NCBI GenBank assembly: GCA_002900995.3
Contig: CM035311.1
Span: 1,302,001 to 1,366,000 of the forward strand
DNA length: 64,000 bases
From: Ganoderma boninense
Lineage: Eukaryota > Basidiomycota > Agaricomycetes > Polyporales > Polyporaceae
Direction of reading: 5' to 3'
A program made the position numbers and the translations under genes. Under the pieces are notes generated by a model. That model was not told where the DNA came from. It worked only from the letters and a program-made list of their open reading frames with translations, and ran no database searches. Of this stretch, positions 1-64,000 are shown piece after piece (position 1 is the stretch's first letter; every line of letters starts with the position of its first letter).

Positions 1-2306
1 CTCTCAGGCGTGAGATCACGCACAAGTGGGACCAACCTGCGATGTTGTACTACCTGGTCATCATGTGCTCTATCGCTGCCGCTGTACAAGGGGTACGTGC
101 TCCGTTTCACTGGAGGAACTGCATATACTCACCTCTCTTGCTGTTATTAGATGGATGAGGCTGTCGCCAACGGTGCCAACCTCTTCTTCCCTGGGCAGTT
201 CGGCATCGACCCCGGACCGCCGGGCAGTGGGATGAATAAGAACCAGTGGCTCCAAGGTCTCGTCACTTCGGCGCCATATGTGAGCGGCGCTGCCTTTTCT
301 TGCTGGACATCCATTTGCTGAACTGTCTGAAACATAGCTGTGTTGCGCGTTCATAGGCTGTTGGCTTACAGACCCAGTAGGCTGCACTCTATCCTTACAA
401 AACTCGTCACTGACCTGTCCTTTTCATCCCTCAGCTAAACAAATGGTTTGGCCGTCGAGGCACAATCTTCATCAGCGCCGTTTTCTCCTTCGCCACCTGC
501 GTCTGGCAAGGCGTCACCAACTCATGGCCCCATTTGTTCGTCGCTCGTTTCTTCCTCGGCATCGGCATCGGCCCAAAGAGTGCGACTGTTCCCGTTTACT
601 CCGCCGAGTACGTCTTCTACCATGCCTAAGTCCTCATCCCGACTGACTGCGTTGTCTTCGTCTTTGTAGGTGCGCACCGCCGCTCATTCGTGGCGCCCTT
701 GTCATGATGTGGCAAACATGGACTGCGTTTGGCATCATGATTGGATATCTCGTCGACGTCGCATTCGAGAAGGTCCCAGATCAAAACAATATTCGCGGTT
801 TGAACTGGAGACTCATGCTTGGTAGCGTGGGTAGACTGTGTTATCCAGATGCATCCTCTCTCTTAACCATGCAAGCACAGGCTGGCGTCCCCGCGGTCGT
901 TGTCGCTCTGCAAGTCTTCTTCTGCCCCGAGTCGCCTCGTTGGTACATGATGAAGGGGCGGTACACGAAAGCGTTCGACTCTCTCCGTCGGTTGAGGCAT
1001 ACTGACCTTCAGGCTGCCCGTGACCTGTACTGTACGTCGTGGGCTCCTCTCGCCGCTAGTGCCGTCGTTGACTTTTTGGCGTCCTCTTAGATATTCATGT
1101 GCTGCTTGAAGCAGAGAAGGAGGTCAGCCGAAGCACTCGGCTCAAGTTCCTCGAGCTCTTCACCGTCCCTCGCAACCGCCGTGCCACGCTCGCGTCGTCG
1201 ATCGTCATGTTCATGTATGCAATCACCTTCCCCTTGTCGTTGATCCTCCTCGAGATCCTTACGGTGCATTTACTTTCAGGCAACAGTTTTGCGGAATTAA
1301 CGCGATCGCGTACTACAGCTCCAACATCTTTGTCATTGGAGGGTTCAGCAAGACCGCGGCACTCCTCGCGTCCTTCGGCTTTGGAGCGGTCAACTTCGTG
1401 TTCGCCGCTCCTGCTGTCTGGACGATCGACACGTTCGGGAGGAGGAACCTGCTGCTGGTTTCTTTCCCCCTCATGGCCGCGATGCTGCTCATGACGGGCT
1501 TTGCTTTGTACGTTCTGTTCATCCTTCAGGCTCCATGGGTAGTAAAAATTATTATCATTTGTTTGTCACCTCAGTTGGATACCGGACTCGAGCCGGGCGC
1601 ACATCGGGGTCATTGCACTAGGCATATACCTGTACGCGGCCGCATATTCTCCAGGAGAAGGACCTGTACCCTTCACCGTGAGCGCTCTATGCTTGAGAAA
1701 TGCTGCGCAGAGCTCAACATCCTCCCACCATCCAGTATTCGGCGGAGGCATTCCCATTGTACGTCCGTGATGTCGGGATGTCCCTTGCAACTGCAATCCT
1801 CTGGTTCTTGTGAGTACCAATGCAGCTTCAAGTGACCGGTCCCACTGACATGCCGTTGTTCAGCAACTTCGTTATCGCGTTGACTGTTCCGGCGCTCCTT
1901 GGAGCATGGACGTCCCAGGGAACCTTCGCGTGGTTCGCTGGGTGGAAGTGAGTAACATCGATAGCTGTGCTATCTACTCTCCGCTTACAACCATGTGCAG
2001 CATCGTCGGATTTTTCGCGGCACTATTCTTCGTCCCTGAAACCAAGGCTCTCTCGTTGGAAGAATTGGACCAGGGTGCGTAGCATCCTACACAGCTACTT
2101 CTCGTTCCTTACCCCCGCTGACTTGTCGCGCGCATGCAGTTTTCAGCGTTCCGACGCGCACCCATGCTGCCTACCAGGGCAGGGCGTTCGGACATAACAT
2201 CAAGAAGTACCTCTTCCGCATGGACGTGGGCGACATGCCGCCCTTGTACGAGCATGAGGGGGCGATCAGTGAGAAGACGTACGCCCCTGGGGGCTTCGCT
2301 GCATAA
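1..2306 (+). CDS. MFS sugar/polyol transporter, 5' end outside window
   Basis: A 12-TM major facilitator that should import a sugar or polyol across the plasma membrane. The first codons lie left of the window; the visible coding starts inside an N-terminal exon ending near base 90. Joined exons give the family marks in order: a GRRGT loop after the second helix (about 445-470), PESPRW after helix 6 (about 928-945), [15 protein letters not shown] after helix 7, a second GRRN loop, [11 protein letters not shown] before helix 10, and [15 protein letters not shown] after helix 12. The tail reads [13 protein letters not shown] and continues to about [10 protein letters not shown], as in fungal inositol/hexose carriers of the ITR-like group. 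The stop is TAA at 2304-2306. At least eight short introns were inferred from GT-AG borders. Substrate cannot be told from sequence. No break is seen. Confidence 0.9.
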
Positions 2307-2577
2307 TCCGTATTGCGATTCGCTTGACACATGGATTCAGTCTTCTTGCGCACTGCGTGGATTGCTAATATATATTGTATGCATTGTATCATGTATTATC
2401 GCCGTTAACGTGGCTTCAAGTTCTCCCAAACTTCCACCCCAGCCCTCTCGGAAGACGGTTACCATTTGAGACGATTCCCGGCTCTCTCCCAAGATTTGCA
2501 AGGCATGCGAGATCGCGCGCTTGAACGGCTGAAGACCTTCCATCTCACGCCCCCGGGGGTAAGGAGTAGGTCGAATT

Positions 2578-3348
2578 TTGCCAAGACCGCGGAGCTGTCT
2601 CGCATCTTCTGGGCTTCTAAAGGACCGAATATTGTCCTCGCCCCTTTCGTTGACCTCCCGCGCGATCCTCGAGGCGCAAGGCTACGCCGTTGAGTTTTCG
2701 GAGTCGAGCGCCTGTACGCCCGCCAACCGCGCCTACGACTTGCTCATCTACATGAGAGATTCTATGGGCACTAGTGCAGAGGGTCCCTCCACAGCCCAAC
2801 CCTCGCAGGTCCTGTATAAGTCCCTCAAGCTGACAATGCTCCATAGACTGCGAGAGGATCGACCGCTCACCGTGTGGGCAATACATGGCCCGCACACCCT
2901 CGACCTCCTCCGCAGCCTCGAACCCTCTTCCCCAGCGAACATCGACACATACGACTCTCAGCAGACAACGATTACCAGGCATATCATGCCCCGTCATGTT
3001 CAAGACGGCATCACCAGCCCGCTGATCTCCTTCGCCCCGACGGAGATCATACCCTCGACATCTGCGGATGGGATGGTCGAGACGTTCTATCCCCCTTTGG
3101 AGCCTGACCACTCCCATAACTTCTACCACGTCCATGTGGAGATCAGCACGGTCGAGCGTGAGGCGCAGCCACCCACGCCGCGTTCCTCGTCCGAGATCCA
3201 GTTGGTCCCGGCCAGTCGGCAGTTTGACGCCGCTGACAGCAGGGAGAGACTGCCGAAGACGACACACGACTTGATCCCGCCGTGGACTGGTGCCGACGAC
3301 CATGGTGACAATGAGGGAGGGGAGGAGGACAGAACGAACCTAGCGTGA
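2578..3348 (+). CDS. doubtful hypothetical ORF
   Basis: A 256-codon uninterrupted frame downstream of the transporter, ending in an acidic tail (GDNEGGEEDR). It may be the main exon of a longer gene, because another open frame upstream (2466-2693) overlaps it. I recognise no domain, signal peptide or membrane segment. In favour: length and a fairly normal composition (NFYHVHVEISTVE). Against: an almost equally long frame is open on the opposite strand (2617-3303), as happens by chance in GC-rich DNA. Transcript data would decide. Confidence 0.3.
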   Translation: MPRPRSCLASSGLLKDRILSSPLSLTSRAILEAQGYAVEFSESSACTPANRAYDLLIYMRDSMGTSAEGPSTAQPSQVLYKSLKLTMLHRLREDRPLTVWAIHGPHTLDLLRSLEPSSPANIDTYDSQQTTITRHIMPRHVQDGITSPLISFAPTEIIPSTSADGMVETFYPPLEPDHSHNFYHVHVEISTVEREAQPPTPRSSSEIQLVPASRQFDAADSRERLPKTTHDLIPPWTGADDHGDNEGGEEDRTNLA

Positions 3349-3666
3349 CAGAGTCAGACTTGGTAGATTCACGAGGGAGCATCTTCAAGCTTTTCCGAAG
3401 ACGGCGGAAATAGCAGGTTGCTACCGCCGCCGTCATGCGCATCCGCTCGCACCAGTATGTCACAGATCTGAGGGCACGGTGGAAAGGTGTTAGCGTTGAA
3501 GCGTTCACTGTTACCCTGATCCTTCCGAAACGTCAGCGTACCCGGTCCATGACAGTGTGCGGAGTCCAATACCGTTTAGTGTACCATAATGTAGAAATGC
3601 AAGTCCACATGGGTATCTCAATCATGTCCGAACGGAATCTGGGAAGTCTACGCCCACAAACGGAAG
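3349..3666. other. intergenic, nothing recognised
   Basis: About 320 bases between the doubtful ORF and the lipase stop codon. It should hold the 3' flank of the lipase. I see no gene, repeat or RNA. Confidence 0.5.
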
Positions 3667-4821
3667 TTAGCAACCCATTTCGATCCCATTATACGGCCCA
3701 TCGTGGTCGGTCTCGTTGCCTGCCAACAGGTTCGGCACATCGCCAACGATGCACTCCGTGCTCGGGTTATCCTGTCCGGCGCATGCCACCCACGCTAGCG
3801 AATCCTGTATGTGGATCTCGCCGGACGGGTGGTGGAAGCCGAGGAACCGCCCAGGCAGAATGGGGATCGGGTCCTCCTGGTTGTTGATGTGCGTGACGGG
3901 GGTGACAGAGGCGTGCGCGTCGACGTAGTTGGCAAAGTCTTGGTTACCGACACGGGGCAGACCGTACCCGACGTACGTGACCTGGGCACTCGGGATGTGG
4001 AGCGGGATGTAGACGGAGTGCAGGAGCGCTATGGCGGCGCCTGTGCGGAGACGCCTTTCGTCAGCAGACGCGCTGATTTACGGCGGCGATAGGTGGCACG
4101 TACCCAGCGAATGACCGGTGAGAAGGACCCTGGATGTGCTAAATTTGCTCAGGGTGGTCTGCACCGCGGAGAGGACGTCAGTTGCTGACCTGCAAAGCTA
4201 AGATCAGTTCTTCTGGCCGGGAACCGTCAAGGACCCACTTACAACGCGTGGGCTGATATGAAGCCCTGGTGCGCCATAATAGACAGGTCGAGCCCGGGGA
4301 ACAAGATCGGGTTCAGAGCCAGGCTCGTCAGCTGAATATCGCTATCCGTGAGAAGAGGGAGGCTACCACGCTGCGGTCAGTACACATGCACAAGCTATCC
4401 GAGCAACGTGCCACCTACATCGCGGAGGGCTGCGTTCCCTGGATCGACACGACAACGGTCTTCAGGGTGGGATCATACCCCACAAACCCTTCTCACGATA
4501 CGTCAGCGACATCCGTCTCCATTCCCTTCAACGCCCGGAAAACTCACAAAATTGAACGACGACGCCATCCCCACCCGAAGCGACAGGCTGGAAGGTCGGA
4601 TTCGCTTGGCAGTTCGCGCCACAGTTCCAGGCAAGGGTGGTACTGGGCTGGCAGTACCCCGTACTCGCGTAGTGGGTGATCGGGGTGTACGAGTTGACCT
4701 GCGCCTGCGGGACCGGCGAGACCGTCTGTCGCTTCATGAATAGACTGGGAGCGGCCAAGACAGCACTAAAAGCGAGCAGCACAGTTGTGGCGCGCAACCC
4801 AAAGCGAAGGAAGGCCATCAA
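3667..4821 (-). CDS. secreted class 3 lipase / feruloyl esterase-like
   Basis: An alpha/beta-hydrolase of the fungal Lipase_3 family, predicted to be exported and to cleave acylglycerols or feruloyl esters. Exon 1 encodes a signal peptide (LRATTVLLAFSAVLAAP) and a short pro-segment ending in KR, then a Cys-rich start (CGANCQANPTFQPVA). Later exons give FVGYDPTLKTVVVSIQGT (the strand and oxyanion region), the nucleophile elbow TGHSLG near 4105-4125 split by an intron, YGLPRVGNQ, and the Asp and His regions NNQEDPIPILP and HHPSGEIHI. Ser, Asp and His are therefore all present. The last codons read GIEMGC then TAA (3667-3669). At least four short introns. Two adjacent ATG codons (4821, 4818) could start it. 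Lipase and feruloyl esterase cannot be separated from sequence. Confidence 0.9.
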
Positions 4822-4944
4822 TCCGGTGGAAGAGGGGTGAAAGGGGTAGAGCGGGATGTGCAGAACCCTAGAGGCGAAATGCGCGAGGTCGACACCGGAT
4901 GGGGCGGAAAGGCTCTGACGTTGGTAGGAGACATGTCCTGCACG

Positions 4945-4951
4945 TTATATA
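4945..4951 (-). promoter_or_regulatory. TATA box of the lipase gene
   Basis: TATATAA on the minus strand, about 125 bases upstream of the lipase start codon. Position and sequence fit a core promoter. Confidence 0.45.
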
Positions 4952-7800
4952 CCAGAAAGCTCCGAGACAAGAGCACCCAGTGATGCTTGTCCTCCATGGA
5001 TGATTGGGTGCTAAAACGGGGTAGGCGCACCATCAGCGAACGTGTTCGGCTAGGACACCGAGAATGACCGGCAGTATTGACAGCAGAACGTGTGGGCATG
5101 GCGGCAGCGGCAGACCAAGTCGGCGAAAGAGCATATGGTCCTTGTGGCGGGGAAGAGACCCTTTGATCGCAACTGACGATTGTGGCGGGCCCGAAGCCCA
5201 CGCCTAAACGCCGTTGCGGGTAGGCGCTCCGAACGGTAACGTTGACCTGTCGCTGTCCAGAAGGATAGCTGGGCAGCACCTGCAGCGTGAATGAAAGAGT
5301 CAATTCAAGTTGTCAGCGGCATTCATATCCTGAAAGGCCTGGCCAAGTAGTGGTCGTGAGCAAACCGTAGACATCGAATTCCTACGTTTGCCGTCAAGGC
5401 CGAAGGCCTTCGAAGGTTGTCTGTAATTTGAGATATGATAAGAATACAAATGTCCAATTTTGGCGGAACACGCACCACATTAGAGTGGAGCGCAGAAGAC
5501 CGTCGTGGAAAGCATGCATTTTCCAAACGGTGCGATGTACCTTGAGCTCATACTGGGAGATTTCCGGGAGCCACGCTGGCACTTGAGGCCTCGGAGCCCG
5601 GTGGCAGGGCATGCGAATATAGCATGCAAGTAACAGTGCTTGAGTAATATCTCGACACGTTGAGCTGATCCATGGCACTTTAAGCTTTAGATATTGCAGA
5701 CAATAGGTCAGACTGGGAAGATATCCATGGCAAAGAAGCAGGATCTCGGAGGAGACGTCGAACAGAAAAGAGAAACTTTACAGGACGGGCAAGCGCCCAG
5801 CAGAAACGCAGAAACGCCCAATTTCCACGTGGTGAGAACTCTTGGCGAGCGTTCGTTGCTCGTGCTGCCGCGGCGACTTCAAACAAGTTCGTGATGTTCC
5901 ACTCACTCGCCGGACAACTCGGATTCACTCGGATTCACTAGCCTGTCACCGTAGCATCGGTCCGGATTACAAGACCATGGCACCGTCTCTCGCACATGCC
6001 TTGGCTCTGGTTTCATGCTCCTGAAAAGGCTCGGGTTGTTTGCGACGACCTCCGTGCGAGCTGGATGGGCTTGGCTGAACTCTCATTCAGTTAACCTTCA
6101 CGGATATCAGTCGTAGCAATGGTGCACTAAACACTGCGGATGCCATCATTCTTCTGTCTCCACTATCTGAATATGCCAGTCAAGCGGACTTGAACTGTCC
6201 ATGATTCGCCATGACCACTCACCCCCGGGCCGAGGCACCATTATTCGCGGGGATATCATAGGCTTTCTCGGAGATCCCTGGCCGGATCACACCCTCGGTA
6301 CGTTCGGTAGCTAGGGCCGGGCATGACAATACGATGAAGCCACAGCGCGAGTCAAAGAGAGGGGACTGAGGCTGCCAATGGATCTGCAATGCACCGTGTT
6401 CGAAAGGCGTTATGGCCCTTCAATAGCCTGAATAGGATCAGGGTGACATTGAGATCCTACTATGTCCAGCAAGGTGCGGTGATCTGGATTATTCTCGTCG
6501 TCATTCAGATGACTGGCCGCAACATGGCTACCAAGCGGATGTCTCCGTTGAGACCCGCATCTCATCCGACCTTTGACTGTTTTCAAAGACAGGAATATTT
6601 GACGGAAGGTGAGTGAGAAGTGGAGGCAAGTTTCGAAGAAACAAACGCTCGAGGCGGCTCCGACGCCTTGGTGTCGTCCTCGGACGCATTGTGCCCTGTG
6701 GTGTTTGATACTTGCCATTTCTGGATGTGGATATCGGGACCCGCAGTCGGCACTGCCACATGCGGACGCATTGTTCCCGAACATCCGAGGCACAGCTTGT
6801 CCTGAACCACTACCGTTATGCTCCACGCTCAACAGCCTCTCCACATTATCTCCCATATACCCTCTGGTTCAAACAAAAGCACTCTGGTACAGCTATATGC
6901 GTGCCAGTCCTCAGACTTGCACCACAACTGGAACACATACGAACACGAGATCATGCGCACACACGGCACGGCACGACGCAACCGGACTCCGCAGTCCGTC
7001 TGCATTCCTACTTGCCATTGCGATCTTTAAAGCCGCTGGCCGACGGTCCGCTCAAATCCCACCAGCATCGGAAGAAGTAGAGGGTCTGACCACTCAGTGG
7101 TCCTCGACCACAACTCATGAACCATCCCCAGCTGATGAGCTCATTGCGCTTCGCGTACGTCCCTCGACGTCTGTGGAAGGCACGAGACGTGTCTCTTGAC
7201 GGCACCTGAAGTCAGAGGCCAGCCTTCGGAAAGGCGTACCACATGGGAGACCCGCCGAGGAAAGCCGAATGAGGTGAGTTACCCTCATCTCATTCACCTC
7301 GTACGATCCAGAAGGGCGCAAGTGCCTTGACGCTGACCTCAGAACGCTGCCGAAGAAGTCGAGAGGAGAGCGAACCGCCAGGCATTGCAGCCAACATCGT
7401 GAGCGACGCGGGGTCACTTGACGGCCCCGTCCGCGTGAATGCGTCCACGTGGCCCGGTTATCCGACCTGTCATTGTTAAGGGTCGCTTCGCCCAGTTTCG
7501 CCGCGCCCGGTGTGTCCCAGTTTGAGTTCACTCCGGTTTGCACGCTGAAACGTCCATCCTTCGATCCCAGAAAAACCTGCCAGCCGCGAGCGGCCGTCCC
7601 TCATTCCGCCTCAGCTGGTCTCGCTCGGGGTCTGATGGAAGCCATTAAACTTAAACGCGGCTCGCGCGGGCATCGGTGCGGACTCCTCGGCGGCGGGACG
7701 AGCAACCCAATGGGCCGCCCTCTGTGCAACGTTCAAGCGCGCTGATGTGAATGTACGGAAAGGTTGCCGAATAACGTTTGGAGCTAAGAAGGGACAGAGA
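4952..7800. other. gene-poor stretch, no supported gene
   Basis: About 2.8 kb between two outward-facing secreted-enzyme genes. The longest frames (for example 6609-7199 +) show no domain, no convincing intron chain and compete with frames on the other strand. It holds the promoters of the lipase and the GH5 gene. No terminal repeats, transposase motif or RNA gene was recognised. Confidence 0.5.
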
Positions 7801-7809
7801 CTGCCAGCC

Positions 7810-7817
7810 TATATATA
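7810..7817 (+). promoter_or_regulatory. TATA box of the GH5 gene
   Basis: TATATATA on the plus strand about 90 bases upstream of the GH5 start codon, followed by a pyrimidine-rich leader. Confidence 0.5.
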
Positions 7818-7907
7818 CGTTTCAGTGCTCGGTGAGTGCCCGCTCCCTCAACACCCCCAACTTCGCGAGTCCGCTTCGCTCGCCCTCGGAGGGCTCACCT
7901 GCTCAGC

Positions 7908-9897
7908 ATGCGCTTCTCGTTTGCAGCAGCCGTCGTCGCCACCACCTTCCTCCGTCGGGCCGCTGCCGGTCTTCCTAACAAGATCTATGGCGTGAACCTT
8001 GGCTCATGGCTGGTTTTGGAGCCATGGATGCTCCCCCAAGGTATGGAATTCACCCCGTATATCTCTAGCGCGTTGGCTGAGACGCTGTTACGTAGAGTGG
8101 ACTGACATGGGCGGCGATGTCGCAAAATGCAGTAGCTCGTGCTCCGAATGCATTGGCTCTGAGTTGTGCGTGCCACGTGCCTCCACCGTGGCGGCCACAT
8201 ACTGAACAAATCTAGCTCGTTTGTCCAGGCGTATCCCAAGACCGCAGACGCAAAGTTCAAAACGCATTGGTATGATATATGGTGTATGAGAGGCACAGCG
8301 AGTTCTCTGATGTAGCATGCAGGGAGACATGGTTCAATCAGAACGACGTCAATGCGTTTGTGGATAACGGCATCAACACTGTCCGCATCCCTGTAAGTGT
8401 CTACCTTAATCGACATATCTGCTGCGTCCTGATTGCTATGTTTTCATAGCTCGGATACTGGATCGTCGAACATCTCGTCGATCGCGCGACAGAGTTCTAC
8501 CCTCGTGGTGGAATCAAGCAGCTGGTATGCAAGGGTCAACAGATGCCTCTGACGATCACTGACTCGGCTACTTTATAGCAACGTGGCTTGCAGCAGTTGA
8601 AGGCTGCCGGCATAAACGCCATTCTCGACCACCACGCACCCCCAGGCGTACAAACTCCGGAGCAATCCTTCACCGGGCACTGTACAGATGATGTTCAGTT
8701 TTACGTTAGTTTTTCTCTTTCTCAGAACGTTCGGAGATGTGTGAGACTGATTGTTGGTACAGACTCCTTACAACTATCAACGCGCACTCATTTGGACCGC
8801 AGTCATGACTTCACTGTCGCACCTCGACCCCAGCTTCGGCTCAGTCTTCGCCATCGAAGCCGTAAACGAGCCGATCATGGATGCCACTCAAACTCCCAAC
8901 TACGGCGACTGTGAGCGTCCTTCGCTTTGGCCTCGATTACAATGCTTCTCGCTCACCCGTTTGTGTCACCAGTCCAGAAAAACTTTGTGCAGACTATCCG
9001 TGCCGTCGAGTTCGCTCTGGGTGTCGGCCAACCAATCCTCGACCTCTCCACAAGTCTGAGGGCGTCGAGCAAGAACGTCACTACATCTCTCAACGCCACG
9101 ATCTCAGGCTCTCAGCAAGTCAACTCCCAAGTCCAAGCGGCAGTCCTCGCCTCCATCCCGATCTTGATAGAACTCAGCGAAGAGCTAGGGTTCAGTTTGC
9201 TCCTCAGTATCATAGGCGGAAAGAAGGATCCCCTTGTCACAAAGTACGCACCATGTTGACTCATATCGACTAGGACGTCTCATTTATGCGATGTCGACAG
9301 CTTCATGGACGTGAACTGGCAATATAACGATCCCCCAAATCCCGCAGGCGCTGCTATCGGGCCCGCAGGGTACGACAACCACTTGTACTACAGCTTCGGT
9401 GTACGTCTCTTTCCCCGCCCGTCCTCCAATCCGAATGTCCTGATCGATCTTGCAGGGGGTTGCCGATCCGAACGAGGACGCGTATTTGACCAGCATATGC
9501 AATCTCCAACGCGTCCAGAACGACGCTGCCGTCGGAGACTCGCCACTTTGGTTTGGCGAGTGGGGGCTCCCGACTCAGTTCAATGCCTCAGATGCATTCC
9601 TGTACAAGTGGGCGGACGCACAAAAGCTCGCGTATTCCCAGGGCAAAGGCTGGATCGTAAGTCGTTCACCCAACCTGCTGCTGACCAGCTCAGAATTGGA
9701 ACATCCTGACCAATTCGTTTACGACGCGCTGCTAACAGTTCTGGAACTTCAAAACGGAAATCTCCGCGCTCGCTGGGGACCTATCCCGACAGTGGTCCTA
9801 CCTGGACGGTGTAAAGCGCGGATACCTGACAAAGGACCCTTCGCAGGTTCACGATCCCGACGTCTGTGCGCCATATGTGAACACCTCAAGCAGGTAG
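7908..9897 (+). CDS. secreted GH5 beta-1,3-glucanase (exoglucanase type)
   Basis: A retaining glycoside hydrolase of family 5, exported, likely acting on beta-1,3-glucan of the cell wall. The start ATG (7908) opens a signal peptide (MRFSFAAAVVATTF then RRAAAG). Next come KIYGVNLGSWLVLEPW, typical of Exg-like enzymes, a Cys pair (CSSCSECIG) after EWTDMGGD, and NTVRIPLGYW. The acid/base Glu lies in IEAVNEP (about 8848-8875), ahead of DNHLYYSFG and the nucleophile Glu in LWFGEWGLP (about 9546-9570). The end reads FWNFKTEIS, WSYLDGVKRGYL and APYVNTSSR, then TAG (9895-9897). At least eight 50-70 bp introns. A clean TATA box precedes it. Both catalytic Glu and the family core are intact. The exact subfamily is inference. 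Confidence 0.9.
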
Positions 9898-10392
9898 AGG
9901 TATCCCGTCTGGAGAGCACGGTCCCTCGTCGCGGCATGCTCGCACAAAAACTTCTTCGTACTTCGTTCACGAGTTCATCGCTCGTCTTCCAGCTTTCGGT
10001 TTTCACACCAGTGGTCACGCTCTCTTTCTCTAGGTTATACCAGGATGAGCACCTCGTCTCAGAGAGGTATATAAGCTACCTAGACTACACCCCATCGTTC
10101 AATTTAATGCTGTATCAGTACGAGTCTACTGTCCACAAAAGGGCGCCTTAGAGCCTTCGACGCGCTGCGGCTGACGTCATGCGAGTCTCGGTGACGTTGA
10201 GAGGAAACAAGTTGAAGGAGCATCGCGCGAACGAATCCACCAAAATCCGGTATATTTTTCCTAGTCAGCCAGTGACAATCCTCTACAGTACAGATTGAAT
10301 ACATGAACAAAATAGCCCTTTCATCGTCTCCACCATTCCTGTGGTTTAAAGCACTGGCAGCGAAATGCCTATCTCGAAGGTCATGCCTCCCT
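9898..10392. other. convergent 3' intergenic region
   Basis: About 500 bases between the GH5 stop and the stop of family copy A, which face each other. Only 3' flanks are expected. Open frames here are short extensions of the GH5 frame and do not look real. Confidence 0.5.
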
Positions 10393-11346
10393 TCAAAGCG
10401 CGAAGGACACCTAAGGATCGGTCAGTCAGCGTTCATACAACTCTCGAAACCCGAGAGCACTCACCTCTGCAATACGCTTCGCGGCCTCCACAATCAACAA
10501 GCCTTGAAAGCACCTCAAGTGCTCGAACGCAACCCTGGAGCACGTCGGGCACGCAACAGCGCCTTGCAGCGCCTGCGAAATGTGTTGGACGCCGAGCACC
10601 GAGTCCGGGTCTGGGCTCGCGCGCAGCGTCGCGACGAGCTCCTTCCAGAACTCGACGAACCACGGCGCCTCGCGACACAGGACACCGCACGCGTCCCCTG
10701 GGCCGTGCTGGATATGCACGACGCAGTTCGGGCAGGTGCGCCACGTCCACGCGTACCCGCGCACGACCTCCGCGGGCGGCGGTCCGAGTTCGATGAGCGG
10801 CGTAAGGGCCGCCGTGCACGCGAGGCGGTAGGACACAAGGGGCTTGAACGTCTCCCAGCTCTGAGTGCCCGCGACGATCGCGCGGGACATCTCGTCGTCG
10901 AGCTCCTCCTTGGTGAAGCGGAGCGCGGCGCGCGCGGCGTAGCGGATGTCGTCGATGCACCCGAGCCGGCCCAAGATCCCGCCTGTGCGCATGAAGAGCG
11001 CGTAGCAGGCCACGGGGTCCTCGCGCGTAGCTTTGGCGTGCCCGGCCTCGATGGCCCAACCGAGCTCGAGCAGCTTGGTGTGTGGGGCGGCGAGGAAGGG
11101 TGGGGTGTCCGCGAGGGGCGTGAGGAACTGTGTCAGAAGAGGGGGCGCGTCGGAGATGAGAGGGATACCGGCGAGGGCGGAGCGGAAGACGTGGGCGTCG
11201 GTGGGGGTGAGGGTGGCGAGGATCCCGTCAGTGGAAGGCTGGAGGAGGAGAGGAGGGGTGGGGCCCGTGTAGGGCGAGGAGAGGCCGGAGATACCAAGGC
11301 CCGCGAGGATCTCATCGACGACGTTGGAAGTTGAGGTGGATGACAT
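10393..11346 (-). CDS. tandem family copy A: intact Cys-rich BTB-tail-like protein
   Basis: About 299 residues in two exons: 11346-10465 and a tiny 18-base last exon 10410-10393 encoding VSFAL and stop, joined over a 54-base GTGAGT...TTAG intron. The N-terminal 90 residues are Ser/Thr/Pro-rich and carry PTDAHVFRSALAGIPLI. The middle is helical (CYALFMR, DIRYAARAALRF, EELDDEM). The C-terminal part has TWRTCPNC, then C, then PWFVEFWKELVATLRA, CPTC and LRCFQGLLIVEAAKRIAE. This helix-plus-Cys-pair tail resembles the part following BTB/POZ domains in agaricomycete BTB proteins, but no BTB fold is seen here. That relationship is from memory and is inference. It is the only copy of four without a visible lesion. 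Function unknown; Cys pairs could bind zinc. Confidence 0.8.
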
Positions 11347-11419
11347 AGCTATGGAGGAGAGTGTTGCAGGTAAGCAGACTCGGAGATGAATGAACAGAGG
11401 GTCCCCAATGGAGCACGCA

Positions 11420-11427
11420 CTTATATG
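11420..11427 (-). promoter_or_regulatory. TATA box of family copy A
   Basis: CATATAAG on the minus strand about 75 bases upstream of the start codon of copy A. Confidence 0.4.
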
Positions 11428-12927
11428 TCAATGCTCTAGGACGGCTGACCGTGCACCATATTTGCACTGTCGAGCCCCGTGGACGAAGACTTCAAGCGGT
11501 ACAGCCAGTTTTGGTGACAGAGGGCCGTCGCCCAAGTTCCCTTACACTAGGTTGCGGAACAACAAGAACGGAGATGCAGAATGGCCCTGGCAGAGCCTGA
11601 TGGACGCTTGAATCGGATGCCCCACCCAGATAGGATAGCGTGACGACCGCCAGTGCCGAAGAACGGGTGCTGGCCACTTGCAAAATTGAGGGTCGCTTCT
11701 GTCCTGTCGACGCTCCGGCTGTCTGTGTGGCGCTGCACTACACTGCAGCGGGGATAGAGACGCGTGGCAGAAAAACTGCGCCATCGCCGTATCAATACAC
11801 CAAATAAGGTGATTAAGAAGGGCCCTACGCCACGAGCGTACCTGGCGCTGCTCGGGTACGGATCGCGCGATGGGGAGGCGTACGGGAAGAGGGGAGGGAG
11901 GGATTACGCGCGAGAGGCGACAAAGCCGGTGGGAGCGACATGGGGCTCGTATGAATTAGGTGCCGAGATGGTGCTGGACAGGTGCCACTGGGCGGAAGTT
12001 CTCCGAGTACTGTACTGGCCTGTGGGAGAACACGTTCCTCGAATCTGCCTTCGATTGTCGTGCTGCGGTCTGGGAAGCCGGTGAGGATTGTGACAAGTCC
12101 TGGATCTGTGACCGGTCGCCAATTTGAGCATGTCCGGATTCGGACGCGGAGATGCGCATGCGCATGCAATGCCAAGGTTCCGAAGCAGATGCATTCGTAT
12201 TTCGCCATAAAAGGCGAAAAATCTCGACGCTAGGCTCGAGATGCGCGCCGAGATCTTCCAAGTAAGCTTGCTTACCCGCGCGGCTGTTTCGATCTGGCTA
12301 ACGGACGCCGTCCTCCTCGTGCTGTCACCATGTCCAGCTTCGAGCCTTCTCTGTGACAACGCGTGTTTCCCCGGATCTTCCTTGCGGCTTCTTCTTCGCC
12401 AACTCGGAGCGAGCGTTCCCTGCTGCGATGCGAATGCCGTGTCCGTGACTGAACGACATCGTGACGTCCTGTCAGTCCGCACTCGAGCCTAAACGGGCCA
12501 ACGACTGTGTAACGTACCCCGGGACCATATTGTGCGCCCAGGCTCGGATCCCTCCGGCGATGTGGTCGTTCTGGTGACGTTATAGACGGTGTCTTAGAGT
12601 CCGATGCACGTCGGACCTCATCGCATGCCTTATTTGGTAGAAAACGGTGAGCACGTCCACATGGGGAGCGCCAATGGGCAGGAACAAGATTGGCCGCCAG
12701 GGTCCTAATCAAGACGGACAGTCCAGAGTTCTTTCTTGCCGGTCTTCCATGAGCTTTCCCGTATCAACTTTTCTGGGGCCCTGCGTGCCCACCGAGCGTG
12801 AGGGACGAGCAAATTTACTAAGGAAGGACACTCTGTCACAGCCAGAGACACGACCTTCAGTACTTGGGATCAAATCTACCCTTCGCACCCCGCCGCACGT
12901 CTGCAGAATGCATGCTTCGCCCGTCCT
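11428..12927. other. spacer between family copies A and B
   Basis: About 1.5 kb holding the upstream flank of copy A and the 3' flank of copy B. No gene is supported. A perfect 7-bp stem with a 6-base loop (TTTCGCC, loop ATAAAA, GGCGAAA) lies at 12200-12219; its role is unknown. Confidence 0.5.
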
Positions 12928-13849
12928 TCAGACCTGGAAAGGCACCTAGATAGCTGTCAGCGGCCGCTTAAGCACCTCCCGGCAAAAAAGCACTCACCCC
13001 CGCGACTCGCTTCGCAATCTCCACAATTAACAGGCCATGGAAGCACCTCAAATGCTGGTACGCGACCCGGGCACATGTAGAGCACGCCAACGCGGCACGC
13101 AGCGCTTTCGAGAGGTGCTCCCATCCTCGCACCAGCACAGCGTCCGGATCCGGTTGTGCACGCAGAATGGCGACGAGCTGCTTCCAAAGCTCCGTGAACC
13201 ACGGTGCGTCCGCACACATCACCCCACACTTGCCACCGAGGGCATGCCCGACGTGCCTGGCGCAAGTCGTGCAGGTGCGCCACGTCTACGCGTATGCAGC
13301 CATGACTGAAGGTGGGGGATGGGGGATAGCCAGGTTCACATTGAGGGGCGTGAGTGCGACGATGCATGCGTGGCGGTAGGAGAGGAGAGGAGCAAAAATC
13401 GCACGGGATGAGGCGCGGCCTGAGGACACGCACGCCTCGATATTGGCGTCGAGCTCTCCTGCCGTGAAGCGGAGCGCAACGCGTGCAGCATAACGGAGGT
13501 CGTCGATGCAGCCGGGGCCGCAAAAAGTGCCAGGCATACGGGTGAAGACGACGAAGAACGATATGGGCTCCTTGAGGATTGGCATGGCCCACATCCGGGC
13601 GGGGGAGGTGTCCTTTGGCGCCACGGTGGTAGAGAGGGGAGAAAGGTCCTTGAAAGCGGGTGGGGTGCGGCAGACGAGAGGAACACCGTCGCGAACGAGG
13701 CGGAAAACATCAGCATCAGCGGGGGGAAGGGCGGGGAGGATCTTGTCAATGGAGGGCTCGACCAGGAGAGGCTGGGTACGGGGCATCGAGGAAGGCGTTA
13801 GGCGAGAGGGGGGTCCCACCAGAAGGTTTGGTTCTGAGGCAGAAGCCAT
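12928..13849 (-). pseudogene. tandem family copy B: one nonsense codon
   Basis: A full-length copy of the family with the same layout: N-terminal Ser/Pro part, DADVFRLVRDGVPLV, CIDDLRYAARVALRF, then the Cys-rich tail TCTTC, MCADAPWFTELWKQLVAILRAQPDPDAV, CSTC and LRCFHGLLIVEIAKRVAG. A 52-base intron (12997-12946) separates an 18-base last exon (VPFQV, stop). Reading is open in one frame except for a single TAG at 13286-13288, exactly where copies A and C have the first Trp of AWTW. The codon change is TGG to TAG. Without it the copy would encode a normal-length protein. Translation as found would stop after about 187 residues, losing all Cys pairs. Confidence 0.75.
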
Positions 13850-13918
13850 GGGTATGAGTCAGGAAAATTGAGCGGAGGCGAGGACACGAAGTGATGGGAA
13901 ACCTTTACGAGACACACA

Positions 13919-13928
13919 GGTATAATGG
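13919..13928 (-). promoter_or_regulatory. TATA-like box of family copy B
   Basis: CCATTATACC on the minus strand about 70 bases upstream of the copy B start codon. Weaker than those of A and D. Confidence 0.25.
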
Positions 13929-15873
13929 ACCGGTAAACGTGTACGAGTATTAGAACAGACTTAATATGGAAATTATTGGCTGGCGGCCTTGTACTTACGA
14001 GTATGGATATCTAACACCCGGTCACATCTGGAGTGATGCTATTCTGGGCGTGTTCACTTGTGGGCGATGGTGAGCCTAGCCTTTGGCACACAATAGACCT
14101 GGTTCTGACCCTACTCGCCAGAACCGGAGGTGCCAACACTGTACACTGCATTTGTAAACTATCTCGTGAGACCTCAAGTTCGAACGGGAAAGAGCAGCCG
14201 TGTCAACTTCGGGTGCCGGACGATAAGAGATCAACAGTAACCAGGTCAAAACTAGATCGTGACACGCACAGAGGATATGCTAACCAATGAATAAAGGAGG
14301 GTCATTTCAGCCGCTGGACGGTGTGATCTGGGAGATTCAGATGGTGAGGTCGAAAGCTCGAAGGCGCCGCGACGATTGAGCGGAGAAATTGCTCTTCGTG
14401 ACGCCCCGTCATGGTCACAGCCGCGTAACCTCCTCAAACGGGAGCGGCATCTCGGCGGTGGCTGTGCGCCTGGTTGTCCTTCCAAGGACGCCGCTCAACT
14501 TCTCACCGAGCCGACATCATCATCGGGTATCCGCACCTGCCCATGCTCGCTCGGTCACCTCACTTTCAGGGTCATACAGTGGTCGAAGCAGTGCGCACCC
14601 TTAGGCTTCTCGTACGCCAGGAGCCGCACCGTTTCAAACAGCGCTGAATTACAGCTGATGGTATGGCAGATGGTTCAGGGATGCCAACGCATCGACTTGA
14701 AAGATCCACGCCAACCATCGAAGGTGAGATTCAGCGCCTTCGGAGCTGAGTACTGCAACATAGTAAGTCTATCTGGCGATTCGCTTTTGCGGGGACTTCG
14801 TCCACTGGTCTCATCGGATCTCATCGTCTGCGCAGAGCATATCGATTATGCCAGGCCCAGATGAGGCAGACACATCCAAAACGGATGCGGGGAAGGCAGG
14901 AGACCACAGAACGGGACTGGGCGGAGCGCCGTCCCCTCATGGAGAAAACGTTTCCTCCGGTGCGTCCTCGCCTGTAAGGAAGTTGAAGGTGAGACTTCCT
15001 GACCACCTGTCCAGGAAAGTGGTTTAACGCTGGCTCTGAAGGGAAGTCGAACAGCTGAATGGATGCCACGATGGCGACCCTTCTAGGGCCTGCGCGTCCC
15101 GGAGACGCTCCCAGCTGCGCACTCTTCGCCTCAGGGCTGCGGCAAGATGCCTCTCACCGCCACTTACGAGGCTCTCGTCAAAGTCCGGTGTCATCTGCGG
15201 ACATGGCCGCCAAGCGTCGGCGCCCTCGTGTTGCCACGATGCTAGTCTTCTTCGGAGGTCGGAGGACCTTGCCCTTCCCTTATTGGGCTTGCCCCTGCTT
15301 GTCCTGCCTGCCCTTAGCAAGATTTCCCAAGTCCCAGCGTCCTTTACGTGAGACGCAAATCGGAATGGCCGCGATGCCCGTATGTCTCCTACACCAAATC
15401 TGGTCAATTCCCATGCGCACTGCCCGCGGCTGAGTATGCTTCGTGTCGCATTTGGATGAGTCGAATTTGCAAAGTCACATTCCGAAACCCCCTCGAACAT
15501 TGCCCTCTTTTGCCCTCTTTCCAGCCCGTTTCGGTCAAGCTCCCTCGAGCCGCAGCGGTGTTCCCAGATTGTGCGTACGCCGCTTTATGTCCATACACGG
15601 CCACAAGCTTAAGGGCAGGTACACGAGAACGGTGATGTGCCAGATTTGTTCAGAACCACCCGAGTCCGTCCCGACAATGCGGATGAGCGAGGGAGATTCT
15701 ATAGTTCCTGGTACGCGATACACGAGCAGACGCGACTCTCCGACTCGCACGTATCCAGTAGCCAAGCACTCCCTTCCTAAGACAAATCACATCCAGACCC
15801 GAGCCGACGGAAACACTGGCACGCCACGGAGAACTGTACAGCACACCCCATACCCTCCCACCCTACAACCCTT
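13929..15873. other. spacer between family copies B and C
   Basis: About 1.9 kb without a recognisable gene. The longest frames (15024-15500 -, 14376-14864 +) have basic, low-information translations and no domain. No terminal repeats were found. Confidence 0.45.
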
Positions 15874-16802
15874 TCAGAGCTCGAATGGGACCTAACAAGC
15901 CGTCAGCCGCCGTTCATACGACCCCCACGACACGAGTAACTCTCACCTCTGCGATGCGCTTCGCAGCCTCGACAACCAGCAGGCCCTTGAAGCACTTCAG
16001 GTGCTCCTGTGCGACCTTGGCGCAGATGGGACACGCCATCGCCTCCTGCAACGCCCGCGAGAAGTGCTCCTCCCCCCAGACGAACACCGCGTCGGGGTCC
16101 GGCCGCGCGCGCAGGATCGCGACGAGCTGCTTCCAAAGCTCGACGAACCACGGCGCATCCGCACAGAACGGGTCACACTGCCCGCGCCCGGTGTGGTTGG
16201 CACAGCGCGTGCAAGTGCGCCACGTCCAGGCGTACTCGCTGAGGGTGCCAGCGAGCGGGGGCCCGAGGTCGAGGAGCCGGCCCAGCGCGGCGGCGCAGGC
16301 GTGGCGGAACGCGAAGAGCGACTGGAACTTCTCCCATGATTTGCGGAAGCCCATCGTCACCTCGAGCTGCACCTTGTCGTCGAGCTCCGCGGTAGTGCTC
16401 GTCCGAGCCGGGGGTGCGGAACACGATCATGAAGGGCATCTCCGCGAAGAGCTCGTACGCGCTCACGGGGTTGTCGTGGGCCATCCGGGCGACGAGGAGG
16501 TTCGCGTTCAGCCCGGCGTCCTCCATGCCAGCGTAGCAGGTGACAAGGTGCGGGATCGCGGCGGCCTCGTCTGGGACGGGGACGTGATAGGCTGTCCAGG
16601 TCGGGTCCTTGGAGATGAGAGTGGTGCCAGCGAGGACGGAGCGGAAGACGTCTGCGTCCGTGGGGGAGAGCATACGGAGGATCTCATCGATGGAGGGCTC
16701 GAGTTGGGGGAAGAGGGTGCGGCAGGGCTCAGTGGAGGGGGGAGAGGCGGTTAGGCGGGCAAAGAGTGCCTGTAAGAGTCCATGCTCTAAGGCGGATGGC
16801 AT
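15874..16802 (-). pseudogene. tandem family copy C: single frameshifting deletion
   Basis: Starts at 16802 (MPSALEHG) and follows the family through DADVFRSVLAGTTLI, NPVSAYELFAEMP and TPGSDEH. At about 16396/16397 the frame changes and the copy resumes as TTAELDDKVQLEV, then AWTWRTCTRC, CADAPWFVELWKQLVAILRA, CPIC and LKCFKGLLVVEAAKRIAE. The stretch matching IRYAARAALRF of copy A is missing at the join, so the lesion looks like a deletion of roughly 30-35 bases that is not a multiple of three. The last intron (15946-15892) and the 18-base last exon (VPFEL, stop at 15874-15876) are intact. An assembly error is possible but the missing block fits a real deletion. Confidence 0.7.
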
Positions 16803-16887
16803 GATGTTTTAGGGCAGCTGGTTGGGAGCGATATGAGGAGGGGAAGCAACAAAAGCTGCCCTTAAGCTCGTCCTGGACTGGGCCTTA

Positions 16888-16895
16888 CTTATAGG
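16888..16895 (-). promoter_or_regulatory. TATA box of family copy C
   Basis: CCTATAAG on the minus strand about 85 bases upstream of the copy C start. Confidence 0.35.
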
Positions 16896-17130
16896 ACGAG
16901 CGGGCGTGTGCAGCGAGGCCTGGTAAAGTGTGCAATCGAAAGCGCCGGCCATGGCATCACTTGAAGCTCGATCTGGCAGATGAGCAAGTCCGGACTTGGT
17001 ATTTAAGGTTTGTTATTCCCGAGTCACTGGTCACAGAGTATTCGATCTCGCTCCTCGGTGGTGCTGGAGGTCGGGAATCTGCACAGCCGTCAGCCAGCGC
17101 TCGCATGCGGTACCAGCGAGCTAAGGAACA

Positions 17131-17932
17131 CTCGCCTCCGATTTGCTTCGCAGCCTCGACAACAAGCAGGCCCTCGAAGCACTTCAAGTGCTCCCCCGTG
17201 ACCGTGACGCGCGCACACCTTCGCCTCATGCAATGCAATACCGATACAAAGAGCTTCTTCGCCTATACGGCCGCGGCATCGAGGTCGAGCGGCGCGCGCA
17301 GGACCGCGAGGAGTTTCCTCCAGAGCTTCATGTGCCATGGGATATCGACGTCCGCACAGAACATACTACAGTTGCCGCGCCCCATGTGTAGCGTGCACTG
17401 CGTGCACGTGCGCAAGTCCACGCGTACTTGCCGAAGGCACCAGTGGTGGGCCAAAGTCGATGAGAGTGGCGAAGAGCGCTGGCGCACGATGACCGGCGCG
17501 CAGACCGTCTACGTGCAAACGCGCACGATGCGCATCTTGTCGTCAAACTCCCCCGTCGTGAGGCGCCGCCTGAGACGTAGCGTAGGGCGTCAGCGTCGGG
17601 CTCTCGTGCCACTGGGGTGCCTTGCGCTGGAGACTGCTACGAGAAGTACGCGGGAAGAAGAGGTCGGCTTTCTCGCGAACATGAAGGAGGTTCTTTGCAC
17701 GCATGGACGTGCACAAGGCGGCAAAGATGGTCTTGGGGCTGGGGGGTGGGGCGTCGCAGAGGAAGGGATGGGGTGGTTTCGCGAAGGGCGGGGTGTGGGA
17801 GATGAGGGCGACGTCGTCAAGGACAGACCGGAAGACTTGGGCGTCGGCGGAAGAGAGGGTCGCCAGGATCGCTTCGACGGATGGATGGACTTTGGGGGAG
17901 GAGGGCGTGGCGTCCCAAATACTGACTGCCAT
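17131..17932 (-). pseudogene. tandem family copy D: heavily decayed
   Basis: Homology to copies A-C is spread over all three minus-strand frames. The start (17932) and AILATLSSADAQVFRSVLDDVALI are recognisable. Near 17573 the frame shifts between RYVSGGA and LTTGEFDDKM. Near 17420 one base is missing from the second Trp codon of AWTW, shifting into RTCTQC, FCADVDIPWHMKLWRKLLAVLRA. An in-frame TAG lies at 17263-17265 where copy C has a Trp. Further shifts precede EHLKCFEGLLVVEAAKQI. The conserved donor after the last residue is GC instead of GT. Clearly dead as a family gene. Confidence 0.8.
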
Positions 17933-18050
17933 GGTTCGCTCTGCAATGGACGCAATGATTTATTCTGCAACTGACATCATGATTGCTTACAAGTGCAGTC
18001 GACTGCAAGCAAGAAGGGTGCTGGGGACCGAAGCAAAATTGGATGCGCGT
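17933..18050. other. upstream flank of copy D
   Basis: Contains a short ATGATT/CATGATT-rich stretch and the leader of the decayed copy D. Nothing else seen. Confidence 0.3.
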
Positions 18051-18060
18051 TTTATATAGT
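18051..18060 (-). promoter_or_regulatory. TATA box of decayed copy D
   Basis: ACTATATAAA on the minus strand about 120 bases upstream of the old start. It is the best TATA box of the four copies although the gene is dead. Confidence 0.4.
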
Positions 18061-19248
18061 GCAGTGACCGTGCAAGAGCAGCCCCATGTGCGATATCTTC
18101 AGTCGATAACACTCTCCATTCACGTACCACTTGCAGGTTGTGCACTGCGTGCGGGACCACGACTGGCCCAGGGCTCGGGCCCGGGTTCTGAACCCGTGAT
18201 TCGAGTCAGCCTTCTACCGCATAGGTGATCCGAAGGTACTTACGTCAATCGGCTCTTGCGAAGCCGGGGTCCGCTCGTGTAATGTAGGTTGAATTAATGG
18301 AATTAATGGAAAGTGATGGTCGCCGGAGTCGGTACGGCATCCTAGAACGCAGCATGATGAGATTTGTATCGAGCAATGTCGTGGTACATCATAGCTAGGA
18401 AGCGAGACTCAATTGACTGTTGCGGGAGTCGGAGGCATTCCTTACCCGCTGAGAGCGCATATACGTGGACGCGACGTTGAAGATACCTACGGATCCGCAA
18501 TCATTAGGTCCTGTCCTCAATGCTCTTGCAGCCCTATCTTCGAGCTAGGAGGAATGTTCGCTGAGACTGTGCCATGGCTCTAGTCGCCACGTCACAGATA
18601 GAAACTTCGGGAAGAAGAAGTAAGCAGCATAATACAGTAGAATGGGGATGAAGAATGATGCCAAGCAGAAGGGACTCAGCAGTGGCATGGCCACCGACTC
18701 AGACGAAGTAGGCGAGCTCGCAACGCCTGTCCGAGCCCTCGCAAGGTGCATAGACGGTGTGTGTACGTTGAAATCTTCACTGTTCCGCGAGCAATTGGGC
18801 GGGCTGCCTGCCGCGGAAGAGGAGGATTCATTCAAGTTGTAGGCAAGTTGCCGTGACTAGCAGGCCCGGGGTGGAGTCTGCAAGTACGATAAGGTCGCTG
18901 CTAAGTTCGACGTGCAGGCAGGCGTGAGTGGTAATGTTGGACTACAGCCGAGCGAATGCTTACTGAGTAGTGTTCATCGGGGTAGAGTGCGATGAGGTTT
19001 CCGAAGAATCGGCTTCTTACGGTCCCTGGTCTCTATCGGATCAACTGCAAAGGCCGAATGCCGGTGGCCACAGCAACCGTGGGCGTGACGGTCACATCCA
19101 CGTGACCGTGTTCGCGGAAGGGTCTTTGGGGATTGGCGAAGGGCGGATAGTTCATGTTTGTTCCCGCCCCCCACTCGCGCCCCTCGTTTAATAGAATGCC
19201 TCATCCTTGAAGGACCTCTCCCCTCTTTCTCTCCGCCCCCAAGTCGAC
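18061..19248. other. gene-poor spacer before the RING gene
   Basis: About 1.2 kb with no supported gene. It holds an imperfect short duplication (GAATTAATG twice, near 18291-18308). The part nearest 19248 is pyrimidine-rich and is the promoter/leader of the RING gene. Confidence 0.45.
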
Positions 19249-20631
19249 ATGGACACCCTCACCTGCGGAATCTGCCTCGACCAGCTCAGGGTCCCCGTCT
19301 CTACTCCCTGTGGTATGTCCTCCCTATCCCCACCCCCTTCCTCTTCTCACCGCCCTGCCTAGGACACCTATGCTGCGAAGCATGCCTTACGTCCTACATC
19401 GAGACCAGCGCAGACGCAATGAATGCGTCCTGTCCAACTTGCAGGGCCCCCTTCTCCATCGGTACGTCCACCCCTTCCCCTCTACCACCCGTCCCCACAC
19501 CGTTCCTCATCGTCATATGCGTGCATGCAGCGATCCCCGACCTTCGTTTCGTACCCAAAAAGTACCATACACTCATTATACCCAGCATCCGCCGTGTATT
19601 CATTGCCGATGCTTCCAACGACGCCGCGCAGCACAACCAACCACCCCCCTCCGTCGCGTCCCCTACCACCAACCGCGAGCTTCGTGCCCAGATCGCGACC
19701 CTCACCGACAAGGTGAATGCCCTCGTGCACGACAAGGGCCTCCTCATGGACCGCTGCGAGTCCGCGATCCGTGCGCGCGACGTCCACGCGCAAGGCGAGC
19801 GTGCCGCCCGCTTGGAGAAGGAGCGCCTTGATCGTGAGTTCAAGGACCTCCGCCGCAAGTACGACAGCATCAAGGGCAAGTACAAAGCCCTGAAAGCATC
19901 GTGAGTCCCTTCTTCCTTCTCTTTCTCTTCCCACCTTCTATTCTTTCCCCCCTCATCGCCCCCGTATTGCGCTGACGACGGCGCGCGTTGCTAGGCAACA
20001 AATCGCCCCGCTCGGGCCCTCCCTCGCTCCGACCGCGACCACAGGGAAGCGCAAGAGCCACCAAGCCGCGTTCGACGCCCTCCTCGACGCCTCCTTGGCT
20101 TCAACCTCCGCCGGCACCAGCGCCGGCCTCCCCTACCCACTCGACTTCGCCAGCAGCAGCGACACCCCTTCCTCGCGCACCCAGAAGCGTCCCCGGCTTC
20201 TCGGCTCGCCCTTCGACCTCGCGAAACGCGTCGCATCGCGCTCCACCGCCTCCCGGAACAGGAACACCAGGGGGAGAAGCAGGATGCTGATCGACGAAGG
20301 CGAGGAGGGCGACTCTGGGTTTCACGCGAGCGACTTTGACATGGAGCTCGGGTTCGACTTCGACTTCGACCCTGAGATCGAAGGCGACTTCGACTTGGAC
20401 AGGGACGGAGACGGGGACGGAGACGTGAGCTCGAGCGGGGGGCCGCAGCGCTCGGGCCTGCTCGTGGGCGACGTGTTCTCCCCCAGGGCGATCAGGGGCG
20501 GGCGTGGGAGTATCTCGTTTGACTTTGAGGAGGAGAAGGAGGAGGGAGAGAGGAGCGCGAACGCGAACGGGAGCGTGAGGCTTGGGAATGGCGTGAGGCC
20601 GATTTGGATGCTGTCGCCCGTAGACGAGTGA
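19249..20631 (+). CDS. RING-finger coiled-coil protein
   Basis: A likely E3 ubiquitin ligase. The start ATG (19249) leads straight into a C3HC4 RING finger: CGIC, TPCGHLCCEAC and CPTCRAPF, joined over introns near 19313-19361 and 19463-19530. All eight zinc ligands are present. After it come a linker, then a charged coiled coil of about 80 residues (NRELRAQIATLTDKVNAL through KYDSIKGKYKALKAS). The tail is Ser-rich with a basic KRKSHQ patch, PKKR-like RTQKRPRLLGSP and a run of alternating FD/DG acidic repeats (FDFDFDPE, DRDGDGDGD). It ends at 20629-20631. The basic patch suggests nuclear location; this is inference. Substrates unknown. Confidence 0.85.
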
Positions 20632-20859
20632 GGGAGGGATGTGGCATGGTTGGTGGAAGAAGTTTGGATCTGCCACTGGGAGATGGGAGTAGTATGTGAG
20701 TTGTCGTGCATATAAGCAGTATATACGTAATGCCATTGGCTTGGAGAGTGTGTGGAACCCGTTGCGAGCTGTGTCTCGACTCGAAGTAGGACACTGCGAA
20801 AGGGAAGTGCAAGGTGAGACGCATCTAACTAGATGGTAGATCCGGCGTCCATGTAGAAG
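20632..20859. other. short intergenic region
   Basis: 3' flank of the RING gene. No feature recognised. Confidence 0.4.
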
Positions 20860-21235
20860 CTTCGGATGGGCTCCTCGATGTTCGCCAGGGCAGGCATGCC
20901 ACCACCCAATGCACGGACGGAATCTGACTGGATGGATCCTCAGCATCAGGTACGGCTCCCCGACCGGAGCCTCGACTACTACACACAAGCCGGCGATGAA
21001 ACCACAGGTGGATGTCCGCTCTCCTCCCCTCCATTATGGCTTGTTATGTTGACTAGCCATGCAGGCATAATTTCCTTATCTAGGTTCGAGAGCCTTAAGC
21101 CCCTCGTGCTCAAGATCAACGGGCTGGATTGGCATGGCGTAGCGGACATGCTAAGCCTCCTTCCAGCCCCCCTCCATAGTCTGATCCTCGACATTCACTA
21201 TAATCGGCGGGAGTCACCGGCGGTGTTGAACTCAA
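20860..21235 (+). pseudogene. inverted C-terminal half of a broken F-box/LRR paralogue
   Basis: On the plus strand this stretch translates, over one inferred intron (about 21006-21083), into DPQHQVRLPDRSLDYY and SLSRFESLKPLVLK, GLDWHGVADMLSLLPAPLHSL. These match in order VHQILLPSNRNLDYY, SLSSFDKLTFLRL and NWRGVADMLRPLPARL of the intact neighbour encoded on the minus strand at 22233-23626. The matching N-terminal half lies next door but on the minus strand. The segment ends at the 17-bp repeat block. It has no start or stop of its own. Confidence 0.65.
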
Positions 21236-21243
21236 AGCGATGG

Positions 21244-21311
21244 CGACCGCCGACTTGGAGCGACCGCCGACTTGGAGCGACCGCCGACTTGGAGCGACCG
21301 CCGACTTGGAG
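21244..21311. repeat. four tandem 17-bp repeats at an inversion junction
   Basis: Four perfect copies of CGACCGCCGACTTGGAG in a row. They lie exactly between the two oppositely oriented halves of the broken F-box paralogue. Because 17 is not a multiple of three the repeat is read in all frames. Confidence 0.9.
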
Positions 21312-21638
21312 CTTCTTGCCAAGAAGTGATCCCGCTCTATTACTTGCATCTAAGAGTTGGCCAAAGTATTGATCCTTGAATGTGAGGCAACGGATGGACC
21401 CGAGCCAGGGTCGCCTTTCGTCCGCATTCACCACCGAACGAACGAAGGAATCCCAGCTCTCGGGCCCTGCCAGCTCAAGACCAGAGAAAAGGACCCATCG
21501 ACTTGGCGGCAACCAATCGCGGCACACAACGGCGCAGTTGAGGAGAGCCTGTCGCTCCTCTGATGAGCGCGATTCGAATTTCTCAGCTATTGAAGAGATT
21601 GTCGCATCGACCACCTCGTTTGGCAGCCCGGAAGACAT
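21312..21638 (-). pseudogene. N-terminal half of a broken F-box/LRR paralogue
   Basis: Minus-strand coding from MSSGLPNEVVDATISSI through NCAVVCRDWLPPSRWVLFSG, ESWDSFVRSVVNADERRPWLGSI and RCLTFKDQYF. This matches the F-box-like start of the intact neighbour (MPSKLPNELVDAIISSI, CTLVARDWLPASRHALFSD). After about 105 residues the frame runs into the 17-bp repeats and homology stops. The leucine-rich middle, about 140 residues in the intact copy, is absent, and the C-terminal half follows in the opposite orientation. Confidence 0.7.
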
Positions 21639-21671
21639 CCTTAAAGTGGCAGTAATCCAAATGACGTTCAA

Positions 21672-22063
21672 GTATGAAGGAACCAGCGCACCTTCGCTCT
21701 GCCCGCGTAACTTGTCAAGCAGGTAGTCAACCAGGTCTTGGATCTCCTATAATTGTGGAACTGAGGGAAGGTTCGCGATCTGCGCCCGTGAGTTAGCGTC
21801 AGTCTGAGGTAATTAAAAGATTCAGTGTATTCGCCGAGGTGTGCGCGTTATGCGGCCGCCTTATATGACAACTACGTGACCAGGAGGACCAATGCCAGTT
21901 CGTAACGCACGGCGGTACATAGTTACTGACAACACGCATAAACTGAGTAAATTCTTTTGCACATGGCTGCGTGAGTGTATCGCCGGCGCGCCGTCAATCG
22001 ATGGAGTGAGATTACCCTTTCCCATGAGTAGGAAACCTACTACTTATTCCCGTCCAAATTCTT
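21672..22063. other. spacer, nothing recognised
   Basis: Between the broken and the intact F-box genes. No frame or motif of note. Confidence 0.4.
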
Positions 22064-22121
22064 TATTAAACACCTTCCCCCTTCAATCACGATATTAAAC
22101 ACCTTCCCCCTTCAATCACGA
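22064..22121. repeat. two tandem 29-bp repeats
   Basis: A perfect direct duplication, copies at 22064-22092 and 22093-22121, each beginning TATTAAACACCTTC. Located about 110 bases beyond the stop of the intact F-box gene. Confidence 0.9.
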
Positions 22122-22232
22122 TTTTCAAGTGGCCCAGTGCGGGCGTGGCGGCCGGGCATAGCTATGAAGTACGCCGCGTCGGTCAATTTTGCCTGTTAAA
22201 CACGACAAACTGGTACATGCCCCATAGTAGTG

Positions 22233-23626
22233 TTATACAGCCGATCTCCCAGAATTGCCGTTTTCAATAGTAGGAGAAGGGGGTGGAGATCGATCGAAGA
22301 AAGTGAGGCTAAGCTCGATATCCAAGGTCGTACGCCCGTGCAGCGTGGGTAGCTTCTGCTGGATGGCCTCAAGTGTACTCTCTCGATGAGCGGGTAACGT
22401 GTCGCGGTACCCCATGAGCTCGAACGTGAGGAGCGTCAGGTCCTTGAAATTGTCGCGGGACAAAACGGGATCGAGGAACTCTAAACCGTTCACCTTCATC
22501 GCCTTGAGTTGACCATCTTCCATCACTAATCGGTTACTGTCCATTGCCGGCTGTCTAGGGGAGACATTGAACAAGAGCACGTTGAGGCGAGCCGGGAGGG
22601 GTCGCAGCATGTCCGCGACGCCCCGCCAATTGGCCGTGTCGACGTCAAGCCTGAGGAAGGTCAGCTTGTCGAAGCTCGACAAGGACATCCTGGCTAAATA
22701 ATGATTAAAACACCATAGTCAGCATCATCATTGCCACGAACAGATTTGAAGAACAAGTATCTACTTGTGATATCGTTGTTCATTTGAGACTGGTCCAGGA
22801 ATGCCCGACGAATGGAAGGACCAAAGACTTGCCCGTAGTAGTCCAGGTTCCGGTTGCTGGGAAGCAGTATCTGATGCACAGGCGGACCTTGCCACCCAGG
22901 ACGCATATCCAGCTCGACGAGCGAGGAACGCGTTGGCGTATGGATCAGCCACTCTAGAAGCGCCATCGTACAGCCGCGACAGAAAATGGATATGACTATG
23001 CTCTGCAGCACAGGGCGGCTGGTCTGGATGGCCAAGATGGAGGGTTGCGGGGAGCACGGCCAATGGACCCACATGCAAGTCAGGTCCTCCAGAGCAGGCA
23101 GCGAGATCAGCACCCGGCGGAACGCGCTGAAAGACGGGAATTGGCACGACACGAAGCGCACCTCTCGAAGAGAGGCGAACTGCGCGAACATCCCGAATGT
23201 ACTCGGATGTGGCTGGCATGTGGCCCAGTCAACGCACAGAGAGAGATATTCGAGGTTGGGAAGGCGGCCCGCGAGAATGGGTATGACGTACTGGCCTCTC
23301 CACCCTGAAATCGGCTCGGGGAGAAACTGCCTCCCTCCGCTTCGATAATGATACCACTGGTCCTTGAAGGTGAGCCGATGGATGGACGCAAGCCACGGTC
23401 GCCCGTCGTCTGCGTTCACCACCCAACGGACGAAGGAATCCCAGGCAGCCGGCCGCGTTAGCGTAACATCCGAGAAGAGAGCATGTCTGCTTGCGGGCAA
23501 CCAGTCGCGGGCCACGAGAGTGCAACTGCAAAGAGCCCTTTTCTCAGCGTCTGATAGCCATGTAGAGCTCATTGGTATGGAGGAGATGATTGCGTCGACC
23601 AACTCGTTCGGTAGTTTCGAAGGCAT
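22233..23626 (-). CDS. F-box/leucine-rich repeat-type protein, intact
   Basis: About 440 residues in two exons, 23626-22765 and 22693-22233, with a 71-base intron (22764-22694). The start MPSKLPNELVDAIISSI is chosen because it opens the F-box-like motif; an in-frame ATG 48 bases upstream (23674) is possible. After the motif (CTLVARDWLPASRHALFSD) come DSFVRWVVNADDGRPWLASI and a series of short leucine-rich segments (GRLPNLEYLSLCVDW, FASLREVRFVSC, LISLPALEDLTC). Such proteins are expanded in agaricomycetes and usually serve as substrate receptors of SCF ubiquitin ligases. That role is inferred. A rearranged relative lies just downstream. Confidence 0.75.
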
Positions 23627-23674
23627 CTCCAAAACATCGTAACTCAATTGGCTGTCAAAGAACGAGTCGAGCAC

Positions 23675-25524
23675 TCAGCATACAAGCTCACCATCAGTGC
23701 GTTGACCTTTCCTTGTGAAACGCAGAGCTCCAGTGGTGGTGGGAACTAGGATCGGATTCTATTATCGTGTAGACTTGTGATCTTGGTCTAGGCCGATACG
23801 ATGGCGCTTCGACCCTACTCAGGCATCCACCCATTAGCATGGATCTAGACTCAGGAAATCATCGTGCCTACCAAAATAGTGCTAGTAAGACGGATGAAAT
23901 GCCTTCTGCTAGCACGGTGACAGCTACTTATACGCTCCTGCACAGTGTTGGCCACCTGCCGCCCGGATGCTTGGAGAACTACTTAAGTCACAGCCTCAGC
24001 GCATTGCGAGCGAAATCGATGGCTCAATCGCCCATAATCTTTCCCATGCTCCCTGCGCATCAGCTGAGAACTCAATGCCCTGGGAGCTGCGAACGTTATT
24101 GAAATTGCTGATGTATGCCAGACCTTTCGAGGAGTCCCGGCAAGAACCGACTGTCTGCCTACGCGAATAAGTAGTGCGGTAAAACGCTTGTCGACGGATC
24201 CGGAGGCCACTACTGATTGTGTTGTAGTTAGTAGTCCCAAGTCAGACAAATTTTATGAGACTGTTGTGAAGGCGGTTGGTCCGTCAAAACGGGTTCAAGC
24301 CTTCGAGGACATCGTGAGCCATACATCTCGGATGCAGTACGTCAGTGTGTGCGCCAGTCTAGCAGGACTGTCTAGCCCTAGCAAACTTCGCGATTTCAGT
24401 TCCACAAACTTGATCAGGTCCCCATGGCAAGTGTGTCTCGGCCAGAAAGATGAGGCCATCCGAGGCTCCGGAAGGTAGACATATCTGGATCTCGAATACT
24501 GTAGAACACGGCTGCGCGATGCCGCGCTACCGCGTGTGCACTCGAGCACCAGACACAGAGGAGGAGCGTGGGGGTAGCACTTGCCTGTTGCAATACAAGT
24601 TGAAAGTGTCGATCGGAGGCTGTCCGGGCTGTTCTCCATTGTAGCCACAGAGGCCATGTCAAGTACCCTTTGCGAGACAGGAGCTTTCAGTAAGTCCGCG
24701 AGAAGTAGATGCAATTATGTGATCCACGAACGAACGCACCACACCCGACCTTCGTGGAGAAGCAATAGCGCTGTACAGTATTAGAAGCAGCGTGCAGAGA
24801 GAGCATGTACGAAGCTGGAGACGTCGCCCGGAGGAGGCAGTCATATTAAATGCTTGGCTCCGTGTTAGAGCCTAGCCCAGCAGCCGCGATGTCAGCCAAC
24901 GTTTAATCAACTTCGAAATGCAGACAATTGGTGTTCATACACGTGTGGATGTCAATGTGCTCGTGTCAGCCACCGACAAACCAAACGGCGTATGGTTCAC
25001 TGCCTCCGAGGCTCCGAGCGAGAGGCAGAATGGAATTCTAGTGGGCTCGCAAGCTTCGCGACACTAGATATCGGCCTTCCCATCAACGGCGGAAGCAAGA
25101 CTGCTGCCTCCTGCAACAGAGCTATACTGTCAGATTGGAGAGAGGAGGAAAACAGGAGGCTGGAAGGAGAGGGGAACGACGGGTTTGGTGGGAGTGCTAG
25201 TTACGGTGACAGGCGGCGGTGATGGCCATGCCAAATCGCATAGGCGCCCGGTGCCTCGAGATGGCGGCCTGGTCCCCGCCGTCTCGGATCCCTCCATCTT
25301 TGTCCTCGTCCTCGTCGACTCTTGTCCCTGTCTCCCCCCACCCACCCGGTCTTTGCACCTGTCTCTCCTTTAATAATTCGCTCCTTTGCTCGATAGCCAC
25401 ACCCTCCCCGCCGTACGTCTTTCCCGCGTCCTAGTAGCTATTTTCGCTGAGTTTTGACCTGTCCCCCGTCCAGCCCACACCACCTCACCTACCCATCCAA
25501 CTAGCCCCCGAAAAACTCTTCACG
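23675..25524. other. gene-poor stretch, no supported gene
   Basis: About 1.85 kb. A 139-codon frame (24295-24714 -) has no recognisable domain and no support from splice borders. The last 150 bases before 25525 are very C/T-rich with few G, as in leaders of strongly expressed fungal genes. Confidence 0.45.
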
Positions 25525-26653
25525 ATGTTCGCATACGCCAGCCTCGCCGCACTCATCGCCAGCGCTGCTTTCGTCCGTGCTGAGGTCACCCCGACTGCTC
25601 CTGGCCCGGGCGACATCTTCAAGGAGGGTGGTCAGTGCACATTCACCTGGGACGTGGATACCACTGGTGTCTGGAAGACCATGAACGTCGAACTCATGAC
25701 CGGAAGCAACACCGGAATGGTTCACATTACCAGTACGCCTTTTCCTTCATTCCTTCTTGACAAAGGCACTTAGTCGCGTCCACGCGTGCAGCCGTCGCGA
25801 CACTTGACGGCACGGATGCCAGCAAGACCACCTACTCTTACGACTGCCCCAACGTAAGTGTCACTTCTCATCTGGAAGTAGTCGCTTCTGCTTCTGTGGG
25901 GTTTATGCTCGTCGGCATCATGGTTGTCATGATCCTCAAGGAGCCCACGGTTCTCTCTGCCCAACGCGCGGATTGCTGTTGCATCGCTTCCTTGTCGCGT
26001 AATCCACACTACTTCACATTTATCCACTCACAAGAGGCACTAGCACAAACGACGGCACCTCACAAACCGCCTGCTTCTTCCATTCCTTGTATCCATGCTG
26101 ACACGTCTGTCTTCTCGTCCAGGTCACCCCCAACTCCGCAATCTACTTCTACCAGTTCTCTACCCCTGCGGCACCTTCGAACCTCACCTGGACCACTCGC
26201 TTCACCATCGCCGCCGCTGACGGTACCACCACATCCCCGGAGAACGAGACTGAACCGGATGGCCAAGAGATCCCCTGGGGCCTCGGCGGGCTCGTCGACC
26301 CGTCCACCGCCGTTGCTGCGCCCTCGTACATCACTGGCGAGTCGACCGCCTCCGGCGAGGTAGGCGCTACCGGCTCCTTGAGCGCATCGTCCGGCCCAGC
26401 GACGACCGCCGGGTCCACCGCATCGGTTGACGTCACGACCGCCGCTCCGCAGGCCAGCAGCACAGGCTCCTCGACGAAGCTCGTGACTGCGCCCGCCGCG
26501 CCCTCGACGAGCTCCACCGCCAGCGCGAGTTCTTTGAACTCGAACACCTCCGCGGGCAACGGCGCCGCGACCCTCCTCGGTTCTGACAGCTATGTTGTCC
26601 GTGCGGGCGTTGCGTTGGGTGTCGCGGCGTTCACGTTCGTGTTCGCTCTCTGA
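25525..26653 (+). CDS. GPI-anchored Kre9/Knh1-like Ser/Thr-rich surface protein
   Basis: An extracellular wall or membrane protein. Residues 1-19 form a signal peptide (MFAYASLAALIASAAFVRA). The mature part starts EVTPTAPGPGDIFKEGG and reads QCTFTWDVD, MNVELMTGSNTGM, TYSYDCPN, IYFYQFS and TWTTRFTIA. This is the Ig-like fold of the Kre9/Knh1 N-terminal family. A Ser/Thr/Ala-rich stalk of about 110 residues follows, then a C-terminal hydrophobic segment (VVRAGVALGVAAFTFVFAL) preceded by small residues, as for a GPI-attachment signal. Two introns were inferred (about 25731-25791 and 25855-26122). N-glycosylation sequons (NLT, NET, NTS) are present. Family members take part in beta-glucan assembly in yeast; function here is inferred. 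Confidence 0.85.
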
Positions 26654-26680
26654 GCCTGAGGCGTGAGCGCTCGGTTGATG

Positions 26681-26705
26681 CTTGTCTTGTCTTGTCTTGT
26701 CTTGT
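26681..26705. repeat. CTTGT pentanucleotide microsatellite
   Basis: Five perfect CTTGT units just downstream of the GPI-protein stop codon. Confidence 0.9.
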
Positions 26706-28547
26706 TACGAGATTCATGAGAATCCATTCATCAACCCCCCTTCGCATCACGTACGGGGGAAGGAACCATTGTCACACGTGCATCTATGGACAGTCGAACT
26801 CTACACTCACTGAATCGCATACACACACAACACCCCTACCGGCGCCGATAATCTGGCGTGGTCAATTTGCTCGCTTGCTTAAGCTTCTTTTGGCTCGATT
26901 CGTTGCCGGTGCTTCGTGCTTCACCCCCTTTCATTTCGGCGGAAACTACCTTTGGTCTATCTGGTTTTACTTTCTTCATCTCGGATAGGGTTGGTCGCGT
27001 TTGGGTGTTTGTTTGTGTTCATGTTTGCCGTGCACTATATCCAGGATCTGAATAAGCTTCGCCCGTTGCTTCAGAACGTTCGAGTGTTGGATTGGCTTCC
27101 TGGGACCTTGGACTACTCGTTTCTGATGACGGTTGAGACGGTCAAAAGGACCGGGAGGAAGGTGACGATAAAGGGCATCTCTGGCTTGGAGGTTTGGGAA
27201 TTGGGATGAGCAGAACGACCACGAGGCTTCGGATTGCACGAGGACGCGTAGCGGTGTTATGGTGGTGTTATATTTGCTGTGGTGCGCGGTATGCCGACCT
27301 CCCATATTCGCGGATCAGGAGTGCGTGGGTAAGTAGGCCATGGCCGTATGTTGTCGAATATGTGCGACATTGATCGAACCCCTTCGCGGGAACCGCCGGG
27401 AAGGGTCCTTCTTGGCAGAGTGGGGCAAAGTCCGGGACGGACGGATCCCCGCAGGAGTCTGTCTCGAGTCTGTCTGGACTGCAGTCACCTTCTGTAACCA
27501 TGACCTCATTCATACCAGCCGCCTCTCAGTGCCAATGTACAGATAGCAGGGGTTCTGCGGCGGAGGCGAAGAAGACTTTGGAGCGTCCCTGAAACGCTCT
27601 GGCATTGGGACGCCGTGTATAGGTTGAGGTGAGTGACGGCCAGACATATATTACTAGGGGACGAAGCTACTGAGCCCCTCCTTTGCATACGTATAGGAAT
27701 ACAGTAGCTTTTCAGGGAGCCGTCTCTCAGGCTATATTCCTCCGTACATGTATCGGAGTAATAGCCGTGTCATAAACGACATCGCCAGGTGGGGTTAGAG
27801 GCGTGCTAGAGTGGAATTGGTTTACCGCCGGGAGGTTCACTGCACACCCCACACATCGCAAGATCCATCTGCATGAACTGCACACCGAGGCTTCCGTTGG
27901 CTTCGGATATGCTAATTAAATCGAGATTCTAGAGTCTGTGCTCGGAGGCAAATGTGATACTTAGTACGGTAAGTGTGCACTCTCGATAGCCGGGAATCGT
28001 GGACCCAGGAGGTGACACGTGCGTACGGGAAGGAAAATCCATTGAATGCGGGTCCGTTTTCCGTTTTCCGGCGACACACGTACATCAAGAATAGCCAATA
28101 TTGTAGGATATCTCAAAAGAAAAAGGGAGTGGGGTTCGACGATGTGGCAGATAGAGCTACTTACTATATGAACAGTATGTACTAGTGATACAGAGAGATA
28201 TAGGTAATGTCGTTGAAGCATGGTAGATCGTTATTTACGATTGAAAGGAAGACAACGCGATAGCATGCAGTGGAGAGCGCTAGCGGGGTATAAAGCGATG
28301 GAGGTATGCACGAAGAGAGCATCGAAAGAAGAGAACGAGCAATAGAATGTCGTATTAGTACCTTCCACGCTCTTAAGATATGGAGTACCGAACCGGAGTT
28401 TGTCAAGCCCACCATACGCACAGTCGAAGTCCACGCACACGAAACCCCAGGCCCCCCGCCATCCAACCTAGGCCGTCGACGCACCCTTCCTTTCACCACC
28501 CGACCCCAGCCCCAAGGGCCCACGCGTTTCTCACCCCTCAGCTGCGC
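26706..28547. other. intergenic, no supported gene
   Basis: About 1.85 kb between convergent 3' ends. Short frames such as 26858-27209 + overlap each other and have hydrophobic, cysteine-rich chance-like translations. No repeat or RNA recognised. Confidence 0.45.
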
Positions 28548-30082
28548 TCATGCGGCCCGCCCCTCAGGCCTCAAGCTCGGGGACCGCTTGCACCCGTGGT
28601 TGCCGGGGAGCCACGGCGCGTTCTCGCTGCCGAAGCACCTGCTCTCGTTCTTGCGGAGGTGGCGCTTGAGCACGTCCTTGCGCGAGCACTGCTCCTTGCA
28701 CCCGCCGACCATCGGCACGCCGTTGAGCATGTACGGCGGCTCGCGGCGCGCCCACTCGGGCAGCCCCCAGCGGTCCGCCTCGGCCAGCGGCACCCCGCAG
28801 CACACCCAGCGCGGCGCGTCCGGGTCGCGGTTGTGGATCGACTGGACGTGCCGCTCGAGGTCCTTCGTCCGGCTGAACGTGCGCTCGCCGTGGCACAGCG
28901 TGCACGCGAAGCGCGACGGGTCGGAGGACGGGGGGAGCGTGAGGCGGCTCGAGGAGGACGGGGGGCTGGGCGTTGCGGCGGCGTGCAGGTGGCGGGCGTT
29001 GGAGAATGGGGAGGAGGTGGCGGAGGAGGAGCGGGAGGAGGCGGAGCGAGAGGAGGGGGCGACGCGGGTGTCGGAGGGGAGGACTGGGGAGGCTTCGAGG
29101 GAGGAAATGACCGAGGAGGGGGAGGGGGAGAGGGAAAGGGATGAGGCGTACGGGGAGTGGGCGTGGCGAGAGCCCAGGTAGCGGGGTGGCTTTGCGAAGC
29201 TCTGTCTCTGGGGCACGTCCAAGTGCTGGGACGGAGGGCCGCTCGCGCTCCTGTGGCTCGGAAAGCTATGAACGCGTTCTAGAAATGGGGCTGCAGTGGC
29301 AGAGTTTTGTTCAATGAATTGAGGAGGAGGGACAGTAAGGTCATGGTAGGCGGCAGTCGGAACAGCCTGTGGGTGAAAGGAAGGACAGGACACCGTGGCT
29401 GAGCGTGAAGGTAGTCCGCGGAAGTGTTGAACGCTGGCCGCGACGCCCGTGTCGTGCAGTTGCGAGGAAGGGTAAGGCTGAGAAGTAATTTTTGACCTGC
29501 GAGGAGGGTAAGTTATCGCCACAATGATGTGCAGACAGCATATACTCACATAGGAACGACATCAAATGATGAAACATCCTGCCCACATAGTGCAGTGCGG
29601 TTCTCCGAAGGGGCAGATGCTGTGGCGCTGGTGTGTATATGCGTGTGGCCATCGAGTGGGATGTCCTGTTGAGCACAATATGTAGTAGGGATCCCACATG
29701 AGGCCGTTAAGTGCACTGAGCCCGGTTGCTGGTCATGATACGAACGTCTGAAATTGTGGCGGTCAGCAAAGGAAGTACTTGACAGACGACAAAACACGTA
29801 CCCATTTTGATGTCCCTGCTGAGCGACATAGTCGTAGGGATGACCGTGTTGAGAGGGAACATGGTGCGCTTGCAAGATGGCCAAAGTCGAGAGTTGGCTC
29901 GGGACGACCACGGGTAGGGTCCCCGGCGTAGCGCTAGGGTGGCACCATAGAGCAGGATCGTCATAAGCGGCCGCGGGATCTGCGGCTCCGTAGCTCATTC
30001 CAAAGCTGATGGAAGACGCGTCCGACGCGTCGCCACCGTCACCGTCTACGCGGTAGCTGCTGAGCGGGTGTACGGTGCGCAT
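28548..30082 (-). CDS. C2H2 zinc-finger transcription factor-like protein
   Basis: About 460 residues over three exons. Exon 1 begins MRTVHPLSSYRVDGDG and is rich in Ala, Ser and Tyr. An in-frame ATG at 30151 could start it earlier. Introns of the GTACGT...TTTCAG and GTGAGT...TCGCAG type lie near 29755-29803 and 29500-29552. The last exon has a long Ser/Pro region, then a C2H2 finger (FACTLC, then KDLERHVQSIH) followed by WVCCGVPL and MVGGCKEQCSRKDVLKRHLRKNESRCFG, a second Cys/His unit ending in Cys. This two-unit layout recurs in agaricomycete regulators. Nuclear DNA-binding role is inferred. The very high GC content opens long false frames on the other strand. Confidence 0.8.
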
Positions 30083-33000
30083 GACGCGACAGTGTGCAAG
30101 TTGCGAAAGGGAGTGTGGCGAAGACGAAACGCGGAGCGGAGGGGGGTGCAATCGGACGGGGATATCCGCCCCAGAGTCTTAAATGTCGAGCGGGCAGGAG
30201 ACGTGCAGACGGGGCTCCAAATAGTTGGCTAATACGCCCTGTGTCAGTGTCATCCGGGGGAAAGGCTGAACCACACAGCGGAGCCCGAGTCGCAGCGCGA
30301 GGCATGACATACCTCGTGTATCGTGCTGCAATCCGGGCGGTCTTGCCTATCCTGTTGTGGCGCACCTGCCAGGTGCTCCCAGGGTACCTCTAAGAGTCAG
30401 ACGGGTCGGGTGCGGGCGAGCCTCGAGGACCGAGCGCGAGCGGCTGACACTGGTGACAGGGACGGCCGGCTGAGGAGCGCCCGCCACTCGTCGCGCGTCA
30501 GTCGATCCGCGACATGTATAGCCGGTGAGTGGGCCCTAAAATCTTACCTCCAGGCTTCCCACCCATCAGGTGCCGCGGTGATAGTACGCGCATCCAGTAA
30601 AAGGAAGGAAGGGCCGGTAGCGGTTACCCTAATACCTGCTGTCGCCGCGAGGCCGGGATCGATTTGGATCTAAGCACTGCCCAGTCTGCCCGTCCACTTA
30701 CCCAATATTCCCTCGCACTCACGAACTGTACGGAACAGCACGTCTTCTAGCGGACGAAGAACTATGGATTCAGATGAGGTGGCTAGAATAGGCTGAGCAA
30801 ACTCCTTTGGAGCTGTCTCATAGAATCCTTGTATTGGAAGGGTCGCCTGCATCCGTTGAAGAACCCGGAGGGTCGAGAGGGCTACTGAGCTCGAGCTCTA
30901 CCTCGGGGCTTCCCAGCGTTCGCAAAGTAGAACGGAACAACCGAGGGGAAGTCCAACCAGCATTCAGCACGGGACCTGTCGTGGCTGCAATTTAATCAGC
31001 AAGAGTCGTTTATACACAGACTATTCGGTGCACTGACTGATAGCCGATGACGGCGAGCGGGGACGACGGGAGCAGTACTTTTCCTGGGGTCCCAGGGTCG
31101 CACCTCTGCCGTTACGATGGAAGCCCATATCATGAGCTTTAGATGCGGAGACTTGTCGCTCCAGGCTATGTGGACAACGTCACCGAAACATGTTGCGGAT
31201 TATGGAAGGAGGGAGCAAGCCTCACAAACACCAGGAAAGGCGAACTAGGATCCAGAATAGAGGAACCTCGTCACGGTAAGAAGCTTCCCAGAATTCCTGG
31301 AGGGCGTCATCGATCATGCATGTTGAACTAGCCGCGACGCTCGACCGCCATGAACAGGGAGCAGACAAGCAGATAGAAGGGCCGACAATTAGTTTCGTCC
31401 TCAACAAGCTGAACCCGGACCGGTGCTAGTAAGGTCTCATGCGGCCTGACGGGCCAGTTTAGGGCGGCAATAACTTGGGTATTTGAGCGACTCGGCTTCA
31501 GACCTAGAGGCGGGGTTGCATCGGTCTTGAAGGGCCGGCATAGCGAAGATGATCCTAGACCTGTGGGGGAACAGGAACGGTGATCTGGCGTCGACTGTGG
31601 ATTTGAACCGATCGTCGGCGGACATGCAGGACCTGGTAAAAATGTTTTGGAATGGTTTGCCGTCGCTTGTCCTGTATGGTCGCGAAAATGCTTGAAAATC
31701 GAGTCGCGAGTTTTATGGAGATATGAGCTGGGGCCGGCTCGACTCGCTGCAGACAGCAATACGGCAGCTGATGAAGTCATAGAGGGCTCCAAAGCGAGGG
31801 ACTACAGAGTGTAGCCTGTCGAGGATGGAAGAGGACATCGATAGCAGGGCGTCGACAAGTTACCAAGTCCGCCGCAGCGTGGCCCAAGGAGTGGGCGCTC
31901 CGAATATCCCGGCGGAATGACGTGGCTCATGGGGACCACTTGAACCTGTGCCTCGAGGCTACTTTCCGACGAGTTCCATCCTCCAACAGCGTCGCCTCGA
32001 GGCTCGAGCCATACTCCGCTGCCGTAACATAACCGTTCGCTCTCCTGAAGTCTAAATTCACCTTACCCCTGGGTAGGGGTCTTCAATATTCCACCAAGCG
32101 CCCTAACCCTATCCCAATCTTCCCGACTGCCGTCGAAGGGCTGTATCCTGATGATGACAGTGATTGACGATGAATCCGGAACGACTACTACTAAATGGGT
32201 GTCAACTCTGCGATCCACCTACATGCGAGCCCACGAGAGCACCTGGCGGGCCAAGGCTGAGCGATGATCTGCAGCCACACGTTCCCCTCTCCGAGAACCT
32301 TCGGATGCAAATGAGACGTTCTGGATATGAAGGTTCCGCCAGACTGGACCGGGTGACATGCGGGAATGGGCTGGATGAGCCGGAGCGATTCGAAGATAAT
32401 TTCAAGTCGGCGTCGAGGTCGGTGGGTTTTAGTACCCGAGCCCTTCATTTGGTTCTATCAAGCCACTCATCGGATCTCATTCCATCTTGGTCTAGGAGTT
32501 TTACCCGATTTCGGGAGTATCTGAGAATCGGTTCTCTTGATTGAGCCTCAGGCCCATTCGAATGCGCACTGCGGCATCCGGCTTCAGGCTCTCGGACAGT
32601 GTCCCTCAGTGCGCTCAGCATGCCACTTTGGTCTTCCCATCCGCGGTATGCCTCCCCACCGCTTACAGATTTGTTCCACATCGCATTTGCGCGTCGACTT
32701 TGGCCTTTACATGCAGCGGCTTAGGTGGCATTCAAGTAGCGCCTTTGGTTAATCGTCCAAACGCAGGCGCTTAGGCTGCCTTTTCTGGACACTAGCAAAA
32801 CGTCATGCCCACAAAAGGCACTTGTGGCTTCGAGCTCAGACCTCCAGGTCACCGACCCGGCATGCGGATGCACCATATACTACTTGATCTCTGATTAGCC
32901 GACAGTCCTCTGCCAAGAGTACTTCGTGGAGCAAGGTCTTACCGGGGAGCTCCAGCGGTTATCCGCATTGGGCCGGATGATCGTATCCGCTGCTACACTG

Positions 33001-33139
33001 CAGGGGATCCGCTGATCTCTGAATATGGTATCCACCGAGATTCACATCAAGTTAATACGAAGGCAACAGGCGCAACGAGGACCCGTCATTCCTTACACCC
33101 ATCCACCATCCATGCCCTTAGGTTCCTCGACAACTTGCC
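30083..33139. other. 3-kb gene-poor stretch
   Basis: No supported gene. It begins with the promoter of the zinc-finger gene. Frames such as 31328-31792 - and 32164-32544 + have no domain and mutually exclusive overlaps. Mixed composition and many stop codons in all frames suggest old, decayed sequence. I found no paired terminal repeats. Confidence 0.45.
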
Positions 33140-35645
33140 ATGCCCGACTTTGCGACCGGTTCGCCAGTCTCGCAGCATAGGATTGAAAAGTGAACTCGCA
33201 CGTTTCCCACCTCTTCTGCATTCTCTCAAGGTATCCCTTTTTTCAGCCTAAAAACCTTCTTCATCGGCGTCATTTTACATGGAGTGTACGTCTACACATG
33301 TCTCTCCTATTGCCCTTCTTTCTCATTGTATCTCTAGCTTGTTTGGATGTGAGATATCTTTTCCTCCTGCTGAGGCGCATACCTGACTCGCTGAGCCTAG
33401 TCCTTTGTGGGCAAATCGGATGGTACATGACGCACTACTATCGGAGAGACCGAAAACACCTGAGGTTCTTGGTACGTGCGCCCGTTCAGTCTAGTTCTCC
33501 CATGCGTCGTTCATACATAGATGTACCACTATAGGTTCTTCTCGTGTTGTTTCTCAGCATATGCCATTTTGGACTCTACGTTGTTATAAGTATGCCCTCA
33601 ATATCATCAACGTTCTCAACGGTGCTGAGCTGAATGTGTCAGCCTTCCGCGTATTTGTCACCATGCATTCGGTAGTGATACCGTCGCAAGACGTCCCCTG
33701 GTACGCATCCAAACACATCGACAAGACTACGAGCTAATGTCGTGGTTGCGTCATGCTATAGGTCCGCATCGGTGAGTCGGATTCGTACCCGGGGTATTTA
33801 TTCATGACGACGCTGACCTCCCTGGATTCGTTTTGTCAGGCTCAAGTACTCGTCAATGTGAGCTCTGATGTTCTTGCAACCGGAATGGGTGGTGCTCAAC
33901 TGCTTTTTTGTTAGGCATGTGGCGTACTCGCTGTCCATGTGTATGTTACATCCCTCCGGCGATTCCTTCGATGAGGGACTAAGTACTGAAATATCAATAT
34001 CTCAGTTTCTACCTAATCAGGATCTGGTCTTGTACGTAGATTTCATTATGCTCTGCACCATGTTCCTGACAGATTTATTTAGTCAGCAAGAAAATTGTCG
34101 TGACGATTATCCTGGTATGTGCCCGAAGTTCGTCGTGCCACGGGATGCCTATTTTGATGTTGCTACGTTCTCCAAGAGTGTGCTTGTGCTCACGACATAT
34201 GGTAAGTTCTTGAAGGATCGTTAGTCTGGCCGTGCGCTTGCTAACTCTGTTCACAGGCCTGGGTTTATGTGGGTCCCACTCTGTGTTTCACAAATCCTCG
34301 CACTGATGTCAATCGATCAGTCATGTACGTTGAGAAGTATGTCAACGCGTACTTCGTCTTCTACCTGTACGAACCACCACCCTTGAGTCAAACGACGTTC
34401 ACTGCGGAAATCCTCGGACGCATCGTGGTTCGTTTCCTTACGCTGTTCGGTCGATCCGTGCATTCGTTGATGACTTTCCGCACTAGACCGACCAAGTGGC
34501 TTTATGCGCTGTGTTATCTCTGACGGACATATGTCTAACGACAACGTTCGTCGTCCTGTTGGTTCGAGCTCAGAAAGGAGGAGCGCAGTAAGCATAGTCT
34601 GAACGTGCCTACATATGGAACGCTTCTAACTTTGGTATTTATTTGTCCTCAAGGCGCTCGCACCGCCTCGTGCAGAGACTTGTGAGTGCATGACAGTACT
34701 TGCCAGATACTTGCATGCCAAATTTTGAAACCCCTCCGACAGGTTTATTACTCAGTCACGTCCGGAGCTTTGACATGGTACGCCCTGTTCCCATTACGCC
34801 ACCTTTCAGTATTCTGACCTACTAGCAGTCTATGCGCCATCACGGCCCTCGTCACCGTACGTCGCCCGCGTTCCGAGGACATGCGCCTCTAGCCCCGCCA
34901 CCGTACTGACGGCTCTTCTCGCAGATCCTGGCCCTGCCGAAGCTGACAGTGTCGATCTTCCTGAGCTACACCGCCGCAAACCGTAAGCCGCCTTCCCGCC
35001 ACGGTTCTTCGGTGTCTCCCCGTAGCGCTGACCTGCGGACGCCCGGCGTACAGTGTACGCAAGCGCGTTCGTCGCCAACCTGAACGCGCGCGATGGCATG
35101 CGCTCGCGCTGGGCGGAGGTGTCCTCCATCAACGTGCCTGATACCCTGTGCGATGAGCCTCTTGATGTCGGGATGCCCAAGGCGGATTCGACCCTTTCGT
35201 GCGTTATGGCTGTCCTCGTCGGTCGCGCTATTCGAGGCTGACAGAACGCACCCCACCCCTTCTCCCACAATGCAGACCATCTGGCGGACTCGAATTGGCG
35301 AGGCCGGCCTTGGCGAGCACTCCTAGCGCGGTGCACATGCTTCCAGAACGACTGGACGCCGACATGGAAGCTTCCAGTCCCCTGAGCTGCTCTACTCCGT
35401 CATTAGCCTCAAACCCTGTCGGAGCACCGGACTTGTCTCTGTCTCCTGAAGACCAGCACAGCAGGTGGGCGGTGCCAAGAGCCCACGTCCACTTCAAAGA
35501 GGAAGACCCTCCAGGAGGTCCAGGAAATTCGTGGTCGTCTGCCGATCTGGGGCATGCGTATCGCAACTGGCAGAGGGCGTCGACGTCCACCGCGGACTCG
35601 ACTTGTGTCGGCAGCGACACGGCGTTGCAGCAGTCCCCCGTATAG
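33140..35645 (+). CDS. DUF6534-like seven-helix membrane protein
   Basis: An integral membrane protein of a family abundant in agaricomycetes (DUF6534/6533 group); no function is known. It is chopped into many small exons, so no single long frame shows it. Recognised pieces in order: start MPDFATGSPVSQHR (33140), then NLKTFFIGVILHG (helix 1), LCGQIGWYMTHYYRRDRKH then LRFLVLLVLFLSICHFGLY (helix 2), AQVLVN, VSKKIVVTIIL, YFDVATFSKSVLVLTTYG, LTDICLTTTFVVLLVRAQ (helix 5), YYSVTSGALTWYAL, LALPKLTVSIFLSY and ASAFVANLNARDG, the family's end-of-core motif. A cytosolic Ser/Pro-rich tail ends in DTALQQSPV and TAG (35643-35645). Internal exons between about 33900 and 34100 are uncertain. Confidence 0.65.
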
Positions 35646-36455
35646 AGGGCTCGTATGGACTTACGGTATACCCAAGTGCATCTGGACTCTATGGACGCTA
35701 GCTCGCGGCCTACATTGATACCTGTATTTTTCGCATTCAATTATACCCCCGAATTCATACTTTTGCGCATCAAGTTCGGAGAGCTCGGGTAGTGTGCCGT
35801 CATAACAGGCCGCGATTCTTCGGCGGGAAGAAACTCAATCGCAGGATCATCCTGAGCGAAGCTTCAAAACATGAATGGAAGATGGGTAGAATAACGATAC
35901 AGGCGAGCGTAGCCCGAGTGGTGTGTGACAACAAACAGTATTAGGGGGCAACTTGCGACGTCTATGTTACAGCTAGCTGTGAATGATGGAGATCATGCCC
36001 GCGCGGCACACTCAGTCCCGGGGCCGCGGGGCGACGGAGAAGCAAGAAATGTCCGTCGTATGAGGTATCAAGTATCAGTGGGAATTATCTGAGGCGGCGG
36101 GCTGGGGGAAAATGCGAGAATGAATGGGGACGTGCGAACAGGTATTGTGGTATGAGCGGGCTATGCGGTGCGGTGGCATTGCGGGGAGCCGAGAAGTGTG
36201 GTGCAGAGCTGAGCGAGAAACGGGACAACAATGAACGAGTGAGTATTCCTAGAGCAATAACGACAACTGCAGTGATTTCATCAGATTGGCATTATGGAGA
36301 ACGGAAAGGGAAGCATGACGCACTGGAGAAGCAAGATCCAAGCCAGTCGGATGGCATAAGTTAGCCGAAGAAAAGGGCGTGAGTGTGGCATGATTGTATT
36401 TCAAGGCGGGAAGAGGGATGAAGGCATAGGAAGGCGCTAGAAACATTCGACGTCC
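35646..36455. other. convergent intergenic region
   Basis: About 800 bases between two facing 3' ends. No feature recognised. Confidence 0.5.
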
Positions 36456-39400
36456 TCATGGATGGCCGGCCGGGTCGCTATCGCTCGACTTCCGCCCCTT
36501 CATCGGCTGGATGACGGATAGTACAGGCACGGAGAATCTGTGCGATTTTGAGGCCGCTAGGAACGGCCATCCATCGAATTGTTTAGCCTCCGAAGCCGAT
36601 CGCTTGAGGGCTGAGTGTCCCTTGCCGTTAATTGCAGCCGTATCGTCATCTGCTGGGCGACTAGCCGGCTGCATTGACTGTGTGCGACGGGTAAAGAAAC
36701 TCTTCGTCCGCCAGGACGACGGGGGACCCTTTGCTTGCGATGGGAGCGGCCCGGACCCCTCTTCCGCAATGCTGATAGTGGGAATGCGAAGGGCTTCGTC
36801 GTACGTTGGTGATGATGACGAGGCGGCCGAGTCGAGCTGTGTTGGGAAGACTTCTTCGGAGCGCGCTGCATCACCAGGCACTGTGTCAGTAAAAAATACA
36901 GTCTCAGGATTGTGAGACGAACTCACACGCTGCAATGTTCATTTGAAGCCCTGGATTTGGGCCTTCTTTGGGGGGCAACGGGGGCGGTATGTCCGAATTT
37001 GAGGCGGCGGGGGACCCCGGCCGTGTCTGCGAGAGTTCCAGGAACGAGGCGTCACGGCTCTTGGGTTCTGGGAGGCGAATGATAGGAACTTCTGGGGCTT
37101 CCTTTCCGCCATCGCCATTGCGACCTCCAGCACGCTTGACGCTTCTGCTCTGACTTCTCCGGCGACGAATAGAGTAGAACGAGGAGCGGTCCGGACGTTC
37201 GCGGCGGTCTCCGCTCCCGTCCGTCGGCGTCTTGGGGATCCGCAAGCTCGCCTTCGACGTCCTGCTGCTCCGCTTCTTGGCTGCAGTAACGCGACTAGCC
37301 CGGTCCCCAGAGTTGGGCGTCGCCAGCGCCGGCGCACTGCTGGTCAGCATCACAGCCTTCGTCGCGACCGCCTTCCCCGTGATCTCCACCACCTCTGCGT
37401 TGCGCATGCTCGAGATGGCCGACATTCTATCCATGTCGCTATGGATCTCAGCTTCAAGCGCCGAATACGAGAGGTCCTCGTCGTCATGCTCCTCGAGATA
37501 CGACAGGTGGGAGTTGCGACGGTCGTCACGGTCCGGCGTAAACTCCTCGTCGGTGAAGTCGAGGTTGAAATTGTCCAGGTCGTCCATCTCCTGTGCCATA
37601 TCCTGGGCCATGTTCCACGCCTCCTCGAGCTCCGCCTTGAGCTCGTCGTTGCGCGCACGCGTCTCCTGCAGCTCCGCAGTCCGCTTCGCATACGACGCGT
37701 TGAGCTTACGGAGCGCCATTGCGAGCGCGGATGCGACGTGCAGGTCCTGCAGGTGTGCGACCTGCGCCTTCTGGTCCGCGATCCGAACAAGGGTCTCCAT
37801 GAGACGATCACACGAAGCAGTGAGTTCTGCCAGCTGTGTCGTCAGATTGTACAGCGATTCGCCGTCAGAATCAGACTGTGGGGACTGCGACAGGGCGGCG
37901 AGCGACTGCAGAAGCATCGCGCGCCGGTGCATGTTGAATCTGTACTGAGCCTGCGTCGTCGTACGCAGCTGGTCCCCCCCAGCGCTATCAGGATCTCGGT
38001 TGTTACTGAGCTCCCAACGAAGTGAACATACCTGCTCGAGACGATCCGCTTCTTGTGGGAGCTCTGCATCGGCTACCTGTGTAGGAAGGACGCGGATGAA
38101 GGACTCGCCTGCGGACTGGCGAATAGCCCCGGAAACGATTTCCTGCAGCTGTTCCGACGTGAAAGTCCACTGCGCGGCCTCTAGCGTGAGGGCCTTCCAT
38201 TTGACGGGTTCGGAGTCAAAGTTCACGGCTGGTGGAGGGGCCAGCGGTGGTCGTCTGGGCATCATCTTGAGCAGTGCGGGGGTGGATGCACGACTTGTCG
38301 ATGCTGGAGTGCTGGGACGGTCGGAGGTAACGGCAGTGGCCTGTATGCTCTTCTCGGACATGGTCCTCTGATGCCGGAGAAGGTCGAACCCACTCAGCCC
38401 GCTCGCGCGGTGCGCCGCGTTGACGCTCTCGGCACCATATATACCGACGATATCGTGGACCTGGGAAGAAGACTGCGTGGACTGAGGCCTGCTCACGTCC
38501 GTCCACGGGGACGTCGGTCCAGATTCACCCTCCGAAGGCACAGGCACAATCGCCGGAGGCGGTGGGACGCTTTTAGCCGGGTCGTCGGCTACGAAGGGTG
38601 GAGGAGGGATATCGACAGCCAAGGAAACGCCGGGTGGGTGGTCCGCGTGCATGGCAACGTCGGAGGGTGGGTCCGCGTGCATAGAGACATCGGGAAGTGG
38701 AAGGTCCGAGATGGGTTCGGGAAGTGAAGGCATGAGGTCTGTCTGAACCAGGGTGGTAGAAGAAGAAATGCCCGCAGCCACAGAGTCATCGGAAGGGGCA
38801 TGGTCCGAAAGAGGAGGGGTAAGCGGCGGGGTAGACTCACTGGGGTCGCGGGGCTCCGAGGGCGCGGGTGGCGTCTCGGGTGATGGGACCGCCGGCGCTG
38901 GAGGCGAGAATGCTGCAGGAGGCGTCGGCGTACGCTCCCGCAACGCTGCGGGCGGCGGCGGCGAATGCGCCTCCTCCGCAAGAAGGCTGGCACGATGAGG
39001 ACTATCAGAAGGCGGCGCGTCAAAGTCGAGTGTGGTGACGTCGCCGATGGACACGGCTTTAGCTGGCGTCCCCGCTCCGCCATCTTCCTCTTTCCCCGCC
39101 TCGGTCGGAAGCCCGCTAATCGCCCTACTACTCGCCCCACCATCCTCCTGCACCACCCGCAACCTGTCGCTCCTGGCCGACTCTACTCGTCGCAAGTTGG
39201 TGTTGTCTTCCGCATGCCGAGATGACGTCGAGGTCGAAGGAGCAGAGGCGTTCCGTTGCAGCAGAACGGGCGGGGGTGGGAAGGCGGGGCTCTCTGGGCG
39301 CGGGCTACCGCTCCCTGTGCCCAGCGGCTCAGGAGATGACGTGTGAGGGAGCGCACCGAACTCGTCCGATTGCAAGCGGGCGGTGAGGTCGAGCGGGATG

Positions 39401-39501
39401 ATATTCTTGACCGGGAGGGAGCCTGGCTTGCCTGGGCTGCGGGGTCCGATGGGCCGGCGTGTGAGGGAGGCAGGGGGCGAGCGTGCGCGGTGGACGTCCA
39501 T
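36456..39501 (-). CDS. large coiled-coil protein, conserved but unnamed
   Basis: About 1,000 residues in two exons: a long one from 39501 to about 36933 and a last one ending 36456, joined over an intron of about 50 bases (GTGTGA...ACACAG). The first 400 residues are Pro/Ser-rich and disordered. Around residue 410 begins a folded-looking block (VKWKALTLEAAQWTFTSEQL, SFIRVLPTQVADAELP) running into a coiled coil of about 150 residues (CDRLMETLVRIADQKAQ, AELQETRARNDELKAELEEA) and an acidic DDLDNFNLDFTDEEF. Basic RRRRSQSRSVKR patches follow. I believe this block is shared by other fungi but I recall no name or function. Several long frames on the plus strand are GC-driven shadows. Confidence 0.8.
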
Positions 39502-39988
39502 CGTCGGGGTCCTAGCACATGCGCACGGTGGACGGCGAGATGGTCAAACTGAGAGGGACATGGAGGAGCAGAAGAGAACAGCGCGTTTGAGTCTTCAGCC
39601 TGGGGCGCTCTGATAGCAGCCTGGGAAGCACCCCGTAATATTCATCTACTCCGGCTCCGTACGCTCCGTGCTATGATGCTCCGTGTATTTTGAATGCTTC
39701 TATTAATGCCGTTACATCACTGCAAACCAATGCACTAGTCTACAAGGGAGCAATGCTGGCCGAGGGACGATGGGACGACAACGAGCATATGGTACATGGA
39801 TTCAAGGTTGCGCCACGAGGCGTACAGCAACGGTCAAGGATGTAAGAATACACAGCCCGGAGGCATGGCTACGATGGGATAGACGTACTTCGTACAAGCT
39901 TACAACATTCCGGGGACGAAGAGGCTCGTCGCATGACGCAATGCCTCGGTTTTCAAACCATCGCCCCCTTAGCTCCCAAACCCCAGTG
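39502..39988. other. intergenic region
   Basis: About 490 bases: promoter of the coiled-coil gene and 3' flank of the UBX gene. Nothing else seen. Confidence 0.45.
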
Positions 39989-42054
39989 TTACGAAGCTAT
40001 CAGAACCTGTTTGGCAGAGAAGAGGCGGGGTTCGGAATCAGCGAACGCCTCTCTTGTACCGTTCCCAACATGGATCCTGCCGAACTCACCGCCGAAGGCG
40101 TCAGCCCCAGATCTCGCAATGTTCGTGAGAAGTCCGAACGAGCGAAGGTCTTCCTACAGATCGGACGTTCCGAATCAATTCAAATATCAGCTCCGCACTC
40201 ATTAACAACCAGCCGAGGACCAAGACATGAACAATTGAACACTTACCTCGGAAACGTGAGCGAAAAGTTGACCGTCTCTACGTCGACCTCAAGCGTCTGG
40301 CCTGCGAGATACTCTGCCACCTCACGCAGCGCTACAGGGAAGCCCGTCCAGGGCGTCCGCGTCAACACATAGTCCCCGAGCATCACGCAGGGATCGGACA
40401 GAAGCAGGAAGCAATGCACGCACTGGAATCGCTGGGGAGCGAGGTCGTGTATGGCTGTCCGCCCTTCGCCATGCGAATCTGCAAGCGCGTCTCGGGGTAG
40501 TCCTTCCCTGCCAGTCCGGTCTTCGGTGCGCCAGCGGCAGCAGCTGCCGCAGCGGGCGCACTTGTACTGGGCTGCGCCGCCTCCGGGAGAGGCTTGCCCT
40601 CGCGCAGCGCCTTCTCTCGGGCTGCCTTCTCTGCGCGTGCTTTCTTGTCGGCTTCAATCTGAGCCTTCACTGCCGCACGCGCCTTCGCGTCCTCGATTTT
40701 TTCTGTGCATTCCTTGTCTCAGACGCACTGGAATGGAGTGGCGGAGAGAGCGGTTGACATGAGCAATGACATACCGCGACGTTTGGCCTCCGCCTCTTTG
40801 AGAAGCTCCTTCTGCTTCATTTCCTCCCGGATCTTGTTCATATCCTGCACACGCACACAGTAAATATACTGTCTTACGCCACAATGCATGGCGTGAAGAA
40901 CGAATGGATGCCTTACCTTGCCTGCCTTCCGGCGAATAGCCTCGTTAGCTATGGTTTCCTTAGCATCTTCCTTGGCTTTCGCAGCCCGCTTTACGGCCAT
41001 CTTTTCCCGAAGGTCTGCCAGCTTCTGCTGCCTCTCCTCCTCGGTTAAGGGTTTGATCTGCAACGCACATCCAATAATGAGCCACAGCTAAACGTCAAGC
41101 AACATTCCATTTTGCAAGTCACTGAAGACCACAATGAACTCTTCTCAGCTCAATGGAAGAGAGATTCCACAAAGTTCCCCCTTGAAGATGGGACCAGCCA
41201 CGATAGACAGCCCGAACAGTCCTTGCTGTCGGTCATCGCACACAGCTCGCATAAGTAAACAACCGAAATGCTACCCGTCCGACGGCCATCCAATACGCCA
41301 CAGATCCGCAAGACGGAGTATGCTGCTCTCATGCGGCAGTTGCATGGACGAACAAGCTTCAAGGCACCGCTAATCCCCTGCCACGATATGATGGCATGAA
41401 GGAGTCATGCGGGAATTACATGTGAGAATCTCCTCTCGAATAAACCCGCAGAAATTCACGGCCTGTCCACGGAGCACAAACGGTCATTCGCACCGCCAAA
41501 TGAAGGGGCGGCGGGTGCGGTGCCAAGACAAGGAAGTGTAGGAGATAGAAAGGATACAGAAAAAAGGACACGCACCTCCTCCGTAGACTCTTCGAACTGG
41601 TCATGCCCGCTCTTCTCCGCGTGATAGTTGGCGAGGTCGACGTTCTTGAACGTCTTACCGCAGATCGAGCACCTGATGCTCTTTGCCTCCGCGCCCTCTG
41701 CCGCTGCACCCGAGGATCCCTCTCCGCCGCCACCACCTTCCGCCTTCCCATACACGGCCTTGAGCGCGGCGAGCTCCTCGTCGTCCCCATCTACATCCAT
41801 GCTGTCGCTCGGTGGCGGGGCAGACCTCGCTGATTCCGAGACAGATGTAAGATCGGGGACAGGCTTGCCCTCATTCTCAATGATGTGATCCATTGCAGGC
41901 TGGAGACCCCTGTTTCCTGTCGCTTTCAAGGCCCCTGCATATCGGCGAGAGCTCGTTCGTGAGAAGAAGAGCAGGAAGGGGATCAACGATCAGCCTTACA
42001 ATCGACACGTTGTGGGTCAAACCCCATGGAAAGGAGGACGTCTTTGTCCGACAT
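39989..42054 (-). CDS. UBA - C2H2 zinc finger - UBX protein (UBXN1/SAKS1-like)
   Basis: A ubiquitin- and Cdc48/p97-binding adaptor. The start ATG (42054) gives MSDKDVLLSMGFDPQRV, the first helix and MGF loop of a UBA domain, completed in exon 2 by ALKATGNRGLQPAMDHII. Next comes a C2H2 finger (CSICGKTFKNVDLANYH, KSGH) at about residues 110-135. A long charged helix (EEERQQKLADLREKMA, MNKIREEMKQKELL, QIEADKKARAEKAARE) follows, then an Ala-rich linker and a C-terminal UBX domain: TRLQIRMAKGGQP, LREVAEYLAGQ, VNFSLTFPRKTF, SRTLRDLGLTPSAVLIAS, stop at 39989-39991. The TFPRKTF stretch covers the Cdc48-contacting loop position. About six introns. A transposon sits 147 bp upstream of its start, so its promoter may be altered. 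Confidence 0.85.
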
Positions 42055-42194
42055 CTTAGAGGTATTTTGATGATCTCTATTACCAGCCCAGCAGACCTAG
42101 TGTTTGAACGAAGCAGACGAGAGCTGAGAAGGCGTGGTGCAGCTAAAAGCAAGTGCGTAATGCGATCATGGTGCCCTTTTGCGAAGTCCTAACC

Positions 42195-42200
42195 CTAGAG
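42195..42200. repeat. left target-site duplication
   Basis: CTAGAG directly abutting the outer end of the left terminal inverted repeat; identical to 47799-47804. Confidence 0.85.
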
Positions 42201-42255
42201 TATGGACGGCCGGAGGGTCACGGTTCGATTTCGACTTTCGAATCCGCGCTTTTGA
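42201..42255. repeat. left terminal inverted repeat
   Basis: 55 bases beginning TATGGACGGCCGGAGGGTCA. The reverse complement of 47744-47798 matches it at 54 of 55 positions; the mismatch is at position 43 (T here, C in the other end). It contains three close TTCGA/TCGA boxes. Confidence 0.95.
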
Positions 42256-42394
42256 GTTTTGGCGCCGACTCTTTTGTTTCCCGACCATTTGTGCGCAGGT
42301 CGCCTTGATTATCCTCGACATGTTTTTATGTGTGCTACGACCTCAGCCTTCGCTATTCTGTTGAGTTTGCCATGGATACGGCATGTATTGGCAG

Positions 42395-42402
42395 TATATA
42401 AG
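42395..42402 (+). promoter_or_regulatory. TATA box of the transposase gene
   Basis: TATATAAG about 90 bases upstream of the transposase start, inside the element. Confidence 0.5.
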
Positions 42403-42490
42403 ACCCATTTTCAGAACCACGGTTGCTGGCATCAGTCCCTAGTATTAGGGCTTTCTCTCTCGAGTTTCGAAGTCCTGGACGCGATTCAAC

Positions 42491-44129
42491 ATGCCTAACC
42501 CCACCGGTGTCAATGGATATGATAACGGAACTGGTGAGCTGCTCACGAGGAGCCCACATTGCGGTACTGATGCCGGGTCCCTTGCAGTACCACCGGAAGA
42601 TGAGCTCATTGCTGCGCTGCAGCAGTACGCTCGGGAACAGCTGTCTCTCGAGCGGCGCATCCAGCGGCTTGGAGCGGATCTGGGTTACCACATCAAGTAT
42701 GTTATTGTCATCACCTCCATTTGTCGACCAGTAACTAACATTAGTTCTATATTTTCACAGGAAAGGGAAACTCAAGCAGCTCAACCGCCGGTACAACATT
42801 CCAACCTCTCGGAAGCCACCTCCACTTCCAATAGCAACCACCTTGGTCTGTGCCGAAATGGTCACTGATCTCCATCGTCGTCGAGGACCAAATGCTGTCA
42901 AGAGTCGACTGGCTCTGCAAGGCTTCAATTTGCCCCGGTGAGTTTCTTCGTGGAATTCCGGTATGCATACATGCTGATTAATTGTAAAGCTCCGTTATTC
43001 GTGCTGTTATGCACGATAATGATGACATCGGTCCAAATGTCCGGCATCCTCAGTCCAAGAGCCGCAAGATTGTTCGGGGTAAGCTAGAATCCTTCGGGAT
43101 CTGGCATGAGCTTAGCGTCGATGGGCACGAGAAGCTTGGCGACAAAGCTCTGCAGATGGGTCTTGTCGGATTTCACATTTACGGGGCCCGAGACAAGTGG
43201 TCCGGTAAAGTGCTGCTACTTATCGTTCTTCCGAGCTCTCGGTTTGCAGAGGCGATCGGGCATGTTTACCTAGATTTCTGTGTTGAGTACAGCCGTACGT
43301 CCTGGCTACTCATCGCTCCACTCCTGTCAGTGCTGATGTTTTACTCTTCCATAGTTATTCCGATCCAGGTCACCTTCGATGGAGGCAGTGAAACGCCCGA
43401 CATGAAAGGCATTCAAACTGCTCTGCGGTACGTCTATTGTTTAATAGTATATGTGGAGCATTGCTGCATGACATCTAATGCTGAGTTGAATAGAAACACA
43501 TTTGCACCACATCTCAAGGACAGCAACCTGCCGCCATTCATGCCATTGCCAAGCACACGCAACATTGTTATCGAGAATTTGTGGTCACGGTGGCTTACAC
43601 ATTCTGGCCTCAACATCCAGACGACGCTGCTTGAAGGCAAGACTAATGGCATCTTCAACGCTGGTGACAACATTGACGTGTGAGTGCCAAAACATGGTTG
43701 CTTGGAGTGCGGTGACCTTGGCCTAACAATTTAGACTTGGACAGCAATTTATTCCAGTGGCTGTGGTCGCAGATTGTCCAGATCGAGCTGAATGGCTTCA
43801 CAGCGTACTGGAACGCTCATCACGTTCAGAAGCAGAAGGACAAACTGATGCCTTCGGGCAGCACTCCGAACGACTTTTTTGTGACTCCTGAACAGTGGGG
43901 CGGCCAGGATTGTGGGATCCCGGTTGACCTTACTGTGGTTGAGGCTCTTCGGAAGGAGTTAAAGATGCCTCATGAAAGTGTTTACAAGTTTGTTTCTGAT
44001 GACTTTCGTCATGCGGCAGAGGATGCGTACGCTGCACTTGGGTTTCCGGCTCTGACCTTATGTAGCGGCTGGGCTATCTTTGCACAGATGAAGGCTGTAT
44101 TATCCACTGTATATGCGTCCGGAATGTAG
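42491..44129 (+). CDS. DDE transposase, basidiomycete integrase-core type
   Basis: The recombinase that should cut the element at its inverted repeats. Joined exons read: an N-terminal helix (DELIAALQQYAREQLSLERR), a helix-turn-helix-like DNA-binding region (RRGPNAVKSRLALQG, IPR-like LPRSVIRAVMHDND), then the catalytic core. The first Asp is in LSVDGHEKL, the second in QVTFDGGSETPDM, and the Glu in IVIENLWSRW. NLFQWLWSQIV, FTAYWNAHHVQ and KLMPSGSTPNDFF follow; these are typical of the widespread agaricomycete integrase-core proteins. The intron after GDNID is GTGAGT to TTGGACAG (ending 43747), which restores NLFQWLW. Introns also at about 42696-42760, 42939-42989, 43299-43352 and 43428-43493. 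No frameshift seen, so it may be active. Confidence 0.85.
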
Positions 44130-44353
44130 GAATTTTATGCATCTTACACTAGTCTATAAAAAGTGCTGCACACCAGCTTCAACTTCTTTAGTTTTACTTC
44201 AACATCCCTCATGCGCGTTGCCAATGCACTTGTTCTCCATGAACCCTTATCACGGCGCACAGCATCAGGATTGAATGCATTGGGGAAGGGTCATAGATAC
44301 ACAACCATGAATATGTAGATTATGAGTACTCCACACATTACACATCGCAATTA

Positions 44354-46930
44354 TTAGGTAGAACTGAGAGCCTCCTGTTCACTGTGAGAATGAGCTGACT
44401 CATAACTAACCAAACCGGGTTTCTTCAGCTCCCCTTCATTATTGTCATCATCGTCAGACTCTGTATCATACTTGTCTTGGTCATGGTGTGACAGTATACG
44501 ATCTCGGTCTTCGAGAGGGTCCGACGTGTCTCGGAGGCCGAGTTCTTGGCAGATACTGTTGCATGTATGGTCTGACAAGAATCTTTTGATGCCTGCCTCA
44601 CCATGATCCCCAACCCCGCTTGTGCTACATTAAAGGAGAAATTAGAATACAGTAGGACAAGTCAATGTGAGCGCCGGCGACTCACCCGGATGAAGTGTGT
44701 GTCATAACATCGAACAAAATATCACCCCGTGCCCCAGTGCTGAGGTTTCCACTCGATGCTGTCAAATTAAACACTCTTGGATCAGCACTGACTCTAGGAG
44801 TGAATATGTGAGACATACTTTGCAGATCAGCAAAAACCTTCGTCCTAAGGCTGTACACGTAGGCAAAGTGTACGAATGCCATAAGTGTAGCACCCCGCTT
44901 ATCGCGGTGGTTCGGATGCTCCATAGTCCCACTCCAGCGTTCCACCAAGGATGAGCGTTCGGGTTCAACAAGCCATACAATACCAGAATCCCGTTCAGAA
45001 AAGTCTGCATCACTCCACTGGTCAGGCGTGATCCCCGAGGCTGGACTCGGGCAAGCGGTGGAGTCTTCGCCATCTAAAACCTCCCGGGCCAAGGCACAGT
45101 TCGAAAACTCAAACCCTAATGATTGGACAGTTAGACCAACTTAAATAGATTCACCAAAGACCAGCAAACTCACGTTCAAAGACCTCTGTGCCTCTCTCAG
45201 ACGCAGTGTGATAGAACCTCTTCAGAAAATACTTTCCCTGGTAGAGACGTTCCGCATCGCACTCGAGCGCCTCAAAATTCTCCTTGCAAGAAACCTGGCA
45301 TTCATCTCCCTGTCCTACTTGAAAGAATCGCTTCACCACACAGTCGTCGACACTTCCATCCTTGGTCAACTTGACCTATATAAGAGCCAGAGTTATCAGT
45401 GTACATAAATACGCTCGTGCATATTAAAATTGGCAGGTATCGCACCTTGTAGACACGCTTTGTAGCTCCGAAAGCAAAAAACTCATCAGCCACTGAGGCA
45501 TTGTATGGCTTCTCCTTCCACAGCCAACTGAATCGCCCCACATCGTTGATCCTGAGCTTTGCAAGCTGGAGAACGGCCTTGGAAACAGGCACAACTGGCG
45601 CCGGTTTCCGAGAGTATGGGATGTAGGTTGACTCCAGACGAGCTACAGTAGTTACAAGATCACTATGTGAGTTGAAGCTTTGAAGCTATCAAGTAGACTC
45701 ACTTCGCAAACGCTTAGCTCCATAGCTAACCAGTGATGATCCAGGACGCTTCTTTCCCTGAGCCTTGTTCCACTGTAGGAGCTCCTTCTCGTTACGCGTC
45801 GGAGAAGGCAGGCCAGTACGGTCCTCCCACTGTAACTGCTGTTAGCATCAGATATTTCATACACAACTGAAAAGACGTACGACGGAGATGTCAATAAATA
45901 AGACAACATTGATCAATGGCGTCTTGATGTGCTTCAGCTCTTGAGGCACTTTTCCGAAGTACCCATTGCGGTGTTGAGTGGAGTGATGCCTGTCGTAAAA
46001 GTCACCAAGTGTCTCACTTTCGGTATCACCCTCTGGTAGGATATTTCCCGGGAAGCGAATCGAGACATCAGCCCTGCAGTGGAAATGAGTAAGTCACATA
46101 CAAGCCCGCAGAATCTAGTGCTTACCGTGTGAGGCCCTTGCTCGTTTTCTTTTCCCATAGTACATTCAACATATCAAGAACATCCTTCAAAACATCTAAA
46201 GGTAACTTTGAGCTAAAATATTGAGTTATTAAAGATAGCGGCACGAACCTGCCATTTCTGTGTCGGATGGATGTGTCCGAACAAGTGTTGCAAGAAAAGA
46301 AACCTTGCCGTCCTTCTTTGTAGAAACAACAGGCTGAAAAGATATGGAAATATTCCGTCCCTGTGTTGCAGGACGGGATGGCTCAAAGAACGGTGGCGGA
46401 GGTGGCGGCATTGCGGGTGCGGGTGCAGATGGGCCTGGGTAACGGGGAATAGGAGGAGCTATGGCGCGGTGGTGGCCATTGAGCCCTCTATGCTCAGTTG
46501 CAAGTGCACGCACATTGGCCATGTCCTGAACAGCCTGAGATGTGAGGGCTTCCCGATCAGCCACAGGTTCTATAAGAATGCATCAGCTCATACCCGCAAA
46601 TAGAAGTATAAGTAGCTCGATAGACTTACGACGACCACGGGCGCAGCCTCCACACATATCATTCTTGAAATTCTTACCAACAGCACCACATTCTTGACAC
46701 TGACGATAGCTCTAGACATCGCATTCTAGTCAGCTCCACTCAGTAGTGAATCGAGAGAGTGGGCTCACTCGTATCTCTGCAGCCCGGTCAGTCTTGCCTT
46801 GACTCTCGAACGTAAGGATGAGTTCACACTGGCAGCAGAGCCCAGGTGTGGTCTTGCGAGAAAAATATCCTCCACATCCGTCCACTCCATGACAGAGGCC
46901 GGTGTGTACGTCGGGAGCTTCATCGGACAT
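44354..46930 (-). CDS. alpha-type (atypical) protein kinase with zinc ribbons, transposon cargo
   Basis: A serine/threonine kinase of the alpha-kinase (MHCK/eEF2K) fold. The N-terminus has two Cys-pair ribbons (CHGVDGCGGYF, CCQC; CQECGAVG, CGGC). A Pro-rich linker follows (APAMPPPPPPFFEP), then PFxD-like helper segments. The kinase core, over about nine introns, includes VYKV, VVKRFF (ATP-site Lys), FEFSNCALARE, IVWLVEPERSSLVERWSGT, HFAYVYSLRTKVFADLQS (catalytic Asp), ILFDVMTHT, the Gly-rich SGVGDHGEAGIKRF and the zinc-site end HTCNSICQELGL. The tail is acidic (SDDDDNNEGE). All expected motifs are present without a lesion. The start at 46930 is the simplest; coding upstream to 47513 in a compatible frame is possible. 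Agaricomycetes carry many such kinases, but their roles are mostly unknown. A role in transposition or host benefit is not shown. Confidence 0.85.
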
Positions 46931-47513
46931 GGCAGCAGGTAGGAGGAAGAAGACTGAGGAGGCTTGGGGTCGAAATAACAGAAACTCACCCATATTTATG
47001 CATTTCAGCTCCATGTTGCTGAATCCAAGCGTTGATTGTGAGCAAAGCACAACCACAAGGCGCAATGCAGTGGCTGAGGCTCCAACTGCCGTAGCAAAGC
47101 GTGCTCTGAGTCCGGCTGAAGTGCGCATGGTCACACATCCGCTGAGCTCAACATAGCACGCATAAATATGCAGGACAGGCAGTAGAAATAGCACAATTAC
47201 ATTTGGATATGACTTGCATATACAGAGGTAGAGATAGAGGGTGCGAGAGGACAAGGAAAACATACCAATGCCAGGCACCTATAAGTTCCTGTCCCATCTT
47301 TCCGGCTTCGAACAACCATCCTCCCTGCAGCGCTAGATACGAACCCGAGGAGTTGCCAGTCATAGAAAGATATACATGAGACAAGCTGGAGGGGAGACGG
47401 CCGGGATGTAGAGGAGACTCTGGTGCTGGGACTCCGAGGGAAGACTCGAGGACGAGCCAAGGCGGAAATCGGGCGCTTAATTCGGCAATGGGCGGTGAGT
47501 TACTCGAAGTCAC
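46931..47513 (-). other. possible upstream exons of the kinase or a third small ORF
   Basis: A frame from 47513 reads MTSSNSPPIAELSAR through LFEAGKMGQELIGAWH, ending at a good GTATGT donor. A matching AG acceptor near 47131 leads into a frame that runs into the kinase start (CVTMRTSAGLRARF, then FSNMELKCINMG). Either the kinase is longer than annotated or this is leader sequence. No domain is recognised. Confidence 0.3.
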
Positions 47514-47743
47514 ACACCGGAAGGCATATTGCCAGCTACATCCACTGTACAGAGAGAAAAATAATTTTCAGAGTGTTATGTGCTACAGGAAAGAGTGCCC
47601 ATATGGTGGTTCTACCCCGAAGTATCCTGTGCAGCACCTTACATTATGTATGACTCCCTGGTGTGACCGAGATTGTGACGGCAGAGAGAAGCGCTTGTGA
47701 CAACCCCGCTTGGGCCGGCAGCACAAAGCGCACAATTGGATCG

Positions 47744-47798
47744 TCAAAAGCGCGGGTTCGAAAGTCGAAATCGAACCGTGACCCTCCGGCCGTCCATA
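47744..47798. repeat. right terminal inverted repeat
   Basis: 55 bases ending CCGTCCATA, the inverted partner of 42201-42255 with one mismatch. It contains a perfect 7-bp hairpin, GGTTCGA and TCGAACC around 9 bases. Confidence 0.95.
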
Positions 47799-47804
47799 CT
47801 AGAG
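47799..47804. repeat. right target-site duplication
   Basis: CTAGAG directly abutting the right inverted repeat; identical to 42195-42200. Confidence 0.85.
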
Positions 47805-48024
47805 AGGCACTCGGCCCGGGTTGCCGTCAAGCGAAGTACTGACTTGGATTACCCAGACACCATCCGCTATGGCCCGGCTGGTGCCCGAAGACTTAGGCTC
47901 AGGATGTCCTCGAAAGAGTCACGCAGCACAGAGGGCAAATGCATGGGAAAAGTGCGGGGTATGGGGCAGATCCAATAAGTGAACATACAAGACGGATATC
48001 CAAAAAGCACACTGCAACCCAGTG

Positions 48025-48564
48025 TCATGGCGGCGCTGGACCACTCGCAGGCCAAAACCATCCGGAAATCTTCCACAGCACCCAAAAAGCGATAATTGCT
48101 GCAGCGCAGTAGCTGATTGTCCGCCACTGTTTCACACCACCAGGGGTGAGACCGAATGCTTGACCAGCCCGTCGTGAGGACTGTGCCAACGAAGTGCCAA
48201 ACGATGAGAACGCATCGCGCTACGGATGGGAAGCACCAGATGGTGTCCGAAAGTGAGGTGAGGTGGAAAGGCATGTTGAGAGACGAAGCACAGGACAGGG
48301 CAACAACAACATCAGAATTGGCAGACAACCAGCACAGTGACTTCCCACTCACAGCGTTGTCAAGAGCAGAATTCTGCTGCTCCACGTCGTCATAGATGTC
48401 TGAAGTAACCTGTAAAATACAAAGTCAATACGAAACAGGCGAACATACATGGTGCCTCAGCGTACGCCGCGTAATGTGCGAAGCTTGGAGTGCAAGTCCT
48501 CCAATCTCTGGTCGTTCTGCAGCTCGTACGTGTCCTCTACCCGTGCATCCCGTGACGACGACAT
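48025..48564 (-). CDS. Qc-SNARE of the Sft1/Bet1 type
   Basis: A small tail-anchored SNARE for Golgi or ER-Golgi membrane fusion. Hidden from simple frame searches by introns. Start ATG 48564 (MSSSRDARVEDTYELQ). Exon 1 ends LEDLHSKLRTLRG (48466). Exon 2 is VTSDIYDDVEQQNSALDNA, carrying the SNARE heptads with the central-layer Gln. Exon 3, after a CCGTAG acceptor, reads RDAFSSFGTSLAQSSRRAG, then GLTPGGVKQWRT and a single membrane anchor ISYCAAIIAFWVLWKISGW, ending WFWPASGPAPP and TGA (48025-48027). About 110 residues, right for the family. Sft1 and Bet1 are not separated with certainty. Its gene diverges from STT3 across 313 bases. Confidence 0.8.
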
Positions 48565-48877
48565 TGATGGAGTGTGCGTTGCTTCGACGATAGATGTTGT
48601 GCAAGAGAATAGGTTTCTGGAAGGCGATATTCGCGTGAGAGGGAGGGTTAAGGAGAAGCTTAGTCCGGTTGGCGGCAGGGACGAGAGGAGGACGCAGTGG
48701 AAGCGCCCATAACGTTATTGGAACTGCGGGGGCACGTGGAGTCCGAGAATAGCGCAGGCAGCGCGACGTGTCCAGCGCGTCTGCACACTCTCCTCCCATC
48801 TCATCTCGTTCTCTCCCCACTCCTTCCCCCCTTTCTCACCCTTATTCGACGCCCACAAGGCGTCCCCGACACCGGCC
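48565..48877. promoter_or_regulatory. divergent promoter region of the SNARE and STT3 genes
   Basis: 313 bases between two start codons facing apart. C/T-rich toward STT3. A 264-base plus-strand frame overlaps the SNARE start but runs antisense and is not supported. Confidence 0.5.
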
Positions 48878-51800
48878 ATGCCGTTGGCATACTCTTTACC
48901 GAGCAATCTGTCCCCGGCGACCGTCACCAACACCTCCTCCCTGCTGCGCATCATCTCCCTCGCCCTCATTTCTGGTGCTGCTATCGCCTCCCGTCTCTTC
49001 GCAGTCATCAACTTTGAGAGTATTATTCATGAATTGTGCGTGCTTTTGTGATTCGAGTATCCCGCATATACTGAGGAATGTCCGCATACAGCGACCCATG
49101 GTTTAACTAGTAAGCGTCATCAAGTGTTCTGAACGATTGGGGTTAAGCGCGTCACCTTTCTCAGCCGCGCGACGCGAGTGTTGGCTGAAAAGGGTTTCTA
49201 TGTGTGTATCTTTATCGTTGTCTGGCGAGTACTCATTTTGACCGGGCTATATTTATAGGCGTTCTGGAATTGGTTTGACCATACCGCATGGTACCCTCTT
49301 GGGCGTGTTGTAGGGGGTACCATCTACCCGGGTTTGATGGCCACCAGCGGCGTAATCTACAACGTCCTCCACGCTCTCAACCTCCCTGTCGACATCCGCA
49401 ACATTTGTGTTCTGCTCGCGCCTGGCTTCAGTGCGCTCACCGCCTGGTCAACCTACATGTGCGTAATGCCGCCCGCTTTTCGCGCGCTTGTGTTAACATT
49501 AGTGCCAGGTTCACCAAGGAGATGAAGGATGAGAGCGCTGGTCTGCTCGCGGCTGCATTTATTGGTATCGCCCCGGGATACATCTCCCGTTCTGTCGCAG
49601 GGTCCTACGACAACGAAGCTATTGCCATCTTCTTGCTCATGTTCACCTTCTACTCCTGGATCAAGGCTCTCAAGACTGGAAGCGCGTTCTTTGGAACCCT
49701 CACGGCGCTTTTCTACTTCTACATGGTGGCTGCTTGGGGTCAGTATCGTTTTACTTTTCGAGGGGTCGCATGGGTCGAGTATAACCATCTCTGGGTATGC
49801 TGTACGTCTGGGTCTGGGCCTATGAGGCTGCCCAGAGTCGTGGATCACCCCCATGCATCGCGCTCGACCCGTGCTATTTTTCAAAATTGTCGTAGCGTGT
49901 CCCATGTTGACATACTTCCCTGTCAGGCGGTTATGCGTTTATTACCAACATGATTCCCCTTCACGCCTTGACGTTGATCCTCATGGGTCGTTTCAGCAGC
50001 CGCCTCTATGTGGCGTACTCATCTTGGTATGCGATCGGTACCTTAGCCAGCATGCAAGTGCCTTTCGTCGGGTTCCAGCCAGTGCGGACGAGCGAACATA
50101 TGGCTGCCCTCGGTAAGCTTTGGTGGATCGTCGTCCGTGCAGTCACTGATCTTGGTCCTGCGGGACCTCCCTCTAGGTGTCTTTGGACTCTTGCAGATCG
50201 TCGCGTTCGCTGAGCTCGTCCGGGCTCACGTATCGTCGAAGCAATTCCAGAGCATCCTGTTCGGCTCAGTCATTGGTATTGGCCTTCTTGGGGCTCTTGC
50301 ATTCGGCGGTTTGACGTACAAGGGCTGGATTGCACCCTGGACCGGTCGATTCTATTCTCTGTGGGACACTGGTTACGCGAAGAAGTAAGTTTGCCGTCCA
50401 GCGCGCTTGTTGGCGAGGCACTCATGACCGCTGCGTGCAGGTACATTCCAATCATCGCCTCGGTGTCGGAGCACCAGCCTACCGCATGGCCATCGTTCTT
50501 CATGGATCTGCAATTCCTCATTTTTCTCTTCCCGGCGGGTGTCGTTCTGTGCTTCCGCGAGTTGCGCGACGAGCACGTCTTTGTCATCATCTACGCGGTC
50601 GTCGCCAGCTACTTTGCGGGTGTCATGGTTCGTCTCATGCTGACCTTGACCCCCGTTGTCTGCGTGGCCGCAGCCGTTGCCTTCTCGTCGCTTTTGGATA
50701 CATACATTGACCCTGTCGAGCCAGAGGCTTCGGAGGCTGCGACGTCGTCTGCCGAAGGAACCTCGGCCGCTGTTGCTCCTGCTGCCGCTAGCGATGCCGG
50801 ATCCAGCAAAAAGAGCAAGAAGACCGCTGCTCCCGACCCCGGCGTCGCTTCTGGCATTCTTGCGGCGATATCCCCCGCAGGATCTGCCCCCAAGTCGCGT
50901 GGCATCTTTGGTCTCGATACCCGTGCGCTGGTGGTGTTCAACGCCCTCGGCATGCTCCTCTTCTTCGTTCTCCACTGCACTTACGTCACGTCGAGTGCAT
51001 ACTCGTCGCCCTCCGTCGTGCTCGCGTCATCGAACCCGGACGGGAGTCAACACATCATCGACGACTTCCGCGAGGCTTACTACTGGCTCCGCCAAAACAC
51101 ACCCGAGGATGCTGTCGTCATGAGCTGGTGGGACTACGGTTACCAAATTGCAGGCATGGCGGACCGGCCGACCCTTGTGGACAACAACACATGGAACAAC
51201 AGTCAGTTAACCTCTCGCTTAGTTTCATAGCCCGCCTCGTACTAATACGCACACCACTTCACCTTTTTTGTACTCAGCGCATATCGCTACTGTTGGAAAG
51301 GCGATGTCGAGCTCTGAGGAGGTCGCGTACCCCATCCTGCGCAAGCACGACGTCGAGTACGTGCTCGTCATCTTCGGGGGACTCATCGGCTACTCGGGAG
51401 ACGATATCAACAAATTCCTCTGGATGGTCCGCATCGCGCAGGGTGTCTGGCCCGAGGAGATCCAGGAGCCCAACTACTTCACGCCTAAGGGCGAGTACCG
51501 CGTAGACGACGCAGCGCCTGCTACCATGAAGAACAGCCTCATGTACAAAATGTCTTACTATCGGTGCGTAGACCCACCCGCTGTCGCGTGTTTTTTGGCG
51601 TGCGGCGCGCGACATGCGTAATGTCCTTGTGCTGACGGGCCCGCACGACCCAATGCGGGTTTTTGCAATTGCAACAGCTTCGCGGAACTGTTTGGAGGAA
51701 ACCAAGCGGTAGACCGCGTGCGCGGTCAGCAGGTGCCAAGGACAGGACCGACGCTCGATTACCTGGGTGAGCACCTTGGTCATGACTCAGCAGCCGTAAC

Positions 51801-52084
51801 CGGGTTCGCTTATCAGTATCTCATCTTCGTCTTCGTGACTCCGTCTCTTTCCGACCCCTCACGCAGACGAGGCGTTCACGTCCGAAAACTGGATCGTAAG
51901 TCATTATTCTCCGCTAGTGCGCTGGATGTAGAGGTTCATGGCTGGCGTTTCTCTACAGGTGCGCATTTACCAGGTCAAGAAGGAGGATCCGTTGGGTCGC
52001 GACCTCAAGGTGGCGAACGCGTTTGCAAACGGCAAGAAGAGGAAGAAGTCCAAGCCGCTGTCGAGGCGGAGGGCTGTCGCGTAG
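48878..52084 (+). CDS. STT3: STT3, catalytic subunit of oligosaccharyltransferase
   Basis: Transfers the lipid-linked glycan to Asn in nascent proteins at the ER membrane. Start ATG 48878 ([12 protein letters not shown]). The first lumenal loop has the acidic motif FESIIHEFDPWFNYRAT; then [28 protein letters not shown] and [11 protein letters not shown]. About a dozen membrane helices follow. Also seen are [10 protein letters not shown], the [13 protein letters not shown] segment and, in the lumenal domain, [12 protein letters not shown] with the diagnostic WWDYG and DNNTWNN. The DK/MI-like region is in [14 protein letters not shown]. The end is Lys/Arg-rich ([13 protein letters not shown]) and cytosolic rules aside matches fungal STT3. 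TAG at 52082-52084. About eight introns. A Ser/Ala-rich insert (about 50720-50900) lies in a cytosolic loop. Essential gene, no break seen. Confidence 0.97.
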
Positions 52085-53900
52085 ATTCCGTGCCTGTGTG
52101 TCTATTTGCGTGTCTCGTGATTTACTCGCTTTCCTGTCCACCCATCGTGGGCTGCAATGTGTCACGCTCGACAAAAATCGGCGGTGATATGCGCGATACG
52201 ATATTTGCCATCGACATTGTCAGGGGCAATTTTCCTGTCCCGAGTACACCGCAAAACGTGTATCATTCCACTGAGTTCCGAAGTGAGGGATGGATATACT
52301 CTACAGCCGAGAGAGGCGGAGCTCCCTGTCTTCGCTGGCTGGGAGAACACTCTGATTATGGTACGAGCCACTCCACTGATTCATCCGAGATGGCCACGAT
52401 ACCGATATTCATTTTGGATCTACGCAGGTGCCCGCCAAGTTGGCTACCGAACTCTCATCCATACACCCCACAATCCCACCCCCAGCGCATATGTACGTAG
52501 GCTTGTAAACACGGTCAGGGTCAGTGTGTCTATGATGTCGATTGCATGCCGTCTGCGTACCGGCGGAACTACGTTGAAGCCTCCAACATTGATCCAGGCT
52601 CAACAAACTTTTATACATCGTGCTCATGTCTCATACTTGCATGATTTGCAAACAGGGTCCGTCCCTCGACGCTTGGCACATCCGCCGGCATCCGCGCAAT
52701 TTTCGCGGTGCACGGGATATCTGACCACGGTCCGCCGAGTCGCTGGTCACCGCTCGGCTTCGAGTTCACCCGCATCCTTATCTTCTTCGTGAAAATGCGG
52801 CGTCCCGGTGAGAGCCTTCCTGCCCTTCCCCAGACACAGAGTGATTGGGCAACCACCCAGCGACTGGGGCTCAGCGCATTAGAAACTCAGACGGTGTCGA
52901 TCATACCATGGCAGCCATGTACATGGTCGGAGCCTGGGCGAGCAGCGCGACGGCCGAAGTTCGGGTGGGGTGTGTCGAAATAGCTCAAATCCAAACCCAG
53001 CTTGTGAACGTCTGACCCTTCTACGGGACCATGGGTCCCTCCGCATTTGTCCAAAGCCAATAACCCGAGAAGTTGGCGAACGGTCGGAAAACGCGCGTCG
53101 AGGTGAGATCAAGCTGGGGTTTCTCCATACATCGGTAAATGGTGCCGGACTCGACGCCTGCAAGTTGGGAAGTGCGAAGGGTGAACCTAAAGCTGGGGAA
53201 GACGGCCGTGCAGTCGTCCACAAATTGGCTCGCTACAAACATACCTTCTAAACGCGGCTGCTACTCAGCGAGCTTCAGCGTGGCCGGCCCGCCGAGCATC
53301 GGACGAATCGATCGCGTCGTCGGTGTTATTTGAAACACGACCACGTTCTCGATGAGAAGATTAGATGAGGACTGACAGCGTTCCCCGGGACTCTGTTCCG
53401 TTCTCCGGGTAGCCCTCGGAGTCGCCTGGGCCCTTGACCTACACACAGACCCACGGCGATTTAGCTTAAGCATAGTAATTCGCCGTACCGCCACCATCCA
53501 CACTCGGGACTACTTAAATAAAGTGCTGTCTGGTGAGATTTTCTCAGCGGAGTGGTTGGAGCGAATGTTAATGGTTCCGAGATCGACACTCCGCGCCACC
53601 TCACCTCTTCCTCGCGCTGGAACATCACTGCCTAAACGGGTGCAAGATATATGATACAGATAGACGGACATTTAAATACTAGGGAGGATACAGAACGATG
53701 AAAGCGTCCAGAACATGATTCAGAACGTGCAAAGCAGTTTATCGATACCCAAAACCCGTGGAGGGAGCGAGGCTGGGGTAAGGCGCGCGTCGCACGTCAG
53801 TCAGCGGTCAAAGGCACACGAGACAGGCTGCGGGTACTCACTTGACATTGTGCACTGACCGGAGTGCGCGCAGTCGGCGACCGCGCCGTCCGCGTCCTAG
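52085..53900. other. intergenic, no supported gene
   Basis: About 1.8 kb between two facing 3' ends. A 211-codon plus-strand frame (52157-52792) has no domain and a chance-like composition; short minus frames around 52600-53500 also lack support. No repeat recognised. Confidence 0.45.
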
Positions 53901-54421
53901 TCAGGCCTCCTCAGTCCCCGCGTTCCCAGGGTGCGGCCCCTCCGCACCTTGGGTGTCGTCCACGCCGATCCACGGGGTCGGGTCGATGATCATGGCGTCG
54001 TACTCGGCCTGGGAGATCTGGCGGAAGTACGTCGTCCCGTCCGTCCACCGCGCCAGCAGGAGTTCCAGCTTCCCGAGGTTGGGCACGTCGGAGAGGTTCT
54101 TGAACGGAACGTCTGCGAGGGGCCAGCCCTCGATGCGGACGCGGTACCGCGAAACCACGTCGCGCATGTACGATGCGCGGCTCCAGCGCATTTGGGCGCT
54201 CACTTCGCCTGTGATCTCGCCTTTGGAGAAGAGAAGGTGTCAATACAAGTGGAGCGCGTTCCACGAGCACAAGTGCAATGTAACGTACAAAGCTTCTGCT
54301 TCACTAGGCTGCGCAAGTCGCTCCGAGTTTGCGTCATACGCTCGGAGTACGACCTCTGAGGGTTGACCCGGAACCGGTGCTGGTATTGGGCCTGTGGGGG
54401 TTGTGATGGCGGGGTGGCCAT
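53901..54421 (-). CDS. small hypothetical protein, basidiomycete-type motif
   Basis: About 140 residues in two exons. Exon 1 (from 54421) is MATPPSQPPQAQYQHRF to LRSLVKQKL; a GTACGT...CCAAAG intron follows (about 54221-54299); exon 2 reads CEITGEVSAQMRWSRASYM, RYRVRIEGWPLADVPFKNLS, LELLLARWTDGTTYFRQI and an acidic end. The pattern R-Y-x-V-x-x-E-G-W-P followed by P-F-x-N-L-S and a W-x-x-G helix is one I associate with several lineage-specific agaricomycete proteins, some said to be DNA-binding-like; no function can be given. Confidence 0.6.
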
Positions 54422-55747
54422 GGTGAGGGAGACGAGGAAGGCTTGGATGTGGGTCGTATATGAGGACCCGTGAGTCCTTGAGCGGATGTGTAGCCTTGAC
54501 CTGTCTCTTCAGCGGGCCCCCTCTGCCATACTTATACCCATGGCGCGGCCTGATACCGGACATGGATCAACCTTCGGTGACAGCATGGTTGAGGTCAGGC
54601 CGTGGCCCGTCCTCAAGGATCGCCTCGACGAATGCTTGAACTCGGAAACGTTGGGGAGGTCCGCTTTGATTTTGTCGCCCTTCTGGAAACTCTCCTTCCA
54701 ACTCGTACTGATGCACCGTTGGCTGCATTAATTAAGGCCAATGAGGACGTGTAGTGACCAATGTGATTACTTCGGGGGCAACAGACCGGGGTCTGTACGA
54801 CCGAATCGGCGGGCGATCGACGTACTGTGGGCGTATGCGACCTTGGTTTCTGGAAGGCGTTGTGCGGTAGAGCGTACCCCAAGATCTCCTAGAAAATGAA
54901 CGGGGATGATGGAGAGAGGCGGAATCGATAACGGCATTGTATGGCGCTTCGCTCTGTCTCCGCGCTTTTCGGTCAATAGGCCGTTTTCAGTCAGCCACTC
55001 AAGGCAGTCGCCGTTGTGGCGTCGAGCGTGTTGGGCAACCATCACGCACGTCTCTCACACTAGACCGTGCACATCGCTTTGGACTTCTAGGCCCAAGGGC
55101 CACGGCACCTCACAGCGCAAGTGCACTCCGACCTCGGCTTGAGGGCCAGAGCGCGTGTGGTCGCAGAGCTCTTCTTGCTCGGCACCTTGTACTCCAGGAG
55201 CTGAATGAGGAACGTCGCGAAGTCAGCGATTTCATGATTCATCTCATTACCACGTACCTGCAGCTGACGGCGTATCGTGGGCGTCGGAGCGAAAGGCGCC
55301 TCATGTTGGCCTGATGTCCTATCCACGGGCAGCTTTTCCAATTCTTGCGGCCCGATGGCACGCTTCCAGCGCGGATCCAGGTCGCCCCCACCTGGCGTTG
55401 AGAGGCTGGGGACCGCCCCTCCTTCTCCCGCGTTCCAGCTTCCATAACCACAGGTTTGATATGGTAATGCTCCAGCTCTCCCCGGCATCGGGCACTTCCT
55501 GTGAGACAAACAGTTCCTAAGCGCACCTCAATAGTACAGATCTGGGTGTGATGCCAATAAGCTTACCAGACGTGCCCTAAGCGAATTGAACCCTATCATA
55601 ATGGGCCCGAAAACACGCGTCCAGAGCATCCCAGCAGCGCGTGGCACAAGTACACATTACCTCCGGACCAATCAATAAATTACACAGTAGTCACCCACAA
55701 AGCGAGCCTATGTAACACAGACGCCGCGTACTGCCCGAGAGGAGCGA
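54422..55747. other. intergenic; possible short spliced frame
   Basis: About 1.3 kb. On the minus strand around 55330-55080, PTIRRQLQ ends at a GTACGT donor and LLEYKVPSKKSSATT begins after a TTCAG acceptor 57 bases on, which looks gene-like. No start, domain or continuation was found, so it is not called as a gene. Confidence 0.35.
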
Positions 55748-57520
55748 TCACAGTTCATCAGTAACATGACCGCGAGTCTTCAATTCCTCAGTCGGGACAG
55801 CGGAGGCTGCTTCTGAAGCTCTCGCGGACGTCATCCCAGGGTCTTCTTCTCCTACCGATGGCGAAGACGCCGCGTCATCAGCGGCCTCCTCGCGCTTGGT
55901 CAAAGTTACGGAAGCAGACTCAGCGGCATCCGTCTCCGCCGTGGTCGCGCTCTCGCCCGCAACAGGAGTCTTCGGGTGACCGGTCACCTCCGGGGTGAAG
56001 ACGACCTGGCCCGCCTCGTCCGTCTTTGCCATCTTCGGCTTCTCGCGCTCGCTCTTTTCGGCCTCCTGCTGCGCCTTCAGGATCTTCCGGATCGGGTCCT
56101 CCTCTGCTGCACCCTTTGCCTCGCCCTTCTTTGGCAGCGCACCGCCCATCATACCCGGAAAGCCGTGCTTCTCGTGGAAGTCGGCCCCCGCGCCGTTCTT
56201 GATGGCCTCCTCGAAGTCGATGAGGTCGTTGAAGCCGCCGTGCGCGAGGGCCATGCGCTGGGCCTCCTGCTTGCGCTCGATCTCGAGCATCTCCTCATCA
56301 GGCACGAACTCCTCCTCTGCCGCCTGCTTGTTCAGGGTTGACAGGTCCGCGGTGCCGTCGAGCACCGAGTCGAAGAACTTCGAGAGGGAGTCGTGCTTCT
56401 GGATGCCTGCCACGCACGTACTGTCAGAGCCGAGATCAAGGGAATACGATCGCGGCGCACGACACGCACCCTCGTAGCGCACATAGTCCGTCGAGCCGGC
56501 GGGATAGAGAAGAACCTTAGACGACTTAGGTTCCCCTTTCTCCAGCCCCATCTTCACGGAGCTCTTCCCCTTTCGGTCGCGGTGAATGGCGAACGTGATC
56601 TGTCCCTTGTACTTGTTCCCGAGCGTCTGCCAAAGCAGGGGGATGTGCTTGCCCTGGTTCAGGAGGACGGCGCGCGGCGCGGACTTGTTCTGGACTCGTA
56701 TAAGAAAGTTAGCACAGGAAAGCGCGTTGCGGCGGAAATTACGGACCTCCTCAACCCAGGCAGGGAGATCCTCGAGGTGATAGACCTTCTTGACGTTATG
56801 CGGGATGCTACGCGAAGCCCAGTAAAAGAAGGCGCTTGCGCTTCGATTCGGGCCGTCAAAGTCGACAGCCTTCGACTTGCCTCCTCGCGGGAACAGCTAT
56901 ATTCAGCGAGGGAAAGTTGATGTTAGGCGGATGCGAACTCGGCGCGCGATGATAATCTTGCCTTGACGGTGGGGAAGCCCTGGACACCCTGCTCTGCGCA
57001 CAATTGCTTATTGCTCTGCTTGTCACAGTCGACGGCGTAGAACGGAATCATTGGGTACACGCCGAGGGCGGCCTTGCTGAATTCGGGGGCCATCCGTTGG
57101 CAGTGCTGTCACGGCGTTCAACATCCTCGAACGAAGTCGCATCAAAAGCATGGAACGTACCCCGCACCATGGTGCGACAAAGGCGACTACAGACGTTGCC
57201 TGTAAGATAAAACAGTTAGTACTGGACCTGAGGTACAGTGGCGGGCGTCTATGTTCTACAGCCACCGATGACGCATTTTGGCTCGCAATATTTCATGAGC
57301 GCAGAGAACGAAAGACACGCGGTGAAGCAGATACGCGGCGAGGGTATTCGACACGCGTCATGGAATAGATAAAGGGAGTGAGAGATGTACGTACGTTCTC
57401 CTTCATCGCTTTCCTGAATCCCTTCGCGTCAAGCTGCTTCACGAGCGTGTCCTTGGGAAAGAGGGCGGCCGACGCCAACGAAGGCGTCATCGCGACGACC
57501 AAAGCGAACCAGAGCTGCAT
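55748..57520 (-). CDS. ER protein disulfide isomerase-like (thioredoxin CGHC) protein
   Basis: An oxidoreductase of the ER lumen, similar in layout to yeast Mpd1-type PDIs. Residues 1-19 form a signal peptide (MQLWFALVVAMTPSLASAA). The first thioredoxin domain reads ATSVVAFVAPWCGHCQRMAPEF, with CGHC spanning an intron (donor after the Gly codon), then PFYAVDCDKQSN and GVQGFPTVK with the cis-Pro. A second, redox-dead thioredoxin-like part follows (SAPRAVLLNQG, GQITFAIHRD). A long charged helical tail (EEEFVPDEEMLEIERKQE, LKAQQEAEKSEREKP) and an acidic Ser/Ala-rich end close with HVTDEL, a KDEL-like retrieval signal. Stop TGA 55748-55750. Five or more introns. The 150-residue tail is longer than in most Mpd1-type enzymes. 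Confidence 0.85.
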
Positions 57521-58416
57521 GGCGTTGCAGAGTGGGGTGAGATGCTAGCCTGTCCGTCAATAGTTTCTGGTTGAGAGCGAGCAGAGGGGTACGGGAGTTG
57601 TCAAAGGGACTGCGTGACTTATACGATCGGTGTTGGGCGCGTGGGGAACCAGGCCGATGCGAGCTGACGTGGCCGAACCCTGCGAGAGCGTTTCCCACCG
57701 CCCCGGGACTGGTCTCTTCGATGCCGACGACGTTCGCGCTGGCCCGCGCAGCGCATATACCCACGAAACATGCTCCCTGCGACTTTCGTTGGGCGGGGAC
57801 GGCCTCGCGGCGGTGGTTTTCGGTCAACCTGCGACCAGTCGCTCCCGTGCGGTTGACGTGGCCTAGCAGGCGACGGCTGGGAAGAGTCTGTTTGTGCCAT
57901 ATATGGAAAACTCTCCTACGTGCCCTCCTCTGTTCTGGGCGGCTAATGGGCTGGCTGCTCTCACCGTCCGCGCTTCTTGCACCGCGAGTGCTCTCATCTC
58001 TCCGTCTCCAATACAAACCCTCTCGTTTCTCAACGCCTTGACAAACGCGCATATACACAACAATCCACCACCTTGCCTGCCCGCCGCATCGCTCGAGCCG
58101 AAATTTCCAAGTCTGAACGCCCTCGAGCGAATGCTGATGGATATCCTCCTCCCCGAAGCGGACCTACACGTGTTGTGCTAACGGCCCGCCTCATGTCGAG
58201 CGCGAGGTATACCGCATACCCTAGGTTAAAAGCGAGTCATGAGGCAATCCTGCACGCTTTCTCTTCCAGCACCTATCATCTCGACCCCGAATCGCCCTAC
58301 ACCCAACCGACACCCCACCGGCTCCCAACGGCCTTCACAGCAACTTGGAATCTCACTTTTACCTATAACCTTTCTACAAGCGCATTTGGCAACTCAGATA
58401 CCACGCGACTACCACC
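57521..58416. promoter_or_regulatory. divergent promoter region of the PDI and RanBD genes
   Basis: About 900 bases between two starts facing apart. Long frames on both strands (57429-58058 -, 57571-58041 +) overlap each other completely and show no domain. The part nearest 58417 is C/T-rich. Confidence 0.45.
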
Positions 58417-60487
58417 ATGTTCCCTCTGAATGACTTTAATTTCGTGGCTTGCGCCCTCGCAACGTTCTCCGCCGCGGTAGGCTACAACATCTCCCGCAGA
58501 CGCGGCCGAAACACCTCGAGCAGCAGCGGGTGAGTCCCATTCAGTCCACCATCTGGATTCCGAACCCTCTCGAGTCTCCAGACTCCGACCGCACAAGCAC
58601 TCCGCTGACCAGTGGCCCCCATCGTCGCGGCCTCCGCATTCCCCCATTTTCATACCCGGATGCACTTCCCGGTCTTGATACCCACGCCGAAAGCGAGCGC
58701 GCCAAGAAGGAGAAGGAAGGTCGGCTTGGGTTCCTCAGGTTTCATCGCAGGAACAGCGTTGCAAGTGCGCGATCCGCCAGTGCCGCCCCGAGCAGCGTCG
58801 AAGTTGGCGAGAGCGACGCGGGCACCGAGCCGCCCTCCAGCAAGTGCGGCACCCCCATCCCTGGCCCCGCAGAAGCAGAACAAGGACGATTTGAAAGCGT
58901 GAGCATCTCTCGTCAACTTTGCGCGCGCGCGGCGACCGTCACGGCACGGGGGCAATGCACCACGAGCAAGTGTGGCTCCTGCGGACCGGCAGCGATGGGT
59001 CGACGCCGCGATAACGGTGCAGCGCGTACAGCACGCGTGCCAGGTGTTGATTCCGTCTGTGTGTGTTGCAGTTCCCGGACGGGCTCGAGCTCGCGTGGCC
59101 CGAGGACGGGTCGCTGAAGCGCAAGCGGTCGCCTGCTCCGAGGCTTGCGGTAAGTGCTGCCCTCTAGTGTCGATCATGGCGAGTCCTAAACGGTTTATAT
59201 TGGGCTTCCGCAATAGGATGCCGACACGCCCCCCTTTAAGCGACGCAGGACGCCGCCTGCGGAGAAGAACGCACTGGACAGAGACGGGGAGAACGCCAGC
59301 CCTGCAGTGAAGTCCGGAGAGGGCATGTCTCAGCTCTTCACTGCCGACGTTATCCCGGGGGTGGCTGAATCCACCAACGCCGTCGCCATTATCGGTACGC
59401 ATGCAGAGGTTTCGGAGTCAGCTGAAGTGCCGAACGTCACGGAACAAGTGCCTGCGCAGGGGGAGCTCGTGTCTTCCCCTGCGTCTGCTAAGATGGAGTC
59501 GTCCGCGGCTCCCGCTCCCACCTTGACTGTGCCCTCAGCACCCCCGCCATGCCTTTCTGTCCCTGCAACAACACCTTTTATTCGCCCTCCGACTCTTGGT
59601 CCCTCATGGCTTACAGGTACACCCCTCGTAGCGGTAAGTCGGACCGAGTTTCGAACCCGCTGTTGTTTTCGTCCTAACGTGCCGTTGACCATTTCAGGCC
59701 GGACCTTCCTCCGCCTTTTCTGCGTTCACAGGACAAGGGTCCGCGTTCGTGAACTCGTGCTCGGGTCCGCTCAGAGTGCCTGTATGGACAACAACCACAA
59801 CCGGTTCGGTTTCCGTCTTTGGTGATGCACCGTCAGCATCCGCGTCCTCTGCCGCGGACCCTTTGGCTGCGTCGACGCAGTCAACCGCGACTGCGCAAAA
59901 TGGTACGGCATGTGTTTCAGTCATGAGGATGTACGGACGGTGCTCAGGCTGCTTCTGTCCAGTCTTGACGGGAGAGGAGGATGAGGAAGTCGAGACGGAG
60001 CTCAAGGGTGCCAAAGTCTTCATCAAGAGGGGGGAACGCGACTTCTGCGAAGGCATCCTCGGAAATGTGAAGTTTCTCAAGCACAAGGAGACTGGTGACT
60101 ACCGTATCCGTGGGTCGCATTGCGTTTGCCCTGTTGTTCAGCCATTGACAAAAGTTGCCCGTTGTAGTCTTCCGTCGAGAACCGGTCTGGAAGGTCACGA
60201 TGAGCGTGCGTCTTCGGCCGACCGTCCGATGTTCCTTCGACGCGGCGCAGAGTGCACTGCGCGTCACGCTCCGGGAGCCCATCGAGGACACCCAGCACGA
60301 GCACCTGGTCATCTACGCGTTGAAGGTACGTAAGGGTTATCATGTCATGTCATTTAGGCTCTCGCTGACTGGAAGGGTGGCCCGACTTGCCGTGTAGCGG
60401 GGGAAGGCATCGCGATCGGAGTTTGCAGAATTCGCGAAGACGGTCGCAGCTAGTGCGCGGCTGCAGGAGCAGCAGGGCCGCGCCTGA
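58417..60487 (+). CDS. Ran-binding-domain protein (Yrb2/Nup2-like)
   Basis: A Ran-GTP-binding cofactor of nuclear transport. Exon 1 (58417-58528, MFPLNDFNFVACALATF) encodes a hydrophobic start, unusual for this family, then RRRGRNTSSS. Exon 2 begins 58613 (GPHRRGLRIPPFSYP); FPDGLELAWPEDGSLKRKR and TPPFKRRRTPP are basic, nuclear-signal-like. A Ser/Pro/Ala-rich centre follows with PSSAFSAFTGQG. The C-terminal Ran-binding domain reads LTGEEDEEVETELKGAKVF, GILGNVKFLKHKETGDYRI, LFRREPVWKVTMS and HEHLVIYALK, ending KTVAASARLQEQQGRA with TGA (60485-60487). About seven introns. Exon 1 could instead belong to a membrane-anchored variant; the ATG is the best available. Confidence 0.75.
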
Positions 60488-61963
60488 CGGTACAATTGCA
60501 ACGCAACGTGCCCCGCCTTTTCGCCGCAGACCGGCACCACATCACACCGCACCTTATGACTATTTGCGACGCCGGGGTTGTCTAGTCGCGCTGGGCGTGA
60601 CGCTTGCATACCGGAGACAGTACAGTAACTTATTCGTTCGTTTGGGGAGGATGTACAATTTGTAGGACAAGGCCTGGGAAGCTTCACGGACATATGTGTA
60701 TGTATAGCGTAATTCATATACCAGCTACTGGCGTGTACGAGTGGTGGTCGAGGAGAAGGAGAGTGAGAAGGACGCAGTCGTGTGCTTCGCTGCATTGATG
60801 TTCGGAACGTCGCGGCTTGCCTTGCCTTCCATTTCCCGGTGTCCCCCTCCCACGACGATGCGTGCAATGCGGCCGCTTCGACGGTGCACATCGACAAATC
60901 AGGGTCAATGCTCCCGGTGTCGGCTCAGCTCAGCTCAGCTCGTCTGGAAGCGTTCTCTGGGCTGCGTCGCGGTTGTCGCGGTCTCCAGGGGCGGGTGCAG
61001 CAATATGAATGCGGCCCTCGTCCTCGTGCTTTGCTACACAATGAAGGTGTGAACGGAGGATATCGGCATGCATTGCATGCCAACGAGATCCAGAATCACG
61101 GAAAGTTGGTTATCCAGTTTGCCAATAATCCGCAGGGCGAATCATGAGCGCTGTTACTACTTAAGAGAGTGGTTTTACTTAGTACTAAAACTGGTGGTCG
61201 ATAGACGTAAGCACAGGTCGACATTGACGGGACTGCCGGATCTTCACCGCTTGGTACCGCATGCAGATGTGGCAGAAGAGATGATGAAGGTCATGAGTGC
61301 TGCACGGCGGCGAGCCTTATTGTGAGTGAGGCCGAACGCACTCACGGACGTTGTGCTCTATATGGCAGGCGTTGTAGTCGGAGTGGGGACCCCGAGAGAC
61401 CGTAGTGGCGGTGTCACCGGCACCCCTCGGCAAGGGACAATAACGTGGGGCGAGGTGCGGGCGCCGGTGGCTGGGGTCTTGGCTTGGTCGTGTTTGTGGG
61501 CGCGCGTTTACCGTTTGGGTAAGTGAAGAGAGACGCCGGGGCGTGTTTATATCCGATGTTGATGTGTCGTAACCGACCCAATTGTCCCTCGCCAGGGCAA
61601 GGCGGACACACTTTTGTCCACTGCCTGTTCATAAGGACGGTTTCTACTCTGCTGGCTCTCCACACCAGCCAGTCTAGTGTTCTCACTTGCATCTGCTATC
61701 TGCTCTCCTGCTCTCCTCCACACATACCCCGGACTCAGTCCTCTGTAGCCTTAACCAGCAACTTGTCTCCCTCTTCGTTTCGAGCTCAACCACATTTCAC
61801 GCTCCTCGGATCCTGCTAGAAATCCTCACGTTCTTCATCCCCTTCTGGTAAGCACTTCCTCACCTTGGAGCCTCCTCCATCTGCCGCAGCTTTGACACCC
61901 CGCTTGCCCCACAGACGTCTTCCCTTCCACGCCCAAAGCACTTAACGCCCACAAACTATATTC
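60488..61963. other. intergenic, no supported gene
   Basis: About 1.5 kb. Contains a short GCTCA tandem (60922-60941) and, before 61964, a C/T-rich leader. Frames here are short and overlapping. Confidence 0.45.
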
Positions 61964-63616
61964 ATGTCTGCTGCTATCACGACCGCTCAAACTACCTTCA
62001 CCACCGACAGCCCGCAAGCACCCACCTACGCATTTCTTGCATACCCGCCCCCGCAGAAGAAACGGCCCACTCAGCCTCTTCCTTCTCCCCCGGCACCCAA
62101 ACGCGCCCCGTGCTCCCCGTGCTCGCCAGCGCACCCTAGGCGTCGTTCTGCCACCACCTCAGCTATTGCCGCTTGGGTGGCTGCAGTTCAACCCGGCTCT
62201 CCCGCCCCTCTGACGCCCCGTCGTCGCTCGTCGATCTCGAGCACCCGCCGCTCTTCCTACGGTTCGGCTTCTATCGTCTCCCGGCGTCCGTCCATCAACA
62301 CAGGAACCCCACACTCCGCATCTTTCCTGAACGGCCAGGTCATCACTCCGTGCGTCAAGAACTTCAAGCACGACCTCACCACCGTGGGATACACCTCCGT
62401 GTTCGTGCACTTTCCCGAGACACCGCTTTCTGCTACGATCCCTCTTTACACCACCGGTACGGACAAGTCCCGTCCCCCTCCTTCCTTCAATCGCGTCCCC
62501 ACCTCGCCCTCGAGCCCAGTCAGACCCGTCAGGAGCCTCAAGCACTTCCGCTCTCTGTCTGCACTCAAAACCGGGCGGCGCACTCGTTCCAAGTCTTCTG
62601 CGGTCCGTGCTCCTCCCTCTCCTGCGATGAAGTCCCCCGTCCGCACGACCTCCAAGGCTGCGCGCGCCCAGGCGAGTGCAGCCGTCAGCGCGAGCAAGAA
62701 GTCCAAGTACGCCAAGTTCCGCCCGCCTCCCCTGGCCGCCGAGCTCGCTCTCGCGCAGCTCGCCGACGGCGGCTCGATCGAGGACCACATCCGTCGCTTC
62801 GCTGAGGCGCAGGCCAAGGCCGACGGTGCCACCGAGAAGACGCGCGACGGCCGCCTCGTTGGCGTCGCTGATGTCTACCGCGACGGCATGGGTGGTGTCT
62901 GGCGCGACCAGGACGAGGAGTGGGAGTACGCGCACCTGCTCGGTGGCGATGATGATTGGTGCGGAAGTGAGGAGAGCTGGGTGCGCTTCGGCTCTCCCGC
63001 AGGGAAGCCGCGCAAGTCGTCCCTCGTGCCCTCCGTGGCCCCCTCAGAGAACGACGACCCGCGCCGTGGGAGCGTGTCGAGCCAGGACTCGGACCTCGAC
63101 CCCCGCTATGCGATGTACGCTGAGGACACGCGCGACGACCTCGCGGCCTTCGGGAGCGCGCTCGCGCCTGCCTGCGCCCGCCGCCCCGGCATGTCCGTGC
63201 TCGCCATCCCTGCCCGCGCACGCCGCACAGCGAAGCACCTCCGCAAGCCCGAGTTCCTCCTGAACGCGTTCCCCGTGCCCGAGGGCGTTGTCGCGCCCTC
63301 CGTGCCCACCCAGGTCGGGAAGGCGCCGAAGCAGCGCCGGCGCCCCGCGCCCCTCAAGCTCACCCCCCCTAGCCCCGCGTTCAAGTGCCCGACGAACCCC
63401 ATGGATGCTGAGTCGGTTCGTGACGACTTCCTCGCTGCCTCCTTCGCACCCGCTCCCCCACCCAAGTCTGCCACTTACCGACGCGCCGAGGTTCCCCGCG
63501 CGGTCGCCCCTCTCTCGCCCCGCCCTATTCAGGACTCTGGTGTGAAGAAGCCGATGACGAAGCTGGGCATGCGTGGGCTCTTCCGTGTTATGGGCGGGAA
63601 GAAGGGTGACCTCTAG
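61964..63616 (+). CDS. 550-residue intronless Pro/Ser-rich hypothetical protein
   Basis: One uninterrupted frame from ATG 61964 to TAG 63614-63616, rare here because nearly all neighbours are split. The N-terminus is Pro/Thr/Ser-rich with basic clusters (PRRRSATTS, TRRSSYGSAS). A more conserved-looking core reads NGQVITPCVKNFKHDLTTVG then YTSVFVHFPETPL. Later come a KKSKYAKFRPPPLAAELAL helix, RLVGVADVYRDGMGGVWRD, EEWEYAHLLG and near the end TKLGMRGLFRVMGGKKG. No signal peptide, membrane segment or known domain. I have the impression it is a basidiomycete-specific protein; that is not verified. A 264-codon minus-strand frame inside it is a GC shadow. Confidence 0.8.
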   Translation: MSAAITTAQTTFTTDSPQAPTYAFLAYPPPQKKRPTQPLPSPPAPKRAPCSPCSPAHPRRRSATTSAIAAWVAAVQPGSPAPLTPRRRSSISSTRRSSYGSASIVSRRPSINTGTPHSASFLNGQVITPCVKNFKHDLTTVGYTSVFVHFPETPLSATIPLYTTGTDKSRPPPSFNRVPTSPSSPVRPVRSLKHFRSLSALKTGRRTRSKSSAVRAPPSPAMKSPVRTTSKAARAQASAAVSASKKSKYAKFRPPPLAAELALAQLADGGSIEDHIRRFAEAQAKADGATEKTRDGRLVGVADVYRDGMGGVWRDQDEEWEYAHLLGGDDDWCGSEESWVRFGSPAGKPRKSSLVPSVAPSENDDPRRGSVSSQDSDLDPRYAMYAEDTRDDLAAFGSALAPACARRPGMSVLAIPARARRTAKHLRKPEFLLNAFPVPEGVVAPSVPTQVGKAPKQRRRPAPLKLTPPSPAFKCPTNPMDAESVRDDFLAASFAPAPPPKSATYRRAEVPRAVAPLSPRPIQDSGVKKPMTKLGMRGLFRVMGGKKGDL

Positions 63617-64000
63617 TCGGTCGACGCCTCTCTCCTCCTCTGCGGACTTCAAATAAATCGAATCGAACGGACTGGGTTTTCGAAGTAGATCTGGATATTC
63701 ACTTCGTGCTAGACGCGCCCTCCACGACCTGTAACGTTCCTCTTTCACGTCTTGTGCTCTCTCAGCTTTTGTGCTCTCTGCTGTTCTCGCATCGCTCGTC
63801 TCCGTTGTACGACCGCCCATCGCATGGGCAACATACATACATATATTATAGCACTTGTAGTTCTAGTAGTTACGCCTCTTGTATCTTATCCGCGTTGGCT
63901 CTTTTGTAGCAATATATTAATATCGTGCTGCGCTGTTTAACTTCTCGTGGTTGCTATTCGACGCGATCCAAACCATCGTATGCCTTCAGCTTTCTGAAGC
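63617..64000. other. 3' flank, nothing recognised
   Basis: Downstream of the last gene; AT-rich, with AATAAATC at 63653-63660 as a plausible polyadenylation signal. Confidence 0.4.

What the first reader, a model, noticed from the sequence alone, without database searches (positions are those of the whole stretch)
42195..47804. Complete, fresh-looking DNA transposon that carries a protein kinase
Directly seen: 55-bp inverted repeats with one mismatch, an exact 6-bp CTAGAG duplication outside them, and 5,598 bp between the outer ends. Inside are only two recognisable genes, a DDE integrase-core transposase and an alpha-kinase, facing each other. The repeats and duplication bracket both genes, so the kinase is part of the mobile unit and not a neighbour. 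I know of no described cut-and-paste family with an alpha-kinase as a standard component. If the pairing recurs it would be a new element class and may explain alpha-kinase expansions in agaricomycetes.
Basis: partly seen in the sequence, partly recalled or inferred. Interest (0 to 1): 0.88.

Follow-up and report, generated by a model that had tools for sequence, protein, structure and literature searches.

The report
Jumping gene carrying an alpha-kinase
This is an intact fungal DNA transposon of the IS3EU kind that carries its own protein kinase; the pairing was already noted in passing for rusts and a truffle, but here every alpha-kinase found in the genome lies near such a transposase, and two sister copies carry different versions of the kinase's catalytic half.

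Summary
Confirmed. 42201-47798 is a complete 5,598-bp DNA transposon: 55-bp TIRs with one mismatch (TATGG..CCATA), exact 6-bp CTAGAG duplication, and intact transposase (425 aa) and alpha-kinase (664 aa) genes, tail to tail. A second copy in the same genome has its own 6-bp duplication and unrelated flanks, so the kinase is inside a unit that has moved. The kind is known: these ends and duplication are those given for IS3EU, and Kojima 2025 (PMC12730594) states that TET+ IS3EU families carry transposase and alpha-kinase in opposite orientations. So: a TET-less member of a known kind, not a new class. Beyond that paper: all 16 alpha-kinase loci found here lie within 30 kb of a transposase of this family, 14 within 12 kb; 0 of 13 rva_4-type transposase loci lie near a kinase. 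In 10 distant pairs the two genes diverge in step (r 0.95; less in wider sets). The two copies differ sharply in the kinase catalytic half (dS 1.46 against 0.09 in the transposase), which points to module exchange. Against: no transposon ends were found at the distant loci searched. The kinase's role is inferred.

The parts
42195..42200 (.). left target-site duplication CTAGAG
   Evidence: exact match to 47799-47804
42201..42255 (+). left terminal inverted repeat, 55 bp, begins TATGG
42491..44129 (+). transposase gene, 7 exons (42491-42533, 42588-42696, 42761-42937, 42990-43294, 43355-43427, 43494-43679, 43745-44129), 425 aa, putative DDE residues D154, D220, E263
   Evidence: hand-spliced GT-AG model, no internal stop; same borders intact in copy 2; public relative of the same length, 88% identical; PF24764 weak; D, D, E conserved
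44115..45550 (.). tract that differs between the two copies; from about the transposase stop codon to kinase exon 7 (kinase 3' half and tail)
   Evidence: 50-bp windows; dS jump; edges approximate
44354..46930 (-). alpha-kinase gene, 11 exons read on the minus strand, 664 aa; catalytic domain residues 375-600, Cys-rich N-terminus
   Evidence: fold of a close relative
47744..47798 (-). right terminal inverted repeat, 55 bp, ends CCATA
47799..47804 (.). right target-site duplication CTAGAG

Best explanation
The stretch is an autonomous, recently moved IS3EU-type cut-and-paste transposon of what looks like a Ganoderma relative (from its closest protein matches). Its transposase (RNase-H-like DDE fold) cuts at the TATGG..CCATA ends and inserts with a 6-bp staggered cut, which leaves the 6-bp duplication. 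Its second gene, an alpha-kinase that keeps the conserved positions of its relatives and has a Cys-rich N-terminus, is a regular passenger kept by purifying selection. The most likely role (inferred, not shown) is to phosphorylate the transposase or a host silencing or chromatin factor so that the element escapes control, much as TET/JBP is proposed to do in related elements. The catalytic half of the kinase has been exchanged between element lineages by recombination. Shown: structure, second copy, intact frames, linkage, co-divergence, abrupt mosaic divergence. Inferred: present activity, the exchange event itself, the kinase's targets, and its benefit to the element.
For: Ends and TSD match the published IS3EU definition (6-bp TSD, TIR over 30 bp, TAYGG..CCRTA; 'TA..TA termini', TSDs usually 6 bp). 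Convergent transposase and kinase as stated for TET+ IS3EU. Second copy at C3:44992-50543 with TSD GCGGAC; similarity stops at the TIRs; flanks (5 kb left, 7 kb right) without a match. Both genes complete in both copies: 16 of 16 introns keep GT-AG in copy 2 and its kinase reaches a stop at 675 aa. dN/dS between copies is 0.16 (transposase) and 0.17 (kinase). Conserved columns kept by the window kinase: 10 of 10 invariant and 39 of 40 near-invariant. Kinase model of a close relative matches solved alpha-kinases; transposase model of a close relative matches DDE integrases and transposases. All 16 kinase loci found lie within 30 kb of the transposase family, 14 within 12 kb (about 1e-26 if places were random), 0 of 13 rva_4 loci near a kinase. 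Co-divergence r = 0.948, 0 of 100,000 permutations, 10 pairs.
Against: The transposase is below Pfam's PF24764 cut-off (22.9 against 26 bits), and no tree with Repbase IS3EU sequences could be made, so membership rests on ends, TSD, fold and gene order. Transposase fold matches are broad (best Foldseek E 1.6e-4, TM on the query about 0.2-0.35). Two copies were found in this genome and no transposition was observed. Of the 14 non-focal kinase loci 13 have the kinase on the same strand as the nearest transposase and one lies divergently, with midpoints 4.6-29 kb apart, unlike the compact convergent element; no TAYGG end with a matching 6-bp repeat was found at three loci read over longer stretches, and no terminal inverted repeat in the flanks held for 13 pairs. 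Adding two widely spaced pairs lowers Mantel r to 0.70; with a pair whose transposase is partial it was 0.65.
Confidence: 0.9

Rival explanations
1. The kinase is a one-off capture of a host gene by the transposon and does nothing for it.
For: No biochemical role is known for it; only two copies of the element were found here.
Against: The pairing recurs in other genera as consecutive locus tags, in TET+ IS3EU of rusts and Tuber, and as linkage at all 16 kinase loci found here; kinase under purifying selection between copies with conserved columns kept.
Confidence: 0.06
2. The distant kinase-transposase loci are host gene clusters with domesticated transposases, and the focal element is the only mobile form.
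For: No TIR with TSD found at three loci read over longer stretches, and no terminal inverted repeat in held flanks; parts of the transposase 3' exon strongly conserved (median dN/dS 0.07 over the 17 of 78 comparisons with dS under 2; no stop in 13 of 13); a third small gene is also linked at 12 of 14 places.
Against: Scattered over many contigs and co-diverging as a unit, with some near-identical or partial duplicates; active-site residues were not checked locus by locus; the ends may lie beyond the stretches read.
Confidence: 0.35
3. The two copies differ in the kinase half because of very fast adaptive change, not recombination.
For: Kinase residues 311-370 and 616-664 have raised dN/dS (0.54 and 0.32).
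Against: Silent sites jump too (dS 1.46 in residues 371-615 with dN/dS 0.10) with fairly abrupt edges, and over residues 361-600 copy 2's catalytic half is closer to the G. sinense kinase than to its sister copy.
Confidence: 0.05

Closest known systems
IS3EU superfamily, TET+ families of rusts and Tuber indicum (Kojima 2025, PMC12730594; passages and section 4.1 seen)
   Same: 6-bp TSD, long TIRs ending TAYGG..CCRTA (stated for the rust families), transposase and alpha-kinase in opposite orientations
   Different: no TET/JBP gene between them here: only 224 bp separate the two genes; polypore host
IS3EU/GingerRoot as summarised in PMC10045372 (passages seen)
   Same: TA..TA termini, usually 6-bp TSD, DDE transposase
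   Different: the passages that I saw do not mention a kinase
alpha-kinase family PF02816 (MHCK A, eEF2K, ChaK/TRPM, ALPK1)
   Same: profile and fold, conserved positions
   Different: carried by a transposon; Cys-rich N-terminal region without a Pfam match

Membership tests
IS3EU | 6-bp target-site duplication | tested here: met
   CTAGAG and, for copy 2, GCGGAC, both exact
IS3EU | TIR longer than 30 bp, ends TAYGG..CCRTA | tested here: met
   55 bp, TATGG..CCATA in both copies; definition
IS3EU | IS3-like DDE integrase-core transposase | tested here: inconclusive
   PF24764 22.9 bits, under the 26-bit cut-off; many homologues labelled PF24764; D154, D220, E263 conserved in 67, 66 and 65 of 67 aligned relatives; fold of a close relative matches DDE integrases and transposases
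IS3EU | transposase clusters with IS3EU in a tree | not testable with these tools
   Repbase sequences are not held
kinase-bearing IS3EU (Kojima 2025) | alpha-kinase in the opposite orientation to the transposase | tested here: met
TET+ IS3EU | TET/JBP gene between transposase and kinase | tested here: not met
   224-bp gap between the two stop codons; no TET/JBP search of its own was made
alpha-kinase PF02816 | full-length domain with conserved positions | tested here: met
   E 2.9e-25, 1-185 of 185; 10 of 10 invariant and 39 of 40 near-invariant columns kept

The most novel reading that the evidence does not exclude
Alpha-kinases in this polypore, perhaps in mushrooms generally, are not host kinases but the diversifying second gene of an old kinase-transposase lineage. 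Its catalytic half is a cassette swapped between elements, as expected if it is in an arms race with a host silencing factor. The distant loci would be larger three-gene units (transposase, kinase, small Cys-His protein) of the same lineage.
Probability: 0.3. Interest if true: 0.75.

Novelty: new member of a known kind. Interest (0 to 1): 0.45.

Why it matters
Alpha-kinases are described as expanded in rusts (PMC4469406, one passage) and stand in an enrichment table of a wheat-rust paper (PMC5295586, one passage). If most such kinases are transposon genes, as two of the 16 loci found here are and the linkage of the other 14 suggests, they should not be counted as host signalling genes, and their substrates become candidates for the machinery that controls transposons. 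Two sister copies with different catalytic halves make that testable.

Tried and rejected
Ends of the distant loci. Inverted repeats between held flanks, 16 locus combinations for 13 kinase-transposase pairs: one 18-nt match without a matching flank. C1:2506441-2521834: inverted matches of 14-23 nt without matching 6-bp flanks. C12:431722-443120: none of 16 nt or more. C9, 4.7 kb between the genes unread: none of 15 nt or more. The left edge shared by C1:4164 and C17:38 showed no such end. Ends may be decayed, different, or outside what I read.

Co-divergence. The first test gave r 0.65, 35 of 50,000 (11 linked pairs), and r 0.57, 37 of 50,000 (13 pairs); nearest neighbour the same for 10 of 13. 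One transposase (C12:440) is partial in it. I then dropped that pair and also tightened the column filter: 10 pairs gave r 0.948, 0 of 100,000; 12 pairs, with the two spaced 22-29 kb, gave r 0.697, 11 of 100,000; nearest neighbour the same for 8 of 12. Never in the test: C2:2903/2910 (kinase locus not held) and the two focal copies.

The first whole-kinase protein search gave 4 hits, only candidates sharing most words being scored; the catalytic region gave 35. For the alignments I used 28 of these 35 and 67 of 87 transposase relatives, leaving out mostly partial or odd-length ones. Pfam scans of ORFs between kinase and transposase at C1 and of C9 ORFs found nothing over a cut-off. Nine literature searches with alpha-kinase, IS3EU or kinase-plus-transposon terms listed one paper in which I saw an alpha-kinase placed in a fungal transposon (PMC12730594); I looked into five of the papers listed.

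Full report
What is there. The window lies at C8:1302001-1366000 of a 55.6-Mb genome in 74 contigs. The element spans 42201-47798. Its arms are 55-bp inverted repeats with one mismatch, flanked by an exact CTAGAG. The 57-nt arms include two bases that are complementary by accident of the duplication. Chance is excluded.

Genes. I spliced both genes by hand with GT-AG introns of 51-70 bp. The transposase is 425 aa in seven exons; the same length and start occur in Ganoderma adspersum V8D89_001737 (88% identity). The kinase is 664 aa in eleven exons, close in length to Ganoderma sinense GSI_05922 (667 aa, 79%). Pfam gives Alpha_kinase at 2.9e-25 over the whole model; the transposase reaches only 22.9 bits against PF24764, below the cut-off of 26. 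An AlphaFold model of the G. adspersum relative (67 sequences, mean pLDDT 89) matches TnsB, IstA and retroviral integrases weakly but consistently, and D154, D220 and E263 are kept in 67, 66 and 65 of 67 aligned relatives (67 of the 87 found were aligned). That these three are the catalytic triad is my reading of the motif. A model of the G. sinense kinase (28 sequences, mean pLDDT 67, catalytic part mostly 80-97) matches eEF2K, MHCK A and other alpha-kinases. The window kinase keeps 10 of 10 invariant and 39 of 40 near-invariant columns. It looks enzymatically able. That these columns include the ATP lysine, the metal aspartates and the zinc site is my recall of the family, not a call.

Mobility. 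A second copy lies at C3:44992-50543: 5,552 bp, its own GCGGAC duplication, TIRs without a mismatch, and flanks (5 kb left, 7 kb right) without similarity to those of the window. Under the same exon borders both its genes are open, 16 of 16 introns keep GT-AG, and its kinase reaches a stop at 675 aa. Two insertions at unrelated sites, each with its own 6-bp duplication, make the kinase part of the moving unit.

A mosaic pair. The two copies are 97.0% identical from the left TIR to 43990, 69.7% from 43991 to 45700, and 93.6% from 45701 to the right end. The left edge falls at about the transposase stop codon and the right edge in kinase exon 7. dS is 0.09 in the transposase, 0.22 in kinase residues 1-310 and 1.46 in residues 371-615, with dN/dS of 0.16, 0.08 and 0.10; two short stretches have higher ratios (0.54 in 311-370, 0.32 in 616-664). 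Over residues 361-600 copy 2 is closer to the G. sinense kinase (81-87% per 60-residue block) than to the window's kinase (61-78%), although in residues 1-120 it is closest to the window's (97%). Replacement of the catalytic half by recombination fits; fast adaptive change alone does not, since silent sites jump too. The donor was not found.

Recurrence in the genome. The kinase profile found 15 loci, the two focal ones included, and the protein search one more by a short match (C2:2903, E 8e-6). The transposase search found 53 matches that I grouped by hand into 23 loci, the non-focal ones 33-45% identical. Of the 16 kinase loci 14 lie within 12 kb of one of these and 16 within 30 kb; 0 of 13 rva_4-type loci (26 matches, grouped by hand) lie within 30 kb of a kinase. 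Seen from the transposase, 14 of 23 have a kinase within 12 kb and 18 of 23 within 30 kb, so 5 of 23 have none near. The searches score only the best candidates, so a kinase without a transposase could have been missed. The paired genes diverge in step: r 0.948 for 10 pairs, and less in wider sets that are told under Tried and rejected. Parts of the 3' exon of 13 distant transposases have no stop, and dN/dS among the 17 of 78 comparisons with dS below 2 has a median of 0.07.

A difference that I cannot explain. At 13 of the 14 non-focal kinase loci the kinase is on the same strand as the nearest transposase, and at one (C12:932) they diverge; midpoints are 4.6-29 kb apart, not convergent in a compact 5.6-kb unit. 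A third small Cys-His-rich protein recurs at 14 places, 12 of them about 2-17 kb from a kinase locus by subtraction; the window has no such match. At the loci I could read no IS3EU ends were found. These may be larger related transposons or domesticated clusters; I leave it open.

Other species. Transposase and kinase have consecutive locus tags in Ganoderma adspersum (V8D89_001737, _001736) and Trametes versicolor (VTO73DRAFT_4881, _4882). In Daedaleopsis nitida and Mycena maculata a hit of each list is on a contig of the same length (3641072; 189398), which suggests but does not prove linkage. So 4 of 35 kinase hits share a contig length with one of the 87 transposase hits; the lists are partial and the context of the rest is unknown.

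What is known. Kojima 2025 (PMC12730594; passages, section 4.1) gives the ends and duplication found here for rust IS3EU and says that all TET+ IS3EU families have a TET/JBP gene between transposase and alpha-kinase, these two being in opposite orientations. The TET+ IS3EU of that paper come from rusts and Tuber indicum in the passages I saw. PMC10045372 (passages) gives TA..TA termini and usually 6-bp duplications for IS3EU. PMC8955403 (passages) reports IS3EU in Ganoderma leucocontextum; the word alpha-kinase does not occur in it. Alpha-kinases in rusts are in PMC5295586 and PMC4469406 (one passage each). My searches listed no paper on kinase module exchange or on a polypore kinase-bearing IS3EU, but no search had exchange or polypore as a term, only open-licence PMC papers are searched, and Repbase Reports are not held.

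Mechanism. Shown: ends, duplications, intact frames, two insertions, linkage, co-divergence, mosaic structure. Following from known families: a DDE transposase cuts at the TIRs and inserts with a 6-bp stagger. Inferred: the kinase serves the element, most likely by acting on transposase or on a host silencing factor; the swapping of its catalytic half would then reflect host pressure. I put the identity at 0.9 and this role at about 0.3.

Verdict. The added value is that the kinases found in this genome are tied to this transposase family and that the catalytic half differs between sister elements as if exchanged.

Noticed in passing
G000 C1:2514790 (L080:954-1397) and 13 other places: A small Cys-His-rich protein (motif about GGLTxxELSxILCxCxxC..H.C), no Pfam match over cut-off, recurs at 14 places, 12 within about 17 kb of an alpha-kinase locus.
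   Followed up: partly
L060 (C20:46748-50116) and L075 (C20:58909-62280): 99.7% identical inverted duplicate of a transposase locus on a 96-kb contig; recent duplication or an assembly artefact.
   Followed up: no
L064 (C12:438249) and L069 (C12:420340): A 1-kb transposase piece 97.8% identical between two places about 18 kb apart in inverted order.
   Followed up: no
L088:6833-8155: 440-aa open frame with a repeated VPSQT stretch between the small Cys-His gene and the kinase at C9; no Pfam match.
   Followed up: no
window 41456-41989: The open frame just left of the insertion has a sub-threshold C2H2 (OTU1-type) zinc finger and UBA-like match; the element inserted about 210 bp from its upper end.
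   Followed up: no
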